A stretch of 64,000 bases of DNA from Clostridia bacterium (GTDB lineage Bacteria; Bacillota; Clostridia; Christensenellales; UBA1242). Positions 1 to 64,000 of this stretch are shown here, piece by piece; within the stretch, counting starts at the first letter, position 1, and each line of letters begins with the position of its first letter. The translations under genes were made by a program, and so were the position numbers. The stretch covers positions 1 through 64,000 of the forward strand of contig JAFUSR010000001.1 of the NCBI GenBank assembly GCA_017467585.1. Reading direction: 5' to 3'. A model generated the notes under the pieces. That model was not told where the DNA came from. It searched no databases and saw nothing but the letters and a program-made list of their open reading frames with translations.

Positions 1-27
1 ACTTTGGCGAAAAATTGCAATAAACAC

Positions 28-56
28 TTGACATAAAAATTGCAAGCAGTTATAAT
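28..56 (+). promoter_or_regulatory. consensus sigma-A promoter of the tRNA-Ile unit
   Basis: A -35 TTGACA at 28-33 and a -10 TATAAT at 51-56 are separated by 17 bases, matching the housekeeping consensus at every position. Transcription should start near base 63 and run through the tRNA-like element and tRNA-Ile to the terminator at 336-359. A small inverted repeat (ATACAAA 71-77, TTTGTAT 88-94) lies at the start of the predicted transcript. Confidence 0.8.
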
Positions 57-105
57 AATACAGCATTCAGATACAAAACTTCCCCGCTTTGTATTTGCAA
101 TGTTA

Positions 106-141
106 ATGACTTGTAGCTCAGTCGGTTAGAGCACCACCCTG
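106..141 (+). repeat. 36-base direct repeat of the tRNA-Ile 5' half (other copy 250-285)
   Basis: Bases 106-141 are identical to 250-285, giving a period of 144 bases. The repeat covers the 5' acceptor strand, the D arm, the 5' strand of the anticodon stem and the first three loop bases of tRNA-Ile. Identity stops abruptly inside the anticodon loop. This looks like a partial duplication or conversion between the two units. Confidence 0.85.
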
Positions 142-237
142 TTGCCGAGCAGTTGCCAAACTGCGAACGCCAAGGTTTGAAAAACCTTATAAGGTTCCTT
201 GAAGGGTGAAGATGTGGGTCCAAATCCTGCCTTGTCA
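107..237 (+). ncRNA. tRNA-like element with structured insertion at the anticodon loop
   Basis: The first 35 bases are the 5' half of tRNA-Ile. A tRNA anticodon loop is then replaced by about 60 bases holding two perfect hairpins: GCAGTT/AACTGC (149-154/159-164) and AAGGTTT/AAACCTT (172-178/182-188). The arms are rejoined by CACCCT (135-140) pairing with AGGGTG (203-208). A T-arm-like stem (GTGGG 213-217, loop TCCAAAT, CCTGC) and a 3' strand CTTGTCA (231-237) follow; TGAC at the 5' end pairs with GTCA. There is no CCA, the T loop lacks the normal TTC, and two acceptor positions do not pair. A normal tRNA function is therefore unlikely. It could be a decayed pseudogene or a structured RNA co-transcribed with tRNA-Ile from the promoter at 28-56. 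Confidence 0.45.
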
Positions 238-250
238 AAGAATATTGTGA

Positions 251-327
251 TGACTTGTAGCTCAGTCGGTTAGAGCACCACCCTGATAAGGTGGGGGTCG
301 GTGGTTCGAGTCCACTCAAGCCAACCA
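251..327 (+). tRNA. tRNA-Ile (anticodon GAT)
   Basis: A 77-base cloverleaf with the loop CTGATAA gives anticodon GAT (isoleucine). The anticodon stem CCACC/GGTGG, the T arm GGTGG-TTCGAGT-CCACT and the genomically encoded CCA (325-327) are all clear. The acceptor strands TGACTTG and CAAGCCA contain one A-C mismatch at the third pair, which is unusual for a working tRNA. The 5' half is shared with the tRNA-like element 144 bases upstream. Confidence 0.9.
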
Positions 328-335
328 ACAAAAAC

Positions 336-359
336 ACACGGACTAGTTCCGTGTTTTTT
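336..359 (+). terminator. intrinsic terminator of the tRNA-Ile unit
   Basis: ACACGGA (336-342) pairs with TCCGTGT (348-354) and is followed by a run of T to 359, nine bases after the tRNA CCA end. Confidence 0.85.
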
Positions 360-467
360 GTTGTGTTCTTTTGATGCTGCGTTGAACCACCGACTCTCAA
401 ATTCTTGTCTGGGGCACGCCCAAGGCTGCCCCTGCATGCGAAGCATTATCAAAATATTTAATATAAT

Positions 468-686
468 TTACATTTTCCTTGTTGGCAAAATATCATCAGC
501 AGAGATATCTAAAAACCTGCATAATTTAGTTAATGTTGCCAATGTTGGTTGCGCCCTACCAGAGAGATACTGAGATAAAGTTGGTGGCGCAATTTCAATT
601 GCTTTGGCAATTTCTATTTTCTTTTTCCCTGAATGCTCAATCTCATTTTTTAAATTTTCTAAAATTATATTATCTATATTTTCCAT
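468..686 (-). CDS. small XRE-family repressor
   Basis: This 72-residue protein is essentially one Cro/C1-type helix-turn-helix domain (residues about 7-62, recognition region around 'PPTLSQYLSGRA'). It has no ligand or protease domain, so it is the size of a Cro repressor. The ATG lies six bases after a -10 box TATAAT (693-698 on the minus strand) with no Shine-Dalgarno sequence, which suggests a leaderless mRNA. Two palindromes just upstream (699-713 and 727-741) are the obvious operators. The divergent gene at 781 has its promoter spacer covered by the second palindrome. I infer that the protein represses both itself and that gene. The signal that relieves repression is unknown. Confidence 0.85.
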   Translation of the reverse strand: MENIDNIILENLKNEIEHSGKKKIEIAKAIEIAPPTLSQYLSGRAQPTLATLTKLCRFLDISADDILPTRKM

Positions 687-698
687 ATTTGCATTATA

Positions 699-741
699 TT
701 AGGAATTGCCTAAATCTTGTTGACAATTAGGCATTGCCTAA
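699..741. promoter_or_regulatory. tandem 15-base operators between divergent genes
   Basis: TTAGGAATTGCCTAA (699-713, one arm mismatch) and TTAGGCATTGCCTAA (727-741, perfect seven-base arms around a central T) are 28 bases apart centre to centre. The first abuts the -10 of the XRE gene; the second fills the spacer of the rightward promoter. Their position makes them likely binding sites for the XRE protein encoded at 468-686. Confidence 0.75.
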
Positions 742-748
742 TTATAAT
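720..748 (+). promoter_or_regulatory. consensus promoter overlapped by operator
   Basis: TTGACA (720-725), a 17-base spacer and TATAAT (743-748) form a perfect promoter. The spacer contains the perfect palindrome 727-741, so a bound repressor would block polymerase. The predicted start near 755 rules out an ATG at 751 as the initiation codon of the following gene. Confidence 0.8.
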
Positions 749-780
749 GTATGTATAAATTTGTTTATTATGAGGTTTAC

Positions 781-1125
781 ATGGACTATATAATTATTAT
801 TTCTATTGGTTGGCTTGTTTGTGGTGCAATCTGCGCATTTGTTGCTAGCGCCAAAAACAGAACGGCTCTTGGCTGGTTCTTTACTGGGTGCCTATTTGGT
901 TTGCTGGCAGTAATAATAATTTTTGCATTAAGTCCACTAGATAGCGACGATGATTTGATGGAGGAAAATGACGAAAGCATTTCATTCGTCTGTAATGAAT
1001 GCAGACAACAAATATTAATCGATAAAAAAGATTTAAAAAACATCGATACAATTGTTTGTTCTAACTGCGGAAACGAAATTCAACTTAATCATGGAAACAA
1101 AAATAATAATCAAAAAAGACACTAA
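781..1125 (+). CDS. small membrane protein with C-terminal zinc ribbon
   Basis: The protein has 114 residues. Two hydrophobic segments (about 2-24 and 30-50) form a membrane hairpin; an acidic linker follows, then a zinc ribbon with cysteine pairs C71/C74 and C93/C96. The start at 781 is chosen because TGAGG lies seven bases upstream and because the promoter at 720-748 would start transcription after base 751. The function is not recognised. Control by the adjacent XRE repressor is inferred from the operator in its promoter. A larger protein at 1320 also combines membrane spans with a zinc ribbon, so the two may act together, but nothing in the sequence proves it. Confidence 0.75.
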   Translation: MDYIIIISIGWLVCGAICAFVASAKNRTALGWFFTGCLFGLLAVIIIFALSPLDSDDDLMEENDESISFVCNECRQQILIDKKDLKNIDTIVCSNCGNEIQLNHGNKNNNQKRH

Positions 1126-1141
1126 AATTAGTGTTTTTTTT
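1119..1141 (+). terminator. intrinsic terminator
   Basis: ACACTAA (1119-1125) pairs with TTAGTGT (1128-1134), followed by eight T residues. The stem overlaps the stop codon of the preceding gene. Confidence 0.75.
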
Positions 1142-1319
1142 GTTTTGTTTTTATTGGTCGTTTAAACCACCTACTTTACAATTTGCATTAAATCGGAAAA
1201 TTTGTAGAGTTTTTTGTTGATGTATTTTTATTAATCACAACTAAAATGTGATATAATTTGATTGTAAAAAGATAAACCAAATTACAAAATTGACAATTAT
1301 TACAAAAGGAGGCCACCCC

Positions 1320-1922
1320 ATGAATTATAACAAAATTGGTGAATTTATTGCCGCCGAACGAAAGGCTAAAAATCTTACACAATCAAAACTTGCAGAAAAA
1401 ATTTTTGTAAGTGAAAAAACAATTTCAAAGTGGGAAAACGGAAAAAGCCTTCCAGACACCGCTTCTCTTCCTAAATTGTGCGAAATTTTTGGTGTTAGTT
1501 TAAACGAACTTCTAAGCGGAGAACGAACAAATTTTAATAACAACCAACAACACGACCACCTTCTCTTAGATATAGCCAAAGAAATAGAATTTAAAAACAA
1601 AACCATTTGGCACTCTATGTGGGTGATTATGGCTGTTAGCATTGTTGCTATGATTTCTGGTATTTTTGTTGTTGCGTTTGCAATGCCAAAGGGAATTTGG
1701 CAGTTGGTGGCAATTTTGGGGTTGTGTGTTGTGTTTTTAATTCCGTGCTTCTATGCGCTGAAACTTGAAGTAAGTGTTGGGTCATATAAGTGCAAAAACT
1801 GTGGGCACGAATTTGTTCCAACCTATTCACAAGCTCTTTGGGCAATGCATATGGGAACCACTCGTCATCTAAAGTGCCCTAACTGCAAAAAACACACTTG
1901 GTGTAAAAAAGTGATTAAATAA
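1320..1922 (+). CDS. XRE regulator fused to two membrane spans and a zinc ribbon
   Basis: This 200-residue protein begins with an HTH_XRE domain (residues about 5-62, motif 'VSEKTISKWENGKSLP'). Two transmembrane segments follow (about 100-122 and 127-148), and a zinc ribbon with C158/C161 and C186/C189 closes the protein. The start is set by a perfect AAAGGAGG (1305-1312) seven bases before the ATG. XRE proteins with membrane tails are common in Clostridia and are thought to be membrane-tethered regulators; the ligand here is unknown. A -10 TATAAT sits at 1252-1257 with no convincing -35. Confidence 0.8.
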   Translation: MNYNKIGEFIAAERKAKNLTQSKLAEKIFVSEKTISKWENGKSLPDTASLPKLCEIFGVSLNELLSGERTNFNNNQQHDHLLLDIAKEIEFKNKTIWHSMWVIMAVSIVAMISGIFVVAFAMPKGIWQLVAILGLCVVFLIPCFYALKLEVSVGSYKCKNCGHEFVPTYSQALWAMHMGTTRHLKCPNCKKHTWCKKVIK

Positions 1923-1923
1923 C

Positions 1924-1949
1924 AAAAACTCGCCAATAGGCGAGTTTTT
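1924..1949. terminator. bidirectional terminator
   Basis: AAAACTCGCC (1925-1934) pairs with GGCGAGTTTT (1939-1948) across a four-base loop, with T-rich tails on both strands. It lies between convergent genes and can serve both. Confidence 0.85.
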
Positions 1950-2958
1950 ATATTTTTTCGAACTCGATAACATCGGGTTTCATTTCTTTTTTTACATATT
2001 GTGCAAGAGCATCATTAATAATTGATTCATCGTCACCGCTAAAAAGTGGATATTCATCAATAATTTTAGCACACTCGTCAAATGTTGGTTGACTAGTTCC
2101 GCCAAGACATTCCCTCATAAGTTGCAGATGTTCCAAACACTTGTTAACTGCAACATTATTGTGCACGCCATCTTTTTGATTTTGGTTTAAAATTTCGATA
2201 GTCTTCGCGAGTAAATCTGGCATTGAATATAAAAGTGATGTTGCATTTAAACCTCCAACCAATTTGCTGTATTTGTCCATTGCAATTTCAAATTCATATC
2301 CGGTTTCACCACTTTCAATACAGTTTAACAAAACGATGTCATAGACATGCTTTTCATAGATGTTGGTTCTGCTCTTTTGGGTGTAGGGATTATAAATCTT
2401 AGATGGATATTTCCAACCCATTTCACTAGTTTTAGGAATAACTTTTAAAAATCCACCAAATTCTATGTTATAAACCGATGCAAATTGCTTTGAGACAAAT
2501 TTATTCTCTGGATTAGCACAAAAAACAACAAATTTTTCGCCGCCTGTTCCATATTCGGTTTTATTTAAAAGCTCACATACATAAAGATTTTTATCGCCAA
2601 CAACAGGAACGATGTTAGCGAATTTTTCTTCATATAACTCATCGTGAAGAATATCATAAAACGTAAAGTATCTTTCTTTTGTTCCAACAATTCCGTGTTT
2701 TCTAGATATCACCTCAACAACACAGACCATGTTGCGAATATCACCATGAACGTTTAAAATATAAGGCTTGCCTATTGCTTTTACGCAGCGCCTCTCAATT
2801 TTAAGCCCAGAGTTGTCATCTTCAACATCTTTAACCAACGAAAAAACAATGTCTCCAGTGCGCGAGTCACGAGATATTGTCCAATTTGAATCATCCATCA
2901 TTCTGACGATAGTTTTTTGAGATAAATTCTCAATGTTATATGCATTTTTTCTTTTCAT
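1948..2958 (-). CDS. hypothetical protein, 336 residues
   Basis: I do not recognise a family. The sequence is soluble-looking, mixed alpha/beta, without signal peptide, membrane segment or obvious metal site. The first 35 residues are basic and polar, and the C-terminal third is helical and acidic. The ATG is six bases downstream of a -10-like TATCCT with a consensus TTGACA 17 bases further up, so the mRNA should be leaderless; there is no Shine-Dalgarno sequence. The gene is monocistronic between two terminators. Confidence 0.65.
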   Translation of the reverse strand: MKRKNAYNIENLSQKTIVRMMDDSNWTISRDSRTGDIVFSLVKDVEDDNSGLKIERRCVKAIGKPYILNVHGDIRNMVCVVEVISRKHGIVGTKERYFTFYDILHDELYEEKFANIVPVVGDKNLYVCELLNKTEYGTGGEKFVVFCANPENKFVSKQFASVYNIEFGGFLKVIPKTSEMGWKYPSKIYNPYTQKSRTNIYEKHVYDIVLLNCIESGETGYEFEIAMDKYSKLVGGLNATSLLYSMPDLLAKTIEILNQNQKDGVHNNVAVNKCLEHLQLMRECLGGTSQPTFDECAKIIDEYPLFSGDDESIINDALAQYVKKEMKPDVIEFEKI

Positions 2959-2964
2959 ACAAAT

Positions 2965-2993
2965 AGGATATCACTAGCAAATATGTTTGTCAA
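2965..2993 (-). promoter_or_regulatory. promoter placed directly before the start codon
   Basis: On the minus strand TTGACA (2993-2988), 17 bases, then TATCCT (2970-2965), then six bases and ATG (2958). Initiation at the usual distance would put the A of ATG at or next to +1. Confidence 0.6.
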
Positions 2994-3080
2994 TATCCAA
3001 TTTAACTATCAAAAAAATAAATAATCAATAAAAATAATTTAAATATGCAATTAAATTAAAATTTTACTCATATAGGCTCT

Positions 3081-3131
3081 AAAAAATCAAATTTTTGCGT
3101 TTTTTTAGTCAGAACGTTTGTCTGATTTGAT
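3081..3131 (-). terminator. probable terminator after dapA
   Basis: On the minus strand ATCAAAT (3131-3125) pairs with ATTTGAT (3092-3086), followed by six T residues. The loop contains a smaller TCAGA/TCTGA hairpin. The structure is long and AT-rich, so the call is moderate. Bases 2994-3080 hold nothing else I can identify. Confidence 0.5.
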
Positions 3132-3183
3132 TGTTTTATATACATTTACCGCAAAATGATAATAATTTAGCAGAAAAGTGACG

Positions 3184-3963
3184 TCAACACAGCGGTGGGC
3201 GCAAAACATTTTGAATTAAAGAGTGTTCAAACATAATTTTCTTTATCCCCGCAGGGTTGGGCAAACCATTAACACGATGGAATAATCGCAGAATTTCTTT
3301 ATTTTGAACATAATTACTGCCCTGTTGGAAAAAGTTTGGAAGAAAATTCGAAAAAACACAAACTCCACCATCTGATCCAAGCCTTTTCATTTTAAAGAAC
3401 AAATTATCATTTCCACAAAGCACAGAAAACCCAGGTTTTTTCCATTTGTTAATCTCTTTTGCATAGTTTAAATCGCCAGTAGCATCCTTAAGAGCAACAA
3501 TGTTATTGTTTTCAGCGAGTTTTAGCACTGTTGAAACGGAAATAAAAGCGCCAGTGCGAGATGGAATATTATACAAACAAATATTTTTGTCTGTAGACTT
3601 TGCAATTTCGGAATAAAATTTATATATTTGCTCTTGGTTGGGCTTCACATAAAACGGTGGGCTAATCAAAAAGCCATTTATGTTAAAATTTTCATATTTT
3701 TTTATTTCAAAAATCGCATTTTTTGTGTTAATTTCTGAAATTCCAACGTAAATTTCCTTATTTTTAACCACGTCACATGCGATTCTGAGCAATTTTATTT
3801 TTTCACATGTTGTCAGCATTTTCTCTTCGCCAGTGCTGCCAAACAGAACAATTCCATCTACTGACGATTCATTTTGATAGTTAATTAGCCAAACGAAGTT
3901 GGCATAATCAACTTTTCCATTTTGTTTAAATGGTGTTATAAGCGCAGTATATATCCCCTTCAT
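3184..3963 (-). CDS. dapA: 4-hydroxy-tetrahydrodipicolinate synthase-like protein (short)
   Basis: A DHDPS/NAL-family TIM-barrel aldolase that condenses pyruvate with aspartate semialdehyde in lysine and diaminopimelate synthesis. The substrate motif GSTGE (42-46), the tyrosine and arginine of YNIPSRTG (Y131, R136) and the Schiff-base lysine K159 in 'ALKDATGD' are all present. The protein has 259 residues against about 290 for the family: it lacks part of the helical segment near residue 215 and ends at 'LRPPLC', before the usual last helix. It stops with TGA, rare in this window. It follows the aspartokinase gene by two bases, so the two form one transcription unit. It may be a divergent or partly decayed copy with specialised activity; the active site itself looks intact. 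Confidence 0.8.
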   Translation of the reverse strand: MKGIYTALITPFKQNGKVDYANFVWLINYQNESSVDGIVLFGSTGEEKMLTTCEKIKLLRIACDVVKNKEIYVGISEINTKNAIFEIKKYENFNINGFLISPPFYVKPNQEQIYKFYSEIAKSTDKNICLYNIPSRTGAFISVSTVLKLAENNNIVALKDATGDLNYAKEINKWKKPGFSVLCGNDNLFFKMKRLGSDGGVCVFSNFLPNFFQQGSNYVQNKEILRLFHRVNGLPNPAGIKKIMFEHSLIQNVLRPPLC

Positions 3964-3965
3964 CT

Positions 3966-4910
3966 CTAAACCTCAATTAAATTATTAATTTTTGCGATTG
4001 CCAATTCTAATTCTTTTGACGATTTTTCATCAATAATAAGCTCAATTGTGTCATTTTTAATCAAAAATGAGTAAAAATTTACATTTTTAACAATGTATTC
4101 TGCAGTTTTATTCAGTTTTTCTGGCTGCCTTTCAAAAATAATTGAAATTTTTGACAAATGATCGATTCTTACAATGCAAACTGCGCCATGTATGGCGTCA
4201 CTAACTAAAGTCCCATCACCATATTTACTATCAGAACCTTTTAATTTAAGTTTTATATTAGACTTTTTTGCAATTGTTGCTGTTCGCTTGGCAACGACAC
4301 CTGAGCCACAATTGGCAATTTTTTCGAGCGTAGAATAGTTTATACATTCTATCTTTTTATATTTAAAGTTTCTTGGATCCCCCGAGAACAGTCCGTCAAA
4401 GTCAGAATATATTTCAACCTCACAATTAAGGGCACTCCCTATTGCCACAGCAGAAATATCAGAACCATTTCTACCAACCGTAACAACATCTCCACTGCTA
4501 TTAATTGCCTGAAAACCAGTCACAACCAGAACATCATGCTCTTTCAGCAATTCTTTGATGCAAGCTGTTCCGATTTCTGTAATAACTGCTTTTCCATAGG
4601 CCCCCATGGCAAAAATATGTGCCTGCGACGCTTGAAGGCTCATAGCCTTGACGCCTTTCGAACATAACACTGTGGCAACAAGTGCAGCAGCCCTTGTCTC
4701 CCCTGTCGAAAGAAGGGCATCTTTTTCTCTACTCTCGCCGATACCCCCATAATCAGCATAAAGTTCGCACAATTTATCAGTTTCTCCACCAAAAGCAGAT
4801 ACAACAACAATGATTTTTGTTTGCACTGCTTTTTTTGAAATATAATCACAAACACTGTTCACCTTTTCTTTTGTCGAGAGGCTTTTGCCTCCAAACTTAT
4901 AAACAATCAT
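3966..4910 (-). CDS. lysC: aspartate kinase (short form)
   Basis: Aspartokinase phosphorylates aspartate, the first step toward diaminopimelate, lysine, threonine and methionine. Kinase motifs are seen: KFGGKS at residues 5-10 (family KFGGTS), 'LLSTGE', 'VTVGRNGSDISA' and 'SDFDGLFSGDPR'. At 314 residues it is about 90 shorter than usual, and the C-terminal ACT region is cut to roughly one domain, so feedback control by lysine or threonine may be altered. The start has GAGGGTG seven bases upstream and a -10 TATAAT at 4931-4936. It is directly followed by dapA; no lysine riboswitch is present in the short leader. Confidence 0.85.
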   Translation of the reverse strand: MIVYKFGGKSLSTKEKVNSVCDYISKKAVQTKIIVVVSAFGGETDKLCELYADYGGIGESREKDALLSTGETRAAALVATVLCSKGVKAMSLQASQAHIFAMGAYGKAVITEIGTACIKELLKEHDVLVVTGFQAINSSGDVVTVGRNGSDISAVAIGSALNCEVEIYSDFDGLFSGDPRNFKYKKIECINYSTLEKIANCGSGVVAKRTATIAKKSNIKLKLKGSDSKYGDGTLVSDAIHGAVCIVRIDHLSKISIIFERQPEKLNKTAEYIVKNVNFYSFLIKNDTIELIIDEKSSKELELAIAKINNLIEV

Positions 4911-4944
4911 TTTTCACCCTCTTGAGTTTTATTATATGATGACA

Positions 4945-4995
4945 AAAAAATAAAAGTGCATTTTTAACAAATTGTGTTAAATTGCACTTTTTTGA
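4945..4995 (-). terminator. long-stem terminator after the winged-helix gene
   Basis: AAAAGTGCA (4952-4960) pairs with TGCACTTTT (4983-4991), with a second stem TTAACA/TGTTAA inside and T-rich sequence on both strands. It ends the rubrerythrin-regulator transcript. Confidence 0.8.
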
Positions 4996-5029
4996 CTGTT
5001 GAATATTGAAATTTTGCGATTTTATTATT

Positions 5030-5377
5030 TTAATTTAAAACGTTTTGCAAATTTTTAAGAATAAATTCTTTATCTTCTTCTGCAATTTTGATAGAATTTA
5101 TTTTGTTGTTCAATTTTTCCCTTCCAAGTTCTGTCAATGAATAACTGATTTCCTTTTTGTTAACTTTGATTTGGGTTATATATCTTTGAATGCGCAACTT
5201 GCTAACCAAAATTGTTAAATTGCTCTTGGCAATATTCAAAAGCATACTAATGTCTTTTGGAGAATGAATATTCATTTTTTCTATGCAAAACATAACCTTA
5301 AAGCTATTGTTAACACTATCTAAATAGTGGTCTAAAATAATCTTTAGCTTTGCAATTAGTTCTGTAAAGTTTTTCAT
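5030..5377 (-). CDS. MarR-like winged-helix regulator
   Basis: A 115-residue protein with a predicted winged helix-turn-helix: helix region 'SPKDISMLLNIAKSNLT' followed by 'TELGREKLNNKI', which resembles the 'T.kG......' wing-to-helix segment of MarR proteins. The ATG at 5377 is preferred because GGAGG lies six bases upstream; an in-frame TTG at 5389 would overlap the ribosome site. It starts 12 bases after the rubrerythrin stop, so the two are co-transcribed and the protein may control that unit. No cysteine sensor comparable to OhrR is evident. Confidence 0.6.
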   Translation of the reverse strand: MKNFTELIAKLKIILDHYLDSVNNSFKVMFCIEKMNIHSPKDISMLLNIAKSNLTILVSKLRIQRYITQIKVNKKEISYSLTELGREKLNNKINSIKIAEEDKEFILKNLQNVLN

Positions 5378-5389
5378 TAATTCCTCCAA

Positions 5390-5932
5390 TTAATAGTTTT
5401 CTTTGTATACTTCAAAATATGATTTTGGGTGATTGCAACATGGACACATTTCTGGAGCCATTGGTCCAACATACTTAAATCCACAGTTTCTGCAAATCCA
5501 AACAGTGTTTTTTGTTGCTTTTTGGAAAACTTGATTTTCAATCATGTTGTCATATAACTTTCTATATCTTTCTTCGTGTTCTTTTTCAATTTTCGCAACC
5601 ATGCGGAACTTTGCTGCAATTGAGTCAAATCCTTCTTCTTCTGCAACTTTCGCAAACTCCTCATACATTGTTGTCCATTCATAATTTTCGCCAGAAGCAG
5701 CAGCAAGCAAGTTTTCTTGAGTAGACTTAATTCCGTCTAGCTCTTTGAACCACATTTTTGCATGTTCTTTTTCGTTTCCTGCGGTCTCTTCGAAGATGGC
5801 TGCAATTTGTTCATATCCTTCTTTTTTTGCTTTGCTAGCAAAATAAGTATATTTGTTTCTAGCTTGGCTTTCTCCAGCGAAAGCGGCCATTAAGTTTTGT
5901 TCAGTTTTTGAGCCTTTAAGTGTTTTTTCCAT
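5390..5932 (-). CDS. rbr: rubrerythrin
   Basis: Cytoplasmic non-haem diiron peroxidase that reduces hydrogen peroxide in anaerobes. The N-terminal ferritin-like domain carries the first glutamate at E21 ('[12 protein letters not shown]') and ExxH at E54/H57 ('NEKEHAK'); a second Ex(n)ExxH motif occurs near '[10 protein letters not shown]'. The C-terminal rubredoxin-like domain has CRNC and CPCC for the FeS4 iron. Its 180 residues are typical. The start follows a clear AGGAG. The promoter at 5964-5992 reads into it, and the winged-helix gene follows directly. Confidence 0.95.
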
Positions 5933-5963
5933 GGTTTTTCTCCTAAGTTAATTTACTTTTTTT

Positions 5964-5992
5964 ATTATATCAACATTCTCGGTTATTGGCAA
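5964..5992 (-). promoter_or_regulatory. promoter of the rubrerythrin operon
   Basis: On the minus strand TTGCCA (5992-5987), 17-base spacer, TATAAT (5969-5964). No recognisable PerR palindrome overlaps it. Confidence 0.6.
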
Positions 5993-6009
5993 ACAAAATA
6001 GACAACAAA

Positions 6010-7362
6010 TTATAATCTTAAACCCTTAGGAAACAGGTTTTTTAAGCTTGTTCCACTTGCGCGAGCACCACCGACAGCATGACCATTAACGCAAACTGCC
6101 ACAAATCCAGAAAACCCATCTTTGTTTTCTAGTTCTTCGCCATGAAGATATTTGGCGAGCCTTGAGTCTTCAAGTGACAAATTTAATTTGTTCTTGGCAT
6201 AGTCCCCAAAAGCAGAAAACATGTTATTGTGCGGAACAACACGGCCTTTTTCGATCGTCCCAACAGTAACGCCAACATTAATTTGAGGTATTTTAGCCAT
6301 AAAATTTAGCATATTTTGCAGTTTTTGGTTGATTATGCAATAGTTGTCGCCAACTTTTGCATAGTTTGGCGCAAAATTCAGTTTGAAATTATCTTTAACA
6401 AAGCTATTGAGTAAATTTTGTTCGGTTTTTCCGACAATATATTGTTTGAATGGCCTTATTTCTGCAAGTTGTTCTGACTTTTTTCTCATAACACACACAA
6501 ACTGTCCTTCACCATCATTTAAAAATGGATAAAACCTGCGGCAAGCATTGTTAGAAAGGCAAGTTGTTGCATTAAGCACATTGTCTGTTGGAATAATAAA
6601 CTCATAGTTAAATTCATTTGCAAACCACTCAGCAACATCTTCGTCTTCTGTTGGTGAAAATGTGCAGGTTGAATAAACAAGTTTTCCACCTGTTTTGAGC
6701 ATTTTGTTTGCCTCACACAAAATTTCTTTTTGGCGCTTTGCGTTGCTAGATAGTCTTTCTTGTTTCCACTCCAAAATTGTTGATGGGTCTTTTCGGAACA
6801 TTCCTTCGCCACCACATGGAGCATCAACAAAAATATAATCAAACTGGCCTGTTAAATATGCCGAAAGTTGACTTGGGGCAGCCGATGTTATAATTACATT
6901 TTTATAACCCATGCGTTCAACATTACCTTGCAAAATCCTGGCACGCTGCCTTTCGATTTCATTTGAAACCAAAACACCACGACCATCTAAAATTTCAGCA
7001 ATTTGACCAGTTTTTCCACCAGGAGCAGCACACAAATCCAAAATTTTGATTTCTTCTAAATTTTCTTCATTGTCTAGTCCAGACGCAACAATAGGGAGCA
7101 TGCTAGAAGGTTCTTGAACATAAACAAGCCCCGCAATATGATAAGGATGCTTACCAATTTTGCTAGAAGCAATAATATAGCCATTATCAGCGAATGAAAC
7201 TTTCTTCACAATGTCAAATTCGCCAAGCACACTCTGGTCAGCCTTTTGGCGATTCAGTCTGAGAGCCGACACCGGTTCTTTAGACATGCTTTCAACATAT
7301 TTTGAGTAATCTGCGCCCAAAATTTCCTTCATGTTTTTTAAATATTGTTCTGGCAAATTCAT
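6010..7362 (-). CDS. rsmF: RsmF-type 16S rRNA cytosine-C5 methyltransferase
   Basis: A SAM-dependent NOL1/NOP2/Sun-family RNA m5C methyltransferase of 450 residues. The SAM motif 'DLCAAPGGKTGQIAE' and the two catalytic cysteines, in 'DAPCGGEGMFRKD' and 'VYSTCTFSPTEDE', are visible. The N-terminal segment and the C-terminal domain ending 'KNLFPKGLRL' match the RsmF/YebU layout used on small-subunit rRNA. The start has AAGAGG eight bases upstream. It is transcribed alone, divergent from the transporter at 7500. Confidence 0.85.
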   Translation of the reverse strand: MNLPEQYLKNMKEILGADYSKYVESMSKEPVSALRLNRQKADQSVLGEFDIVKKVSFADNGYIIASSKIGKHPYHIAGLVYVQEPSSMLPIVASGLDNEENLEEIKILDLCAAPGGKTGQIAEILDGRGVLVSNEIERQRARILQGNVERMGYKNVIITSAAPSQLSAYLTGQFDYIFVDAPCGGEGMFRKDPSTILEWKQERLSSNAKRQKEILCEANKMLKTGGKLVYSTCTFSPTEDEDVAEWFANEFNYEFIIPTDNVLNATTCLSNNACRRFYPFLNDGEGQFVCVMRKKSEQLAEIRPFKQYIVGKTEQNLLNSFVKDNFKLNFAPNYAKVGDNYCIINQKLQNMLNFMAKIPQINVGVTVGTIEKGRVVPHNNMFSAFGDYAKNKLNLSLEDSRLAKYLHGEELENKDGFSGFVAVCVNGHAVGGARASGTSLKNLFPKGLRL

Positions 7363-7428
7363 GTGGTTTTCCTCTTAAAACCATTTTATCAAATAAAACA
7401 CAATTTGACTAGCATATATTAAAAAGTA

Positions 7429-7457
7429 TTTACAATTTATAGTTTTTGTTGTATAAT
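7429..7457 (+). promoter_or_regulatory. promoter of the CorC/HlyC-type gene
   Basis: TTTACA (7429-7434), 17-base spacer, TATAAT (7452-7457). The start point near 7464 excludes initiation codons upstream of that base. Confidence 0.7.
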
Positions 7458-7499
7458 TTGCAATATATAAGACGAAAGAAGGAGAATTTTTATATAATC

Positions 7500-8852
7500 A
7501 TGTATCCCCCGAAATTAATTTTAGCGGCATCGTTTACACTCACTGACGGGCTTAGCATTGCCGGAATAGTTTTGCTTATTATGTTGTCTGCGTTCTTTTC
7601 TGCGAGCGAAACAGCCTTTTCAACTGTTAGCCCACTGAGAATCAAAAGTTATGCCGACGAAAAAGTAAAAGGTGGCAGACGCGCGCAATATATCGTTGAC
7701 CACTTCGACATGGCGCTTGTTAGTTTGCTCGTTGGAAACAACCTTGTTAACATTGCCAGCACAACACTCTGTGCATATATGTTTTCAAAATTTGTTATTA
7801 GTCCAACCGTTGCAAACTTGTTAAACACCGTTGTTATGACAATAATAATTCTGATTGCTGGCGAAATTTTGCCAAAGGCATATGCAAAGCACAATCCTGA
7901 GAAGTTTGTTTTGAAAGTAAGTGGAATTATTTATGTGTTTATGAAAGTTATCTATGTTCTTGCAATTCCATTTTATGGGCTTCAAAAACTCATGCTCAGA
8001 AAAACAAGCAAAGATACTGAACCAACCATAACTGAAGACGACCTTGAAAACATTGTTGACACCATGGCAGAAGAAGGCGTCATCGACAGCAACAACGCCG
8101 AGATGCTTCAGGGTGTGCTCGACATTCAGGAGAGAACTGTTTATGAAATTATGGTTCCGCGCGTAGATATGGTTGCAATTCCTGTGGATATTTCCGAAGA
8201 AGAGCTCAAAGCCAACTTTGTTGAAAACCAATATAGCAGACTCCCTGTTTATGAAGAAGACAAAGACAACATTGTTGGAATTCTCAATCAAAAAGACTTT
8301 GTGACTTGCGAATATAGTGGCGAAAAGCCAAACGTCCGCAAACTTATGACTGAACCACTTAAAGTTGCAAAAACAACAAAAGTTGACGACCTTATTTCAC
8401 AAATGCGCCAAACAAAAAAACACCTTGCAATTGTTATTGACGAATATGGCGGAACAAGTGGACTTGTTACCATGGAAGACGCACTTGAAGAAGTGTTTGG
8501 CGAAATCTATGACGAACATGACGACAAGGTTGAACCAATTGTAAAACTCGATGAAAACCAATTTAAAGTTAGCCCAGACCTATCTGTTGAAGAGTTGTTT
8601 GAATATCTTGAAATTGAGCACTTGCCAGAAACAAATTATTCAAGCGTTGGTGGAATTGTTTATAGCCTGCTAGAACATATTCCAAAGGTTGGAAACAAAG
8701 TTAAAATAACCGCAGTTGACGACGTTTTGGACGAACACAACAACTATGTTTCATACACAACCGAACTGGAGTTCACAGTAACTAAATGTGACGACGACAG
8801 AATAACAGAACTTCTTTTAAAAGTGACTCATCTCGAGCCAATTGAAAAATAA
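7500..8852 (+). CDS. CNNM/CorC-HlyC family transporter (magnesium/cobalt efflux type)
   Basis: The 450-residue protein has an N-terminal CNNM (DUF21) membrane domain with about four spans (residues 10-170, starting 'IVLLIMLSAFFSASETAFS'), a pair of CBS domains (about 200-330, 'YEIMVPRVDMVAI' and 'KKHLAIVIDEYGGTSGLVT') and a C-terminal CorC_HlyC domain. This set matches membrane proteins linked to Mg2+/Co2+ homeostasis; the old name hemolysin is misleading. The ATG at 7500 is 15 bases after GGAG, so an ATA or ATC codon nearer the ribosome site cannot be excluded. It is monocistronic, with a terminator right after it. Confidence 0.85.
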   Translation: MYPPKLILAASFTLTDGLSIAGIVLLIMLSAFFSASETAFSTVSPLRIKSYADEKVKGGRRAQYIVDHFDMALVSLLVGNNLVNIASTTLCAYMFSKFVISPTVANLLNTVVMTIIILIAGEILPKAYAKHNPEKFVLKVSGIIYVFMKVIYVLAIPFYGLQKLMLRKTSKDTEPTITEDDLENIVDTMAEEGVIDSNNAEMLQGVLDIQERTVYEIMVPRVDMVAIPVDISEEELKANFVENQYSRLPVYEEDKDNIVGILNQKDFVTCEYSGEKPNVRKLMTEPLKVAKTTKVDDLISQMRQTKKHLAIVIDEYGGTSGLVTMEDALEEVFGEIYDEHDDKVEPIVKLDENQFKVSPDLSVEELFEYLEIEHLPETNYSSVGGIVYSLLEHIPKVGNKVKITAVDDVLDEHNNYVSYTTELEFTVTKCDDDRITELLLKVTHLEPIEK

Positions 8853-8863
8853 AAAATATTAGC

Positions 8864-8896
8864 AAAAAAGCATAACCGGTTCGGTTATGCTTTTTA
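8864..8896. terminator. bidirectional terminator
   Basis: AAAAAGCATAACC (8865-8877) pairs with GGTTATGCTTTTT (8883-8895). It lies between convergent genes with T tracts on both strands. Confidence 0.85.
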
Positions 8897-8898
8897 TT

Positions 8899-11649
8899 TT
8901 ATTCATGTTCAATTGTTGCACTTGGAGTGCCCTTTTTAGGCTTAGAGCCTTTACCTTTTGGGGCAGGGACAACTCTTCCGTTTTTAACCATAAAGCCCCT
9001 TGATTTTAATGCTTGACCCATTTCCCTTTGTTCTCTGCGTTTTCTTTCGGCTCCAGTTTCTTGTTGTTCAGGCTGATCTTCTTCTACAGATGCCTCGGCT
9101 TCTGCAGGCGCATCTTCCTCTTCAGCCTCAGCCTCGGACTCGTCTTCGTTGCTAGTTTTTTCAATAACTTTTTCTAGCTCTTCAAAATCTTCAGGATGTT
9201 CTTTTTTAACCTCATTAATTTCTTCTTGACTTACATGAGCAACTGAACCCTTGTTTTCCTCTTCTTCAACTGAACCCTCTTCATTCCTCTCACTAAAAAT
9301 TTTACCATTTTTATCTGCTACAAGCATTTCTTCAATTTCGCCCAACGTCTCTTGGTTAACATCTGCTTGCTCATTAGCAAACTCAATAATGGATCTTTGG
9401 TCAAGAATACCTAATTGTTTTTCTTGCAATCCAACCAAAATTGCCCTTAATGTTAATGAATTTTCAGCAAGTAAAGCCAATTGATCCTTATCAGTTATTT
9501 TTACCAACTCTTCATCAATATTTTTCGTTTCAAATAATTTTTTAAGCAGTTCCTCATCACCATAATAATCATATAGTTTATTTTGATTTTCAATTATCTT
9601 AACATTTTCTTTGATATAAAGTATTGTCTTTTTAATTTCATTTTGAGCGCTATCAACACTCAAAGTGCCATCTAATTTCTGCTCTTCAAATTTATAATAA
9701 TCGTGCAAAATGTTATCAAACTCGCCTTCTTTACCATTTTGATCATTATCAATTAATTTTATCATATCATCTAGAACCCCATCAGTACCAATTTGTTTTG
9801 CATATTCAGCGAGTTTAGTTCTATCAACTTTGCCTTCTCCGAATTCTTTTATCCCAACTAATAATGTTCTCAATTCTAAAGCTTCACTAGCAACTTCGGC
9901 AAGATCTGATTCATTAATCTTTGTTAATTCTCCATCAAGATTCTCACTATTGAACATTCTAATAGCAAGATTTCCTTTTCTAAAAAAGTCAAGCATTGCT
10001 ACTTGGTTTCTATACAATTTCATATTTTTACGCAGATATTGAATTGTTGTTGTTATTTCTTGGCTAAGTTGATCTCTCGTAAATGTATTTCCAGCATCGT
10101 TAAACCTTTCATACATTTTTTTCAATTTGTCGAACTCGCCATCTTTTTTCTCCTCTTCAGCTGGAGTTTCTGGAGTAGCGGCTGTTAACTTCACTTCTGG
10201 ATGCTTCTCTTCGTATGCCTTTTTAAATTCTTCGTTGTTTTTAATTACTGGTGGAAGAGTAGATAAATCTTTAACGGTTGATGCAATGTTTCCCCAAGTT
10301 ACTGGGGTAACAAGTTTGAGCTGTTCTTCAGAAAGTTTTGTGAGATCCCCGCCATCATTTACATAAAAATTAATTACATCTGGATTTTTTTCATCAACAC
10401 TAATCGGCATATCTTCCGCAGAATGTTCAAGATCATTTTCTTCGTCGTGAGCTTCTTCAACCGGAGTTTCTTCAACGTGAGCCTCTTCTGTCACAGTCTT
10501 TTCGGCTGAAGTTCCTTTCGTTGCTTCGCCACGAGCTTCTTCGTTGTGAGCTTCTGCAGTTGGGACTATTGTCTTTTCTTCTGTTGGAACTGCTTTTTTG
10601 AATTCCTCTCTATTTCTAACTGCATCTGGAATAGCGTCTAAAATGCCCTTGTGTTTAGCATATTTAATCCAAGTTTCAGTTGGAATAGCAGACAGCATCT
10701 CTTCAGGAATTCCAATTCTTCTAAATGTTTCTTCTCCGGCCTCATTTTTTCCATTGAATATTTCAATAAATGGAGCTTTTCCGCTTTCTATTCTCTTTTT
10801 CCAACATTCGATAGGAACGGTTTTTAAGCGCTCTTCATCAAATGGCAATGATGAAAGTTCGTTGCCATTTTCAACATATTTTTGAATCATGTCGTCGGTG
10901 TAGAGATTGTTTTTATCTTCTTCAACTCCAAGATATGAATCTGAATTTACTCTGCTTTGTTCATCAGACATATATCTGTCTCTTTCTCGCAACATTTGAA
11001 CTTCGTTAGCGAGTTCGCGCGCGCAGCTTCTATCTGAGCCAAGAACGTTTGCATCACCATTAACAACAGCCTTGTTTTCTTTAATGATTGCGTTCAAACT
11101 TTTTACGGCACGCGCAAATGGAAACGCCGTAATAAGATGATGAAGTCCTCCAGCGACACCAAGACCTATTGCAAGGCCAATACCTAGCGGACCACCAAGG
11201 AACATTCCAAACAAAACAGAACCAGTAACAAGACCCGCTGTAACAAGGGCTCTGCCCAAGCCCGCCAAAACTTTTTTCCATCTCGCTCCCCTGATTAGTG
11301 CCTTGCAATCTGCGTTGCGCTGTCTAGACTCGGTTGTGCTAGGCAAATTAAGCCTGTTGTTAACAGCACTGAGATTTCTTGTGTGAACCTTGTCAAACTC
11401 GAGCCTTGATGCTTTAATTTGTTCCTTAGTTGGAATTTTTCCTTCTGGGTTTAAAGAATTCATGTTGTCTTTAACTCTAGTTAGGCTCTCCCTTGAATAA
11501 CCCTTAAATTGCGGAAACTCATTTGGGTTGTTCAAAATTGTGTCGATACCAACCGACAAACCTCTTTCCGCCATTTTTGCAAAAGCTCTATGCATTTTGA
11601 CAACGTCAGAATATTCTCCATATGAATTAAGGATTTTAATTTCTGCCAT
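8899..11649 (-). CDS. large acidic repeat protein with one glycine-rich membrane region
   Basis: A 916-residue protein of unrecognised family. Residues 127-175 are a long glycine- and alanine-rich hydrophobic stretch, enough for two membrane passes. Before it is a basic helical domain. After it come two related segments with 'P.E.W' cores (about 260-350 and 430-500), separated by glutamate-rich low-complexity sequence. A tandem repeat of about 120 residues then occurs twice (about 535-655 and 660-785), each copy with a 'LR.LLVG..E'-like core and an aspartate-rich end. The tail is strongly acidic, then basic. There is no signal peptide. The start has GAGGTG eight bases upstream and a consensus promoter at 11680-11708. 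It stands alone between terminator and promoter. Confidence 0.7.
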   Translation of the reverse strand: MAEIKILNSYGEYSDVVKMHRAFAKMAERGLSVGIDTILNNPNEFPQFKGYSRESLTRVKDNMNSLNPEGKIPTKEQIKASRLEFDKVHTRNLSAVNNRLNLPSTTESRQRNADCKALIRGARWKKVLAGLGRALVTAGLVTGSVLFGMFLGGPLGIGLAIGLGVAGGLHHLITAFPFARAVKSLNAIIKENKAVVNGDANVLGSDRSCARELANEVQMLRERDRYMSDEQSRVNSDSYLGVEEDKNNLYTDDMIQKYVENGNELSSLPFDEERLKTVPIECWKKRIESGKAPFIEIFNGKNEAGEETFRRIGIPEEMLSAIPTETWIKYAKHKGILDAIPDAVRNREEFKKAVPTEEKTIVPTAEAHNEEARGEATKGTSAEKTVTEEAHVEETPVEEAHDEENDLEHSAEDMPISVDEKNPDVINFYVNDGGDLTKLSEEQLKLVTPVTWGNIASTVKDLSTLPPVIKNNEEFKKAYEEKHPEVKLTAATPETPAEEEKKDGEFDKLKKMYERFNDAGNTFTRDQLSQEITTTIQYLRKNMKLYRNQVAMLDFFRKGNLAIRMFNSENLDGELTKINESDLAEVASEALELRTLLVGIKEFGEGKVDRTKLAEYAKQIGTDGVLDDMIKLIDNDQNGKEGEFDNILHDYYKFEEQKLDGTLSVDSAQNEIKKTILYIKENVKIIENQNKLYDYYGDEELLKKLFETKNIDEELVKITDKDQLALLAENSLTLRAILVGLQEKQLGILDQRSIIEFANEQADVNQETLGEIEEMLVADKNGKIFSERNEEGSVEEEENKGSVAHVSQEEINEVKKEHPEDFEELEKVIEKTSNEDESEAEAEEEDAPAEAEASVEEDQPEQQETGAERKRREQREMGQALKSRGFMVKNGRVVPAPKGKGSKPKKGTPSATIEHE

Positions 11650-11679
11650 AAATTCACCTCATTTTTCTATTATAGTATA

Positions 11680-11708
11680 ATTATACAAGTTAATAAATAT
11701 AATGTCAA
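11680..11708 (-). promoter_or_regulatory. consensus promoter of the 916-residue protein gene
   Basis: On the minus strand TTGACA (11708-11703), 17 bases, TATAAT (11685-11680): a perfect match to consensus. Confidence 0.75.
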
Positions 11709-11744
11709 TATTTTGCGATTGGCCAAAAAACATTTTTTAAGCCC

Positions 11745-11774
11745 TTTACAATTAGCCAAATTATGGTGTATAAT
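11745..11774 (+). promoter_or_regulatory. promoter of typA
   Basis: TTTACA (11745-11750), 18-base spacer, TATAAT (11769-11774), 38 bases before the typA start. Confidence 0.7.
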
Positions 11775-11812
11775 ACCAAAGTTAATTTTTAAATATTATA
11801 ACCGAGGAAAAA

Positions 11813-13648
11813 ATGAGTAATATTAAAGGTATTAGAAATGTGGCAATTATTGCCCACGTAGACCACGGCAAAACCAGCCTGGTTAATGAATTGTTAAAAC
11901 AAGGTGGTGTTTTCAGAGACAACCAAGAAGTTGCAGACCGTGTTATGGATAGCAACGCTCTTGAACGTGAGCGCGGAATCACCATTCTTTCTAAAAACGC
12001 ATCAATTATGTTCGACGGAATTAAAATCAACGTTGTTGACACCCCAGGACACGCCGACTTTGGTGGTGAAGTTGAACGCGTGCTTAAAATGGTTGATGGA
12101 GTTTTGTTGGTTGTTGATGCATTTGAAGGAACAATGCCTCAAACAAGATTTGTTCTTCAAAAAGCACTCGAACTCAACCACAAAGTTATTGTTGTTATCA
12201 ACAAAATAGACAGAAAAGACGCAAGAATCAGCGAGGTTGTCGACGAGGTTCTTGAACTTTTGATGGACCTTGGAGCAAGTGACGAACAACTTGACAGCCC
12301 AATTTGCTATGCAAGTGCAAGGCTCGGAATTTGCAGCCTTTCTCCTGACCAACCAGGAACAGACATGAAGCCGCTTCTTCAAACAATTGTCGACTATATT
12401 CCTGCCGCTGAAGGAAAGGCTGATGCCCCATTTAAAATGCTTGTTTCTAGCTGCGAACAAAACGACTATTTGGGAAAACTCGCTGTCGGAAAAGTAACTC
12501 AGGGAACCTGCAAAACAAACGACCAACTTGCCCTTGTTAACTATCATGACCAAGCAAAAAAAGTCATCTTCAAAGTAAGCAATGTGTTTGAATATCAAGG
12601 AATGAAGAGAGTTCCAACAGCCGAGGTTATTCCGGGCGACATTATTTGCATAAGCGGAACAGAAGAAGTAACAATTGGCGACACCGTTACCGACAAAGAA
12701 GAACTCACCCCTATTCCATTTGTAAAAATTAGCGAACCTAGTGTTGAAATGGAATTTTCTGTTAACAACAGTCCATTTGCAGGTCAAGAAGGAAAGTATT
12801 GCACAAGCCGACACCTCCGCGACCGCCTTATGAAAGAGGCCGTTAAAGACCTTTCACTTAAGGTGTTTGAAACAAACAGCGCCGACACATTCCGTGTTCT
12901 TGGACGTGGAGAAATGCACATTTCAATTCTTGTTGAAAACATGCGCCGTGACGGATTTGAATTTCAAGTTAGCATGCCTAAAGTTATCTACAAAGAAATC
13001 AATGGCGAAAAGTGCGAACCTATCGACGAACTTATTGTTGATGTTCCCGAAACCTCTGTTGGTTCTGTCATTAGCGCACTTGGTGCAAGAAAGGGCGACC
13101 TTATTTCAATGACAAACCGCGGAAGCAGAATTCGACTTGAATTTCACATTCCTAGCCGTGGATTGTTTGGCTATAAAAACCAATTTTTAACCGACACACG
13201 TGGCGAAGGCGTTATGAACAGTGTGTTTTATGACTACGAGCCATATAAGGGCAACATCGACAGCCGCAACTTTGGAACACTTGTTGCTTACGAAACCGGT
13301 GAAGCAGTTCAATATGGCCTATTTAACAGCCAAGAACGTGGCAGACTTTTAATTACTCCAGGAACAAAAGTTTATGGCGGAATGGTTGTGGGAATCAACC
13401 CAAAAGCAGAAGACATTGTTGTTAACGTCTGCAAAAAGAAACAACTAACCAACATGCGTTCAAGTTCTGCCGACGAAGCACTTCGCCTAGAACCTGTTAA
13501 ACCACTCACCCTTGAAGAAAGCCTTGAATTTTTGGCTGATGATGAGCTGCTCGAAGTAACACCAACATCACTTAGAATTCGCAAAAAAATTCTTGACCAC
13601 ACAATGCGTGGCCGCGCCGACTTCAGAAAGAAAAACGCTGAAAACTAA
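11813..13648 (+). CDS. typA: ribosome-associated GTPase TypA/BipA
   Basis: Translation-factor GTPase of the EF-G/LepA superfamily that acts on the ribosome, mainly in 50S assembly and stress adaptation. G1 'AHVDHGKTSLVNELL', the switch I element 'RERGITILS', G3 'DTPGHADFGGE' and G4 'NKIDR' are present, followed by EF-G-like domains II, III and V and the TypA-specific C-terminal domain ('DFRKKNAEN' end). Its 611 residues match the family. The start follows GAGG. It is monocistronic. Confidence 0.97.
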   Translation: MSNIKGIRNVAIIAHVDHGKTSLVNELLKQGGVFRDNQEVADRVMDSNALERERGITILSKNASIMFDGIKINVVDTPGHADFGGEVERVLKMVDGVLLVVDAFEGTMPQTRFVLQKALELNHKVIVVINKIDRKDARISEVVDEVLELLMDLGASDEQLDSPICYASARLGICSLSPDQPGTDMKPLLQTIVDYIPAAEGKADAPFKMLVSSCEQNDYLGKLAVGKVTQGTCKTNDQLALVNYHDQAKKVIFKVSNVFEYQGMKRVPTAEVIPGDIICISGTEEVTIGDTVTDKEELTPIPFVKISEPSVEMEFSVNNSPFAGQEGKYCTSRHLRDRLMKEAVKDLSLKVFETNSADTFRVLGRGEMHISILVENMRRDGFEFQVSMPKVIYKEINGEKCEPIDELIVDVPETSVGSVISALGARKGDLISMTNRGSRIRLEFHIPSRGLFGYKNQFLTDTRGEGVMNSVFYDYEPYKGNIDSRNFGTLVAYETGEAVQYGLFNSQERGRLLITPGTKVYGGMVVGINPKAEDIVVNVCKKKQLTNMRSSSADEALRLEPVKPLTLEESLEFLADDELLEVTPTSLRIRKKILDHTMRGRADFRKKNAEN

Positions 13649-13660
13649 TATTAAATCAAA

Positions 13661-13690
13661 TAAAAAACCACTGCTGATGCAGTGGGATTT
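13661..13690. terminator. terminator between typA and the DUF4258-like gene
   Basis: CCACTGC (13668-13674) pairs with GCAGTGG (13679-13685) around TGAT. The T tract is better on the minus strand, so it mainly ends the gene at 13694, but it can also serve typA. Confidence 0.75.
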
Positions 13691-13693
13691 TGT

Positions 13694-14017
13694 TTAGTCA
13701 CAACTTTTTATGTTTTCATAATCGTTAATAAATTCATCTATAACCGACATATTGTCTAAACTTACAAATGTTATAATAGTTGGGTTATCGTTTGTCCCAG
13801 TTGTGTCGCTTACTACGATGAACTCTGTTTTGTTGAACGCAATTTTAATTGTGCCGTCTTGACATCTCCAAGACAACGGACTTTTTAATATGCTCTCTTT
13901 GATTGTTGTATGCACTGCTCTGCGTTCTTTTAATCTTTCTCGTGCGTGTGAACTCACAAGGTAATTATAAGCAATGAACTCCAATCTCTTTCTAGCCACT
14001 AATGTATGTTGAAACAT
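13694..14017 (-). CDS. small DUF4258-like protein
   Basis: A 107-residue protein with the 'SSHARERLKERR' element followed by predicted beta strands ('GTIKIAFNKTEFIVVSDT', then 'PTIITFVSL'). That pattern resembles DUF4258, a family with a RelE/BrnT-type fold, although similarity is judged by eye only. The start follows AAAGGAGA. The gene is divergent from a small XRE gene, with a perfect inverted repeat between them. A toxin-antitoxin relation is possible but unproved; in classic pairs the genes are usually co-directional. Confidence 0.55.
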   Translation of the reverse strand: MFQHTLVARKRLEFIAYNYLVSSHARERLKERRAVHTTIKESILKSPLSWRCQDGTIKIAFNKTEFIVVSDTTGTNDNPTIITFVSLDNMSVIDEFINDYENIKSCD

Positions 14018-14068
14018 AAAAACATCTCCTTTTTGTTACAATAAGTTCTGTTATAAGTCATATAATAT

Positions 14069-14102
14069 CACAAAATATGGTTGTGCGCAACCATATTTTG
14101 TG
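14069..14102. promoter_or_regulatory. perfect 15-base inverted repeat between divergent genes
   Basis: CACAAAATATGGTTG (14069-14083) and its exact complement (14088-14102) flank the four bases TGCG. Neither arm is followed by a T tract, so it is more likely an operator than a terminator. It lies between the starts at 14017 and 14159, in the right place to control both genes. Confidence 0.6.
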
Positions 14103-14158
14103 TGGGTACAAGTAGTAAATTATAGTTATCAATAACCATGATTGGAGATAATTATAAG

Positions 14159-14401
14159 ATGAATAATGTTAACCGTGCAATTGCACTAAGAATAAGTGAA
14201 TTGCTAGTAAAAAACAAAATGACACAATATCGCTTAGCAATAAAAAGCGGAATAACCCACTCAACACTAAAAAATATTATGCATGAAACAATAAAAGATA
14301 ATTTGCTTTCAACTGTTATTCAAATTGCTAGTGGCTTTAATATGACAGTTAGTCAATTTTTAGACAGCCCACTCTTTCACGAAGATAATTTACAATTATA
14401 A
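14159..14401 (+). CDS. small XRE-family regulator
   Basis: An 80-residue protein that is one Cro/C1-type helix-turn-helix domain ('TQYRLAIKSGITHSTLKNIM' is the helix-turn-helix core). The ATG at 14159 is chosen because GGAGA lies 10 bases upstream; an ATG at 14138 would precede that site. It faces away from the DUF4258-like gene, and the inverted repeat at 14069-14102 is its likely binding site. Confidence 0.75.
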   Translation: MNNVNRAIALRISELLVKNKMTQYRLAIKSGITHSTLKNIMHETIKDNLLSTVIQIASGFNMTVSQFLDSPLFHEDNLQL

Positions 14402-14433
14402 AGCCCTGCAAAATTCGCAGGGTTTATTTTTTT
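14402..14433 (+). terminator. terminator after the XRE gene
   Basis: CCCTGC (14404-14409) pairs with GCAGGG (14417-14422), followed by a T-rich run. It overlaps the last codons of the convergent gene at 14424. Confidence 0.75.
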
Positions 14434-14972
14434 ATCAAATTAAAGTTGCAAGGAGTGACATACGCCAAGTGAGATTGATTTGCGATCAAGTTGCCAAAAA
14501 ACAAAAAAGTTGCGGAATATGTTTTGCTTTCGCCCTCAACAGAATATTCAACCTTGTAAAAACTGAAACCAATTATATTTAAAAGTGGATTAATATAAAA
14601 CAGGTTGTTTTTAACATAAACAACCCCAACCATAATTAAAATTAACAAAAACACAACTGCCATTGCCACATATTCTATTTCAAACGAAAGAGCAAACAAA
14701 ACAAACAACGAAAAGTAGCCCAAAAAGTGTTTTTCAGTGATATTTTGGCTGCTAATCACATAAATTTGCACTTTTTTGCCGGTTTCAAAGGCAAAAAGTA
14801 GTCCAAGAACGCCAAAACCGACAAAAAGACACAGCAAACCCAGCATTAAGCTGTTCAAAAGGTTTACATGAAGGTTTTTGTTAATCAGTTGAATTGAAAT
14901 TTTAACAATAAGCAAAACATAAAGCGGAATAAACGCCGAAAGATATAACATTATCTTTTTAAAAATGTTCAC
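14424..14972 (-). CDS. multi-span membrane protein, unknown
   Basis: Strongly hydrophobic protein with about four transmembrane segments (starting 'IMLYLSAFIPLYVLLIVK') and a short beta-rich, soluble C-terminal part. No family is recognised. The start is uncertain: the reading frame is open back to 15023, but that part runs through the terminator of the upstream gene. A GTG at 14972 and an ATG at 14951 are both possible, each with a weak ribosome site; the GTG would give 182 residues. Confidence 0.6.
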   Translation of the reverse strand: MNIFKKIMLYLSAFIPLYVLLIVKISIQLINKNLHVNLLNSLMLGLLCLFVGFGVLGLLFAFETGKKVQIYVISSQNITEKHFLGYFSLFVLFALSFEIEYVAMAVVFLLILIMVGVVYVKNNLFYINPLLNIIGFSFYKVEYSVEGESKTYSATFLFFGNLIANQSHLAYVTPCNFNLIKK

Positions 14973-15009
14973 ACCAAAATTGTTGCCACTGCTAGAAATT
15001 TTATGCAAC

Positions 15010-15032
15010 AAAAAAGTCTGCAACCGCAGACT
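15010..15032 (-). terminator. terminator after the LD-carboxypeptidase gene
   Basis: AGTCTGC pairs with GCAGACT (15015-15021/15026-15032), with a T tract on the minus strand. Confidence 0.8.
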
Positions 15033-15045
15033 ATTTTATTCATTG

Positions 15046-16113
15046 TTAGATTTTGCGCTCAGAGAACCACTCACTAACAAAATGAACAGTGGCACTATCA
15101 TAGTCGACGCTAACTCTTGCACCATATGGCATGATGCAGTGAGGGAAAGCGTGACCAAAGTTTAAGTTAAATAGAACCCGCTTGCCAGCCAGTTCTTCAC
15201 GGACTATGTTCATATATTCTTGCAAATATGCTTGGTCTTGGGGCTTTCCAAACAAAACTCCTTGAACGCCATCAAAAAACTTATGTTCCTTTAGGTTTTT
15301 AATAACATGGCGGAACTTGTCTGGCTCCATTTTTTCATCGCTTGTTTCTAAAAACAAAACCTTTCCCTCGTTGTTTTCTGGCAAAATGTGATATTTTGCA
15401 AAAATCTCTTTTTGTTCTTTATTTTCTGGTTCAAAAATTGTGTTTATTGAGTCAACACACCCACCAAAGAGTTCGCCCTCTACTCTGCCTCCGGCACAAA
15501 GGCTCACAAAGCCTAAATCTTCCAAGTGTTTTTCACGCGCAGTGCCAAGTGCGGCTGGCGAAAAGTCACTTCGCTCTTCATACCAAAGTTCGCTCGCTTT
15601 AAGTTCGATATCTTTTTGATTTAAAAACAAATTTAAAAACCAAAATTTAGAATATGGCAACATGTCTTCATCAAGTTCGGCAAGGTCTGTTAAAAAAGCC
15701 TGACCATAAAAAGTGTTAAGGCCAAGTGAACCAAGCATTAAATGGTTTATTGTGCTATCTGAATAGCCAACAAAAACCTTGGGGTTTGCTTTAATTGTTT
15801 CAACTGCCTTTTTGTTTCCTAAAATGTGTGGAATTAATCTATATGTGTCATTTCCGCCAATGGCACAGATTATTCCTTTTATGGATTTATCAGCAAAAGC
15901 ATCAACAAGGTCTTGCGCGCGAGCCTCTGGGTGCTCCGAGAGAAATTTCATGCCTTTTAGCGCATTTGGCATAATCACCGGCACAAGTTCTAGCTCTTCA
16001 AGTCGCTTTAAACCCAAATCTAATTCGTGTTTTGCAAAGTTCTCACCAAGCGCTCCGCTAGAAAGACTGACAATTGCAACTTTGTCGCCAATGTTTAAGC
16101 TGTGTGGTTTCAT
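15046..16113 (-). CDS. peptidase S66 family LD-carboxypeptidase (MccF/LdcA-like)
   Basis: Serine peptidase family S66 cleaves L,D bonds in murein peptides or detoxifies microcin C-type peptides. The nucleophile segment 'VGYSDSTINHLML' and the upstream 'ICAIGGNDTYRLIPHI' motif are characteristic, and a conserved C-terminal 'NFGHAFPHCIMPYGARV' is seen. Its 355 residues are closer to the MccF branch than to classical LdcA (about 300). There is no signal peptide, so it acts in the cytoplasm, perhaps in wall recycling. It starts directly after the membrane protein at 16114 and is probably co-transcribed with it. Confidence 0.85.
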   Translation of the reverse strand: MKPHSLNIGDKVAIVSLSSGALGENFAKHELDLGLKRLEELELVPVIMPNALKGMKFLSEHPEARAQDLVDAFADKSIKGIICAIGGNDTYRLIPHILGNKKAVETIKANPKVFVGYSDSTINHLMLGSLGLNTFYGQAFLTDLAELDEDMLPYSKFWFLNLFLNQKDIELKASELWYEERSDFSPAALGTAREKHLEDLGFVSLCAGGRVEGELFGGCVDSINTIFEPENKEQKEIFAKYHILPENNEGKVLFLETSDEKMEPDKFRHVIKNLKEHKFFDGVQGVLFGKPQDQAYLQEYMNIVREELAGKRVLFNLNFGHAFPHCIMPYGARVSVDYDSATVHFVSEWFSERKI

Positions 16114-16572
16114 TTATTTTTCCTCCTGATCTTGAGACTTTACATATGCAGAAAAATCTGCAATGAGTTGAGCAAGTTGCTCAGCGCGTTTTGTTGTGTC
16201 TTTCTTTCCAAAACCTGTTATGTTAACATTAACAATATTTCCGTTTAAAAGCACAATTTCTATTGATGCTTTAGCAAAATTGTTTGTTGCCTGATAAAAT
16301 GCAACATTTTGAATTTCTAAAAGATTTATTTTTTGAACAGAAAACTGAACAATTGAAAGTGACTTATCTTCATAATTAAACTTCAGTTTAAAATAAAATC
16401 TCAGCACAAGCGACACAATGCAAAGTGCAATCAAAATTGCAGCGCCAATTATGCCATAAAAAGGAAATGTGTTTGGCATAACACAAAACATGACCAAAAC
16501 ACCAATCAAAATAGTGAGTGCAACAAAATCAAATATTAGTGCCCCGGCTGAAGCCAATCTAATTTTTTTCAT
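16114..16572 (-). CDS. two-span membrane protein with small PH-like soluble domain
   Basis: A 152-residue protein with two N-terminal transmembrane segments (about 8-32 and 37-58) and a beta-rich domain ('KLKFNYEDKSLSIVQFSVQK') of the general type seen in bacterial PH-like membrane proteins. The function is unknown. The ATG at 16572 is preferred over 16578 because it is eight bases from AGAGG. It ends immediately before the LD-carboxypeptidase gene. Confidence 0.65.
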   Translation of the reverse strand: MKKIRLASAGALIFDFVALTILIGVLVMFCVMPNTFPFYGIIGAAILIALCIVSLVLRFYFKLKFNYEDKSLSIVQFSVQKINLLEIQNVAFYQATNNFAKASIEIVLLNGNIVNVNITGFGKKDTTKRAEQLAQLIADFSAYVKSQDQEEK

Positions 16573-16620
16573 AATCATTTCCTCTTTTTTATTATATCAC
16601 TGCCGTTATTGTTGTTGCAA

Positions 16621-16652
16621 ACAAAAAAGCCGTGCTAATATGCGCGCGGCTT
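16621..16652 (-). terminator. terminator of the redox operon
   Basis: AAGCCGTGC (16627-16635) pairs with GCGCGGCTT (16644-16652, one G-T pair) and is followed on the minus strand by TTTTTTGT. It ends the transcript gpx-ohrR-trxA-trxB-16660. Confidence 0.75.
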
Positions 16653-16659
16653 ATGGTTA

Positions 16660-16926
16660 TTATTTTATTTCTTTAATGCGTTTTGCATGGCGTGGGTTTA
16701 CTGGGCTCATTTGGCTTGAAACACCTTTGTCTATTCGCAGAATTTCGCCCTCAAACAATGTGTTATTTGCGCCGAGAGGAACAATAACCTTGTCTCCCAC
16801 CTTGGCATCTGGAATGCTGAGATACCAATAGATGTCGCCAGCAAACATTCCGCTTGTTATTTTAACTTTTGCAAAATCGTTATATGTAACTTTCGAGAGG
16901 TTTCCCCCCGCCATTGAGTGAATCAT
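16660..16926 (-). CDS. small conserved-looking protein of the thioredoxin operon
   Basis: An 88-residue basic beta-rich protein ('DKVIVPLGANNTLFEGEILR') of a kind I have no function for. The segment resembles a small barrel with a nucleic-acid-binding feel, but no catalytic residues are visible. GAGG lies seven bases before the ATG, inside the end of trxB. It is the last gene of the redox operon, just before the terminator. Confidence 0.6.
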   Translation of the reverse strand: MIHSMAGGNLSKVTYNDFAKVKITSGMFAGDIYWYLSIPDAKVGDKVIVPLGANNTLFEGEILRIDKGVSSQMSPVNPRHAKRIKEIK

Positions 16927-16929
16927 TGT

Positions 16930-17832
16930 CTACCTCACATAGTTAACTGCAGCAAGTGCAGCAGTTGCTCCGTCGCCAGCAGCAGTTGTCAGTTGACGAA
17001 CAGCTTTCGTTCTAGCGTCGCCAGCAACAAAAATCCCTTCGACGTTTGTTTTGCAGTCTTCGCCAGCGGCAATATAACCAAAATTATCTAGATTTATGAT
17101 GTTCGCAAACGCACCATTTCCTGGCACTTGACCAACAGCAATAAACAAGCCAGAAACATCAATAAAATGCTTGCTTCCGTCTAATTTTGTGATCTCTATT
17201 TTCTCTAGTGCATTTTCACCAACAAGTTTTGTCACATTGGCTTCTAACACAAATTCAACATTGGTCTTCTTTTCAAGTTCTGCTGCAGCCCCAGCATCTC
17301 CACGAAGCTCGTTGCGCCTGTGAATCAAATAGACCTTTCGGCAATAGTTTGAAAGAAACATGGCATCTTCAATTGCAGTGTTTCCACCACCAACAACAGC
17401 AACATCTTTTCCGCGAAAGAACATTCCATCGCAAGTTGCACAATAGCTAACGCCCTTGCCCAAAAGTTCGTTCTCGCGCCCAACCCCAAGTTTTCTGTTT
17501 GAAGAACCTGTGGCGAGAATGATTGCCATGCACTCTATGTCGCCATCTGTTGTGTGAACAACTTTGTGCTTTGGCCCCTTGTCTTCAATTGAAACAGCTT
17601 TGACAAATCTAACTTCTGCGCCAAGGGCAATTGTCTGCTCATAGAGCTCTAGTGCAAAATCTGCTCCAGAAATTTGTTTGATTGCAGGATAGTTAACAAC
17701 CTTTGGCGTTGTCAAAATTTGGCCACCACAAGCAGCGCCCTCTAAAACAACAGCGTGTTTTCCCGCACGCTGAACATAAATTGCAGCAGTTAATCCTGCT
17801 GGGCCGCCACCAACAATAACAATATCTTCCAT
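16930..17832 (-). CDS. trxB: thioredoxin reductase
   Basis: FAD- and NADPH-dependent enzyme that reduces thioredoxin. FAD motif 'IVGGGPAGLTAAIY', redox pair 'SYCATCDGMFF', NADPH motif 'VAVVGGGNTAIEDA' and C-terminal 'VEGIFVAGDARTKAVRQ' are present in the expected order, and 300 residues is typical. It follows trxA by two bases, so thioredoxin and its reductase are made together. Confidence 0.96.
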   Translation of the reverse strand: MEDIVIVGGGPAGLTAAIYVQRAGKHAVVLEGAACGGQILTTPKVVNYPAIKQISGADFALELYEQTIALGAEVRFVKAVSIEDKGPKHKVVHTTDGDIECMAIILATGSSNRKLGVGRENELLGKGVSYCATCDGMFFRGKDVAVVGGGNTAIEDAMFLSNYCRKVYLIHRRNELRGDAGAAAELEKKTNVEFVLEANVTKLVGENALEKIEITKLDGSKHFIDVSGLFIAVGQVPGNGAFANIINLDNFGYIAAGEDCKTNVEGIFVAGDARTKAVRQLTTAAGDGATAALAAVNYVR

Positions 17833-17834
17833 TT

Positions 17835-18134
17835 TTATTCTCCCAAGAGTTTCAAAATTTCATCTTTAGGGCGAAGGCCAATGCTTCTGCCCGCCTCTTT
17901 GCCATTTTTAAAAAGAATCACACACGGAATGCTCATAATGCCATATCTGCCAGCAAGTTCGTTCTCGTCGTCCACATTAATTTTGACAACCTTGTGAGAT
18001 TTTGAAATCTCTTCCAAAATTGGTGCCAGCATTCTGCAAGGACCACACCAGTCTGCATAAAAATCAACAAACACTGGTTCGCCCGACATTAAAACTTCTT
18101 TTTCGAATTCTTTTCCGTTAATTATTTTTGCCAC
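17835..18134 (-). CDS. trxA: thioredoxin
   Basis: A 99-residue thioredoxin with active site WCGPC in 'YADWCGPCRMLAPIL' and the cis-proline motif 'MSIPCVILF', where a second cysteine follows the proline. Its first 17 bases overlap the end of the ohrR gene, suggesting translational coupling. It supplies reducing power to the glutathione-peroxidase-like enzyme of the same operon. Confidence 0.95.
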   Translation of the reverse strand: MAKIINGKEFEKEVLMSGEPVFVDFYADWCGPCRMLAPILEEISKSHKVVKINVDDENELAGRYGIMSIPCVILFKNGKEAGRSIGLRPKDEILKLLGE

Positions 18135-18567
18135 TATCTTTCCCTCCGTTCAAAATCTTATATAATATATTGTATAACATTTGTGCTTCATTTGCACTCA
18201 AATTCACACACTTTGCAATGCTTGGTGGAACATCAACTGCCTTCTCACGCAGATTTTCACCTTTTTTTGTGAGTTTTATAACCAAATTTCTTTCGTCTTG
18301 TTTGTTTCTTTCCCTCTCAACAAAACCCTTTGATTCTAGTGTTTTTAAAAGTGGAGAAAGTGTTCCGCTGTCTAAAAAAAGTGCCTCTCCAAGGGTTTTA
18401 ACATTTGCCTCTTTGTGTTCCCACAAAAACATCATGGCGATATATTGTGTGTAAGTCAAGTCAAGCTTGTCTAACAGTGGTTTATATTTTCTTGTTATTT
18501 CTTTGGAACAAGCATAAAGAGGAAAACACAACTGGTTTTCAAGCTTCAAACAATCATATTTTTCCAT
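18118..18567 (-). CDS. ohrR: OhrR-type MarR family peroxide sensor
   Basis: A 149-residue winged-helix repressor. The N-terminal 'LENQLCFPLYACSKEI' carries the reactive cysteine in the same place as the sensing cysteine of OhrR, and the DNA-binding part 'LDSGTLSPLLKTLESKGFV' plus the wing 'DERNLVIKLT' are typical. OhrR proteins release DNA when the cysteine is oxidised by organic hydroperoxide. The ATG at 18567 follows AGAGG by five bases. It is the second gene of the operon it presumably represses, through the palindrome at 19073-19084. Confidence 0.85.
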   Translation of the reverse strand: MEKYDCLKLENQLCFPLYACSKEITRKYKPLLDKLDLTYTQYIAMMFLWEHKEANVKTLGEALFLDSGTLSPLLKTLESKGFVERERNKQDERNLVIKLTKKGENLREKAVDVPPSIAKCVNLSANEAQMLYNILYKILNGGKDSGKNN

Positions 18568-18575
18568 TTTCACCT

Positions 18576-19049
18576 CTACAGCAGTTTTAAAATGTCTTCT
18601 TCAATGTTTTCTGGGGTTGTTGTTGGCGCATAACGCTTAACAACATTTCCATTTCTGTCAACCAAAAACTTTGTAAAATTCCACTTAATAGCCTTTCCGA
18701 AAAGACCTTTCTTTTGTTCTTTTAAATAAGTATAAAGTGGGTGCTCATTTTCACCATTTACGTCAATTTTTGCAAATTGGTCGAACTGAGTGTTATATTT
18801 AAGAGTGCAAAATTCGTGAATTTCTGCGTCGGTTCCTGGTGCTTGACCAGCAAATTGGTTGCAAGGAAAGTCCAAAATTTCTAGTCCCTTTTCGTGATGT
18901 TTTTCATAAAGTTCTTCAAGCCCTTTATATTGTGGAGTAAAACCACAACCAGTGGCGGTGTTGACAATTAAAAGAACTTTTCCTTCAAATTCCTTTAATG
19001 GCACAACACTTCCATCTCTCTTTTTTGCCTCGTAATCATAAATTCCCAT
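18576..19049 (-). CDS. glutathione-peroxidase-like thiol peroxidase
   Basis: A 157-residue GPx-family enzyme with peroxidatic cysteine in 'NTATGCGFTPQYKGLE', the glutamine motif 'LDFPCNQFAGQAPG' and the tryptophan motif 'IKWNFTKFLVDRNG'. The second motif also holds a cysteine, the usual resolving residue of thioredoxin-dependent members. With thioredoxin and its reductase in the same operon, thioredoxin is the likely reductant. The ATG at 19049 is nine bases from GGAGG. Confidence 0.9.
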   Translation of the reverse strand: MGIYDYEAKKRDGSVVPLKEFEGKVLLIVNTATGCGFTPQYKGLEELYEKHHEKGLEILDFPCNQFAGQAPGTDAEIHEFCTLKYNTQFDQFAKIDVNGENEHPLYTYLKEQKKGLFGKAIKWNFTKFLVDRNGNVVKRYAPTTTPENIEEDILKLL

Positions 19050-19067
19050 ATAATTATCCTCCAATAA

Positions 19068-19098
19068 ATTATATTGTATACAATTTAATTATATGCAA
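19068..19098 (-). promoter_or_regulatory. promoter and palindromic operator of the redox operon
   Basis: The minus-strand -10 TATAAT (19073-19068) is preceded by the perfect palindrome ATTGTATACAAT (19073-19084). OhrR operators known from Bacillus have TACAATT/AATTGTA half sites, so this is a good candidate for OhrR binding. The -35 is weak (TTGCAT at 19098-19093 with a 19-base spacer). Confidence 0.65.
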
Positions 19099-19161
19099 TA
19101 CAGTTTGTGCTGTCAACCATTATTTAAAAAATTAATTTCACAAAGAAAAATGACTCGGCTA

Positions 19162-19190
19162 TTGATTTTTGTTCTTTGTGGTGTTAAAAT
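19162..19190 (+). promoter_or_regulatory. promoter
   Basis: TTGATT (19162-19167), 17-base spacer, TAAAAT (19185-19190), 19 bases before the ATG at 19210. Confidence 0.6.
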
Positions 19191-19209
19191 GTCTTTAGAG
19201 GAATTAATT

Positions 19210-19746
19210 ATGGGCTATGACAAAAAATTAGCAGAACTCATTGCCAACCGCAGAATTGATGATGGCGATAATACATTAGCTTACGACAAAAAATTAGGTC
19301 TCCCTAAAGAATATGTGCGCCAGTGCTTAACCCGACCAGACATGGACGACGAACTGATGCACGCTGCGCTCATGTTAGAAGTTGACGAAGACGACCTCAT
19401 GAAGCGCTATGCCAAAGAAAAGGCTGTTGGATTTGTTAGAACAAACGAGTTTAACAAAAATGTTATGTCTCTTGGCGTCGATTTCACAAAAGGTCCACAT
19501 AAAACTGAATTTGTGTATGGACTCACCCCAACACTATTGATGTTTGTTGCCAGCCACATGTCTCGCGAATTTCAAACAGAAGAAGTTTATAACCCTGGTC
19601 GTTTTAGAAGATTTTGTGAAGAATATTATGAAACCGAAACTGACAACGAATATAAAAAAATTGTCACACCAGAAATGTGGCAAAAGGCAGTTGATGACGC
19701 AATTGAATATATAATATCTCACTATAACCCACTTGAACGAGAATAA
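19210..19746 (+). CDS. hypothetical acidic protein, 178 residues
   Basis: A soluble helical protein of unknown family. The middle region ('GLPKEYVRQCLTRPDMDD') looks like a short helical DNA- or protein-binding segment but is not a recognisable domain. The start at 19210 is chosen from AGAGG eight bases upstream and the promoter at 19162-19190; earlier in-frame ATGs would precede the transcription start. It is monocistronic with its own terminator. Confidence 0.65.
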   Translation: MGYDKKLAELIANRRIDDGDNTLAYDKKLGLPKEYVRQCLTRPDMDDELMHAALMLEVDEDDLMKRYAKEKAVGFVRTNEFNKNVMSLGVDFTKGPHKTEFVYGLTPTLLMFVASHMSREFQTEEVYNPGRFRRFCEEYYETETDNEYKKIVTPEMWQKAVDDAIEYIISHYNPLERE

Positions 19747-19747
19747 A

Positions 19748-19775
19748 AAAACAGCGAAATTCGCTGTTTTTTGTT
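19748..19775. terminator. bidirectional terminator
   Basis: AAAACAGCGA (19748-19757) pairs with TCGCTGTTTT (19761-19770) across a three-base loop, between convergent genes. Confidence 0.85.
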
Positions 19776-19783
19776 TGCTATTT

Positions 19784-20386
19784 TTATTCTTTGCTCTTTT
19801 GCTTTTCTGCCTCACACTCTTTAGCGAGTTTTAAAAAGCTTTGAACCCAGTCACCAATTATGCTGCCATCACCAACCCCATTAAATGGTCCATCTTCTTC
19901 GAGATAGTCTCTCAAAACTTCTCCCGAATTAAAATGCTTATCAGCGCGCTCAATTTCACAATTTTGTGGGGTGACTAATTTTGGAAAAATAAAGTCTAGT
20001 GGCATGCTGTAAAACTGGTTAGAACGAGAGGCGCAGTTAAGATATTCTTTATTAACCTCATGAAACCTTGGGCAGCCTTTTGCTCTAAGAATTTGAGACA
20101 GTTCGACTGCATCTGCCGCCTTCATTTTTCTTGCAATGTCGTGTGAACGGAGCATTATACACATTAGTTCAACAACAAAATTCCTGTTTGTTTCAAGGTT
20201 CTCAAACTTTTCAAAATTTACCTCGGGAAGAGCCTTAATCCTTTCTCTCATTTCAGAAAATGATGCATATTGAACAACTTCGCCAGCCATGGCGTCGTCA
20301 TCTGTTTTATATTCGATTAATCTTTTAAAAGGCTCTAATGGCAAAGTTCCACCAATGCTTTTTAAAAGTTGTTTTTTATAATTCAT
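19784..20386 (-). CDS. hypothetical protein, 200 residues
   Basis: A soluble protein with mixed helices and no recognised domain, signal peptide or membrane span. The ATG at 20386 is eight bases from AGAGG. A promoter with TTGACA (20440-20435) and TATAAT (20418-20413), spacer 16, lies directly upstream on the minus strand, giving a leader of about 20 bases. Confidence 0.65.
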   Translation of the reverse strand: MNYKKQLLKSIGGTLPLEPFKRLIEYKTDDDAMAGEVVQYASFSEMRERIKALPEVNFEKFENLETNRNFVVELMCIMLRSHDIARKMKAADAVELSQILRAKGCPRFHEVNKEYLNCASRSNQFYSMPLDFIFPKLVTPQNCEIERADKHFNSGEVLRDYLEEDGPFNGVGDGSIIGDWVQSFLKLAKECEAEKQKSKE

Positions 20387-20412
20387 ATTTTTGCCTCTTT
20401 TGTTTCTATACA

Positions 20413-20440
20413 ATTATATCAATTTTTTTAATTTTGTCAA
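20413..20440 (-). promoter_or_regulatory. promoter
   Basis: On the minus strand, consensus TTGACA (20440-20435) and TATAAT (20418-20413) with a 16-base spacer, upstream of the gene at 19784-20386. Confidence 0.6.
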
Positions 20441-20458
20441 TGTCGAATTTTGACAAAA

Positions 20459-20487
20459 ATTAAAAGCCCTCATCAGAGAGCCTTATC
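20459..20487 (-). terminator. weak terminator after tdk
   Basis: On the minus strand GCTCT pairs with AGGGC around CTGATG, followed by TTTTAATTTTT. The stem is short with one G-T pair. Confidence 0.4.
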
Positions 20488-21075
20488 TTAACTATTTTTT
20501 GTTTGTGGCAACTGTTCTTTTTGATATTTTTTGTAACAAGCAAAGCACATGGCCTCATATTTTTCGTCGCCACCAATTTGAATTTCTTTACCTTCTGTTA
20601 TAACAAAACCATTAACAACCCTAGCATTCATTGTTGCCTTGCTTCCGCATCGGCAAACAGATTTTATTTCTTGAACACTTTCAGCAAGCTCTAACAGACG
20701 TTTGCTTCCCTCAAAAAGTTCACTTTTAAAATTGGTTTTAAGCCCATAACAAATCACAACAACATCATTAAGAGTCAGCTCTTTTAATTCGTCAATTTGT
20801 TTAGCCGTGCAGAATTGTGCTTCGTCAACAATCACAACGTCTGCACCACCATTTTCCTTCACAAAATTAATTAGATTTTTGCTTTTAGAAAACACTTTGC
20901 ATTCTGCTGAAAGTCCAATTCTTGAGCTGATAACATCTCTGCCCTCGCGCGTGTCTATGCTTGGTTTTGCAAGCAAAACATTATATCCCTTTTGTCGATA
21001 ATTAAAAGCTGTCATAAGGGCGCTGGCACTTTTGCTGCTGCCCATAACGCCATATTTAAAATATAATCTTTTCAT
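20488..21075 (-). CDS. tdk: thymidine kinase (type II)
   Basis: Phosphorylates thymidine in pyrimidine salvage. The P-loop is 'GVMGSSKSASALM', a variant of the family GxMxSGKS/T in which the second glycine is serine. Also visible are the Walker B 'VVIVDEAQF', the substrate loop near 'ICYGLKTNF', and four zinc-binding cysteines: C-R-C in 'VCRCGSK' and CxxC in 'MCFACYKKY'. The protein has 195 residues. The ATG at 21075 is preferred because GAGGAC lies eight bases upstream and would be inside the coding region if the ATG at 21090 were used. Confidence 0.92.
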   Translation of the reverse strand: MKRLYFKYGVMGSSKSASALMTAFNYRQKGYNVLLAKPSIDTREGRDVISSRIGLSAECKVFSKSKNLINFVKENGGADVVIVDEAQFCTAKQIDELKELTLNDVVVICYGLKTNFKSELFEGSKRLLELAESVQEIKSVCRCGSKATMNARVVNGFVITEGKEIQIGGDEKYEAMCFACYKKYQKEQLPQTKNS

Positions 21076-21152
21076 ATCTTTTGTCCTCATCTTTTATTAT
21101 TGCATATTCGCCACCCAAAACACAATCTTTTAATCAATCATAAAATATTTTA

Positions 21153-21182
21153 TTGACAAATATAAATAAAAAGGAATAAACT
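21153..21182 (+). promoter_or_regulatory. promoter
   Basis: Consensus -35 TTGACA (21153-21158) and a weaker -10 TAAACT (21177-21182) with an 18-base spacer. Confidence 0.5.
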
Positions 21183-21209
21183 AAAATTGAAAAATAAAGG
21201 AGGTTACCT

Positions 21210-21611
21210 ATGAAAAGCGCATCTGGTGTATTATATACAATTGGTAGAATTTTCAATGTTATCGAAATTATTTTTGCAGCAATTGCAACAGTTTTCGCAG
21301 CATTAATAATGGCTAACCCTAGCGCCATTTATGATCAACTTGTTAGCGAAGGAAATAACCACTTTTCTTCTGCAGTAGAAATCGAAACTGTTGGAATCAC
21401 TATGCTAGTTTTAGCTATTTTAACACTTGTTGTATCTATCATCATTTATATTCTTGCAAAAAGAGCACAAAGATCTCTTAAGGCAGATGAGAAAAACAGC
21501 AAACCACACATTGTTATGCTTGTAATTGGTGTATTTGGCGATTTGTTCTATCTTCTTGGTGGAGTTTTTGGACTTATTAATTCAACCGAAGCGAACAACA
21601 AACAAGAATAG
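21210..21611 (+). CDS. three-span membrane protein, unknown
   Basis: A 133-residue hydrophobic protein with predicted spans at about 10-35, 63-85 and 100-123 and a polar tail. No family recognised. The start follows AAAGGAGG by seven bases. It has its own promoter and terminator and is probably expressed well given its ribosome site. The next gene on the same strand also encodes a small membrane protein. Confidence 0.7.
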   Translation: MKSASGVLYTIGRIFNVIEIIFAAIATVFAALIMANPSAIYDQLVSEGNNHFSSAVEIETVGITMLVLAILTLVVSIIIYILAKRAQRSLKADEKNSKPHIVMLVIGVFGDLFYLLGGVFGLINSTEANNKQE

Positions 21612-21621
21612 TTGCAAACAG

Positions 21622-21652
21622 AAAAAGATGTGAAATTCTCACATCTTTTTTT
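21622..21652 (+). terminator. intrinsic terminator
   Basis: GATGTGA (21627-21633) pairs with TCACATC (21639-21645), followed by seven T residues. Confidence 0.85.
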
Positions 21653-21679
21653 ATTTCAATTTTTGTCAAAAAATGCATC

Positions 21680-21708
21680 TTGACAGCGCGCTGTTTTGGT
21701 GTTAAAAT
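21680..21708 (+). promoter_or_regulatory. promoter
   Basis: TTGACA (21680-21685), 17-base spacer, TAAAAT (21703-21708). Confidence 0.7.
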
Positions 21709-21730
21709 TTTGTTATAAGGAGAAACACTT

Positions 21731-22072
21731 ATGAAAGCAAGAAATAGATTTATAACACTTATGGCACTTTTGGGAATTCCACTTGTGGCAGGAATTGTCG
21801 TTACTGGAATATATGGAGTTATTTGGGCAACAATCCTCTGTTCACTTGGTCTCGCAGCAAGCGTTCCACTTTCTGCAATGATGGCAATTTCTGGAGACAT
21901 TAACAATCGCCAATCTTCTCGAGTTAGTTCAGAAGAACTTGAAGTAGAAAAATCAGAAGAATTAACCGTTGAACCACAAACGAAAGAAATTCTCACAAAA
22001 AAGACAAACACAAAGCAAGAAACCAAAGCAGAAAAACAAGCCATTGAAGACAACAATGAGCTTCAACGATAG
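21731..22072 (+). CDS. two-span membrane protein with charged tail
   Basis: A 113-residue protein: two closely spaced membrane segments (about 8-30 and 33-54) and a hydrophilic C-terminal half rich in Glu, Lys and Thr ('KTNTKQETKAEKQAIEDN'). Function unknown. The start follows AAGGAG by nine bases. It has its own promoter and terminator. Confidence 0.65.
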   Translation: MKARNRFITLMALLGIPLVAGIVVTGIYGVIWATILCSLGLAASVPLSAMMAISGDINNRQSSRVSSEELEVEKSEELTVEPQTKEILTKKTNTKQETKAEKQAIEDNNELQR

Positions 22073-22075
22073 AAC

Positions 22076-22103
22076 AAAAACCCGAATCAATTCGGGTTTT
22101 TTT
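22076..22103 (+). terminator. intrinsic terminator
   Basis: CCCGAA (22081-22086) pairs with TTCGGG (22091-22096), followed by seven T residues. Confidence 0.85.
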
Positions 22104-22120
22104 GTGCAAACAATTAAAAG

Positions 22121-22146
22121 AAAAAAGCATCATGTGATGCTTTTTC
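22121..22146 (-). terminator. terminator after the gene at 22147
   Basis: AAAAGCATCA (22123-22132) pairs with TGATGCTTTT (22135-22144); on the minus strand a T tract follows. Confidence 0.75.
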
Positions 22147-22587
22147 TTATTCTGGTTGAGCCTCTGACTTATAATTTTTAATAAATCTTTCAACGGCAAG
22201 GCAAAACTGCATATATTCTGGAACATCAGTTCCTTTAGCTATTGCAACAGGCAAATAATCAACAAATTCTAGATCCCTCTCATCTGCTTTTGATACGTCA
22301 AATTTTTTGTCATGAATAATTGTTGAGATTCTACCAATCATTTTACGATAGTTTTCATCAAACAAATCTTCTGCTGCATCAATAAATGGTCTGACACCTT
22401 TTGTGTTAAACACCTCTTGTGTAAACTTTGGCAATTTTGTGTTAGCATCTTCATCTTCAACATGAAAATAAAATGTATAAAGATCAACAATTTTGTTTAA
22501 TTTTTGTTCAAGTGTCAATTTTTTGTTTGCCATAATTTGGTCAGCTTCAAAATTAACGTCTTTTGGTTTTCTCTTAAAAAATCCCAT
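22147..22587 (-). CDS. hypothetical protein, 146 residues
   Basis: A soluble helical protein with a basic start 'MGFFKRKPKDV'. The family is not recognised. The ATG at 22587 is six to eight bases from GGAGG; an in-frame TTG at 22602 would lie within the ribosome site. A strong promoter (TTGACA 22652-22647, TATAAT-like TAATAT 22629-22624, spacer 17) lies upstream, giving a leader of about 30 bases. Confidence 0.65.
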   Translation of the reverse strand: MGFFKRKPKDVNFEADQIMANKKLTLEQKLNKIVDLYTFYFHVEDEDANTKLPKFTQEVFNTKGVRPFIDAAEDLFDENYRKMIGRISTIIHDKKFDVSKADERDLEFVDYLPVAIAKGTDVPEYMQFCLAVERFIKNYKSEAQPE

Positions 22588-22623
22588 GGTTTTCTCCTCC
22601 AACAGAATTTAACTTACACTCAA

Positions 22624-22652
22624 ATATTACTACACAAGTCCCCATTTGTCAA
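22624..22652 (-). promoter_or_regulatory. promoter
   Basis: On the minus strand TTGACA (22652-22647), 17-base spacer, TAATAT (22629-22624), upstream of the gene at 22147-22587. Two AT-rich hairpins lie beyond it: 22679-22698 and an 11-pair stem at 22697-22728. Confidence 0.65.
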
Positions 22653-22823
22653 TACGCAAATTGCCGAAAAATTCTTTTATATTGTTATTTTACAATATGT
22701 GTGTTAATGAAAATTAGTTAATGCACATTTACCCACCATTTACTGCTTCTGTTTCGTGTAATGATTGCTCTCATTCCATTATGGTAGTCCACATGATGCA
22801 GTTATTTCTGCAAATATAGGCAT

Positions 22824-22893
22824 AAAAAAAAGAAATTCAATACCCGAGCTGTGTTACCACAAGACGTCAACTTAATGACCATTTGAATTTCTC
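22824..22893 (-). ncRNA. candidate small RNA, about 70 nt
   Basis: On the minus strand a promoter (22928-22900) would start RNA near 22893. The first bases, AGAAATTCAA read back from TTGAATTTCT (22883-22892), pair perfectly over 10 bases with 22831-22840, and the stem is followed directly by eight U residues (22831-22824). Inside is a small hairpin UGUG-GUAA-CACA (22850-22861) closed by a GNRA tetraloop. There is no open reading frame of note and no gene follows for more than 200 bases. The whole looks like a self-contained RNA gene whose 5' end forms part of its own terminator. It matches no RNA family I know; a T-box or attenuator was considered and rejected. Confidence 0.55.
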
Positions 22894-22899
22894 AATTAA

Positions 22900-22928
22900 A
22901 TTATACGTTATGCAAATATAAAAGTCAA
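22900..22928 (-). promoter_or_regulatory. promoter of the candidate small RNA
   Basis: On the minus strand TTGACT (22928-22923), 17-base spacer, TATAAT (22905-22900). Confidence 0.65.
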
Positions 22929-22940
22929 CTCCCTTATCGC

Positions 22941-22967
22941 AAAAAAACACAACCCTTGTGGGTTGTG
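22941..22967 (-). terminator. terminator after the GIY-YIG gene
   Basis: CACAACCC (22948-22955) pairs with GGGTTGTG (22960-22967), with seven T residues following on the minus strand. It is a near copy of the tRNA-Ser terminator at 24306-24335 with a different loop. Confidence 0.85.
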
Positions 22968-22999
22968 CATAAGGCTAACAAGTGCCTTTGCGATGGCGG
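22961..22999. repeat. 39-base direct repeat, left copy
   Basis: Identical to 24329-24367. In the right copy the sequence is the last six bases of tRNA-Ser (including CCA) plus its 3' flank up to the terminator arm. Here it stands at the end of the GIY-YIG gene with no tRNA. The two copies are 1,368 bases apart and bracket the endonuclease gene. Confidence 0.9.
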
Positions 23000-23021
23000 C
23001 GTGATAGCTCCTTTATACGCA

Positions 23022-24098
23022 CTAATCTTCTACATGTTTCCAGTGATAACCACCAGATTTTAACTCTGGATGTTTAAGACATCGTTTTATGGCAGATGAT
23101 GCACTGGTCTTTTCTATTGCTTCTTTAATTGAATTGTATATAATACCAGTTTCAACGCATTGTACTTTTGTAAAGTTCCCATTTTTTCTTGGTTTCCAAT
23201 CTAAACTATAATCTTCTTGATAACACCAATAATAACCACCAGTAGAGATTTGTTTACCATTGCAACATCTGCTTATAAGTTCAGGACTAGAAATATTATT
23301 TTTGTTTGCAGCTTCGCTAATGTTGTTATAAACGACAATCTCTTCATAATTGTTATTATTAATTCTTACCACAGGTCTTTCATCTAATGGCAACAAAGGA
23401 ATAAAAGAATCATAATCTTCTATATAGCACCAATAATAATTTCCAGCACTAATTCTTTTGCTTCTGCAACATTGTCCAATGCTTGAATTCTTAATTCCCG
23501 TTGCTTTTTCAGCATCTAAAATTGATTCAAATTTGCAGACAATATTCATAGATTTATCTAACTGATAAATTTCTTTTTTATTATATGCAGCAGGCGGGGT
23601 TCGTTTTTTTGGATTCCAACCATCATGCCACTCATCTTGGAAACACCAGTAATAACCACCTGCTTGAATATCTTTTTTATTTTTTAAACAGCATCTTGAT
23701 ATTTGAGAATGGTCTATACCTGTTGTTTCCTCTGCATACCGAATAGTTTGATAAGCATTGACAATCTCTAAACTATTAATATCTATTTGAAGAACTGGTA
23801 TTCCTAAATGATCTCGGTTATCACCACCAGAAGTTAAATTATAGCCGTTTTTATATGAATCATATTTTGTAATGTAATAAACTTCTTTTTCATTTGCTTG
23901 CTTTACGGAATTAATACCTTTCTCAAGGATTTCATGTACAAAATTGTTCCAGCCATATTTTTGAATTGAGTGATAAAAATATACATTATTTTTATAACCA
24001 TTTCCATTTCTCCACCTTTGCGTCGGTGTTTGTTTAGTTTGTCCAATATAGACTTTTCCATTAATTTTATTTGTGTGTTTATAAATTATCCATTCCAT
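23022..24098 (-). CDS. GIY-YIG homing-endonuclease-like protein with four NUMOD-type repeats
   Basis: A 358-residue protein. The N-terminal GIY-YIG nuclease domain spans residues 3-92: 'WIIYKHTNKINGKVYIGQT' with Y6 and Y17, an arginine at 28 or 30, and E72 in 'EKEVYYI'. Four copies of a DNA-binding module follow (about 100-155, 172-225, 240-295 and 312-358), each with a 'A...TGI..S.I..CC' helix pair and a 'GGYYWCY' ending, as in NUMOD1-type modules of homing endonucleases. The gene is free-standing, not in an intron or intein. A -10 TATAAT lies only six bases before the ATG and there is no Shine-Dalgarno site, so translation is probably leaderless. It lies just downstream of tRNA-Ser between two copies of a 39-base repeat. 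Confidence 0.9.
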   Translation of the reverse strand: MEWIIYKHTNKINGKVYIGQTKQTPTQRWRNGNGYKNNVYFYHSIQKYGWNNFVHEILEKGINSVKQANEKEVYYITKYDSYKNGYNLTSGGDNRDHLGIPVLQIDINSLEIVNAYQTIRYAEETTGIDHSQISRCCLKNKKDIQAGGYYWCFQDEWHDGWNPKKRTPPAAYNKKEIYQLDKSMNIVCKFESILDAEKATGIKNSSIGQCCRSKRISAGNYYWCYIEDYDSFIPLLPLDERPVVRINNNNYEEIVVYNNISEAANKNNISSPELISRCCNGKQISTGGYYWCYQEDYSLDWKPRKNGNFTKVQCVETGIIYNSIKEAIEKTSASSAIKRCLKHPELKSGGYHWKHVED

Positions 24099-24104
24099 GT
24101 CTCG

Positions 24105-24110
24105 ATTATA
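24105..24110 (-). promoter_or_regulatory. -10 box of the GIY-YIG gene
   Basis: TATAAT on the minus strand, six bases from the ATG. No good -35 at 16-18 bases. Bases 24111-24305 otherwise contain an AAAGTTG/CAACTTT hairpin near 24255-24276 and nothing else I recognise. Confidence 0.5.
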
Positions 24111-24305
24111 GCATATAAGTTCTTTTTTTGTCCCAAAACAAACGCAAATTCCAAAACAATCTTCAGTAACAAAAAAGTACGCAACTCATTACGCTCCGTT
24201 CTAATCCCAACAGGTTAATTATTTCTTTAAAATAAATCATTTTTTAAGTCGGGACAAAGTTGTGAAAGCAACTTTGCGTTTGGCCCGAGAAGCAAAGGCC
24301 TTGCG

Positions 24306-24335
24306 AAAAAAAAAACACAACCTAGAAAGGTTGTG
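24306..24335 (-). terminator. terminator of tRNA-Ser
   Basis: CACAACC (24316-24322) pairs with GGTTGTG (24329-24335), followed on the minus strand by ten T residues. Confidence 0.85.
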
Positions 24336-24367
24336 CATAAGGCTAACAAGTGCCTTTGCGATGGCGG
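24329..24367. repeat. 39-base direct repeat, right copy
   Basis: Identical to 22961-22999. It spans the final bases of tRNA-Ser (CCA, discriminator and two acceptor bases) and its 3' flank. Confidence 0.9.
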
Positions 24368-24454
24368 AAGCGGAGGGATTCGAACCCTCGTGCCGAATTT
24401 CTTCGACAACCGCATTTCGAGTGCGGCTCGGTGCGACCACTTCGATACGCTTCC
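24362..24454 (-). tRNA. tRNA-Ser (anticodon CGA)
   Basis: A 93-base class II tRNA. The anticodon stem CCGCA/TGCGG encloses loop CTCGAAA with anticodon CGA. The long variable arm (TGTCGAA/TTCGGCA) is typical for serine. The acceptor GGAAGCG/CGCTTCC is perfect, with discriminator G and encoded CCA. Confidence 0.95.
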
Positions 24455-24466
24455 TTGCACTCGACA

Positions 24467-24495
24467 ATTATAACTCATATTGCGTTTGTTTGCAA
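24467..24495 (-). promoter_or_regulatory. promoter of tRNA-Ser
   Basis: On the minus strand TTGCAA (24495-24490), 17-base spacer, TATAAT (24472-24467), twelve bases upstream of the mature tRNA 5' end. Confidence 0.7.
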
Positions 24496-24529
24496 TTAAA
24501 ATTTTTGTGGTTTTTTGCTGTTTGAAAAA

Positions 24530-25444
24530 CTATTTTTCTAAAAAATATTCATTTTGGTCGTCTTCAACATAAATGTTTTGATCAAACTTGGCGTTTACTA
24601 GTTTTTTAATTATTCTTCGACCATGCCTTTGGTCATTGAACAAATTCATGTTTTTGGCTCTGTTTGCCTTGGCCAAATTGTCTACACCCACTCTTTCTTT
24701 AACATTCCTATTAATATCCATGGCATTTTCACCAAAATTGTTTTTAATTGTTTGGTCTGAACCACAGAGAACAAGTGTTTTTATCATATAGTCAGAATGC
24801 ATTCTGGTTAGTGCAATCATGAGCGCCGTGTTTCCATATTTGTTTTGGGCATCAATTTCCGCCCCAGCCTCTAAAAGCAGAACAACAGCAGGAACATTTC
24901 CGCTCTCTGCGGCATACATAAGTGCGGTGTAGCCGTCGGCATCCTTGGCGTTCACATCAATTTCTCCGCTGCTCAAAATTAACTTCACAATTTCGGCAGA
25001 ATTGTTAATTTCTCTAATTCCTGCCACCGCATACATAAGGTCGTTGACTCCACCAAATTGGTGATAGCGATAAATATCCATTCCAAAATGTAGATTTGGG
25101 GCAAACAGTGATGTGACATAATATTCGTTTGCGCCGTCCATTAAACAACTAAAACTATGGTTAGTTGTGCTCCCAAGTTTTGCGCCACGTTCTTGCAATT
25201 TTTTGAACATTGTTGCTCGCCTATAGTGTGCGGCATACATTGTTGCCGTCTCGCCAAAACTGTTGCTTGGATTTGGGTTTTCAAGCATGGGCAAAACAAA
25301 ATCGAAGATGTCTTCATTGTTTTCGCAAATGCAATCAAACAAAATGCTACCCAATTTTTTTTGCGACAGCCTTTTTACTTTTTTCAAAAGTTTAGAATAT
25401 TTTGTTCTTGAATTAAACAATTTTTCTATTGAATTATAGTCCAT
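24530..25444 (-). CDS. ankyrin repeat protein
   Basis: A 304-residue soluble protein with ankyrin repeats. The clearest are 'DADGYTALMYAAESGNVPAV' (about 183-215) and 'NKYGNTALMIALTRMH' (about 216-250); weaker ones include 'NSFGETATMYAAHYRRATMF' near residue 62 and 'GGVNDLMYAVAGIREINNSA' near 130. Ankyrin stacks mediate protein binding; the partner is unknown. No signal peptide, so probably cytoplasmic. The start follows an AAGGCAAGAAG element of moderate quality. Confidence 0.85.
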   Translation of the reverse strand: MDYNSIEKLFNSRTKYSKLLKKVKRLSQKKLGSILFDCICENNEDIFDFVLPMLENPNPSNSFGETATMYAAHYRRATMFKKLQERGAKLGSTTNHSFSCLMDGANEYYVTSLFAPNLHFGMDIYRYHQFGGVNDLMYAVAGIREINNSAEIVKLILSSGEIDVNAKDADGYTALMYAAESGNVPAVVLLLEAGAEIDAQNKYGNTALMIALTRMHSDYMIKTLVLCGSDQTIKNNFGENAMDINRNVKERVGVDNLAKANRAKNMNLFNDQRHGRRIIKKLVNAKFDQNIYVEDDQNEYFLEK

Positions 25445-25556
25445 CTTCTTGCCTTATGATTTGATTATATCATAAACGATAAGATTGTCAATATTTGTCG
25501 GTTTGCAGTTTTATTCAAAAAAAAGAAAGGGTCATATGTGCCCTTGCTTTTTCTTT

Positions 25557-26093
25557 TTATTTTTTTGAACTGCCAAATCCGCCGGTTTTTCTTTCAGATT
25601 CAATTGAAATGAGTTCTTCATAAGAAATCTCTTTAGATTCCACTTGTGGAACAATTTGCATAACCGCTTGGCAAATAGCCTTTGAATAAGGATAATATTT
25701 TAGCTCACCTTTTTTGCAAACCACGCCATTTTCTTCGATTATATCTGGCATGTCTTCTTCGGCAATCTTAGAAATTACAAACGGAACAGCAAGAGTGTTA
25801 TATGTCATAATCAAATACTCTCCGCGATAGCCCGAGTCCATAACCCCGCCCGATTTTTTTATTCCGATTTTTGCCATGCTGCTGCGCTCTTCAATTTGAA
25901 CATAATATTTTTTGTCAAATGCCATGGCAATTCCAGTTGGAACGGCTCTGGTTTCACCAGGTTTAATAACAAAATAATCTCCTTCGAAACAAGGATACAA
26001 GTCATATCCCGCGTCTTCGTCGCGCTTTGTTGGAATGCGCGCCCCCTCTCTCATTTTCGCAAAATATATTTCGTTTTCTGTAACTTTAATCAT
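25557..26093 (-). CDS. dut: deoxyuridine triphosphate nucleotidohydrolase
   Basis: Trimeric dUTPase that hydrolyses dUTP to dUMP and keeps uracil out of DNA. All five motifs are seen: 'DEDAGYDLYP' (I), 'ERSSMAKIGI' (II), 'GGVMDSGYRGEY' (III), 'KAICQAVMQIVP' (IV) and the P-loop-like C-terminal arm 'ERKTGGFGSS' (V). At 178 residues it is longer than the usual 140-150 because of an extra 25-30-residue segment between motifs III and IV ('PDIIEENGVVCKKGELKYYP'). The start follows GAGGTGG. It has its own transcription unit. Confidence 0.93.
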   Translation of the reverse strand: MIKVTENEIYFAKMREGARIPTKRDEDAGYDLYPCFEGDYFVIKPGETRAVPTGIAMAFDKKYYVQIEERSSMAKIGIKKSGGVMDSGYRGEYLIMTYNTLAVPFVISKIAEEDMPDIIEENGVVCKKGELKYYPYSKAICQAVMQIVPQVESKEISYEELISIESERKTGGFGSSKK

Positions 26094-26424
26094 AATTTTT
26101 CCACCTCTTTTATCTAGATTATATTATATCAAAAAAACATGTGTTCAATCAAATGATTATGCGTCCAAAATTCAATATTTCAACATTAATTTTCAAAACA
26201 GAAAAACAACCCAAACATTTCTTTTCCGTTCTGACATTGACAAATGTTACCATTTTATAAAAATGTTATTTTTTTTGATTTTTTAGCCATTTTTTACAAA
26301 AAGCCAATTTTAATTGTAAAAAATTTTTAATTTTTTTTGATTTTCAGCCCAAATTAGTTGCATCGGTTTTTTTATTAATGATAATATATTTATGTTAAGA
26401 ACAAAATATATTTAGAGGTGCACA
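26094..26424 (+). promoter_or_regulatory. AT-rich intergenic region with promoter of the giant lipoprotein gene
   Basis: 331 bases without a supported gene. Near its right end TTGCAT (26358-26363), an 18-base spacer and TAATAT (26382-26387) form a promoter, and AGAGGTG lies seven bases before the ATG at 26425. The region 26270-26345 is a run of T and A tracts. I see no further signal. Confidence 0.5.
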
Positions 26425-29400
26425 ATGAAAAAGTCTAAAATCTTTTCAACAATCTTGTCGCTCGCCATTATGTTTGCATTGGTTATGCCTGTTGCAATCC
26501 TTTTTGCTGGTTGTAACCAACAAAACACAAAGGGCAGATTGATTTATCTTTTGGAGGGTCTTGAAGCAAAAAGTGTTGAATATGACAACGGAACAACCCT
26601 TTCTCAAGAGCAAGTTTATGACAACTGGAAGGAGACACGCCCTGGCTATGTTTTTGATGGTTGGTATTTCGACTCTGCAAGAACTCGCAAAGTTGAAGGA
26701 AATGTTACCATTAACGGTGATGTTAGACTTTATGCCACCTCTTCTCTTGGCAGATTTACACTTTCGTTTGATACAAACGGTGGAACCGAAATTGCACCAA
26801 TTTCTAAAAACTATGGTTCAGAGATTGAAGCAGTAGACAACCCAACCAGAACAGGTTATGACTTTGTTAGATGGAATCCATCTATCCCTGCGACCATGCC
26901 AGACCACAACATAACTGTTGTTGCTGAGTGGCAAGTTCATTCTCATTCTCTCACCTTTATTTGGGGTGATGGCGACGACGAACGTGCAGTCATCAATTTG
27001 AACTATGGCGAGGCCGTTGTTGCACCAACCCCAACAAAAACTGGCTACACCCTTGTTGACTGGGGCGAAGAAGTTCCCGAAACCATGCCAGACGAAGACA
27101 TTTTTTACTATGCCAACTGGCAGATTAACCGCCACACCATTACATTTGATTCAAACGGTGGTTCACCAGTTGATTCTATAACAGAAGACTATGGAACCGC
27201 CATTTCTGCTCCAGAGTCACCAACTCGAGATGGTTATACATTTGCTGGTTGGTTTTTGAGTGATTCTGCTTATCAATATCAATTTTCAACAATGCCAGAC
27301 CAAGATCTCACTCTTGTTGCTCACTGGGTAGACCACGGATTTACGCTTACATTTGTTTTAAACAATGGCGAGGCAAACATAGTTCTTGTTCAAAGTGCAG
27401 GAACAGACTTCGAGGCACCTGTGCCAACAAGAACTGGCTATGACTTTGAGGGATGGACTCCAGATTTGCCAACCACATTCCCAGCAGAAAACATGACCCT
27501 TGCCGCAAACTGGAAAGCTCATCAATATTCCATTAAACGAACCTATGTTGATGGAAGCGACGAAATTTCAACCTACACCATCGAAGACGTGTTCACACTT
27601 GCCGCATCAACCAGAGAGGGACACACCTTCGATTATTGGGTTGTTTCGTCAGCCGCAGGAAACTGGGTTGCAGATGAACATATTACTGCAACAACCGAGC
27701 TTTCAGGAAAATATGGCGACATCGAAATTGTCGCTGTTGACCACATTAACACCCACACCATTACTTTTGTTTGGGGTGAAGGCAACGACGAACGCATTGC
27801 CACACCTTTAGAATATGGTGAAACCGTCATTCGCCCAGCCGACCCAACAAAAGAGGGCTACACATTTGCGGGATGGGACAGCACAATTCCTTCTATCATG
27901 CCAGACCACGACGTGACAATTACTGCAACATGGCAAATTCAACAACACAACATTAACATTGCCCTAGCCGACAAGCAAGTTGAAAACTGGAACGAGGCAA
28001 TTGCTGCCAAAATTGAAGAATATCAAACAATTTTAAACAACCCCGACACTCCTGCAGAAACCAAAGCTCAAACCGCAAAACTTAAAGCAATTCTCGAAAA
28101 TGCAGCAAAAACATTTGGATATGCATTCTTTGCAAACAGCGTCGACTTTGGCGACGAAAACATTTCAACCATTTTCAACTCTTATGCCGCAGAACTCTCA
28201 GGAACAGCAGGCGCAATAAAGCAAGCAGCTATTAACGCCGGCGCAATTGAAAACACATATAAAGCATTTGCTTCAAACACCACAACTGCTTATCAAGTTT
28301 CATATAACACCAACATTTCTTCGCTTTATGTTGTGTTTGCAGGCATGTTCTTTAAACCAGAAAAAGTAACAATTTCAATTGGCGAACATATTGTTGAAAT
28401 TCCAACATTAGAAGTTGGAACATCATCTCAACTCGTTCGCGTTGAAAAAATTTCAGGTTTTGCAGCAGTTAGTGTAATAAAACTTAACTTAGATATCAGT
28501 GGAATTCTCGACGAGGGAAGATATATCCACAACGGCGACATGGACATTGCCATTTCTTGGAAAAAGCTTTCTTCAACAATCGAATATCTCAAAGGCGAAT
28601 TGCCAAATGATGGCGAAATTGAAGGCGACGATTTCAGCGACCGCCTTGAATTTGATTCTGGCTATGCCTTTGCTGGTTCAGACTATGGTGCAGTGGGATA
28701 TCACGTTGTTAACTGGAATTACAATGAATCATCTTATCCAACAGGTTCTGCACTAAGCGCAGCCCAATGTCTAGAGTTCTATTTGCAAACCCCTTCTCTT
28801 GTTGCTGAGTGGCAAGCAAACCAAACAATTTTGAGTTTTAATGCCAACGACAACGACTTTGTTGACTACCCTGCAACTATGCCAACCTATGATGTTCGCG
28901 CGAACTATGGCGAATTGCTCGGCAACCTTGAAGAAGTTCCAACCAGAACTGGTTTTAACTTCTTAGGTTTCTTCACAAGCAACAACATCAAGCTGTTTAA
29001 TGCGGACGGAACTGTTAACAAACCATCCACACAAAACGAATATATTAGCGAAACCGGAACATGGGTGTACTTTGGAGAAAACAACCAAAACCTTTCACTT
29101 TATGCTCACTGGCAAGGTGCAACCTATTCTATCACCTTTAACGCAAACGGCGGACTCTTTACAAACAACGAAGAACTTTATGTCGCTGACTTTGCGTGCG
29201 GAGCAACAGTTGTTGCCCCAACCAACCCTTCTAAATCTGGTTGGAAATTCAACGGCTGGAACATTCCAATTCCTGACCGCATGCCAGCCAACAACCTAAC
29301 AATAACTGCCCTTTGGAAGTCGTTTCACGTAACAGTTAAAGTAGACGAGGGCTTTGAAGACGCCGGAACAATTGTTGAAATAGACGACGACATTTTGGCG

Positions 29401-30606
29401 GGAAACCAGGTTGAACTGAGAGTGCTTTCTGTAAATAACGCTTTTAACTTTGCTGGTTGGTTTGACATTAATCTTCAACAACTAATTTCAACCGAACAAA
29501 CCTATTCTTTTGAAATGGGCTTTGCAGACCGCAACATTGTTGCAAAATTTGTAACAAGGCCAGAACTTTCTAACTTTGAATTTAACACAACAGATGGATT
29601 TGTTATCACTGGTGTGAAAGACAGAACAGTGTCTTCAATTGTTGTTCCTAGCTATGTAACAGAAATCGCCGAAGGTGCATTCAAAGGTTGCCCTAACCTT
29701 GTATCTCTCGATATTCCATTTATCGGTAAATCTGCAGACCAAAATTCGTTTACAGTTGAATTTGATGGTATGTGGTTCCATTCATTTAAAGTTACTAAAG
29801 ACGAATATGATGCAGTTAATAGCAAGTCTACAGTTTACATGAAAATCTCTTTTTATAAAACGATTGATGACGTTAAAGTTTATTACTACTACTTATTGCC
29901 ACATACATTAGTTAACCTCTATCTACATGCAACTTATGGTGTTGACGAGAATGAAAACCCAAAAGCTTTAACTATTCCAAATATAGCATTTTGGAAGGAT
30001 ACAAGCACAACACCAAAAACAACATTAACCACAATTTATTTTGACGGAACTATTGAAAATTGGATTGGGCTTTCATTTGGGGCACAAACAGCAAATCCGA
30101 TGTTCTGTTCAACAACAACAAATTTCTATCTTAAAAATAATCAAGGAGAATATGTTTCAACCGCAGGTGAATTAGTTATTCCTGATGGAACAACAAAAAT
30201 TACGCAAAACACATTCTTAGGATGGACACAAATAACAAAATTAGTTCTGCCTGTTGGTTTAAAAACAATTGGTCAAAATGCGTTTAAAGGTTGCACAGGT
30301 CTGCAAACAATAATCATAAATGAAACAGCTTATTCTGCAGATTCTCATACCTATGCAAAATCTGTGTTTGCAGATTGTTACACTGACACAAAAATTAATG
30401 TCTACTTTGCAGGAACACAGGAGCAATGGAATGCTATTGCTGGAACAAAAATCAAAGATGAAACACTGCTTGATCCAAACAAAACTAATGTTTATTTCTA
30501 TTCAGAAACAGAACCAACAGCCGCTGACTACACAACCGACGAAATTCGTTTTTGGCACTACGTAGATAACGAGCCAGTTATCTGGACAAAACCAACTCAA
30601 TCATAA
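26425..30606 (+). CDS. giant surface lipoprotein with InlB B-repeats and LRR_5 repeats
   Basis: The 1393-residue protein has a type II signal peptide ending 'VAILFAGC' with lipid-anchor Cys30. About seven InlB-type (Listeria-Bacteroides) beta-grasp repeats follow (residues 35-510), each with a pattern such as 'PTRTGYDFVRWNPSIPATMP' and an 'A.W' ending. A helical, alanine-rich domain lies at about 510-690, a mixed domain at 690-800, and three more B-repeat-like modules at 800-1050. The C-terminal 330 residues carry BspA-like LRR_5 repeats ('TEIAEGAFKGCPNLVSLDI', 'KTIGQNAFKGCTGLQTIII'). Such proteins are surface adhesins or binding scaffolds. The start is fixed by AGAGGTG and the signal peptide. 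An SDR gene follows after ten bases. Confidence 0.92.
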   Translation: MKKSKIFSTILSLAIMFALVMPVAILFAGCNQQNTKGRLIYLLEGLEAKSVEYDNGTTLSQEQVYDNWKETRPGYVFDGWYFDSARTRKVEGNVTINGDVRLYATSSLGRFTLSFDTNGGTEIAPISKNYGSEIEAVDNPTRTGYDFVRWNPSIPATMPDHNITVVAEWQVHSHSLTFIWGDGDDERAVINLNYGEAVVAPTPTKTGYTLVDWGEEVPETMPDEDIFYYANWQINRHTITFDSNGGSPVDSITEDYGTAISAPESPTRDGYTFAGWFLSDSAYQYQFSTMPDQDLTLVAHWVDHGFTLTFVLNNGEANIVLVQSAGTDFEAPVPTRTGYDFEGWTPDLPTTFPAENMTLAANWKAHQYSIKRTYVDGSDEISTYTIEDVFTLAASTREGHTFDYWVVSSAAGNWVADEHITATTELSGKYGDIEIVAVDHINTHTITFVWGEGNDERIATPLEYGETVIRPADPTKEGYTFAGWDSTIPSIMPDHDVTITATWQIQQHNINIALADKQVENWNEAIAAKIEEYQTILNNPDTPAETKAQTAKLKAILENAAKTFGYAFFANSVDFGDENISTIFNSYAAELSGTAGAIKQAAINAGAIENTYKAFASNTTTAYQVSYNTNISSLYVVFAGMFFKPEKVTISIGEHIVEIPTLEVGTSSQLVRVEKISGFAAVSVIKLNLDISGILDEGRYIHNGDMDIAISWKKLSSTIEYLKGELPNDGEIEGDDFSDRLEFDSGYAFAGSDYGAVGYHVVNWNYNESSYPTGSALSAAQCLEFYLQTPSLVAEWQANQTILSFNANDNDFVDYPATMPTYDVRANYGELLGNLEEVPTRTGFNFLGFFTSNNIKLFNADGTVNKPSTQNEYISETGTWVYFGENNQNLSLYAHWQGATYSITFNANGGLFTNNEELYVADFACGATVVAPTNPSKSGWKFNGWNIPIPDRMPANNLTITALWKSFHVTVKVDEGFEDAGTIVEIDDDILAGNQVELRVLSVNNAFNFAGWFDINLQQLISTEQTYSFEMGFADRNIVAKFVTRPELSNFEFNTTDGFVITGVKDRTVSSIVVPSYVTEIAEGAFKGCPNLVSLDIPFIGKSADQNSFTVEFDGMWFHSFKVTKDEYDAVNSKSTVYMKISFYKTIDDVKVYYYYLLPHTLVNLYLHATYGVDENENPKALTIPNIAFWKDTSTTPKTTLTTIYFDGTIENWIGLSFGAQTANPMFCSTTTNFYLKNNQGEYVSTAGELVIPDGTTKITQNTFLGWTQITKLVLPVGLKTIGQNAFKGCTGLQTIIINETAYSADSHTYAKSVFADCYTDTKINVYFAGTQEQWNAIAGTKIKDETLLDPNKTNVYFYSETEPTAADYTTDEIRFWHYVDNEPVIWTKPTQS

Positions 30607-30616
30607 GGAACACAAC

Positions 30617-31414
30617 ATGAAATATGCAGTTATTGCTGGAGGAGCAAGCGGACTTGCACAGGCCAGCATTAAAGAACTTGTTAAAAGAGACTATGTTGTT
30701 TTTTCACTAGACATAGCCCACAAAGAAATTAAAGTCGAAGGGAACATTCATTATGTTCCTCTTGACGTTTTAAGTGACGAGAGTTTTGCAGATGCAAAAA
30801 AATATGTTGCCTCTGTCACAAACAAAGTTGACCTGCTCTCTTGCTTTGCAGGAATTGTAACCCTAGGCTCGCTTGTTGAACTGCCAACAAACACTCTCGA
30901 CAAAATTGTTGGAGTTAATTTGCTTGGAACATACAAACTAAACGCAACATTTTTTGAAATGGTCAAAAATGCAGGTGGACGAATTATTAACATTTCTAGC
31001 GAATATGCAAAAATCTGTGGCCTCCCTTTCCACGGCTATTACACCATAACAAAACACGCTCTCGACACCTACAGCGAAAGTCTGCGCCGAGAACTATCTT
31101 ATGTTGGAATTAAAGTTATTTGCATTCGCCCAGGCGCATTTAAAACAAACATGCAGGGCGGAATAACAAACCAGTTTGAAAAAGTTGTCCTTAACACAAA
31201 ACTCTATCGTGAGCCTCTTGAAAAAATGAGCGGCATGATGACATCAGAACTAAACAAGGCAAAACCCGCTGAAATTTTTGCTAAAACATTTATCAAAGCA
31301 GCAACTAGCAAACATCCAAAGAGAGTTTACAAAGTTAACAACAGCTTCAAAATGAAACTCTTATCTGCTCTGCCAACCGCAGTTCAAGATTGGGCACTCA
31401 AAAAATTTTTATAA
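30617..31414 (+). CDS. short-chain dehydrogenase/reductase
   Basis: A 265-residue classical SDR. The cofactor motif 'VIAGGASGLAQASI' replaces the usual TGxxxGIG, so glycine spacing is kept but the last glycine is alanine. 'VPLDVLSDE', 'LSCFAGIV' (normally NAG), the serine in 'INISSEYA' and the catalytic YxxxK in 'HGYYTITKHALDTYSE' are present. Substrate unknown. It follows the giant lipoprotein by ten bases with its own AAGGAA site, so the two share a transcript, an odd pairing for a cytoplasmic oxidoreductase. Confidence 0.88.
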   Translation: MKYAVIAGGASGLAQASIKELVKRDYVVFSLDIAHKEIKVEGNIHYVPLDVLSDESFADAKKYVASVTNKVDLLSCFAGIVTLGSLVELPTNTLDKIVGVNLLGTYKLNATFFEMVKNAGGRIINISSEYAKICGLPFHGYYTITKHALDTYSESLRRELSYVGIKVICIRPGAFKTNMQGGITNQFEKVVLNTKLYREPLEKMSGMMTSELNKAKPAEIFAKTFIKAATSKHPKRVYKVNNSFKMKLLSALPTAVQDWALKKFL

Positions 31415-31421
31415 TATATGC

Positions 31422-31456
31422 AAAAAAAAAAGACCTGCCGACGGCAGGTCTTTTCT
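31422..31456. terminator. bidirectional terminator
   Basis: AAAAGACCTGCC (31428-31439) pairs with GGCAGGTCTTTT (31443-31454) across three bases, between convergent genes. Confidence 0.9.
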
Positions 31457-32243
31457 ATCCCATGACAACATCTAAAACCATCATCAGTGCAAACCCAAGC
31501 ATCACTCCCCATGTTCCAAAGTGAGGGTGTTCCTCAAGTTTGGCCTCAGGAATAAGTTCTTCAGTTACCACAAATATCATAGCGCCGGCAGCAAACGATA
31601 ATATCCATGGCTGCAACACATGAATTTGCGACGCCAAAAAATAGCCCAAACAAGCAAAAACTGGTTCAACCGCTCCACTTATTGCACCGTAGAAAAAAGC
31701 CTTCGTCTTGCTGCCAGTTAAGTCTTTTATTGGCAAAGACACCGCCGTTCCCTCCGGAAAATTTTGAATGGCAATTCCTATTGCCAGCCCAAGCGCAGTA
31801 AGATATGCCGAAGATTGACCCGTTGCAGCTGCCGCACCAAAAGCAAAACCAACAGCCAGTCCTTCGGGAATGTTGTGAACAGTTATTGCCACAAAAAGTT
31901 TAAAAAGTCGTGCAAAATCAGCCTTGTTTTCTGCATTTTTTAAGGTTTTTGGTTGAAAATTGGGCACAATTTTGTCTAAAAGCACCAAAAAAATGCCACC
32001 GACTAAAAATCCAACGAGTGCCGGGACAAAACTCCAATCACCCCAATTTTTCATTTGTTCAAGCGACGGAATTAGCAGCGACCAAATGCTTGCGGCAATC
32101 ATAATACCAGCAGAAAAGCCCAAAACAAGAGTGCTAAATTTTTCGCTTGTCTTGCGCTTAAAAAAGAACACCACAGCAGACCCAGCTGTGGTCATAACAA
32201 AGGTAAAAAGAATTCCAAAAATAGTAACTAGTGTTGTGTTCAT
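31455..32243 (-). CDS. ZIP family metal transporter
   Basis: A 262-residue integral membrane protein with about eight spans. The metal-binding helices carry the ZIP signatures 'VHNIPEGLAVGFAFG' and 'QNFPEGTAVSLPI', and an N-terminal 'FSAGIMIAASIWSLLIP'. It fits the ZupT/GufA branch that imports zinc and other divalent metals. The start follows GAGGCAC. It is transcribed alone. Confidence 0.9.
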   Translation of the reverse strand: MNTTLVTIFGILFTFVMTTAGSAVVFFFKRKTSEKFSTLVLGFSAGIMIAASIWSLLIPSLEQMKNWGDWSFVPALVGFLVGGIFLVLLDKIVPNFQPKTLKNAENKADFARLFKLFVAITVHNIPEGLAVGFAFGAAAATGQSSAYLTALGLAIGIAIQNFPEGTAVSLPIKDLTGSKTKAFFYGAISGAVEPVFACLGYFLASQIHVLQPWILSFAAGAMIFVVTEELIPEAKLEEHPHFGTWGVMLGFALMMVLDVVMG

Positions 32244-32312
32244 ATGTGCCTCAAATGTTAGTCAAAATATTATATGGCACGACACATTTTTTTGTTAAAA
32301 CTAAGCGCGGCA

Positions 32313-32343
32313 ACAAAAAAAACAGGGTGTTCCCCTGTTTTTG
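32313..32343 (-). terminator. terminator after the gene at 32352
   Basis: ACAGGG (32322-32327) pairs with CCCTGT (32333-32338); T tracts follow on both strands. Confidence 0.75.
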
Positions 32344-32351
32344 TATGACAC

Positions 32352-33611
32352 TTATTCTTCTGTCTTTTGTTTTGTGGCTTCTTCTTGTTTTGAAATTTTT
32401 ATATTTCCTTTTTCAATTGCTTCAAAGATTCTTTTAACTGAATTATATTCTTCTGGCGAGACGTTTGAAATTTTAATTTCGGTTACATTCATTAGATCCC
32501 AAGAATGATTAACCTCATATTCGATTAAGTCTTTAACCCTTTCATATTCTTTTGGCGCAACTTTTTTAAAAGTGAGGGCATAGTTTGAATCACATATAAT
32601 TTCATAATATAGAGACATTCTTGCATCACGAATGACATCATCACTAACATCAAACTTTTGATTAGGATAGCGAAACTCAATCATGTTTGCGTCTAAATCG
32701 TTAATCTCAACATAGGCATGATATTCACTTTTTCCTTCTTCGAGTTGGTTTAAAACTTTGTTTTTAATGTCTCTGATTTTTTGTTGATTTGTTGATTTAA
32801 AAATTCTGTTGTTATACGAAAAATAATAAGTCTTGCCGTCATTCCATGTCATAATTGGATATTCTGCAATATTTTTATTTTTTAAATATTCATAAATCTC
32901 ATCTTGAGTTCCAACAAAAGTGTCGTCATTAAACTCATAAGAGAAATTATTTGTTTGTGGGTCAAAAGAAAGAAAATAGTCTTTATCTCCAATGGTCTCT
33001 GAACGATATTCACACGCTCCACGCGGAAAAATTCTTTTGCTATCGTCTTCTAAAGAAAATGCCGATCTTGCCATAGTGCGCTCAACAAGCAAATCTGCGA
33101 GATTATCTTTAACAGGAAGTTGAACAGGAACAACCATCTCATATTTTTTGTCAACAGCAGCAACTTCTTCTGGACTTTTTGCTCTTTTTCTCTCTATAAA
33201 GTGCGACACAATTAGTGTGAGCAAGCGATGGTTGCCATCGTTGTTGTTATAAAATTTTCCGTTGCTGCCCATATAAACAGGCATAATCTGTTTTCTGTTA
33301 ACAAAACTCTGTTTTATGTCGAATTGATTGTTGCCTATGTTCTCCCAAAAAAGTTGGTTGTCAGAGCTATTTTGATAAAATATCCAGTGAGAAAGGTCCT
33401 CACCACTATCTTTTCGATCATAACTGTTATTTTCAAAATTAAGTGGATATAACTTGTAGAGCACCGGTCTAACAAATTCGTGCCCTCTGCCAGAGCAAGA
33501 AGCCAAATTTCTCTTGCGATATAAAAAATCCTGAACATCTGGAGCAAAAAAGTCAATGTCGTTTTTAGCAAAAAGTTGTTTTAATGCTTCAATTTTTTCT
33601 TGCTCTGTCAT
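32352..33611 (-). CDS. hypothetical protein with ParB-like DGNHR motif
   Basis: A 419-residue soluble protein. Residues about 113-135 ('MGSNGKFYNNNDGNHRLL') recall the GxHR/DGxHR box of ParB/sulfiredoxin-fold nucleases and ATPases, preceded by strands 'KQIMPVYMG'. The rest, including a long helical, acidic C-terminal half, is not recognised. The start follows GGGGGG seven to nine bases upstream. A ParB-like fold is suggested from one motif only. Confidence 0.65.
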   Translation of the reverse strand: MTEQEKIEALKQLFAKNDIDFFAPDVQDFLYRKRNLASCSGRGHEFVRPVLYKLYPLNFENNSYDRKDSGEDLSHWIFYQNSSDNQLFWENIGNNQFDIKQSFVNRKQIMPVYMGSNGKFYNNNDGNHRLLTLIVSHFIERKRAKSPEEVAAVDKKYEMVVPVQLPVKDNLADLLVERTMARSAFSLEDDSKRIFPRGACEYRSETIGDKDYFLSFDPQTNNFSYEFNDDTFVGTQDEIYEYLKNKNIAEYPIMTWNDGKTYYFSYNNRIFKSTNQQKIRDIKNKVLNQLEEGKSEYHAYVEINDLDANMIEFRYPNQKFDVSDDVIRDARMSLYYEIICDSNYALTFKKVAPKEYERVKDLIEYEVNHSWDLMNVTEIKISNVSPEEYNSVKRIFEAIEKGNIKISKQEEATKQKTEE

Positions 33612-33681
33612 TCTTGTTTGCCCCCCTTTGTTGATTATAATAATTATACCACATTTCTACAAATTTGTATATATTTACTAA

Positions 33682-33710
33682 AAAAACAAACTCACCGGTT
33701 TGTTTTTTTG
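33682..33710 (-). terminator. terminator of tRNA-Arg
   Basis: On the minus strand ACAAAC pairs with GTTTGT around CGGTGA and is followed by seven T residues. Confidence 0.7.
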
Positions 33711-33715
33711 TGATT

Positions 33716-33792
33716 TGGTGCGTCATGAGGGACTCGAACCCCCAACCTTTCGGTTCGAAGCCGAACACTCTATCCAGTTGAGCTAATGACGC
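33716..33792 (-). tRNA. tRNA-Arg (anticodon TCG)
   Basis: A 77-base cloverleaf. The anticodon stem TTCGG/CCGAA with loop CTTCGAA gives anticodon TCG. The acceptor GCGTCAT/ATGACGC is perfect, with discriminator A and encoded CCA. Confidence 0.95.
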
Positions 33793-33804
33793 AAATTCTC
33801 TTTA

Positions 33805-33833
33805 AGTATATTTATTTTTCACCAAATTTTCAA
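33805..33833 (-). promoter_or_regulatory. promoter of tRNA-Arg
   Basis: On the minus strand TTGAAA (33833-33828), 17-base spacer, TATACT (33810-33805). Confidence 0.65.
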
Positions 33834-33958
33834 GTTTTTGACACAATTTTTGCAAAATTTAATGGTTTTTGCAAAAATTTCTAGCTCTTTTGCGGTTTTT
33901 TGTTTAATATTTTTGACAAAATTATTTAAAATATTATTTTTAACACAATTGCAATTTG

Positions 33959-33988
33959 TTGCATAAACACTTGATTTTGTGCTAAAAT
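33959..33988 (+). promoter_or_regulatory. promoter placed directly before the signal peptidase start codon
   Basis: TTGCAT (33959-33964), 18-base spacer, TAAAAT (33983-33988), then seven bases and ATG at 33996. No Shine-Dalgarno sequence intervenes. Confidence 0.6.
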
Positions 33989-33995
33989 TTGAGTT

Positions 33996-34850
33996 ATGGA
34001 AAATCAAGAAGAGCAAAAACAAACACTGCCAGAAACACAAGTTTCTGCTGGCAGCGATGTTGAAATGATTGAAGTTAACACTCCAAACTTTTTTGGCCGC
34101 CATTTTTTGCACCTTCTTGCAATTTTTGGAATTGGCTTCTTGTCGTTCTTTTTTGTTTTCAATGTCTACTATGTTCCAATCACCATTGTGGGCAGCAGCA
34201 TGCAACCAACAATCAACACTTCAATAACCTATGCTAACGACACAAAACACTGCGATGTTGTTTATTATCGCGCAAAAGACAATTACGACATTGGAGATAT
34301 TTTGATAGTAAACGCCGTGCCTTATCTACCTTCTGAACAAGACTCTTCGTCGCCGGTGACATCAGTTATCAAACGCCTGGTTGCAAAACCTGGTCAGACT
34401 GTTGGCTTCAAAATTATAAATGCGGTTTATTCTCCATCGTCAGGCAGAATGACACTAACCTATAGTCTTTTGGTTGACGACGAACCCGAAAAGCTAGCAG
34501 AGCAACTCGGGCTTCAAACAACCTGCACAATGAGTTTTCCTGTTGTTGTCAATGGTTTAACTTTTGACTATGCAAACGTAAGAGAATATTCAGATTTCAC
34601 CCTAACAAAAGCTATTTGGGAATCTGTTAAAAATGTGTGGGCAAGCCTTTCAGAAACAAACCCTGTTACATATTCTATAACAATTGGCGATGGCGAGCTG
34701 TTTGCATGCGGCGACAACCGCAACAATTCAACAGACTGCCGCTGGTTTGGACCAATTAAACAAGCAGATGTTATGGGCAACGTTCGAATTCATGTGCCAT
34801 ATGGCAGCAACATGTTTGTTGCAATTTGGAACGCACTGTTTAAAAAATAA
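33996..34850 (+). CDS. sipS: signal peptidase I
   Basis: Membrane serine protease that removes signal peptides after Sec export. One N-terminal anchor (about 38-60) precedes the catalytic serine S68 in 'VGSSMQPTI' and the general-base lysine K126 in 'VIKRLVAKPGQTVGF'; the late box 'ACGDNRNNSTDCRWFGPI' completes the family set (usual form GDNR..S.DSR). The 284 residues exceed the usual Gram-positive length of about 185 owing to a 70-80-residue insertion between the Lys and GDNR boxes. The mRNA appears leaderless. The gene lies alone, with a lipoprotein gene downstream in its own unit. Confidence 0.93.
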   Translation: MENQEEQKQTLPETQVSAGSDVEMIEVNTPNFFGRHFLHLLAIFGIGFLSFFFVFNVYYVPITIVGSSMQPTINTSITYANDTKHCDVVYYRAKDNYDIGDILIVNAVPYLPSEQDSSSPVTSVIKRLVAKPGQTVGFKIINAVYSPSSGRMTLTYSLLVDDEPEKLAEQLGLQTTCTMSFPVVVNGLTFDYANVREYSDFTLTKAIWESVKNVWASLSETNPVTYSITIGDGELFACGDNRNNSTDCRWFGPIKQADVMGNVRIHVPYGSNMFVAIWNALFKK

Positions 34851-34882
34851 GCACCAATACTTTCGTGGTGCTTTTATTTTGC
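34849..34882 (+). terminator. terminator after signal peptidase
   Basis: AAGCACCA (34849-34856) pairs with TGGTGCTT (34866-34873), followed by a T-rich tail. Confidence 0.7.
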
Positions 34883-34892
34883 GCTGTTTGTG

Positions 34893-34921
34893 TTGATTTT
34901 TTGCTGCGATTATGTTATATT
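34893..34921 (+). promoter_or_regulatory. promoter placed directly before the lipoprotein start codon
   Basis: TTGATT (34893-34898), 17-base spacer, TATATT (34916-34921), then seven bases and ATG at 34929. Confidence 0.65.
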
Positions 34922-34928
34922 TTGTTAT

Positions 34929-35528
34929 ATGAAAAAGCACTTTAAAATGATTTCGGCTTTGTTTGCATGCACAATCTGTGTGCTTTCTTCTTTGCTGTTC
35001 TTTGGTTGCAAAAACACCAGCCCCGTTTCGACACCAGCAATCAACATGAACAGATATTTTTCTAACACCGTCGTCAGCCGAAATATAGATAGTGGCGCAA
35101 CATCAACAACCAACCTAACCCTTTCTTCATTTATTAGTGAAAGTGTTGACAAAACAACCCTCAAAAAGCACCGCAGTTTAACCTTTGACAGAAATGGTGC
35201 TTGGCTTAATGGAATGTATATTGAATGTGTTTATTTTTATGTTTATTCCGACACCGCACTCATCGACAGCCAACTTTCATTTTTAATGACTGGACTAGAT
35301 GGTGGGCTTTATGACGAAACCCTGCCTGAAGGAACCTATAAAGTAGAAAAGAACTCAATTGGCATTTCTGTTGAAGAAAATGGAAGCCAACTTGTTAGAG
35401 TTGACATTGGTCACAAAGTCACACAAAATGGATTTTCACTTGTGTTTGATTTTGATAACGATTTAGAATTCGGAAACTTTAGTTGGACAATCTATCACCT
35501 GACAGTTTATGGTGAAATAAGATTATAA
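34929..35528 (+). CDS. small lipoprotein
   Basis: A 199-residue protein with a type II signal peptide: basic start, hydrophobic core and lipobox 'LLFFGC' giving Cys27. The mature part is beta-rich with no recognised domain. The ATG at 34929 fits both the signal peptide and the promoter, and again no Shine-Dalgarno sequence is present. Probably an extracellular, membrane-anchored protein of unknown role. Confidence 0.8.
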   Translation: MKKHFKMISALFACTICVLSSLLFFGCKNTSPVSTPAINMNRYFSNTVVSRNIDSGATSTTNLTLSSFISESVDKTTLKKHRSLTFDRNGAWLNGMYIECVYFYVYSDTALIDSQLSFLMTGLDGGLYDETLPEGTYKVEKNSIGISVEENGSQLVRVDIGHKVTQNGFSLVFDFDNDLEFGNFSWTIYHLTVYGEIRL

Positions 35529-35530
35529 CA

Positions 35531-35587
35531 AAAAAAGCGAAGTCAACTTACTTGTTTTTGGTGGAAAAGTTTTCTTCGCTTTTAATT
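35531..35587 (+). terminator. long-loop terminator after the lipoprotein gene
   Basis: AAAAAGCGAAG (35532-35542) pairs with CTTCGCTTTT (35574-35583) across a 31-base loop with weak inner pairing. Confidence 0.6.
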
Positions 35588-35659
35588 ATTGGCAAACAAT
35601 AGAGATATTTTGTTTGCGTAAAACTAGTATGTGCTCATATTTTTAAATTATGCAACAAA

Positions 35660-35692
35660 AATAAAAACCACTCGCTTTGAGTGGTTTTTATT
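35660..35692 (-). terminator. terminator of gyrB-gyrA
   Basis: AAAACCACTC (35664-35673) pairs with GAGTGGTTTT (35679-35688), with T-rich sequence on the minus strand. Confidence 0.8.
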
Positions 35693-35703
35693 GCTTTTAT
35701 TTA

Positions 35704-38229
35704 TTATTCACCATCGGTTGAAAGTGTTTCTTCAATTTCAAGTGGCTCTAAGTCGCTTTCGTCTGTTTGGTCTTCAGCAACCTTGTCTGCAACAGCAAGG
35801 CACACAACCTTGTCGCCAGGAGCAACTTTCATAATCTTGACACCAAGTGTGTCACGACCAATTGTGCTGATTGAACTTGCTGGTGTTCTGATAACAATTC
35901 CGTTGTTAGAAATAAGCATAACATCTTCATCTTCTGAAACTTGTTTAAGTCCAACAAGTTTTCCAGTTTTATCATTAAACACGCCGGCTTTAACACCCTT
36001 TCCGCGTCTATTTTGTTGACGATATTCGTCTTGTGGACATCTCTTTCCGAAGCCTTGTTCGGTTACGGTTAAGATTTGAGTTCCTTCGCGAAGAACAAGC
36101 ATGTCAACGAGATAGTCGTCGTCAGACAAATCAATAGCTTTAACACCCATTGTGTCACGAGAAAGTGGACGGCAATCTTCTTCGCTAAATCTGATAACCT
36201 TGCCCATGTTGCTTGCAACAATAATGTCGCTGTTTCCAGTTGTATATTCAACTGCCAAAAGCTCGTCACCTTGGGCAAGGGCGATTGCAATTTTTCCGTT
36301 CTTTCTAATGCTGTCATATTCTTTAACATCAGTTTTCTTAATCATGCCGTTTTTGGTTGCAATAACAAGATATCCTGTGTCCATAACATCTTTAGGAAGA
36401 AGTGTTGTAACTTTTTCGCCCTCTTCAAGGTTCAACAGGTTGACCATAGCTCGTCCACGAGCAGCCTTTTGTCCTTCTGGGATTTCATAACCCTTAAGGG
36501 TGTAAACTTTTCCGAAGTTTGTGAAGAACATAAGTGTGTCGTGTGTGTTAGAAATGAACATTCTTTCAACAAAGTCTTCTTCTTTTGGCTTGTGGCCAGT
36601 TGCGCCCATTCCACCACGAGCCTGAGTGCGATATTCGCTGACAGGAACACGCTTAATGTAGCCATAGTGTGTCATTGAAATGACGATATCTTCTTTTTCG
36701 ATAAGGTCTTCAATAGATATGTCAGAAACATCAAAAGAAATTTCACTCTTTCTGTCTTCGCCATATTTGTCTGCGATTTCAGAAAGTTCGCTTATGATGA
36801 TTTCTTTAACCCTTTCTTCATGAGCCAAAATGTCTTTAAATTCAACAATCTGACCATGAATAAAGTCGAGTTCTTCTTTAAGTTTTTCAACTTCAAGGCT
36901 GGTTAAGCGTTGAAGTCTCATGTCTAGAATTGCATTTGATTGCTTATCAGACAGAACAAATGCTTGTTGAAGTTTAACATTTGCGTCTGCACGGTCTGTT
37001 GAGCCTTTAATAATTTTGATAACTTCGTCAATGTTTGCAAGAGCAATAACAAGTCCCTCGAGAATATGAGCTCTCTCTTCTGCTTTTGCAAGATCAAATT
37101 TTGTTCTTCTGACAATAACTTGTTCTTGGTGGGCAATGTAGCAAGCAAGCATTTGTTTTAAGTTCAAAATTTTTGGAGTTCCCTGGTCAAGCGCAAGGAA
37201 GTTAATTCCATAAGATGTTTGAAGAGCTGTGAGCTTAAAGAGCATGTTCAAAACAATTTCTTTTTGATAGCCTTGTTTGATGTCGATAACAACTCTCATT
37301 CCCTTTCTGTCTGATTCATCACGAATAAATGTAATTCCTTCAAGGCGTTTGTCTTTAACAAGGTCCGCAATGTGAGAAATAAGTTCAGATTTGTTAACTT
37401 GATAAGGAATTTCATCAACAATGATTCTGTCTTTGTCGCCATGAACTTCATAGTGGGTTTTTGCACGAACAACAACATTGCCCTTTCCGGTTACATAAGC
37501 ATTTTTGAGTCCCTCTTTTCCGAGGATTATACCACCAGTTGGGTAGTCAGGGCCAGGAACATAAGCTAAAAGTTCTTCAACCGAAATATCTGGGTTTTTA
37601 ATTTGCGCAATAACTGCGTTAGAAACTTCACGAAGGTTGTGTGGTGGAATGTTTGTTGCCATTCCGACAGCAATTCCGTCGCTTCCGTTAACCAATAGGT
37701 TTGGAAAACGGCTAGGAAGAACAACAGGCTCCATGTGGTCTCCGTCGAAGTTAGGAGTGAAGTCTACTGTGTCTTTGTCGATATCTCTAAGCATTTCGCT
37801 TGCAATTTTAGAAAGTCTTGCTTCGGTGTAACGATAAGCAGCTGGTGGGTCGCCATCGACTGAACCAAAGTTTCCGTGGCCATCAACAAGTGGACAGCCA
37901 ATTGAAAAGTCTTGAGCCAAACGCACAAGCGCACCATAAACTGAGCTGTCGCCATGTGGGTGATATTTTCCTAGCACATCACCGACAATTCTTGCACATT
38001 TTTTGTGTGGTTTGTCGTGAGTGAGGCCGATTTCGTTCATATCGTAAAGAATTCTTCTGTGAACTGGTTTTAATCCATCACGAACGTCGGGAATAGCACG
38101 GCTAACGTTAACCGCCATGGCGTATGCCATGAATGACTTTTTAAGTTCGTCGTTGATTTCAACATTTAAATATTTGGTGTTATCAACAAGTTGCTCATAT
38201 TCTGCTGAATAATCATGTTTCTTTGCCAT
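35704..38229 (-). CDS. gyrA: DNA gyrase subunit A
   Basis: Breakage-reunion subunit of gyrase, which introduces negative supercoils. The catalytic tyrosine is in '[14 protein letters not shown]', the winged-helix/tower domains follow, and the C-terminal beta-pinwheel has blades such as '[13 protein letters not shown]' and the GyrA-box region '[11 protein letters not shown]'. At 841 residues it is full length. In the quinolone region '[17 protein letters not shown]' the first key serine (S95) is kept, but the fourth residue on is glycine (G99) where acidic residues are usual. The ATG at 38229 follows GGAGGG. It is ten bases after gyrB. Confidence 0.97.
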
Positions 38230-38239
38230 TTTATCCCTC

Positions 38240-40183
<1,944 letters not shown>

Positions 40184-40430
40184 TCATATTTTGCCTCTAG
40201 AAGCCATTTTTAGCCCCTTGGCAACCATCTGCTTGTATTATATCAAAAACAGCCGCAAGCGCGCAACCAAATTGAACATATTTATTTTATAAATTTATAA
40301 ATATTAATAAACAACACGAGCGCACGCGCGCATGTTAAAACATGTAACAATAAAAAACATGTCAAATTTGTTTTATTTTTATTGAATAAAACTGCTATAA
40401 TTTGACTGACAAACATTAAGGAGAACAAAA

Positions 40431-40961
40431 ATGAGTTTATTTAACAAGAAAAAAAGCCAATATGTTGGCAAAAAAAGCATTATTATTTATTTTTCAAGGG
40501 CGGACGAAAATTATGCAGTTGGATATATCACAAAGGGAAACACAGAAGTTGTTGCTGAATATATCAGAGATTTAACAAGCGCCGACATGTTTAAAGTTGA
40601 GCGCAAAATTCCTTATGCAAAAGACTATAACACCTGCATTCGTGAAGCTCAAGAAGAGCAACAGAAAAACGAGCGTCCTGAACTCGTTGCCACTCTCGAC
40701 AATATAGACGACTATGAAGTTGTTTATGTTGGTGCACCAGTTTATTGGGGATATGTTCCTCAGCCAATGGTTACTCAACTCGAAAAACTAAATTTTGAGG
40801 GCAAAATTGTTCGTCCATTCACCACTCACGAGGGCTCTGGGCTTGGAAGCATTCCTAGTCAGCTCAAAACACTTTGCAAGGGCGCAACAATTGAAAGTGG
40901 CCTTGCCATTCGTGGAGCAGATGCTCACTCTTCTAAAAACAGAGTTGAAGACTGGGTTTAA
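40431..40961 (+). CDS. flavodoxin-family protein
   Basis: A 176-residue protein of the flavodoxin-like fold (flavodoxin_4 type): the first strand and phosphate loop are 'KKSIIIYFSRADENY', and 'VVYVGAPVYWGYVPQPMV' is the second FMN-contact loop. It probably binds FMN and carries electrons or reduces small substrates. The start follows AAGGAG eight bases upstream; a -10 TATAAT lies at 40396-40401. It is divergent from gyrB; the 265 bases between hold an AT-rich tract (40285-40315) and repeated ACATGT words, with no DnaA boxes. Confidence 0.82.
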   Translation: MSLFNKKKSQYVGKKSIIIYFSRADENYAVGYITKGNTEVVAEYIRDLTSADMFKVERKIPYAKDYNTCIREAQEEQQKNERPELVATLDNIDDYEVVYVGAPVYWGYVPQPMVTQLEKLNFEGKIVRPFTTHEGSGLGSIPSQLKTLCKGATIESGLAIRGADAHSSKNRVEDWV

Positions 40962-40970
40962 TTGAAACAC

Positions 40971-41003
40971 AAAAAAAGGCTTGGCTAAACCAAGTCTTTT
41001 TTT
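40971..41003. terminator. bidirectional terminator
   Basis: AAAAGGCTTGG (40974-40984) pairs with CCAAGTCTTTT (40990-41000, one G-T pair) between convergent genes. Confidence 0.8.
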
Positions 41004-41012
41004 GTTTGATTT

Positions 41013-41690
41013 TTATTTGTTTTTGTTTGTCTTATAGTCGCTAACTTGATTGTATTTAATAAGGCAAGCATTGATAAATTGTTTTGTCTTTTTAAGTGAC
41101 ATGGCAAACAAAATTGCAAACACAAAGTTGACACAAAGCATGAGCGAAATTTCTGTTACTATCATGGCAGCGCCAGAGAGAACTGATGTGCTTTTTGTTA
41201 TTGCCTTAACAAGCAGCGCAATCACCTCATAAATCACAATGCCAAGGCTTGCATAACTAAACGCAGAGAACACAAGAAATCTGTCGGTTGTTTTGACAAT
41301 ATTTTTTGCGTCTTTTTGAGTGTTATAAAACAGCGATACTGACAAAATGTTAAACAGAACTGCCAAATAAGCCACAAACACAAGTGTTCCCGCAATGGTA
41401 TGATACCAACTGAAAAGATAATAAACGTTTGTGAAAATCAAAAAGGCCAAATAAAACAAACACTTAAACCAATCTGGAATAATTAAGTTGCGAATTTTTT
41501 CAACAAACATGAACGCAACATAACAAAGTAAGCAAACAACAACAATAACTAGCGCCCAAACATAATTAAAGTGGCTGCCAGCAATTGATGCAATATTAAG
41601 CACTCCAAAAGCGCCGAGCGCCAAAAGGATTGTCCATGCTCCGCAAACGCCAAGAGCTCCATAGAGCAAAATGTTAGATAATTTTTTCAT
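41013..41690 (-). CDS. multi-span membrane protein downstream of dnaN
   Basis: A 225-residue hydrophobic protein with six or seven predicted spans; no family is recognised. The ATG at 41690 is chosen from GGGG eight bases upstream and gives the initial 'MKKLSNILLYG'. It starts eight bases after the dnaN stop, so it is the third gene of the dnaA operon. Nothing links its function to replication. Confidence 0.7.
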   Translation of the reverse strand: MKKLSNILLYGALGVCGAWTILLALGAFGVLNIASIAGSHFNYVWALVIVVVCLLCYVAFMFVEKIRNLIIPDWFKCLFYLAFLIFTNVYYLFSWYHTIAGTLVFVAYLAVLFNILSVSLFYNTQKDAKNIVKTTDRFLVFSAFSYASLGIVIYEVIALLVKAITKSTSVLSGAAMIVTEISLMLCVNFVFAILFAMSLKKTKQFINACLIKYNQVSDYKTNKNK

Positions 41691-41698
41691 GTTTTCCC

Positions 41699-42805
41699 CT
41701 ATTCTCCCATGAGCCTTACTGGGAACACGACAAACAAGTAGCTGTTGTTTTCTGGTGATGTGATTGTGCATGGATAAATGCTAGAAGCAAAGCTCATTTT
41801 AATATACTCTTCTTGAATATTGCGCAAGCAGTCTGCAATGTATCTTGCATTAAACGCGATAACCAAGTCTTTTCCGTCTAGGCTTATTGTGATTTTTTCG
41901 GTAACATTTCCGATGTCAGAAGAGCTTGTCATTGTAAGCAGTTTGTCGCGAATGTCAAACTTAACAAGGTTGTTAGTGTTGAATCTGGCAAGCAAACTTG
42001 CGCGTTCAAGGCCATATTCTAGTTGACGCTTGTTGACAATGATTTCGGTTGTAGACGCGGTTCCTAGGGCGTTTTTGTAGTTTATAAATTCACCTTCGAG
42101 TTTGCGTGTCATAATGTTTGTGCTGCCAAGGTTAACCAAAAGATAATTGTCTGAAACGTGAATTTTAAGTTCTTCATCTTCACCATCAATAAGTTTGCTA
42201 ACTTCTGCAAGGCATCTTGCTGGAATAACAAATTCCATGTCTTTGCTCGAGTTAATCAGTTTGTGCTTAACTTGAGCAATTCTAAATCCGTCGAGAGCCG
42301 CAACTGTCATTTCGCCCCCAGCAATTTCAAACTTGCAGCCCTTCAAAATTGGTCTTGCGTCGTCAAGCGCAACGGCAAAAATTGTCTTGTCGATTGCATC
42401 TCTAAAGTCAAACTTGCTAACAACAAAATAATCGCTCTCGTCGAATGTTTTAATAATAGGAAATTCCTCTGCGTTTAATAGCTGCAAATATCCTTCGCTG
42501 TCAGTATACCTAATCTTAAGAGTGCCCTGTTCTGTTGAAGACAATTCAATTTGTTCGTTTGAAAGTTTTTTAACAAAGTCTGCAAAGAACTTGCCAGGAA
42601 CAACAACATCTCCAGCAATTTTAACGTCGGCTGGAATGGTCTTTTCAATAGAAATTTCAAGATCGGTAGCCGAAAGTGTTAATGTGTCTTCACTTGCATG
42701 AAGTTTAATTCCCTCTAAAATTGGGTTGGTTGTGCGAACCGCAGTGGCTTTGATAACCTTTAAAACTGCATCGCTTAAGTCTAATCCTTCACAAATAACT
42801 CTCAT
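41699..42805 (-). CDS. dnaN: DNA polymerase III beta sliding clamp
   Basis: The ring-shaped clamp that tethers the replicative polymerase to DNA. It has 368 residues in three repeated clamp domains, with typical segments 'RTTNPILEGIKLHA' and 'ALDGFRIAQVKH' and the C-terminal 'LFVVFPVRL', which forms part of the partner-binding pocket. The start follows AAGGAG. It is 18 bases from dnaA, in the usual dnaA-dnaN order, leaving no room for an origin between them. Confidence 0.96.
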   Translation of the reverse strand: MRVICEGLDLSDAVLKVIKATAVRTTNPILEGIKLHASEDTLTLSATDLEISIEKTIPADVKIAGDVVVPGKFFADFVKKLSNEQIELSSTEQGTLKIRYTDSEGYLQLLNAEEFPIIKTFDESDYFVVSKFDFRDAIDKTIFAVALDDARPILKGCKFEIAGGEMTVAALDGFRIAQVKHKLINSSKDMEFVIPARCLAEVSKLIDGEDEELKIHVSDNYLLVNLGSTNIMTRKLEGEFINYKNALGTASTTEIIVNKRQLEYGLERASLLARFNTNNLVKFDIRDKLLTMTSSSDIGNVTEKITISLDGKDLVIAFNARYIADCLRNIQEEYIKMSFASSIYPCTITSPENNSYLFVVFPVRLMGE

Positions 42806-42823
42806 AATATTCTCCTTCTGTTT

Positions 42824-44200
42824 TTATTTTCCATTTAACATTTGTTTCATGTCGTTGATTTCAACGGCAAGCTTGCGATTTGTTTTACACTCATTTGCAA
42901 TTTGCCTCTTGGCATAAATAACCGTTGAGTGGTCTTTGTTAAAAATTTGGCCAACAGCTTCTAGTGGCATGCTGAGAAGCTCGGTAATTAAATACATTGT
43001 GATTTGACGCGCCAGCGCAATCTCCTTTGTTCTTCGCTTGCCCAAAAGTTCTTCTTTTTTTATTGAATAAAACTTGCAAACGCAGTCTATAATTCGGCCG
43101 GCATCGATGGTTTCTGCGTTTTGAACGGCAATGTCTTTAAGTGCCTCTCTCGCTGTGTCCATGGTAACAACGCTTTGCCCCATCATTTTTGCATAAAACA
43201 CAACTCTTGTGAGCATGCCTTCCATTTCTCTGACGTTGGTTGTAACCGACTCGGCGATATAGTTAATAACCTCTCTTGAAACATTGTATCTTTCGAGATA
43301 TGCCTTTTTGTTTAAAATTGCAATTCTGGTTTCAAGTTCAGGGTAACCAATGTCCGCAAGAATTCCCCATGCAAGACGAGAAGTAATACGCTCCGCAAGC
43401 TGTTTTAGTTCACTAACTGGCCTATCGCTCGCAACCACAATTTGCTTTCCATGTTCGTGAAGTTCGTTGAAAATGTTAAAGAATTCGTTTTGTGTTGCCT
43501 CTCTGCCTATCATAGACTGAATATCGTCCATAATCAAAACATCGGCTGTGCTATATTTTGCTTTGAACTCACTAATTATTCCATTTTTAGAATTGCGAAG
43601 CGCCTCAGTAAGTTCTCCGGTAAACTTGTCAATTGGAGCATAGACAACTTTAAGTTTTGGATTTGAATCGGTTATATAGTTTCCAATTGCATGCAGAAGG
43701 TGAGTTTTTCCAAGACCTACACCACCATAAATAAACAGTGGGTTAAATGATGCGCCTGGGTTTTCAGCAACACTCTTTGCTGCAGCGACAACAAATTGGT
43801 TGCTTGGCCCAACAACAAAGGTGTCGAATGTGTATTTTGGATTAAATGAAGAACTTTCAACGGTTTTAGAAACTGGTTTTATTGTTTTTTGAACCACAGG
43901 TTGTTCGTCCTCTTCTTCCTCTGGATCGCTGCTCACAATAATTTCTACATCTATTATCGCTTTGTGAACCTTGTTGACGCTTGCGGCTATTATATCTTTA
44001 TAATTTTTTAAAATTGTTTGTTTTCCGCTGTTTGAGCTGGTGGACAAAACCAAAGTGTTGTTTTTTAAGTCGACAACTTCTAGAGACTTTATCCACACAT
44101 CATAACTGATAGCAGACACTTTTTTTGCTATTTCTTCTAGAGACTCTTGCCAAATTTTGTTTAAGTTTAGCTCATTTTCGCTTTCGTAGTAAGTGTTCAA
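42824..44200 (-). CDS. dnaA: chromosomal replication initiator DnaA
   Basis: AAA+ ATPase that opens the replication origin. Domain I (about 1-85), a variable domain II, the ATPase domain III with Walker A 'YGGVGLGKTHLLHAIGN' and Walker B 'VLIMDDIQSM', and domain IV with the DnaA-box-binding 'KDHSTVIYAKRQIA' are all present. Its 458 residues are typical. The start codon is TTG, placed six bases after AAAGGAG. It is transcribed from TTGCTT/TATAAT (44266-44239), divergent from recF. Confidence 0.97.
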   Translation of the reverse strand: MNTYYESENELNLNKIWQESLEEIAKKVSAISYDVWIKSLEVVDLKNNTLVLSTSSNSGKQTILKNYKDIIAASVNKVHKAIIDVEIIVSSDPEEEEDEQPVVQKTIKPVSKTVESSSFNPKYTFDTFVVGPSNQFVVAAAKSVAENPGASFNPLFIYGGVGLGKTHLLHAIGNYITDSNPKLKVVYAPIDKFTGELTEALRNSKNGIISEFKAKYSTADVLIMDDIQSMIGREATQNEFFNIFNELHEHGKQIVVASDRPVSELKQLAERITSRLAWGILADIGYPELETRIAILNKKAYLERYNVSREVINYIAESVTTNVREMEGMLTRVVFYAKMMGQSVVTMDTAREALKDIAVQNAETIDAGRIIDCVCKFYSIKKEELLGKRRTKEIALARQITMYLITELLSMPLEAVGQIFNKDHSTVIYAKRQIANECKTNRKLAVEINDMKQMLNGK

Positions 44201-44319
44201 AGCAATCTCCTTTGTAGCTCAGTTATATACTAATTTTAATTATATATAAATTTACAAAAAAAGCAACAATTTATCTCTATTTTATAGACACTTTCGTCAA
44301 AAAATTATATAATAAAAAC
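44201..44319. other. dnaA-recF divergent region, weak origin candidate
   Basis: 119 AT-rich bases hold back-to-back promoters: minus-strand TTGCTT (44266-44261) and TATAAT (44244-44239) for dnaA, and plus-strand TAGACA (44285-44290) and TATAAT (44308-44313) for recF. Origins often lie beside dnaA. Two near matches to the DnaA box (TTATCTCTA around 44272-44280 and TTATAGACA at 44282-44290) occur here, and one perfect TTATCCACA is inside dnaA (44089-44097). No dense box cluster is seen, so the origin call is weak. Confidence 0.3.
44285..44313 (+). promoter_or_regulatory. promoter placed directly before the recF start codon
   Basis: TAGACA (44285-44290), 17-base spacer, TATAAT (44308-44313), six bases, ATG at 44320. 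No Shine-Dalgarno sequence. Confidence 0.7.
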
Positions 44320-45399
44320 ATGAAAATAAAAAAGGTGACTTTGACTAATTTTCGAAACTACGCAAGCGAAAGCGTGGATTTTTGTGATGGTTTTAATCTA
44401 GTCAGTGGCCCTAACGGTCAGGGCAAGACAAACCTTGCAGAGGCAATTTGCTTTGCCAGTCTTGCTAAAAGCCCAAGAACTCACCACGACGAAGAGCTTG
44501 TTCGCGATGGAAGCAACGAGGCAAGCGTTTCGATTGAAATAGAAAAAGATTTTGGAAAGCAAACCGTGTCTTATTCTCTTGGCGAAAACAAGCAGTTTTT
44601 TGTCAACGGAAACAAAATATCTAAACTTTCTGAACTTTTTGGAACACTTGTTACCGTTTATTTTTCGCCAAACGAAATGTCAATTGTTTCCGGAAGCCCA
44701 GAAGACAGACGTGATTTTATGGACACCGACATCAGCGAACTTTCAGGGAATTATTATAATCTTGTTCAGCGATATAACAAAGTTTTGTTTCAGCGAAATA
44801 AACTTTTAAAAAACACCTATGACCACAAGGCCATCCTCGACCAAATTGACATTTGGGATGAGCAGCTCGCAAGCGTTGCTGCACCAATAATTCGAACCCG
44901 AAAGAACTTTATTGCAAAACTACTCTCGCCCAGCCAAAATGCCATGCACTTTTTAAGCAAAGAAACAGAAAAGCTAGACATTGAATATCTTGGCGCAGAA
45001 GGCAATTCCACGGCCGAAATAAAAGCGAATATATTAAGTGGGCTTAAGGCGAGCTTAAACAAAGACATGGAACTTGGCTACACAACTATTGGCCCACACA
45101 GAGATGACATCAAAATTTTACTCAACGGCAAAGACAGTAAGATTTATGCAAGTCAAGGTCAAAAGCGCAGTATTGTTCTTGCAATCAAAGTTGGCGAGCT
45201 TGAGTTGTTTGAAAAGGAACTCGGTGAAAAACCAGTGTTTGTTTTAGACGACGTGTTTAGCGAACTCGACACCGGCAGACAGAAAAAACTTTATGAGTGC
45301 GCCAAAGATTATCAAGTTATTATGACGGGCACAACATTTAAGTTTAAACCACAAACCGAATTTAAACAAATCAAAGTTAAAAACGGAACAGCCAAATAA
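44320..45399 (+). CDS. recF: DNA replication and repair protein RecF
   Basis: SMC-like ATPase that loads RecA at gaps together with RecO and RecR. Walker A 'SGPNGQGKTNLAEAI', the signature 'YASQGQKRSIVLAIK' and Walker B 'PVFVLDDVFSELD' are clear, and 359 residues is typical. The ATG is at the expected transcription start, so the mRNA is probably leaderless. In most Bacillota recF follows dnaN on the same strand; here it is divergent from dnaA. Confidence 0.95.
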   Translation: MKIKKVTLTNFRNYASESVDFCDGFNLVSGPNGQGKTNLAEAICFASLAKSPRTHHDEELVRDGSNEASVSIEIEKDFGKQTVSYSLGENKQFFVNGNKISKLSELFGTLVTVYFSPNEMSIVSGSPEDRRDFMDTDISELSGNYYNLVQRYNKVLFQRNKLLKNTYDHKAILDQIDIWDEQLASVAAPIIRTRKNFIAKLLSPSQNAMHFLSKETEKLDIEYLGAEGNSTAEIKANILSGLKASLNKDMELGYTTIGPHRDDIKILLNGKDSKIYASQGQKRSIVLAIKVGELELFEKELGEKPVFVLDDVFSELDTGRQKKLYECAKDYQVIMTGTTFKFKPQTEFKQIKVKNGTAK

Positions 45400-45427
45400 A
45401 AAAAACAGCCAACTGGCTGTTCTTTTT
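45400..45427 (+). terminator. terminator after recF
   Basis: ACAGCC (45405-45410) pairs with GGCTGT (45415-45420), followed by TCTTTTT. Confidence 0.75.
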
Positions 45428-45448
45428 GATTTCAAATTATCTTTCTAA

Positions 45449-46279
45449 TTATTCTCCGTGTTCATTTGCACTTGTGCTTATAAACCTTCCTGTATCACAC
45501 ACAACGCCATGAGATACTTCTCTGTCGCCGCATATTATCGATTCTTCATATACATATGCTCCACCATATACCTTAGCATTATCATAAATTTCCGCAAAGC
45601 CATATACTTGCGCATCGCCATATACTTGTGCATTGCCATGCACTCTCGCATTGCCAGACACATATGCCCCTTCAAACACTCGCGCGTTATCAAATATTTC
45701 AGCATTCTCACCTAATTGCGCTTTGCCATATACTTCAGCTTGGTCGTGTACCCTTACAGAGGCACGCAAATCTGCACGGTCATACACTTTTGCTTGGTCA
45801 TATACACAAGCTCCCCAACTTAATTTTGCCTGACCATAAACTTTTGCTTGACCAAAGACTTTAGCCATATCATTTAATTTTGCTCTATCATAAACTTCTG
45901 CGTCACCACGCACATATGAACTGTCGCATACTTCTGCACGACCATAAACTTTTGCATGCTCGAGCACCATTGAATTATTGCATACTCGTGCATCTTGAAA
46001 CACAGCTGCACTTCCACCCACCCTGGCATTGTCGCACACTCTTGCGCGGCCAAACACCTTGGCTTCATCATATATCCAGCATGCTCCTTTTTGAGAAAGG
46101 TTCCACCAGCCAGACTCAACCCAACCACCAAGGGCTCCTGCTTTCACAATAACTATGCCTTCATCGTTAACAATATCTCTTAGCGCTTGAATTCTGTGCA
46201 AAACAACCTTTTTTCCACCAACAACAATCTCTTTTGTTTCGTCAGTTAATTGATATTTTTTGCCTAATTTTTTATCCAT
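45449..46279 (-). CDS. hexapeptide-repeat beta-helix protein
   Basis: A 276-residue protein. After an N-terminal cap (about 1-65, with 'KAGALGGWVES') comes a long run of six-residue repeats of the type xAxVxx ('AKVYGRAEVCDSSYVRGDAE'), about thirty in total, to residue 250. This predicts a left-handed or similar parallel beta-helix. No catalytic histidine of the acyltransferase type is evident, so a structural or binding role is more likely. The repeat gives a tandem pattern at DNA level. The start follows AGGGG. It sits between recF and jag in the origin-type cluster, where no such gene is usual. Confidence 0.8.
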   Translation of the reverse strand: MDKKLGKKYQLTDETKEIVVGGKKVVLHRIQALRDIVNDEGIVIVKAGALGGWVESGWWNLSQKGACWIYDEAKVFGRARVCDNARVGGSAAVFQDARVCNNSMVLEHAKVYGRAEVCDSSYVRGDAEVYDRAKLNDMAKVFGQAKVYGQAKLSWGACVYDQAKVYDRADLRASVRVHDQAEVYGKAQLGENAEIFDNARVFEGAYVSGNARVHGNAQVYGDAQVYGFAEIYDNAKVYGGAYVYEESIICGDREVSHGVVCDTGRFISTSANEHGE

Positions 46280-46344
46280 ATTAAAAACCCCTTATTTTTA
46301 TGATTACATTATACTAAATTATTAGCAAAATGTCAATATTATCA

Positions 46345-46374
46345 TAATAAAAAAGCAACCATGAAGGTTGCTTT
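46345..46374 (-). terminator. terminator of the rpmH-jag operon
   Basis: AGCAACC (46354-46360) pairs with GGTTGCT (46366-46372), with TTTTTTATTATG following on the minus strand. Confidence 0.8.
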
Positions 46375-46378
46375 GTTA

Positions 46379-47098
46379 CTAGTTGTTATCTTCGCGAAGG
46401 TCAGCAGAAATGTCAATGTTTGTAAAGGTGTTATTTTCTGCCTCTTTTTCCTTGCGGTTGTCGTGACGTTGTTTGCGTTTGTCTGCGCCATCTTTAAGAA
46501 GAACGGTAACATATCTAAATGGCTCTTTTCCGTTAGAAACAGTTGTAACTTTTGCGTGGTCGGCAAGCGCTGTGTGAATTATTCTGCGTTCTGCTGGGCT
46601 CATTGGTTCCAAGCGAACACTTCTGCCAGTTGCCACAACCTTTCCGGCTGTTCTAACTGCCAAAACTTTAAGTGTTTCTTCTCTCTTAGATTTGTAACCA
46701 TCACTATCTACAACAATTCTTTTTCTGCCGTCGCCAGCGTTTTTCTTTCCTGCAATTGTGTTCAAAAGATAGCCAAATCCCTCAAGGTTGTCACCATGTT
46801 TGCCAATGAAAATTGCAGCATCTTTTCCGGTTACGTCAACCAAGAATTGCTCTTCTTGTTCCTCAACATAAACGTCAAGTTCCAAGCCCATAAGTTCAAT
46901 AATTTTTTCTGCAATTGTTTTAATTTCTGTTTCGTTTTCACTAGATTCATTTAAGCTTAAGCGAACTCTAGCTTTAGAAAACAAACTAGCCTCTTCCAAA
47001 ATTGAAATTTTAACTTGGTCGCGAGTTACCCCAAGTTTATATAGACCAATTTCTATTGCTTGATCAACAGTTTTTCCTTGTGCTTCAATAGATTTCAT
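46379..47098 (-). CDS. jag: RNA-binding protein Jag/KhpB
   Basis: RNA-binding protein linked to YidC and to cell elongation control. The Jag_N domain ('AQGKTVDQAIEIGLYKLGV'), the KH domain with the GxxG loop in 'AIFIGKHGDNLEGFGYLL', and the R3H domain ('MSPAERRIIHTALADH') are in order over 239 residues. The C-terminal tail is basic, then acidic. The start follows AAGGAG. It lies two bases after yidC. Confidence 0.93.
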   Translation of the reverse strand: MKSIEAQGKTVDQAIEIGLYKLGVTRDQVKISILEEASLFSKARVRLSLNESSENETEIKTIAEKIIELMGLELDVYVEEQEEQFLVDVTGKDAAIFIGKHGDNLEGFGYLLNTIAGKKNAGDGRKRIVVDSDGYKSKREETLKVLAVRTAGKVVATGRSVRLEPMSPAERRIIHTALADHAKVTTVSNGKEPFRYVTVLLKDGADKRKQRHDNRKEKEAENNTFTNIDISADLREDNN

Positions 47099-47100
47099 AT

Positions 47101-48279
47101 TTATTTTGCTCCTTTGTTAAATTTTCTTTCAAGTCTGTTGGCCTCTTTTGCGAGAGCTTCATTAACTTCTTCTTGTTTCTTTTTGAAAACTGCATTAACA
47201 ATTAAGTTAGTAAGCAGTCCAATGAGTGTGCTCATTATTGAGTTAGTAACAACATAAATACCAAATGCGGCGTTTGTTGTGAGAACAAATATTGCCATCA
47301 TTACAGGAATTAATAGCTTCATAAACCACATAGATTTTCCCTGTGGGTTTGCTTGGTCTACAATTGCCTGAGATTTTTTGTTTTTGTTCTTGTTGGCCAT
47401 GTCGTTAACCACTTGACTGGCAACAGAGAGCAAAACAGAAATAATTGCAAGCAAATAATATCCGTTCCAAGAGCTTGTTTGTGCTTCGACAGCACCAGCG
47501 ATGTTGTTATACTCCTGAAGGTAAACCTTGTTGTTTGCAATGTTGTTAACATAAGCAATATACTCTTGGTTTTTGCTTGTGTTTGCCATGCTCTGCATGT
47601 CTTTAAATGCAGGAAGTGGTGCTGCGTGGCCATCGATAACCCACACGTTTTTAACCCAAAGCCAAGAATCTGCAACGTCGCCCCATTTTGCGCTAACTGC
47701 AGCTTTTGCGGCAGCTTGAGCTTCGTCCCATTTTGCCTTGTCTTCCGATGAAAGATTGTCATAGCCCTTTCCCTCTTCGGTGCTAACAACAAACGCAGCC
47801 TTTTCTTCATATGCTTCTTTTGAACCATAAGATGTTTCAACACTTGTTCGATAAGTATTATGAAGGGCGTCATACTGATTGATAGCCTGATAGCTAGACA
47901 AACTTCTGAGTCCTGAGAAAAGTGTGAAGAAAATAACCATTGTCAAAACAAGGTTAATGAGCATCACAACACAAGAGCCCCAAACGTTGTAGCCCTCGCG
48001 TTTGTAAAGAGCTTGTTGTTGGGTTTGAATCATTTGGCGATTGTCGCCATATTTTTTTTGCAACTTTGCCATTTGTGGCGCAAGTTTTTGTTGAACAAGC
48101 GCAGTCTTTTTGCTTGAGTGCTTAATTAAATAGTCTAGTGGGCTGAGCACCAGTTTAAGCAAGATGATAAGCACCAAAATTGTCCAACCATAGCCGCCAC
48201 CAACCCAACTGTGAACCCAATTAATCAGGTTTGCCCACATTCCGCTTGGCTCGGCAACTGCGAGAAGTGATAGTGTCAT
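47101..48279 (-). CDS. yidC: membrane protein insertase YidC/Oxa1
   Basis: Inserts and folds membrane proteins. The TM 'WTILVLIILLKLVLSPLDYL', the cytoplasmic hairpin 'PQMAKLQKKYGDNRQMIQT', TM2 (about 98-123) and the C-terminal spans ('LIPVMMAIFVLTTNAAFGIY') match YidC. There is no lipobox cysteine near the N-terminus, unlike the usual SpoIIIJ form. About 80 extra polar residues sit between TM2 and the normal 'SWLWVKNVW' region, making 392 residues against about 260-280. The start follows AAAGGAG. It is co-transcribed with yidD and jag. Confidence 0.92.
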   Translation of the reverse strand: MTLSLLAVAEPSGMWANLINWVHSWVGGGYGWTILVLIILLKLVLSPLDYLIKHSSKKTALVQQKLAPQMAKLQKKYGDNRQMIQTQQQALYKREGYNVWGSCVVMLINLVLTMVIFFTLFSGLRSLSSYQAINQYDALHNTYRTSVETSYGSKEAYEEKAAFVVSTEEGKGYDNLSSEDKAKWDEAQAAAKAAVSAKWGDVADSWLWVKNVWVIDGHAAPLPAFKDMQSMANTSKNQEYIAYVNNIANNKVYLQEYNNIAGAVEAQTSSWNGYYLLAIISVLLSVASQVVNDMANKNKNKKSQAIVDQANPQGKSMWFMKLLIPVMMAIFVLTTNAAFGIYVVTNSIMSTLIGLLTNLIVNAVFKKKQEEVNEALAKEANRLERKFNKGAK

Positions 48280-48290
48280 TTTGTTCTCCT

Positions 48291-48578
48291 TTACATTATG
48301 TTTTTATAAAACCCTTTTGGGTTGATAGGAACATTGTCTACTCCACCTTTTGAAAATGGATGACAGCGGAATAATCTTTTTATTGTTAGCCACATTGCTA
48401 CAAAAAAACCCCACTCGGCGAAACACTCACGCGCATATGAACTGCACGACGGTGTAAACTTGCATGTGTGGGGAATAAATGGGGATATGCAACCTTTAAA
48501 TATTAAAATTAATCCTATTGCAATAATCTTGGGAATAAAAATTATTCCTTTGCCTATTGCGATTAGCACTTTTTTCAT
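48291..48578 (-). CDS. yidD: membrane protein insertion efficiency factor YidD
   Basis: A 95-residue protein of the YidD family, thought to help YidC. The signature 'CKFTPSCSSYARECFAEWG' with three cysteines and 'RLFRCHPFSKGGVD' are diagnostic. A hydrophobic N-terminal segment probably contacts the membrane. Its ATG overlaps the rnpA stop (ATGA), so the two are translationally coupled. Confidence 0.95.
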   Translation of the reverse strand: MKKVLIAIGKGIIFIPKIIAIGLILIFKGCISPFIPHTCKFTPSCSSYARECFAEWGFFVAMWLTIKRLFRCHPFSKGGVDNVPINPKGFYKNIM

Positions 48579-48922
48579 TGTTTGTCCTTGAATAGTTGAG
48601 CTTTTGAAAGAAGGTTTTCAATTTCGTTTGCAAGCGAGCCATAGTCACTTTCGGCCGTGGCGTTTTTTGCAAGAAGAACAACGTTGAAATTAACTTTCAA
48701 ATTATTTAGGTGTTTTGAAACAGCCTCTCTAATTCTGCGTTTAATCTTGTTGCGAACAACAGCACCACCAACTTTGTGAGAAACAGATATGCCTATTTTG
48801 ACATTTCTGTTTTTGCTTGGGCAATAATAAAGCACAAGCAATTTTCCCGAAACTGTGCGCCCAACCCTGTAAACATAGTTAAATTGATATTTCTTTTGAA
48901 GCCTATATTCTTTTCTTAACAT
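48575..48922 (-). CDS. rnpA: ribonuclease P protein component
   Basis: Protein subunit of RNase P, which trims tRNA 5' ends. The family box 'VVRNKIKRRIREAVSKH' (RNxxKR...R) is present in a basic 115-residue protein, with an N-terminal 'RKEYRLQKKYQFNYVYRVG'. It ends with TGA in an ATGA overlap with yidD, one of only two TGA stops noticed in the window. It follows rpmH. Confidence 0.96.
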   Translation of the reverse strand: MLRKEYRLQKKYQFNYVYRVGRTVSGKLLVLYYCPSKNRNVKIGISVSHKVGGAVVRNKIKRRIREAVSKHLNNLKVNFNVVLLAKNATAESDYGSLANEIENLLSKAQLFKDKQ

Positions 48923-48937
48923 GATTTCCTATCTTTG

Positions 48938-49075
48938 TTATGCGCAAAGTTTTTTGCGACCTTTGTTTCTGCGGCGAGCGAGAACATTTCTGCCACCCTT
49001 GGTTTGCATTCTTGCTCTAAAACCGTGAACTTTTTTTCTGTGTGCTTTTTTAGGTTGATAAGTTCTTTTAGTCAT
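48938..49075 (-). CDS. rpmH: ribosomal protein bL34
   Basis: A 45-residue highly basic protein: '[20 protein letters not shown]' is the bL34 signature, and the end '[11 protein letters not shown]' is typical. The ATG at 49075 follows AAAGGAG by eight bases; the frame is open further upstream but that part is not coding. It heads the rpmH-rnpA-yidD-yidC-jag operon. Confidence 0.97.
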
Positions 49076-49187
49076 TATTTTTCTCCTTTCTAGTAATAAT
49101 TTATATGCATTTGGCAGTATATCGTAATTATAAAATTTTGTCAAGTGAATATTTATCATATAACATCACAATTCTTTGTGGTGCATA

Positions 49188-49216
49188 TTGACTTTTTGCT
49201 GAAACTGTTATATCAT
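49188..49216 (+). promoter_or_regulatory. promoter
   Basis: TTGACT (49188-49193), 17-base spacer, TATCAT (49211-49216), before the gene at 49239. Confidence 0.5.
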
Positions 49217-49238
49217 TGTGGAGATTTTAGGAGATATT

Positions 49239-49733
49239 ATGATTTCTTTTAACTTAGACAAATTTGATATCAACGATTACTTTAACTGTCTCGACGACTC
49301 ATATTTAGAATTACACAGAGAACTTAATGCGGGCAATTTTTCTGATGATGAACGCATTTTGTATGAAGCATATGGGGCAGAAAACTATTCAAGAGCAAAA
49401 AATGTAATGTATTCCTTAGAATATTTGCTTGAAAAAATCAAAGAAGACAACAACGACAAATATCACAACAAATTTAATGCAATTAGAAATTCAATTCACA
49501 AGGCGCTTTTGGACTTTATTTTTAGCAAAGACAAATTTTGCACAAGTTTTGATTGTTTCTCTCTATGCCACGTTGAGAAACTCATCGACAATTTTTCCAA
49601 AATTGAAGATGGCTATGACGGATTTGACAAACAAAACATTGATTTAAAAAACAACTTTTTGTATGAATCTCTTTTAAGAGAATCTAAAATAGACTACAGC
49701 AATTTGACAAACACTCAAGCAGAAAGACAATAA
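49239..49733 (+). CDS. hypothetical protein, 164 residues
   Basis: A soluble, helical and acidic protein ('EYLLEKIKEDNNDKYHNKF') with no recognised domain. The ATG at 49239 is preferred because AGGAG is six bases upstream. It lies between rpmH and mnmE, divergent from the rpmH operon, in a place where Bacillota often carry the origin or jag-linked genes; it has its own promoter and terminator. Confidence 0.6.
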   Translation: MISFNLDKFDINDYFNCLDDSYLELHRELNAGNFSDDERILYEAYGAENYSRAKNVMYSLEYLLEKIKEDNNDKYHNKFNAIRNSIHKALLDFIFSKDKFCTSFDCFSLCHVEKLIDNFSKIEDGYDGFDKQNIDLKNNFLYESLLRESKIDYSNLTNTQAERQ

Positions 49734-49738
49734 TCAAT

Positions 49739-49767
49739 CAAGGCAACCAAATGGGTTGCCTTTTTTG
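49739..49767 (+). terminator. intrinsic terminator
   Basis: GGCAACC (49742-49748) pairs with GGTTGCC (49754-49760), followed by six T residues. Confidence 0.85.
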
Positions 49768-49779
49768 TTATTCAACCAC

Positions 49780-49807
49780 TTGCAAATTATATTTTTTGTT
49801 GTATAAT
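49780..49807 (+). promoter_or_regulatory. promoter directly before mnmE
   Basis: TTGCAA (49780-49785), 16-base spacer, TATAAT (49802-49807), then nine bases to the ATG at 49817. No Shine-Dalgarno sequence. Confidence 0.6.
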
Positions 49808-49816
49808 ATATTCGAT

Positions 49817-51163
49817 ATGGAAAATCTTTCAGACACAATTGTTGCAATTTCAACAGGCTCCACAAATGGTGCCATTTCTATTGTGCGCCTCAGCGGCAAA
49901 AATGCCATAGAAATTGCCGATGGTTTGTTTGAAAGCGCAAAACATAAAAAGCCAAGCGCCCTGCCTGCGAGATATCTTGAACTTGGCAAGGTTAAAACCA
50001 AGGGTTTTGTTGAACAAGCAATGTGCGTTGTCTTTCGCGCTCCCGCCAGTTACACAGGCGAAGACCTTGTTGAAATTCAGTGTCATGGTGGGCTAAAAAT
50101 TGCTCACGGAATTGTTGAAGAATGCATCTCCCTGGGCGCAAGGCTCGCAACAAACGGAGAATTTACCAAGCGCGCATTTATTAATGGAAAAATGAGTTTG
50201 GCTTCTGCCGAAGGGGTTATGGACATAATTAACGCCGAAAGCGACGCTCAGGTTCGCGCCGGCTATAACCTTCTCTCTGGTGGGCTTTCTAAAATTGCAA
50301 GTGAAGCACAAGACGAGTTAACCGACCTTATGAGCGAAATTGAGGTTTCGTTTGACTATCCTGAAGAACAGATTGAATATATAACCAAAGCAAACACAAA
50401 ACAGCGTCTCAAAAATCTGTCTGACAAGCTGCAAAAAACTCTAGATACGGCCGGAGCTGGAAATCTCATTTCAAACGGAATTAATGTTTTAATTGTTGGC
50501 AAGCCAAATGTTGGAAAGTCTAGCCTTTTAAACAAACTTCTCGACAGAGAGCGAGCAATTGTCACCGACATTCCGGGAACAACAAGAGACACAATTGAAG
50601 ATTCGTTTAGCATAAACGGAATCAAAGTTAAAATCATCGACACAGCCGGAATTCACGATACAACCGACATGGTTGAAAAAATGGGCGTTGACAAGGCTAA
50701 AAACCTGATAGACGCAGCCGACATTGTGTTGTTTGTGACCGACGCAAGCAAACCACTGACTGACGAAGACAAAAAGATTTTTGATTTGATTAAATCTAAA
50801 CAACACATAGAAATTGCAAACAAAGCCGACATTTCGCACAACAATTCAAACAAAAAGGCAATTGTTGTCAGTTCACTAACTGGCGAAGGAATTGAAGAAC
50901 TCAAACAAGAAATTTTCAAACGTTTTGAAAGTCCGAATCTTGTTGAGGGCGGTGTTATTATAACAAATGAGCGCCACAAACAAGCACTTTCTGTTGCGCT
51001 AGAGAACATCAACAACGCAATTCGCGAAATTGATTGCCAAACACTAGATTTGATTTCAATAGACTTAAAGCTCGCCTATTCTAGCCTTGGTGAAATAACA
51101 GGAAACACAACTGGCGAAGACATTATCGACGCAATATTTAGCAAATTCTGCTTAGGAAAATAA
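49817..51163 (+). CDS. mnmE: tRNA modification GTPase MnmE
   Basis: With MnmG it makes the carboxymethylaminomethyl group on U34 of tRNA. The N-terminal formyl-THF domain (about 1-118), a helical domain and the inserted G domain ('VGKPNVGKSSLLNKLL', 'DIPGTTRDTIED', 'DTAGIHDT') are followed by the C-terminal 'FCLGK', the C(I/L)GK motif with the functional cysteine. Its 449 residues fit. The start at 49817 gives 'MENLSDTIVAISTGS' and lies just after the promoter. Confidence 0.97.
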   Translation: MENLSDTIVAISTGSTNGAISIVRLSGKNAIEIADGLFESAKHKKPSALPARYLELGKVKTKGFVEQAMCVVFRAPASYTGEDLVEIQCHGGLKIAHGIVEECISLGARLATNGEFTKRAFINGKMSLASAEGVMDIINAESDAQVRAGYNLLSGGLSKIASEAQDELTDLMSEIEVSFDYPEEQIEYITKANTKQRLKNLSDKLQKTLDTAGAGNLISNGINVLIVGKPNVGKSSLLNKLLDRERAIVTDIPGTTRDTIEDSFSINGIKVKIIDTAGIHDTTDMVEKMGVDKAKNLIDAADIVLFVTDASKPLTDEDKKIFDLIKSKQHIEIANKADISHNNSNKKAIVVSSLTGEGIEELKQEIFKRFESPNLVEGGVIITNERHKQALSVALENINNAIREIDCQTLDLISIDLKLAYSSLGEITGNTTGEDIIDAIFSKFCLGK

Positions 51164-51181
51164 CTTTTTAGGAGAAAAATT

Positions 51182-51694
51182 ATGATAGGTTTAAAATTAA
51201 AGAAAGTAAAATTTGGTCCAGAAAACAAAGAAATTATTGATCAAGTTCAAAGTTGGATAGACAATGACAACACAAACTATGTTAAAAGAAGACTCTTTAA
51301 CGGAGAACAAGGTTCATTTCGACTTTTGGTGGAAGACAGCCTTGGCTCAAGAGTAAAGCGCCAAAGCGCATATGCTTATTTACACAATGGTGAAGTTATT
51401 GGAATTGTTCTTACAACAGAAATAGAATTGACAGAAAATGGTCACTCAACAATGAACATCACAACAATTTGTGCAAACCCTAGCGACCCATCACCAATCA
51501 TTGAAACTGAGATGATTTCTGATTTAAAAGCCTGCCAAGCAAAAGTGCAAATGCCAGACATCTTTTCTGACTTTTCTTATGTAAACAAAGACCTTGCCAC
51601 AGTTTTTGCAGCAAATGGTTTTCATATTATAGAAGAAGACAACAACATTCACGCTTATTATCAACTTGAAAAAACTTACGAGAAGACACTTTAA
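51182..51694 (+). CDS. GNAT-like protein between mnmE and mnmG
   Basis: A 170-residue protein. The middle part ('SAYAYLHNGEVIGIVLTTEI') and the C-terminal 'VNKDLATVFAANGFHIIEED' suggest an acetyltransferase (GNAT) fold, but the acetyl-CoA loop is not convincing. It starts 18 bases after mnmE with AGGAG, and its stop overlaps the mnmG start by one base, so it is in the operon. A role in tRNA modification is guessed only from position. Confidence 0.6.
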   Translation: MIGLKLKKVKFGPENKEIIDQVQSWIDNDNTNYVKRRLFNGEQGSFRLLVEDSLGSRVKRQSAYAYLHNGEVIGIVLTTEIELTENGHSTMNITTICANPSDPSPIIETEMISDLKACQAKVQMPDIFSDFSYVNKDLATVFAANGFHIIEEDNNIHAYYQLEKTYEKTL

Positions 51695-53535
51695 TGAAAA
51701 ATTTTGATGCTATTGTAGTTGGTGGCGGGCATGCAGGCGCTGAAGCCAGTTTGGCGCTAGCTCGAACCGGAATAAACACACTTCTTGTGACACTCACAAA
51801 AGAGAGTATCACTTTTTTGGCGTGCAATCCTTCTATTGGAGGAACAGCAAAGGGACATCTTGTTTGCGAAATTGACGCCCTTGGCGGTGAAATGGGCAAA
51901 AACGCCGATGCCACCACTCTTCAACTGCGCATGCTAAACCTTGGCAAAGGCCCAGCTGTTCACTCTCTTCGCGCACAGGTCGACAAAAACGAATATCACA
52001 GAAACATGCAAAAAGTTTTAGAACACACCCCTAACCTAACCATTTTAGAAGACGAAGGTGCTGAAATTTTAACCAACAACGGAGAAGTTTGTGGGCTGAC
52101 AACCGCCCATGGAAAAACTTTTAACTGCAAGGCCATTGTGCTATGCTGTGGAGTTTATTTAAACAGCAGAACAATAACTGGTGAAATAATTCGCGACCAA
52201 GGACCAGCAGGTTTTTCTAACAGCAAAAACTTGACAAAAAGTTTAATTGACCTTGGTTTTGAAATTCGCCGATTCAAAACAGGAACGCCTCCAAGACTAG
52301 ATGGCGCAAGCATAGACTATAGCAAATTTGAAGTTCAAAAGGGCGACACCAACATTCAAACTTTTAGCTTCTTAACAAAAAGAGCAAAACCAAACACCAG
52401 AGTGTGCTATTTGGGATACACAACCGCAAAAACAAAGCAGATAATTTTGGACAATCTCGACAAAGCACCAATGTATTCTGGCGTTATAACTGGTCTTGGC
52501 CCAAGATATTGTCCAAGCATTGAAACAAAGATTGTTAGATTTAGCGACAAAGAGCGTCATCAAATTTTTCTTGAACCAGAGACTAACGACAACAACCAAA
52601 TTTATGTTCAAGGAATGAGCACTAGCATGCCAATGGACATTCAACACCAAATGATAGAATCGGTAGCCGGACTCGAAAACGCCAAGTTTGAAAAATATGG
52701 CTATGCAATTGAATATGACTGCATTAACCCACTCGAACTTTACCCAACACTAGAAAGCAAAAAAGTTAAAGGACTATATTTTGCCGGTCAAATCAACGGA
52801 ACAAGCGGCTATGAAGAAGCTGGAGCACAGGGTCTTGTTGCTGGGCTTAACGCAAGCCTTGCAATTAGGGGCAAAGAACAGATTGTTCTCTCTCGTGACA
52901 ACAGCTATATTGGCGTTTTAATTGACGACCTAACAACCAAGGGAACAAACGAGCCATATCGAATGATGACAAGCAGGGCTGAATATCGACTGCTTTTGCG
53001 ACAAGACAACGCCGACAGAAGGCTAACCCAAATTGGTTATAATACTGGGCTGGTTAGTGAAGAAAGATATCAAATTTTTTGCAAAAAGATGCAAAAAATC
53101 GCAAAACTAAAAGAAAAACTGTCAAAAACCATAGCTCCAAGCAAAGAACTAGATGAATATCTTGAGTCAATTGGCGAACCACCTGCTCCACGCGGACTCA
53201 CCATTGACAACCTTTGCAAACGCGCAAACAGCGACTTGTGGCAGGCAAACAAAAAACTAAAACTGTTTTCTGGATATTCCAAAGCCGAGGTAACCGAGGC
53301 TGGAATTGATGCAAAATATGAGGGATATTTGCGTCTTCAACAACAAATGATAGACCGAACAAAAAAGTTAGAAGAAAAGAAAATTCCAAAAGATTTTGAT
53401 TTTTCAAGCATAAGAGGGCTAAGAATTGAAGCAATTGAAAAGCTAAACAAAATCAAACCCCTCTCTGTTGGCGCAGCAAGCAGAATTTCTGGTGTTAACC
53501 CAGCAGATATAACAATTCTTCTTATGCACTTATAA
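51694..53535 (+). CDS. mnmG: tRNA uridine-5-carboxymethylaminomethyl enzyme MnmG
   Basis: FAD-dependent partner of MnmE. The dinucleotide motif 'VVGGGHAGAEASLALAR', the conserved 'CNPSIGGTAKGHLVCEIDA' and 'LKTGTPPRLD'-type segment (here 'RFKTGTPPRLDG'), the C-terminal 'EARYQGYL'-like helix ('DAKYEGYLRLQQQ') and the final 'AASRISGVNPADI' are all present in 613 residues. The ATG overlaps the preceding stop by one base. Confidence 0.97.
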   Translation: MKNFDAIVVGGGHAGAEASLALARTGINTLLVTLTKESITFLACNPSIGGTAKGHLVCEIDALGGEMGKNADATTLQLRMLNLGKGPAVHSLRAQVDKNEYHRNMQKVLEHTPNLTILEDEGAEILTNNGEVCGLTTAHGKTFNCKAIVLCCGVYLNSRTITGEIIRDQGPAGFSNSKNLTKSLIDLGFEIRRFKTGTPPRLDGASIDYSKFEVQKGDTNIQTFSFLTKRAKPNTRVCYLGYTTAKTKQIILDNLDKAPMYSGVITGLGPRYCPSIETKIVRFSDKERHQIFLEPETNDNNQIYVQGMSTSMPMDIQHQMIESVAGLENAKFEKYGYAIEYDCINPLELYPTLESKKVKGLYFAGQINGTSGYEEAGAQGLVAGLNASLAIRGKEQIVLSRDNSYIGVLIDDLTTKGTNEPYRMMTSRAEYRLLLRQDNADRRLTQIGYNTGLVSEERYQIFCKKMQKIAKLKEKLSKTIAPSKELDEYLESIGEPPAPRGLTIDNLCKRANSDLWQANKKLKLFSGYSKAEVTEAGIDAKYEGYLRLQQQMIDRTKKLEEKKIPKDFDFSSIRGLRIEAIEKLNKIKPLSVGAASRISGVNPADITILLMHL

Positions 53536-53542
53536 AATAATC

Positions 53543-53575
53543 AAAAAAAGAGCGAATCAAGCGCTCTTTTTTTAT
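53543..53575. terminator. bidirectional terminator
   Basis: AAAGAGCG (53547-53554) pairs with CGCTCTTT (53562-53569) between convergent mnmG and glmS. Confidence 0.85.
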
Positions 53576-55290
53576 TCAACAGTAACACTTTTGGCCAAAT
53601 TGCGTGGTCTGTCTGGATTGCACCCACGATAATCTGCAACAGATGCCGCAAGCCACTGAAGAGGAAATATTGCAGCAATAGATTTCAAATTTTCCGCAAT
53701 TTTAGGATTAATTTGAACAAATTTGGCGTCAATTTGCGGTTTTTGCTCTGAAACAATCACTGCCCTTGCTCCACGAGACAAGCACTCTTCAACGGCATTT
53801 AAAGTTTTTGACTCAATTTGTTTGTTTGTAACAATCGCCACCACTGTAACATTTGGTTCAATGAGGGCTATTGTTCCATGTTTGAGTTCTCCGGCAAAGT
53901 AGCCATAACTGTCGAGATAACTGGTCTCTTTAAGCTTTAACGCTCCCTCACTTGCAGTAATTCCGTCGTCGCCACGACCAATAAAGAAAATGCGCTTTAC
54001 AAAAGATATCTGCTTAACCAAACTCAAATCAATTTCACAAACAAGGTTGTCTGCCAAAAACTCAACTTCTTTTATCGCTTCTTGTGGATTTTCACTCGAG
54101 AGAATATGCATAACTGCAAGCATGGCTGAATATGCCTTTGTGCTGGCCACTGCAATTTCTGCGCCAGCGCATAGCGGAAGCACAACATCACTGCAACGAG
54201 CAAGCGTGCTATGGCTGCAATTTGTTATTGCAACAACCTTGGCTTTAACGCTTTTGGCCTTTTCTAAAACAGCAAGGGTGTCTGCAGTTTCGCCGCTCTG
54301 ACTGACTAAAATTACAACATCTGTTTTTTCAATGTTCCCAAAATATCTAATTTCACTAGAAAAACCCGCAATTGTTCGAAGATTTTTTGTTTTTGCAATC
54401 CAGCGTGCACCCAGTGCGCACGCATGATACGCCGTTCCGCAACCACACAGAAGAACCCTGCCTGCATTGTCAAAAATAGACAAAAACTGGGAATCAGCGA
54501 TAAGTTTTTCGTAAGTTTTACACAAGTTTTTGAGCACTTTTGGCGTCTCTTTTATCTCTTTTTGCATAAAATAATCAAATTCACCTTTTGAATTAGCGCC
54601 AAATTCGCTATTATTCGCAAATTTGGCTGGGAAAACCATTTTTCCATTCAAAAAGAACTCGATTTTATCTTTTTGAATTTTAGCAATCATTCCGTCCTCA
54701 AAACAATAATAATCACCTTTGTCAAAACAAGTTATGTCGCTCGCAAGCAAATAACCACTTTCTGTTTCTGAAGCATAAAGTGGGCTTTTGTTTTTGCTTG
54801 CATAAATTGCATCACCACACTTGTCAACAACAAGCAGTGCCCAACTTCCAACAAGTTTTTTTGTTGCACTCTTTAACTTTTCGAGAGTGTTTCCACTCTC
54901 TTGTTCAAGAAGATTTGCCAAAACCTCTGTGTCGGTTTCGGATGAAAACTTTTCAACACCTATTTGTTCTTTTAACGACTTATAATTTTCAATAATGCCG
55001 TTGTGAACAACCGCAAAATTTCCATTATAAGAAATTTGTGGGTGCGCATTTCGCTCACTCACCTTGCCGTGAGTTGCCCACCTTGTGTGGCTGATGCATA
55101 GTCCACTTTCTTTTTCTCCAATTTTATCGAACAGCTTGTCTATTGTTCCAACAACTTTGTGGGTTTCTAAATTCTTGCCAAAAAAGGCAACCCCACTGCT
55201 GTCGTATCCTCTATATTCAAGATTCTGCAGGCGTGCGAGTATCTTTTTTATTTTTACACTTTTTCCAACATAACCAACTATTCCACACAT
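53572..55290 (-). CDS. glmS: glucosamine-fructose-6-phosphate aminotransferase
   Basis: Makes glucosamine-6-phosphate from fructose-6-phosphate and glutamine, the entry to cell-wall amino sugars. The start MCGIVGYVG leaves Cys2 as the glutaminase nucleophile after Met removal; 'ISHTRWATHGKVSERNAHP' is typical. Two SIS domains ('VILVSQSGETADTLAVLE', 'FFIGRGDDGITASEGALK') and the tail 'RPRNLAKSVTVE' complete it. Its 572 residues are slightly below the usual 600. It overlaps glmM by 13 bases. No glmS ribozyme fits, because the leader is the glmM coding region. Confidence 0.96.
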   Translation of the reverse strand: MCGIVGYVGKSVKIKKILARLQNLEYRGYDSSGVAFFGKNLETHKVVGTIDKLFDKIGEKESGLCISHTRWATHGKVSERNAHPQISYNGNFAVVHNGIIENYKSLKEQIGVEKFSSETDTEVLANLLEQESGNTLEKLKSATKKLVGSWALLVVDKCGDAIYASKNKSPLYASETESGYLLASDITCFDKGDYYCFEDGMIAKIQKDKIEFFLNGKMVFPAKFANNSEFGANSKGEFDYFMQKEIKETPKVLKNLCKTYEKLIADSQFLSIFDNAGRVLLCGCGTAYHACALGARWIAKTKNLRTIAGFSSEIRYFGNIEKTDVVILVSQSGETADTLAVLEKAKSVKAKVVAITNCSHSTLARCSDVVLPLCAGAEIAVASTKAYSAMLAVMHILSSENPQEAIKEVEFLADNLVCEIDLSLVKQISFVKRIFFIGRGDDGITASEGALKLKETSYLDSYGYFAGELKHGTIALIEPNVTVVAIVTNKQIESKTLNAVEECLSRGARAVIVSEQKPQIDAKFVQINPKIAENLKSIAAIFPLQWLAASVADYRGCNPDRPRNLAKSVTVE

Positions 55291-56570
55291 AGTTTATCTA
55301 CCTCAACAATTTTTTCATCCAGTTCATTTGCAATTGCTTTTGCTAGTTCACCATCTTTGCACTCAACCATAATTCTTATTTTAGGCTCAGTTCCACTTTC
55401 TCGAACCAACAGCCTTCCACTGCCATTTAAAATTTGCTTTTTTTGCTCAATATAGCCTACCACAGACTTGCTTGTTATTGTTTGTGTTTTGTTTTTTACC
55501 ACAACACTTCTTTCGACCTGCGGAAATCTTTCGAAATATAGAAGTTCGTCCACACTCTTTTTAAAGTGTTCAATTGCGTGCAATAACACCAGGCTAACAA
55601 GCAAACCATCTCCACTGTTAACAAATTCGCTCAAAATTATGTGTCCCGCTTGTTCGCCCCCCAAAACCAAGTTTCGTTTTTGCATTTCGCCAACCACAAA
55701 TTTATCTCCAACATCGGTTCGAATAAGTTCAATTCCAAGCTTGTTTAATTCTTCTTCCAAGCCCATGTTAGACATTTTTGTTGAAACAATACTTTTTATT
55801 GATGTTCTAAAATCTTTATAATATTTTGCAAGCAAAAAAAGAATGTTATCGCCATCATATATTCTTTGTTTTGTTGCAACAATAATTCTATCTGCATCGC
55901 CGTCAAAGGCAAATCCAACGTCTGCACCAGTTTTAATCACCACTTTTTGCAGATGTTCTGGGTGAGTCGCTCCACAATTATAGTTTATGTGAGTTCCGCC
56001 CTTTTGTCCAGTAAAAATTGCATCTTTTTTGAATATCTGCTTTGCAAAGTTTCTGCTTGCGCCATTAGAACAATCAACAACGATTTTTAGTTTGGTCTTA
56101 GGCAAAACAAGGCGCAAAAAGTTAACATATCCCTCTTTGAGCGCTGCGGCATGTTTTATCTTTCCTATATCTGTTATTTGAGGCGGACACTCAATCATCT
56201 TTTCTATTGAGCGTTCTGTTTCTGGTGTTATTTTTGTTCCGCCAGACGAAACAACTTTAATTCCGTTATATTCTGGTGGGTTGTGGCTTGCAGTTATCAT
56301 AACGCCATAATCAAATGAGCCGTTTTCGGTTAAAAAACTTATGCACGGCGTTGTGCACACACCAACAACACTCGCAACCCCGCCACCAAACCTGATTCCG
56401 CCACAGAGCGAAGCTAACAATTCTCTTCCGCCAGGGCGGTTGTCTCTACCAACAACTATTTGTGCGCCTCTTTGTGTTTTGGCAAGCGCAAGGCCAATTT
56501 TAAACGCCAAATCCAAAGTAATTTCTTCGCCATATATTCCACGAATTCCATCAGTTCCAAATTTAACCAT
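55278..56570 (-). CDS. glmM: phosphoglucosamine mutase
   Basis: Interconverts glucosamine-6- and glucosamine-1-phosphate. The active phosphoserine S95 is in 'MITASHNPPEYNGIKVV', the metal loop is 'FAFDGDADRIIV', and the phosphate-binding loop is 'VRESGTEPKIRIM'. It has 430 residues, near the usual 445. It overlaps the upstream GlmU-like gene by eight bases and the downstream glmS by 13, so the three genes are tightly coupled. Confidence 0.95.
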   Translation of the reverse strand: MVKFGTDGIRGIYGEEITLDLAFKIGLALAKTQRGAQIVVGRDNRPGGRELLASLCGGIRFGGGVASVVGVCTTPCISFLTENGSFDYGVMITASHNPPEYNGIKVVSSGGTKITPETERSIEKMIECPPQITDIGKIKHAAALKEGYVNFLRLVLPKTKLKIVVDCSNGASRNFAKQIFKKDAIFTGQKGGTHINYNCGATHPEHLQKVVIKTGADVGFAFDGDADRIIVATKQRIYDGDNILFLLAKYYKDFRTSIKSIVSTKMSNMGLEEELNKLGIELIRTDVGDKFVVGEMQKRNLVLGGEQAGHIILSEFVNSGDGLLVSLVLLHAIEHFKKSVDELLYFERFPQVERSVVVKNKTQTITSKSVVGYIEQKKQILNGSGRLLVRESGTEPKIRIMVECKDGELAKAIANELDEKIVEVDKLCVE

Positions 56571-57210
56571 TTCGTTTTCTCTCCAAGAACTTTTTTGTGT
56601 AGTTGTGTTTGATTATTTCAGGTGGGCGACAAATCACAAAGTCGTCGGCACTGGTGCTTTTGTCTATGGTTGTGCCTGCACAGACATAACTTCCTTCTTT
56701 TATTGTTACGGGCGCAATAATGTTCACGTTGCTTCCAATAAAACACCTGTCTTCTATTACAGTTTTAGCTTTTGTCACCCCATTATAGTTAACAAAAATT
56801 GCCCCACAACCGATGTTGCAATATTTGCCAACTTCGGCGTCTCCAACGTAAGAAAGGTGGCTCACCTTTGAGCCCTCGCCTATGGTTGAGTTTTTTATTT
56901 CACAAAAATTTCCAATGCGAACATTGTTTTCTATTTTTGAGTGTGGACGCAAATGTGCATTTGGCCCAATTATAACCCTTTCACCAACGCACGAGTTTTC
57001 TATTGTGCTCGACTGAATTTTGCTGCCATCACCAATTGTGCTGCCAACAATATAATTCCCCGGCAGCAATGTTACGTTCGCCCCTATTGTTGTGCCCGCA
57101 TCGATAAAGTTGTTGGGATAAACAATCACATTTTCTCCAAACACAACATCAGGGGCCACAAACACACTTTTTTTATCTAAAAAAACCGGTTCTATCTTTT
57201 TTGTAGTCAT
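56563..57210 (-). CDS. stand-alone GlmU-type acetyltransferase (left-handed beta-helix)
   Basis: The 215 residues correspond to the C-terminal half of GlmU, which acetylates glucosamine-1-phosphate. Hexapeptide repeats form a left-handed helix; 'GPNAHLRPHSKI', 'IGNFCEIKNSTIGEGSKVSH' and 'NIGCGAIFVNYNGVTK' match the GlmU acetyl-CoA and sugar-binding segments, including the histidine of 'KVSHLSYVGDA'. The N-terminal uridylyltransferase half (LAAGxGTRM) is absent, and the gene begins cleanly with AGGAGG, so this is not a truncation. Operon position with glmM and glmS supports the role. The missing uridylyl step must be supplied elsewhere. Confidence 0.85.
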   Translation of the reverse strand: MTTKKIEPVFLDKKSVFVAPDVVFGENVIVYPNNFIDAGTTIGANVTLLPGNYIVGSTIGDGSKIQSSTIENSCVGERVIIGPNAHLRPHSKIENNVRIGNFCEIKNSTIGEGSKVSHLSYVGDAEVGKYCNIGCGAIFVNYNGVTKAKTVIEDRCFIGSNVNIIAPVTIKEGSYVCAGTTIDKSTSADDFVICRPPEIIKHNYTKKFLERKRNG

Positions 57211-57348
57211 TTTTCCTCCTTCTTTGTTTTGTTTACTCTATGAATAAAATTTATATATTTGTGAGTGGGTTTTGGTTAAAAAGTGGCTCAATGCTAGATA
57301 AAATCTAAAAAAAATTAACTTTTTTTGATAAAAAATGTTTAAATTTGT

Positions 57349-57378
57349 TTTACAAAGCAATAATTTATGTGCTATTAT
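57349..57378 (+). promoter_or_regulatory. promoter of the HU gene
   Basis: TTTACA (57349-57354), 18-base spacer, TATTAT (57373-57378). The 138 bases to its left are AT-rich with nothing else recognised. Confidence 0.6.
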
Positions 57379-57425
57379 GCAATTAGTAAAAGCATAGAAA
57401 ATGCTTTAAAAAACGGAGGTTTCTT

Positions 57426-57698
57426 ATGAATAAGAGCGAATTTTTAAGAGCAGTTGCAGACGAAGCAGGTGCAACACTTAAAGCAGCAGCTGAATTCTAC
57501 GATGCTTATGTAGCAGTTGTTGAAAAAGCAATGAAGAAAGGAGAAAAAGTTCAACTTGTTGGTTTCGGAACATACGAAGCTAAAAAACGTCCAGCTAGAA
57601 CAGCTAAAAACCCACAAACAGGTAAAGTTGTTAAAGTTGCAGCTTGCAAAGCTCCTACACTTAAGTTCGGAAAAGCTTTCAAAGAAGCACTTAACTAA
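57426..57698 (+). CDS. hup: DNA-binding protein HU
   Basis: A 90-residue histone-like dimer that bends and compacts DNA. The helical base and the arm 'ARTAKNPQTGKVVKVAA' with the flexible beta-ribbon proline (NPQTG) and the conserved 'VQLVGFGTYEAKKRPA' are typical. The start follows CGGAGG eight bases upstream. It has its own promoter and strong terminator and codons typical of highly expressed genes (AAA, GCT, GTT). Confidence 0.97.
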   Translation: MNKSEFLRAVADEAGATLKAAAEFYDAYVAVVEKAMKKGEKVQLVGFGTYEAKKRPARTAKNPQTGKVVKVAACKAPTLKFGKAFKEALN

Positions 57699-57717
57699 TA
57701 TTAACTTAGTTAAAAGA

Positions 57718-57749
57718 AAAAACCACTTGATAGAACAAGTGGTTTTTTA
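57718..57749 (+). terminator. terminator after HU
   Basis: CCACTTG (57723-57729) pairs with CAAGTGG (57736-57742), followed by six T residues. Confidence 0.9.
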
Positions 57750-57758
57750 TTGCATTAT

Positions 57759-57790
57759 ACAAAAAAGACGGACAACATCCGTCTTTCTTT
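57759..57790 (-). terminator. terminator after nrdG
   Basis: AAAGACGGA (57764-57772) pairs with TCCGTCTTT (57778-57786), with T residues following on the minus strand. Confidence 0.85.
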
Positions 57791-57791
57791 T

Positions 57792-58316
57792 TTATTTTAA
57801 ATTATATAGCACAACCTCGTGTTTTTTGAGGCTGGCTGGAACATCGATTATGCGTTGATTACTGCTTCCGCGAAAACGAAGCGTTATGTTTTTAAGGTCT
57901 TCAACAAATCTGCCATCAACCAAAACATCAATATATTTAAGCATTTCATCTGCATTCTTGCCAGAGGCACGGCTTTTGCCCCACAATTCTTTGTCTAAAA
58001 CAAATCCTGTGTAACTCCAAATATTTTTGTTTGGATATTTTTGTTTAACCGCCTTTAGAAGCTTTAACAAGCCCTCCTGGTTTTCTTTTTCAAAAGGTTC
58101 TCCACCCAAAAGGGTAAGCCCAGCGATATAGTCTGGCGCCATATATGAAAGAATTTCGTCAATAACCTTGTCGTTAAACTCTTTTCCATAAGAAAAGTCC
58201 CATTGATCAGGGTTAAAACAGTTTTTGCAATGATGACGACAGCCGCTGACAAATAGTGTCACGCGAACGCCCTCGCCATTTGCAATGTCTACAGGTTTTA
58301 TTGTTGCATAATTCAT
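57792..58316 (-). CDS. nrdG: anaerobic ribonucleotide reductase activase
   Basis: Radical-SAM enzyme that installs the glycyl radical on NrdD. The cluster motif 'SGCRHHCKNCFNPDQW' (CxxxCxxC) and the SAM-binding 'LTLLGGEPF' are clear. It has 174 residues. The ATG at 58316 gives the usual beginning 'MNYATIKPVDIANGEG'; AAAGGA is ten bases upstream. It follows nrdD after 218 bases that contain two RNA hairpins, one of terminator form. Confidence 0.95.
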   Translation of the reverse strand: MNYATIKPVDIANGEGVRVTLFVSGCRHHCKNCFNPDQWDFSYGKEFNDKVIDEILSYMAPDYIAGLTLLGGEPFEKENQEGLLKLLKAVKQKYPNKNIWSYTGFVLDKELWGKSRASGKNADEMLKYIDVLVDGRFVEDLKNITLRFRGSSNQRIIDVPASLKKHEVVLYNLK

Positions 58317-58343
58317 AATGTGTTGTTCCTTTTCGTTAGATTC

Positions 58344-58362
58344 AAAAAGCGAGTTGCCTCGC
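58344..58362 (-). terminator. terminator-like hairpin 28 bases before nrdG
   Basis: GCGAG (58349-58353) pairs with CTCGC (58358-58362) around four bases; on the minus strand five T residues follow. It lies between nrdD and nrdG and could end most nrdD transcripts or attenuate nrdG. The stem is only five pairs. Confidence 0.55.
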
Positions 58363-58447
58363 CTTTTATTTTTTTGATTTTGTTGTGAAATCAATAAAAA
58401 TTAATTTTGTTAATCAGAAACCAAAGTTTGATGATAGATGAGCGCTC

Positions 58448-58504
58448 GCAATGTGCATAACGAATGAGTTTACTTAGTGTAAATGATTGAGTTATGCGCC
58501 TTGC
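58448..58504 (-). other. long structured hairpin in the nrdD-nrdG spacer
   Basis: Nested stems: GCAA/TTGC (58448-58451/58501-58504), GCATAAC/GTTATGC (58455-58461/58491-58497) and TTTAC/GTAAA (58469-58473/58479-58483). No T tract follows. It may protect the nrdD mRNA 3' end or take part in regulation. Confidence 0.6.
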
Positions 58505-58534
58505 ATAAAGCGATAGATATCGTTAAAGTTTGGT

Positions 58535-60709
58535 TTATAAGTGAAGAACTCTGTCGCGAATCTCTTGCGTTCTGCCTTGGTTCCAGAATTGAGAACCAAT
58601 ATATCCGCAAGTACGTCTTGCAACGTTCATTTTGCTTTGGTCACGGTTGTGGCAATGTGGGCATTCCCAAACAAGTTTTCCATCGTCTTCAACAATTTGA
58701 ATTTCTCCGTCGTAGCCACAAACTTGGCAATAGTCACTCTTTGTGTTGAGCTCTGCATAAATGATTGTGTCGTAGATATATTTCAAAACGTTTAACACTG
58801 CAGGAATGTTGCCCTTCATGTCTGGAACTTCGATATAGCTAATTGCACCACCAGGGCTCAAACGTTGGAATTCACTTTCGAACTTAAGTTTTGTGAAAGC
58901 ATCAATTTGTTCAGTAACGTGAACGTGATAACTGTTTGTAATGTAGTTTTTATCTGTGATTCCAGGAATAATGCCAAATCTGCGTTGAAGTGCCTTTGCA
59001 AATTTGTATGTTGTGCTTTCAATTGGTGTGCCATAAAGTGAGAAGTCCATGTTGTGTTTAGCTTTCCACTCTTTGCACTTGTCGTTCATATATTGCATAA
59101 CTTTGAGAGCAAATGGTTTTGCTTTTTCATCTGTGTGAGAAAGACCAGTCATATATTTTACGCACTCATAAAGTCCTGCATATCCAAGAGAAATTGTTGA
59201 ATAACCACCATAGAGAAGTTTGTCAATTTTTTCTCCTTTTTTAAGACGAGCAAGCGCACCATATTGCCAAAGGATTGGCGCAACATCACTTGGTGTTCCC
59301 TCTAGGCGCATGTGACGGCACATAAGTCCACGATAGCAAAGCTCAAGTCGTTCGTCAAAAATCTTCCAGAATTTTTCCATGTTTCCACCAGAAGAAAGTG
59401 CAACATCAGGAAGGTTAATTGTTACAACGCCTTGGTTGAAACGGCCATAATATTTTGGTTTGCCGTTTTCATCGACATAAGGAGTCAAAAAGCTTCTGCA
59501 TCCCATGCAGGTGTAGCAGTGTCCTTCTCCGTTTTTATCAACCTTATATTCAAGCATTTTCTTTTCGCTGATATAGTCAGGAACCATGCGTTTTGCTGTG
59601 CATTTTGCAGCAAGTTCAGTCAAATACCAATATTTGCTGTCTTCGTGAATGTTTTGTTCTTCCAAAACATAAATAAGTTTTGGGAATGCTGGGGTTATCC
59701 AAACGCCTTCTTCGTTTTTAACACCTTGAATACGTTGTTTCAAAACCTCTTCAATAATCATTGCAAGGTCTGCTTTTTCGCGTTCGTTTCTGGCCTCTCC
59801 AAGATACATAAACACTGTGATAAATGGAGCTTGTCCGTTGGTTGTCATTAGAGTTACAACTTGATATTGAATTGTTTGAACACCAGCCTCGATTTCTTTT
59901 TTAACTTTGCTTTCAACAATAGAAGCAAGTTGTTCTTCGCTAACGTCAACACCTGCTTCTTTAAATTCATCGATTAACTCTTGTCTGATTTTCTTGCGGC
60001 TGTCATCAACAAATGGTGCAAGGTGAGTCAGGCTTATGCTCTGTCCACCATATTGGCAAGATGCAACCTGCGCAATAATTTGTGTTGCAATGTTGCAGGC
60101 TGTTGTAAAGCGATGTGGCTTTTCAATTTTGGTGCCAGAAATTACTGTTCCATTTTGAAGCATGTCTTCAAGGTTAACAAGATCACAGTTATGCATATGC
60201 TGAGCATAATAGTCCATGTCGTGGAAGTGAATAATTCCCTCATCGTGAGCTTTTACGATGTCTTCTGGAAGCAAAATTCTTCTTGAAATATCTTTGCTAA
60301 CTTCGCCAGCCATGTAGTCTCTTTGAACACTATTTACGGTTGGGTTTTTGTTTGAGTTTTCTTGCTTAACCTCTTCGTTGTTAGCTTCAATGAGTTCCAA
60401 AATTTGGCCATCGGTTGTGTTGGCCTTGCGTGCAAGCGCACGTGTGTATCTATATGTTATGTATGCACGAGACAAGTTGTATGCCCCAAGTTGCATAAGA
60501 TTGTCTTCAACCTTATCTTGAATTTCTTCAACGCTAAGAGCTCTCTTTTGAGCTTTGCCAAGTTTTTCAATCTTTTTAGCAATCTCAGCAATTTGTTCAT
60601 CACTAATTCTGTCGGTTTCTGCAACACTTAAATTAGCTTTAGAAATTGCCTTAATAATTTTCTCCTTGTCAAATTCTGCTTCTGAACCATTACGTTTAAT
60701 AATTTTCAT
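58535..60709 (-). CDS. nrdD: anaerobic ribonucleoside-triphosphate reductase
   Basis: Class III glycyl-radical enzyme that makes dNTPs without oxygen. The N-terminal ATP-cone ('IIKRNGSEAEFDKEKIIKAI'), the central barrel, the zinc site near the end (CQVC and CPHC) and the glycyl radical loop 'RRTCGYIGSQFWNQGR' are present over 724 residues. The start follows AAGGAG. It is expressed from a promoter overlapped by NrdR-like boxes and is followed by nrdG. Confidence 0.97.
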   Translation of the reverse strand: MKIIKRNGSEAEFDKEKIIKAISKANLSVAETDRISDEQIAEIAKKIEKLGKAQKRALSVEEIQDKVEDNLMQLGAYNLSRAYITYRYTRALARKANTTDGQILELIEANNEEVKQENSNKNPTVNSVQRDYMAGEVSKDISRRILLPEDIVKAHDEGIIHFHDMDYYAQHMHNCDLVNLEDMLQNGTVISGTKIEKPHRFTTACNIATQIIAQVASCQYGGQSISLTHLAPFVDDSRKKIRQELIDEFKEAGVDVSEEQLASIVESKVKKEIEAGVQTIQYQVVTLMTTNGQAPFITVFMYLGEARNEREKADLAMIIEEVLKQRIQGVKNEEGVWITPAFPKLIYVLEEQNIHEDSKYWYLTELAAKCTAKRMVPDYISEKKMLEYKVDKNGEGHCYTCMGCRSFLTPYVDENGKPKYYGRFNQGVVTINLPDVALSSGGNMEKFWKIFDERLELCYRGLMCRHMRLEGTPSDVAPILWQYGALARLKKGEKIDKLLYGGYSTISLGYAGLYECVKYMTGLSHTDEKAKPFALKVMQYMNDKCKEWKAKHNMDFSLYGTPIESTTYKFAKALQRRFGIIPGITDKNYITNSYHVHVTEQIDAFTKLKFESEFQRLSPGGAISYIEVPDMKGNIPAVLNVLKYIYDTIIYAELNTKSDYCQVCGYDGEIQIVEDDGKLVWECPHCHNRDQSKMNVARRTCGYIGSQFWNQGRTQEIRDRVLHL

Positions 60710-60788
60710 TTTTTTTGCTCCTTGTCTCTAGTTGTTTTTTTGTTTATTTTGTTTCCGAGCGATCTTCTCTGTTCGTCGGATTAAACCA

Positions 60789-60842
60789 ATCATATACCAT
60801 ATCTTGTGGTTGTGTCAACCAAAAAAGCACAATATTTTGTAT
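60789..60842 (-). promoter_or_regulatory. nrdD promoter with two NrdR-like boxes
   Basis: On the minus strand TTGACA (60818-60813), 18-base spacer, TATGAT (60794-60789). Box 1 (60794-60809, 12 of 16 to the NrdR consensus ACACWATATATWGTGT) fills the spacer; box 2 (60827-60842, 13 of 16) lies just upstream. They are 33 bases apart, about three helical turns, as known NrdR sites are. Confidence 0.65.
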
Positions 60843-61110
60843 TTTTATCTTTTCGCAAAAATTTTGCAAAAACTGCAAAATGCACCATTTTCGGTTGTTA
60901 AAAATTTTTAAAAATTAAAAAAAACTCCAGTTCACAAAAAGGTATAAATTTAAACAAAAATGTCACAAAAAATTGCTTTTTGACATTTTGAGAATAATTC
61001 TGCTCTTTTGTAATTAAAATTTTAATTTGCGATTTTTGAAATTTTGACGTCGTTTTTACGACTAAAAAAATAAAAATTTTTATAAAAATTTTGTGTGCGA
61101 ACACAATTTT
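60843..61110. other. AT-rich gene-free stretch with several hairpins
   Basis: No gene is supported. Three inverted repeats stand out: AAATGTCA/TGACATTT with an inner A5/T5 stem (60957-60988), GTCGT/ACGAC (61049-61062) and TTGTGT/ACACAA flanked by AT pairs (61085-61110). No DnaA boxes or promoters of note are seen. The role is unknown. Confidence 0.4.
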
Positions 61111-61113
61111 CAG

Positions 61114-61147
61114 GCACAAAAAAAGGCAACATATTGTGTTGCCTTTG
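61114..61147 (-). terminator. terminator of lysS
   Basis: GGCAACA (61125-61131) pairs with TGTTGCC (61137-61143), with seven T residues following on the minus strand. Confidence 0.85.
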
Positions 61148-61155
61148 CTTCTATT

Positions 61156-62616
61156 TTAATCTTTCATGATTGGAAACAGAACAACGTCACGAATATTTGG
61201 ACAATCAAATATGAATTGCATGAATCTGTCTATTCCAAAACCAAGGCCAGAGATTGGTGGCATTCCGTGTTCCATTGCCAGCAAAAAGTTTTCGTCCACA
61301 TCCATGGTTTCTTCGTCGCCAGCCTGTTTCTCTTTGAGTTGAAGTTCTAAATTCTTTCTTTGAACAATTGGGTCAACAAGTTCGCTATATGCCTTAACAA
61401 GTTCTGCACCGCCAGCAACAACTTGGAACACATCAATAATTCTGTCATCTTTGTCGTTGTGACGAGCAAGTGGAATTAAGCTTGCAGGATAGTTATATAG
61501 AATTGTTGGGTTAACAATTGGTTCGCGAATCTTTCTCTTATAAACATAGTCAATAAGGGTTCTAACGGTTTTGCACTCTTCAAGGTCGTCATAACTGAAC
61601 AATTTTCTATCCACTATAATTTTTTTAAGTTTATCAACATCGTCAATATCCAAAAAGTCACAGCCAAGAAGTTCTGTCATTTTTTCAACATAGTTAATAC
61701 GTGGCCACTCGCCAGCAAAATCAATTTCTTGTCCTTGATAATTAACCTTTGTTGTTCCGAGGCACTTGTTTAACAGTTCGGTTATCATGCCCTTAAAAAA
61801 TTTGATGTTATCTTCAAAATACCAATAAGATGCATACCACTCAACTTGTGTGAATTCTTGCAAATGAGATGGGTCCATGCCTTCGTTTCTGAAGTCTTTT
61901 CCGAGTTCAAAAACTCTGTCGATGCCTGCCCCGATGCACTGCTTTAAATAGCACTCTGTGGCAATGCGCAAATTGCACTCCATGTCAAGCGCATTATGAT
62001 GAGTGAAAAATGGTTTTGCGCTTGCACCAGACACGCTTGTTTGCAAAATTGGGGTTTCAACTTCAATAAATCCATTGTCTTCGAGATATCTTCTGATAAA
62101 CGAAACAACCTTGCTACGAGTTATAAAGATTTTTCTTGAATCTTCGTTCATAATCAGGTCAAGATATCTTTGGCGATATTTAATTTCTGTGTCGGTTACA
62201 CCATGAAACTTTTCAGGTAGTGGTCTTATTGTTTTCGACAAGAGTTCAACTTTTTCGGCCCTAACAGTAACTTCGCCAGTTTGAGTTAAATAAACCTCGC
62301 CCTCAACGCCAATAAAGTCGCCGATGTCTATCATCTTTTTATAGAAATTGTAGTCTTCTTCTGAGAATTCGTTTCTTCCAACAGAAATTTGAATTTTGTC
62401 GTAGATATCTCTAATTTGGCAGAATCCAAATTTTCCCATTACTCTGCGAAAGACAATTCTTCCGGCAATTCTAACCTTTTCGCCAACCTTTGTGCGAGCT
62501 TCATGAATTGTGCATGTGCGCTCAAAACGTTGTTTGAAAGGAATTTCACCCATTTGTTTCAATTCTTCAATTTTGTGCTTTCTTATATCAACTTCGTTTG
62601 ATAAAATTTCTTCCAT
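61156..62616 (-). CDS. lysS: lysyl-tRNA synthetase, class II
   Basis: Charges tRNA-Lys. The N-terminal OB-fold domain (about 50-150, 'VRIAGRIVFRRVMGKFGF') and class II motifs 'NGFIEVETPILQTSVSGASA' (1), 'FRNEGMDPSHLQEFTQVEWY' (2) and 'GLGFGIDRFMQFI' (3) are present in 486 residues. The ATG at 62616 is preferred because GGAGG lies eight bases upstream and the in-frame TTG at 62628 is part of that site. Confidence 0.97.
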   Translation of the reverse strand: MEEILSNEVDIRKHKIEELKQMGEIPFKQRFERTCTIHEARTKVGEKVRIAGRIVFRRVMGKFGFCQIRDIYDKIQISVGRNEFSEEDYNFYKKMIDIGDFIGVEGEVYLTQTGEVTVRAEKVELLSKTIRPLPEKFHGVTDTEIKYRQRYLDLIMNEDSRKIFITRSKVVSFIRRYLEDNGFIEVETPILQTSVSGASAKPFFTHHNALDMECNLRIATECYLKQCIGAGIDRVFELGKDFRNEGMDPSHLQEFTQVEWYASYWYFEDNIKFFKGMITELLNKCLGTTKVNYQGQEIDFAGEWPRINYVEKMTELLGCDFLDIDDVDKLKKIIVDRKLFSYDDLEECKTVRTLIDYVYKRKIREPIVNPTILYNYPASLIPLARHNDKDDRIIDVFQVVAGGAELVKAYSELVDPIVQRKNLELQLKEKQAGDEETMDVDENFLLAMEHGMPPISGLGFGIDRFMQFIFDCPNIRDVVLFPIMKD

Positions 62617-62768
62617 TTTTTCCTCCAAAATTTCAATAAAAATAATAACACAAACATGGTTTCAAGTCAATGATTTGTTAAAATGTTAAGTTTTTTCGTA
62701 TTCTTTTTTGTTTGTTTTTAATTCTAAACAACTGCAACTTTCCATATATTTAATTGAAAAGGTGAAAA

Positions 62769-64000
62769 ATGAAATTAGTTGAAATCTTCGAAAAATTCAA
62801 TTCTAGCAAAAACGGTTTAAACAGCAGCCAGGTGACCGAAAATGTAAAATATGGTCAAAATATTTTAAAAAACAACAAAAAAGAGTCTTTTTTTGTTAAA
62901 TTTTTAAAACAATTTTCTAATTTAATGGTTCTTGTTCTTTTAATTTCGGCAGTTGTTTCAACCATAATCAGCCTCTCAACACACAAATATGACGACCTTT
63001 TTGAAGGTGCACTAATTTTTGTTATTGTTGTCGCTAATGCAATTATTGGAGTTGTTCAAGAACAAAAAGCAGAAGTTGCGTTAGAAGAAATAAAAAAGCT
63101 CTCTTCTCCAAAGTCTAAGGTTTTACGAAACGGGCAAATTGCAACAATTAATTCAACTGAAATTGTGGTCGGAGATGTCGTGTTGCTTAAAATGGGCGAC
63201 AACGTACCTGCAGACATAAAAATTTTTGAGTGCAACAACTTAAAGGTTAACGAAAGCAGTTTAACTGGCGAAAGCGAAGCTGTTTTTAAAACCTCTTGCA
63301 AAGACACAGACCAATCTACTCCAATATCTGAACGTGAAGATATGTGTTTTTCCGGAACATCTGTTGCCTACGGAAGTGGCCGAGGCGTTGTTGTCGCCGT
63401 TGGCGAACACACACAAATGGGCAAAATTGCAGGACAACTATTAGAAAAGCAGCCCAAGTCTCCACTTGAAAAAAACATGGAAAGAATTGGAAAAGTGATA
63501 ACTTATGGTGTTCTTGTTATTGTTGCAATTGTCTTTTTGTCGCAGCTTATTTTTAACAGCGAGTTTAATTTTTTGAACAGTTTTCTAACCGCCGTTGCCC
63601 TTGCCGTTGCTGCAATTCCGGAAAGTTTGCCGGCGGTTATCACAATTGTTATGGCACTTGGCGTTGAAAAGCTCGCAAAACACGGCGCAATTGTTAAGTC
63701 TCTTGCAAGCGTTGAAACACTAGGCAGTTGCACTTGCCTTGCCACAGACAAAACAGGCACATTAACACAAAACAAAATGAAAGTAAAAAGTGTCTATTTT
63801 GAGGGTGAATTGATTTCAGAGAATTTTAAAAATAAAAATCTAGACATTCTTTTTAAAGCCATAACTCTTTGCAACAACACAAAACTAGATGACAAAAATA
63901 ATTATGTTGGTGATGCAACAGAAGTCAGCCTGCTAAAGTTTGCAAAAGCCAATTCGGCTCAAACACTCTGCAATGGTTTTGTCAGAACAAAAGAATTTGC
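62769..64000 (+). CDS. P-type calcium-transporting ATPase (partial, runs off the window)
   Basis: The first 410 codons of a P2-type cation ATPase open at the right edge. Visible: N-terminal cation-ATPase domain, first spans ('LMVLVLLISAVVSTIISL'), actuator TGES in 'VNESSLTGESEAV', the M4 ion-site motif 'AAIPESLPAVITIVMAL' and the phosphorylation site D327 in 'ATDKTGTLTQNKM'. PE(G/S)LP points to Ca2+ or similar P2A/P2B pumps. The ATG follows AAAAGGTG by four to five bases. About 870-900 residues are expected, so more than half is missing. Confidence 0.9.
   Translation, partial: MKLVEIFEKFNSSKNGLNSSQVTENVKYGQNILKNNKKESFFVKFLKQFSNLMVLVLLISAVVSTIISLSTHKYDDLFEGALIFVIVVANAIIGVVQEQKAEVALEEIKKLSSPKSKVLRNGQIATINSTEIVVGDVVLLKMGDNVPADIKIFECNNLKVNESSLTGESEAVFKTSCKDTDQSTPISEREDMCFSGTSVAYGSGRGVVVAVGEHTQMGKIAGQLLEKQPKSPLEKNMERIGKVITYGVLVIVAIVFLSQLIFNSEFNFLNSFLTAVALAVAAIPESLPAVITIVMALGVEKLAKHGAIVKSLASVETLGSCTCLATDKTGTLTQNKMKVKSVYFEGELISENFKNKNLDILFKAITLCNNTKLDDKNNYVGDATEVSLLKFAKANSAQTLCNGFVRTKEF

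Follow-up and report, generated by a model that had tools for sequence, protein, structure and literature searches.

A GIY-YIG endonuclease gene lies next to an intact tRNA-Ser(CGA) gene in the window (the whole 64,000-nt stretch of Clostridia DNA analyzed here), between two identical copies of a short sequence from the tRNA's 3' flank. The initial annotation interpreted this arrangement as a possible minimal homing element, in which insertion of the gene had duplicated the flank. The question was whether the gene made the duplication or entered a structure that was already in place.

A two-hairpin element at the 3' end of tRNA-Ser(CGA)

The features on which this part of the analysis depends are the following, with bit scores from two covariance models, R1 (built from 3 sequences) and R2 (built from 29 sequences).

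24362..24454, minus strand: tRNA-Ser(CGA), anchor of the unit (ARAGORN and Rfam RF00005)
24329..24367, minus strand: right copy of the 39-bp repeat (6 nt of tRNA plus the first 33 nt of the element)
22961..22999, minus strand: left copy of the 39-bp repeat
24235..24367, minus strand: proximal element copy (two-hairpin head), flush with the tRNA CCA (R1 164.7 bits, R2 119.4 bits)
24292..24359, minus strand: stem A, arms 24352-24359 and 24292-24299 (folding, covariation)
24249..24288, minus strand: stem B, a bulged hairpin (compensatory changes; independently by RNAalifold)
22894..22999, minus strand: second element head, truncated (R1 40.4 bits, alignment)

The direct repeat was confirmed (39 of 39 positions identical, starts spaced 1,368 bp apart), and a perfect match this long greatly exceeds what chance would give in a genome of 0.97 Mb. 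It widens to 59 nt (22941-22999 and 24309-24367) at 90% identity; the mismatches fall in the terminator hairpin, where both copies retain an intact stem. The tRNA was detected as complete by ARAGORN and Rfam, in keeping with the proposal that the unit leaves it undamaged, and its share of the 39-bp repeat is limited to the last 6 nt (CCGCCA). CCGCCA is present at both ends of the unit, in the intact tRNA on one side and in a copy of its 3' end on the other; other units carry longer tails. The endonuclease ORF is the only gene of the unit, as annotated: no integrase was found within it, and no Rfam intron was matched in the window or in the loci examined.

The right copy of the repeat was identified as the beginning of an element of ~130 nt with two hairpins, which starts exactly at the CCA end of tRNA-Ser. 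Stem A encloses the terminator hairpin (about 24316-24336) and a T-run, and stem B is formed by outer arms (24282-24288 and 24249-24255) and inner arms (24269-24275 and 24256-24262). In the sister species (G001), the same segment (~80-130 nt) occurs downstream of tRNA-Arg(ACG) and is preceded by 18 nt that repeat the 3' end of this tRNA exactly; aligned with the two copies from the window's own genome, it gave one compensatory pair per helix. A group I or group II intron or other known RNA family was rejected: no Rfam family was matched at gathering score, and matches at E ≤ 5 were at chance level. The left head stops after its terminator and is missing both the 3' arm of stem A and stem B. 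A lost second tRNA-Ser at this position, raised earlier as a sign of tandem tRNA duplication, fits only in part: 6 nt of tRNA are kept, and the remainder of the left copy is truncated element head.

Copies of the tRNA tail were then counted in the window's own genome (G000; 973,583 bp, 4 contigs) and in sister genomes, using the last 14 bases of each tRNA and a threshold of at least 12 of 14. Downstream of 10 of 78 tRNAs lies a copy of the tRNA's own tail with no endonuclease, where about 0.001 per tRNA and 0.08 in total were expected from the tails of other tRNAs. At tRNA-Leu(gag) of the sister species, tail and terminator are perfectly duplicated around a short, gene-less spacer. The frequency of such copies, together with the tRNA-Leu(gag) case, makes flank duplication a property of the tRNA loci of this lineage and not of the endonuclease. 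The proposal that the gene had created the duplication is not supported.

Copies of the element at other tRNAs and at other sites

R1 matched 19 of the 309 genomes of the window's bacterial family; R2 matched 22 family genomes and gave one weak match outside the family among the 396 genomes of the order. The genomes with the element, at least 22, are essentially all from the window's own family. A plain pattern search for the head had returned matches within the genus only, and the wider family emerged with the covariance model. At least 8 copies are present in each of several genomes. Among the loci examined, 24 of 110 distinct copies start flush with the CCA of an intact tRNA, a count to be read with the composition of R1 and R2, whose seeds are CCA-flush members and whose first six positions favor such matches. 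Flush copies occur at 15 different tRNAs: Ser(cga), Trp, Leu(cag, aag, tag, taa, caa), Arg(acg), Glu(ctc, ttc), Gln(ttg, ctg), Val, Gly(ccc) and Met. The search for similar units beside other tRNAs, suggested by the initial annotation, was thus positive for the element. A further 31 of the 110 copies lie on the same strand within 1 kb downstream of an intact tRNA. Copies that start on a tRNA tail (at least 11 of 12 letters) numbered 39, versus 0 for tails read backwards. Others are located in palindromic intergenic repeats, where ATGACA precedes them. Tandem arrays occur, often with shortened tRNA copies ahead of them, and most units are 80-300 bp long and non-coding.

Viral contigs contained no exact element motif. 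A family member (L204) compared with phages and the window copy compared with plasmids gave no match, and neither an excision product nor an empty orthologous site in the same species was seen among the relatives, which are largely draft genomes. The open-access papers searched gave no description of elements of this kind at tRNA ends, and within these sources the hairpin element is apparently undescribed. Two candidates were set aside. A motif match in L013 lies in a GC-rich, coding-looking region and was taken as chance, and a 13-nt TTCATCCACCGAA repeat in the sister genome is confined to that one locus.

A third copy of the repeat, with 1 mismatch, was found in the window's own genome on contig C4 (C4:27366-27404). 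Around it, C4:27228-27404 matches the following segment of the window, and the endonuclease is absent.

24190..24367, minus strand: stretch shared by the window and the gene-less C4 copy (178 bp, 98% identity; comparison with C4:27228-27404)

The C4 copy terminates in ...AATCCCTCCGCTTCCGCCA, which is how tRNA-Ser(CGA) of the window ends. The nearest tRNA upstream of it is tRNA-Ser(TGA), with the tail ...CTAACCTTCCGCCA. A CGA-type tail beyond a TGA-type tRNA suggests that a unit carrying the tail of one tRNA-Ser has moved to another. Between the two lies a phage-like element of ~6.8 kb, at the 3' end of tRNA-Ser(TGA) (L003:7381-14168), which encodes a large serine recombinase, repressor-type HTH genes and DUF6291; its recombinase gene stops within the CCGCCA junction.

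A large serine recombinase of this kind could be proposed to move the unit as a non-autonomous integrative element, with the CCGCCA of tRNA-Ser as attachment core. The placement of the recombinase element between tRNA-Ser(TGA) and the C4 copy, the recombinase gene that runs into the core and the similar inverted arms at both ends of that element are consistent with this. However, the acceptor ends of the family differ (Leu, Glu, Arg, Trp, Gln, Val, Gly, Met) and have only CCA in common, and the copies inspected did not show the arms of the serine element; this route was judged very unlikely.

Simple tandem duplication or repeated unequal recombination of the tRNA-Ser 3' end and its trailer, followed by decay and by insertion of the gene between the copies, would dispense with a mobile hairpin element. 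Tandem copies of tail and trailer are common here, some of them nearly perfect (tRNA-Trp, L192), and the arrays contain 5'-truncated tRNA copies. Against this, the same element is present on 15 different tRNAs as well as at sites without a tRNA, and a unit with a CGA-type tail lies beyond a TGA-type tRNA. Duplication also predicts repeated sequence beyond the second trailer, whereas the downstream sequence there is not repeated. We consider this history unlikely.

The endonuclease gene and its probable insertion

The gene and the boundaries of its probable insertion were placed as follows.

23022..24098, minus strand: GIY-YIG / NUMOD1 endonuclease gene, 358 aa (Pfam, NCBIfam TIGR01453 and I-TevI 1ln0/1mk0 match)
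23016..24189, minus strand: putative gene-bearing insert, 1,174 bp, bounded by TACGC (comparison with L003:7229)
22994..23018, minus strand: distal end GTATAAAGGAGCTATCACGCCGCCA, also found downstream of a 97% identical gene in G007

The ORF looks intact and encodes a GIY-YIG domain and NUMOD1 repeats (PF01541, 23.6 bits, cut-off 22.6; PF07453, 40.9 bits; TIGR01453, 64.8 bits, cut-off 56.05). It aligns with I-TevI (1ln0/1mk0), and the catalytic Arg and Glu positions are present. With this catalytic domain and NUMOD-type DNA-binding repeats, the predicted protein has the characters of a GIY-YIG homing endonuclease.

Compared with the gene-less C4 copy (L003:7229), the window has a gene-bearing insert of 1,174 bp with the 5-bp sequence TACGC at each side. 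The gene-less copy reads ...TTTATACGCTCCG... and the window reads TTTATACGC-[gene]-TACGCTCCG, so that TACGC occurs once in the former and twice in the latter (23016-23020 and 24190-24194); the basis of this apparent duplication is one gene-less paralog, whose left flank is similar over 9 bp only. One TACGC in the gene-less copy and two around the insert mark the gene as probable cargo. The gene most likely entered an already existing element and then travelled with the CCGCCA-ending flank.

The closest relative of the endonuclease (97% amino acid identity) is found in another genus (G007); there a second ORF comes after the gene, and beyond this ORF come the same end GTATAAAGGAGCTAGCACGCCGCCA and an unrelated terminator. 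The second ORF (L023:1302-1856, 184 aa, family not assigned) lies directly after the gene and is absent from the unit in the window. A gene 97% identical, in another genus and beside the same flank ending in CCGCCA, indicates horizontal movement between genera. The earlier descriptions of the gene as a mobile GIY-YIG endonuclease and of the unit as mobile are supported. Relatives of the endonuclease were matched in 12 of the 309 family genomes in all; at the remaining loci the element is absent, and a tRNA lies within ~0.5 kb at only one of them. Endonuclease relatives are present in 184 phage records, and the GIY-YIG relatives in viral contigs are at most 44% identical.

Under the homing hypothesis, the GIY-YIG protein would have cut beside tRNA-Ser, and repair would have left the 39-bp duplication around its gene. 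A single intact GIY-YIG/NUMOD1 gene between perfect repeats fits this, as does the shared CCGCCA end of the 97% identical gene. In homing, however, a gene is copied into its cognate site, and long flank repeats are not normally created. A host intron or intein, or a gene interrupting its cognate target, would characterize a homing element; here no Rfam intron was matched, and the repeat exists without the gene elsewhere, as part of a multi-copy element found gene-less at many tRNAs. The sister species' tRNA-Leu(gag) has the same duplication of tail and terminator without the gene, the other GIY-YIG relatives of the family are without the element (with a tRNA near one locus only), and the C4 paralog suggests that the gene entered later. 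A minimal homing element is accordingly improbable, and the endonuclease is taken to be a true mobile gene but a passenger.

Pairing, relation to known systems and proposed origin

Paired columns of the element were changed on both sides in 513 cells. The covariation score was 0.550, compared with 0.136 for shuffled and at most 0.081 for slid controls, in an alignment fitted to the structure; RNAalifold had found stem B unaided in an earlier set. Watson-Crick pairs numbered 2,105, A-C 30 and G-T 19 (0.9%). In a smaller alignment G-T stood at 1.3%, and in tRNA stems of the same genomes G-U stood at 7.4%. RNA stems tolerate G-U, not A-C. The finding that G-T is no commoner than A-C is strand-symmetric and suggests pairing at the DNA level, and the hairpins are probably kept as DNA instead of RNA. 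The low G-T could also reflect Watson-Crick-paired seeds, or palindrome correction during replication, rather than a selected DNA fold.

A conserved tRNA trailer RNA (with a role in processing, termination or as a small RNA), spread by gene conversion between tRNA loci, would likewise be flush with CCA, contain terminators and show strong covariation. The scarcity of G-T relative to A-C in the paired columns argues against it, as do the patchy presence between sister species and the copies away from tRNAs, and we rate it decidedly unlikely as the origin of the element. A role at the transcript level may exist, since many copies contain a terminator.

The element was compared with four known systems. 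Like the attC sites of integron cassettes (PMC2727003), it is a palindromic DNA site with conserved structure and variable sequence, seemingly paired at the DNA level, arranged in tandem arrays and occasionally carrying a gene; unlike integron arrays, its arrays are anchored on a tRNA CCA and most units are gene-less, and unlike attC it has no GTTRRRY / RYYYAAC core, its junction being the tRNA CCA followed by variable letters. As a palindromic, non-autonomous repeat with at least 8 copies in several genomes and covarying hairpins, it resembles REPINs/TnpA_REP and the palindrome-associated elements of IS200/IS605 (PMC3116915, PMC8266576), which are likewise small and lineage-restricted, and like REPINs it is presumably mobilized in trans by a hairpin-recognizing transposase. 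It differs from REPINs in its length (about 130 nt), its two distinct hairpins and its strong bias to tRNA 3' ends. Insertion at a tRNA 3' end with the tRNA intact, a tail copy at the far end and tandem stacking are shared with tRNA genomic islands and phage satellites, but the unit is without an integrase, the repeat includes only 6 nt of tRNA, and most units are 80-300 bp and non-coding. The gene resembles free-standing phage GIY-YIG/NUMOD endonucleases (I-TevI, TIGR01453) in its domain, I-TevI-like catalytic residues and NUMOD1 repeats; unlike these, its host is a tRNA-anchored element, not an intron or a phage gene.

A separate mini-insert of many Clostridia was distinguished from the hairpin element (R1 matches nothing in those loci). 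It has a median length of 45 nt and the consensus YTCAGCCGAG-hairpin-GAACGCCACGAG-..GAGT, and it was found in L097-L176 (Pumilibacter intestinalis, P. muris, Protoclostridium gallicola and other Clostridia genomes) and, in the window's own genome, in L049, L052, L056 and L064. Both ends were recovered for 88 mini-inserts in 80 loci; AT follows 78 of these, and for 39 an intact tRNA is no more than 300 nt away. The flanks of 29, when joined, match that tRNA (D, anticodon or T loop), and some mini-inserts are in tandem arrays of interrupted tRNA copies beside the intact gene. In the window, a tRNA-Ile copy (107-238, plus strand) just upstream of tRNA-Ile (251-327) has a hairpin insert of ~50 nt in its anticodon loop (TTGCCGAGC..GCGAACGCCA.., before ATAAGG), and Rfam scores the copy as a tRNA with a 62-nt gap. 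Tandem repeats of 99 bp and 121 bp composed of truncated tRNA-like sequence and mini-insert occur in L118:1-650 and L170:4830-5249, those of L118 upstream of an intact tRNA-Ser(gga). The mini-insert resembles the mobile GC clusters of yeast mitochondria and may be their bacterial counterpart. Elsewhere in the window (26425-30606), a predicted lipoprotein of 1,393 aa has repeats resembling InlB B-repeats.

We propose, as the probable explanation, that the locus is a composite of a tRNA-anchored hairpin element, moved by a recombinase or transposase acting in trans, and a later endonuclease insertion. A palindromic DNA element of ~130 nt sits directly on the 3' CCA of tRNA-Ser, and the repeat consists of the tRNA's last 6 nt and the element's first 33 nt. 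In this reading, the second, 3'-truncated head after another CCGCCA makes the locus a short, tRNA-anchored tandem array, in which every unit ends in a copy of a tRNA 3' end, preserving the tRNA and its termination. The hairpins, single-stranded or as a cruciform, would be recognized by the putative enzyme, which would attach the unit to the CCA of a tRNA or to an ATGACA site; the tail copy and the built-in terminator would keep the tRNA functional. The phage-type GIY-YIG/NUMOD1 gene would have been inserted later inside the unit, with the apparent 5-bp TACGC duplication, and it spreads horizontally together with the CCGCCA-ending flank. A related and rather unlikely possibility is tRNA-anchored, integron-like capture, in which a recombinase would insert small cassettes at folded-DNA sites, successively onto the CCA of many tRNAs, each cassette regenerating the tRNA 3' end and some bringing genes such as the endonuclease.

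The 3' ends of tRNA genes are the classic docking sites of integrases. In a family of roughly 1-Mb genomes, a small hairpin element that encodes no enzyme uses the CCA of 15 tRNAs, builds tandem arrays at tRNA ends and carries at least one gene. The pairing pattern favors selection on folded DNA, which would set the element beside attC and the IS200/IS605 hairpins as a structure-recognized site, and the element offers a test bed for the origin of tRNA-linked repeats.
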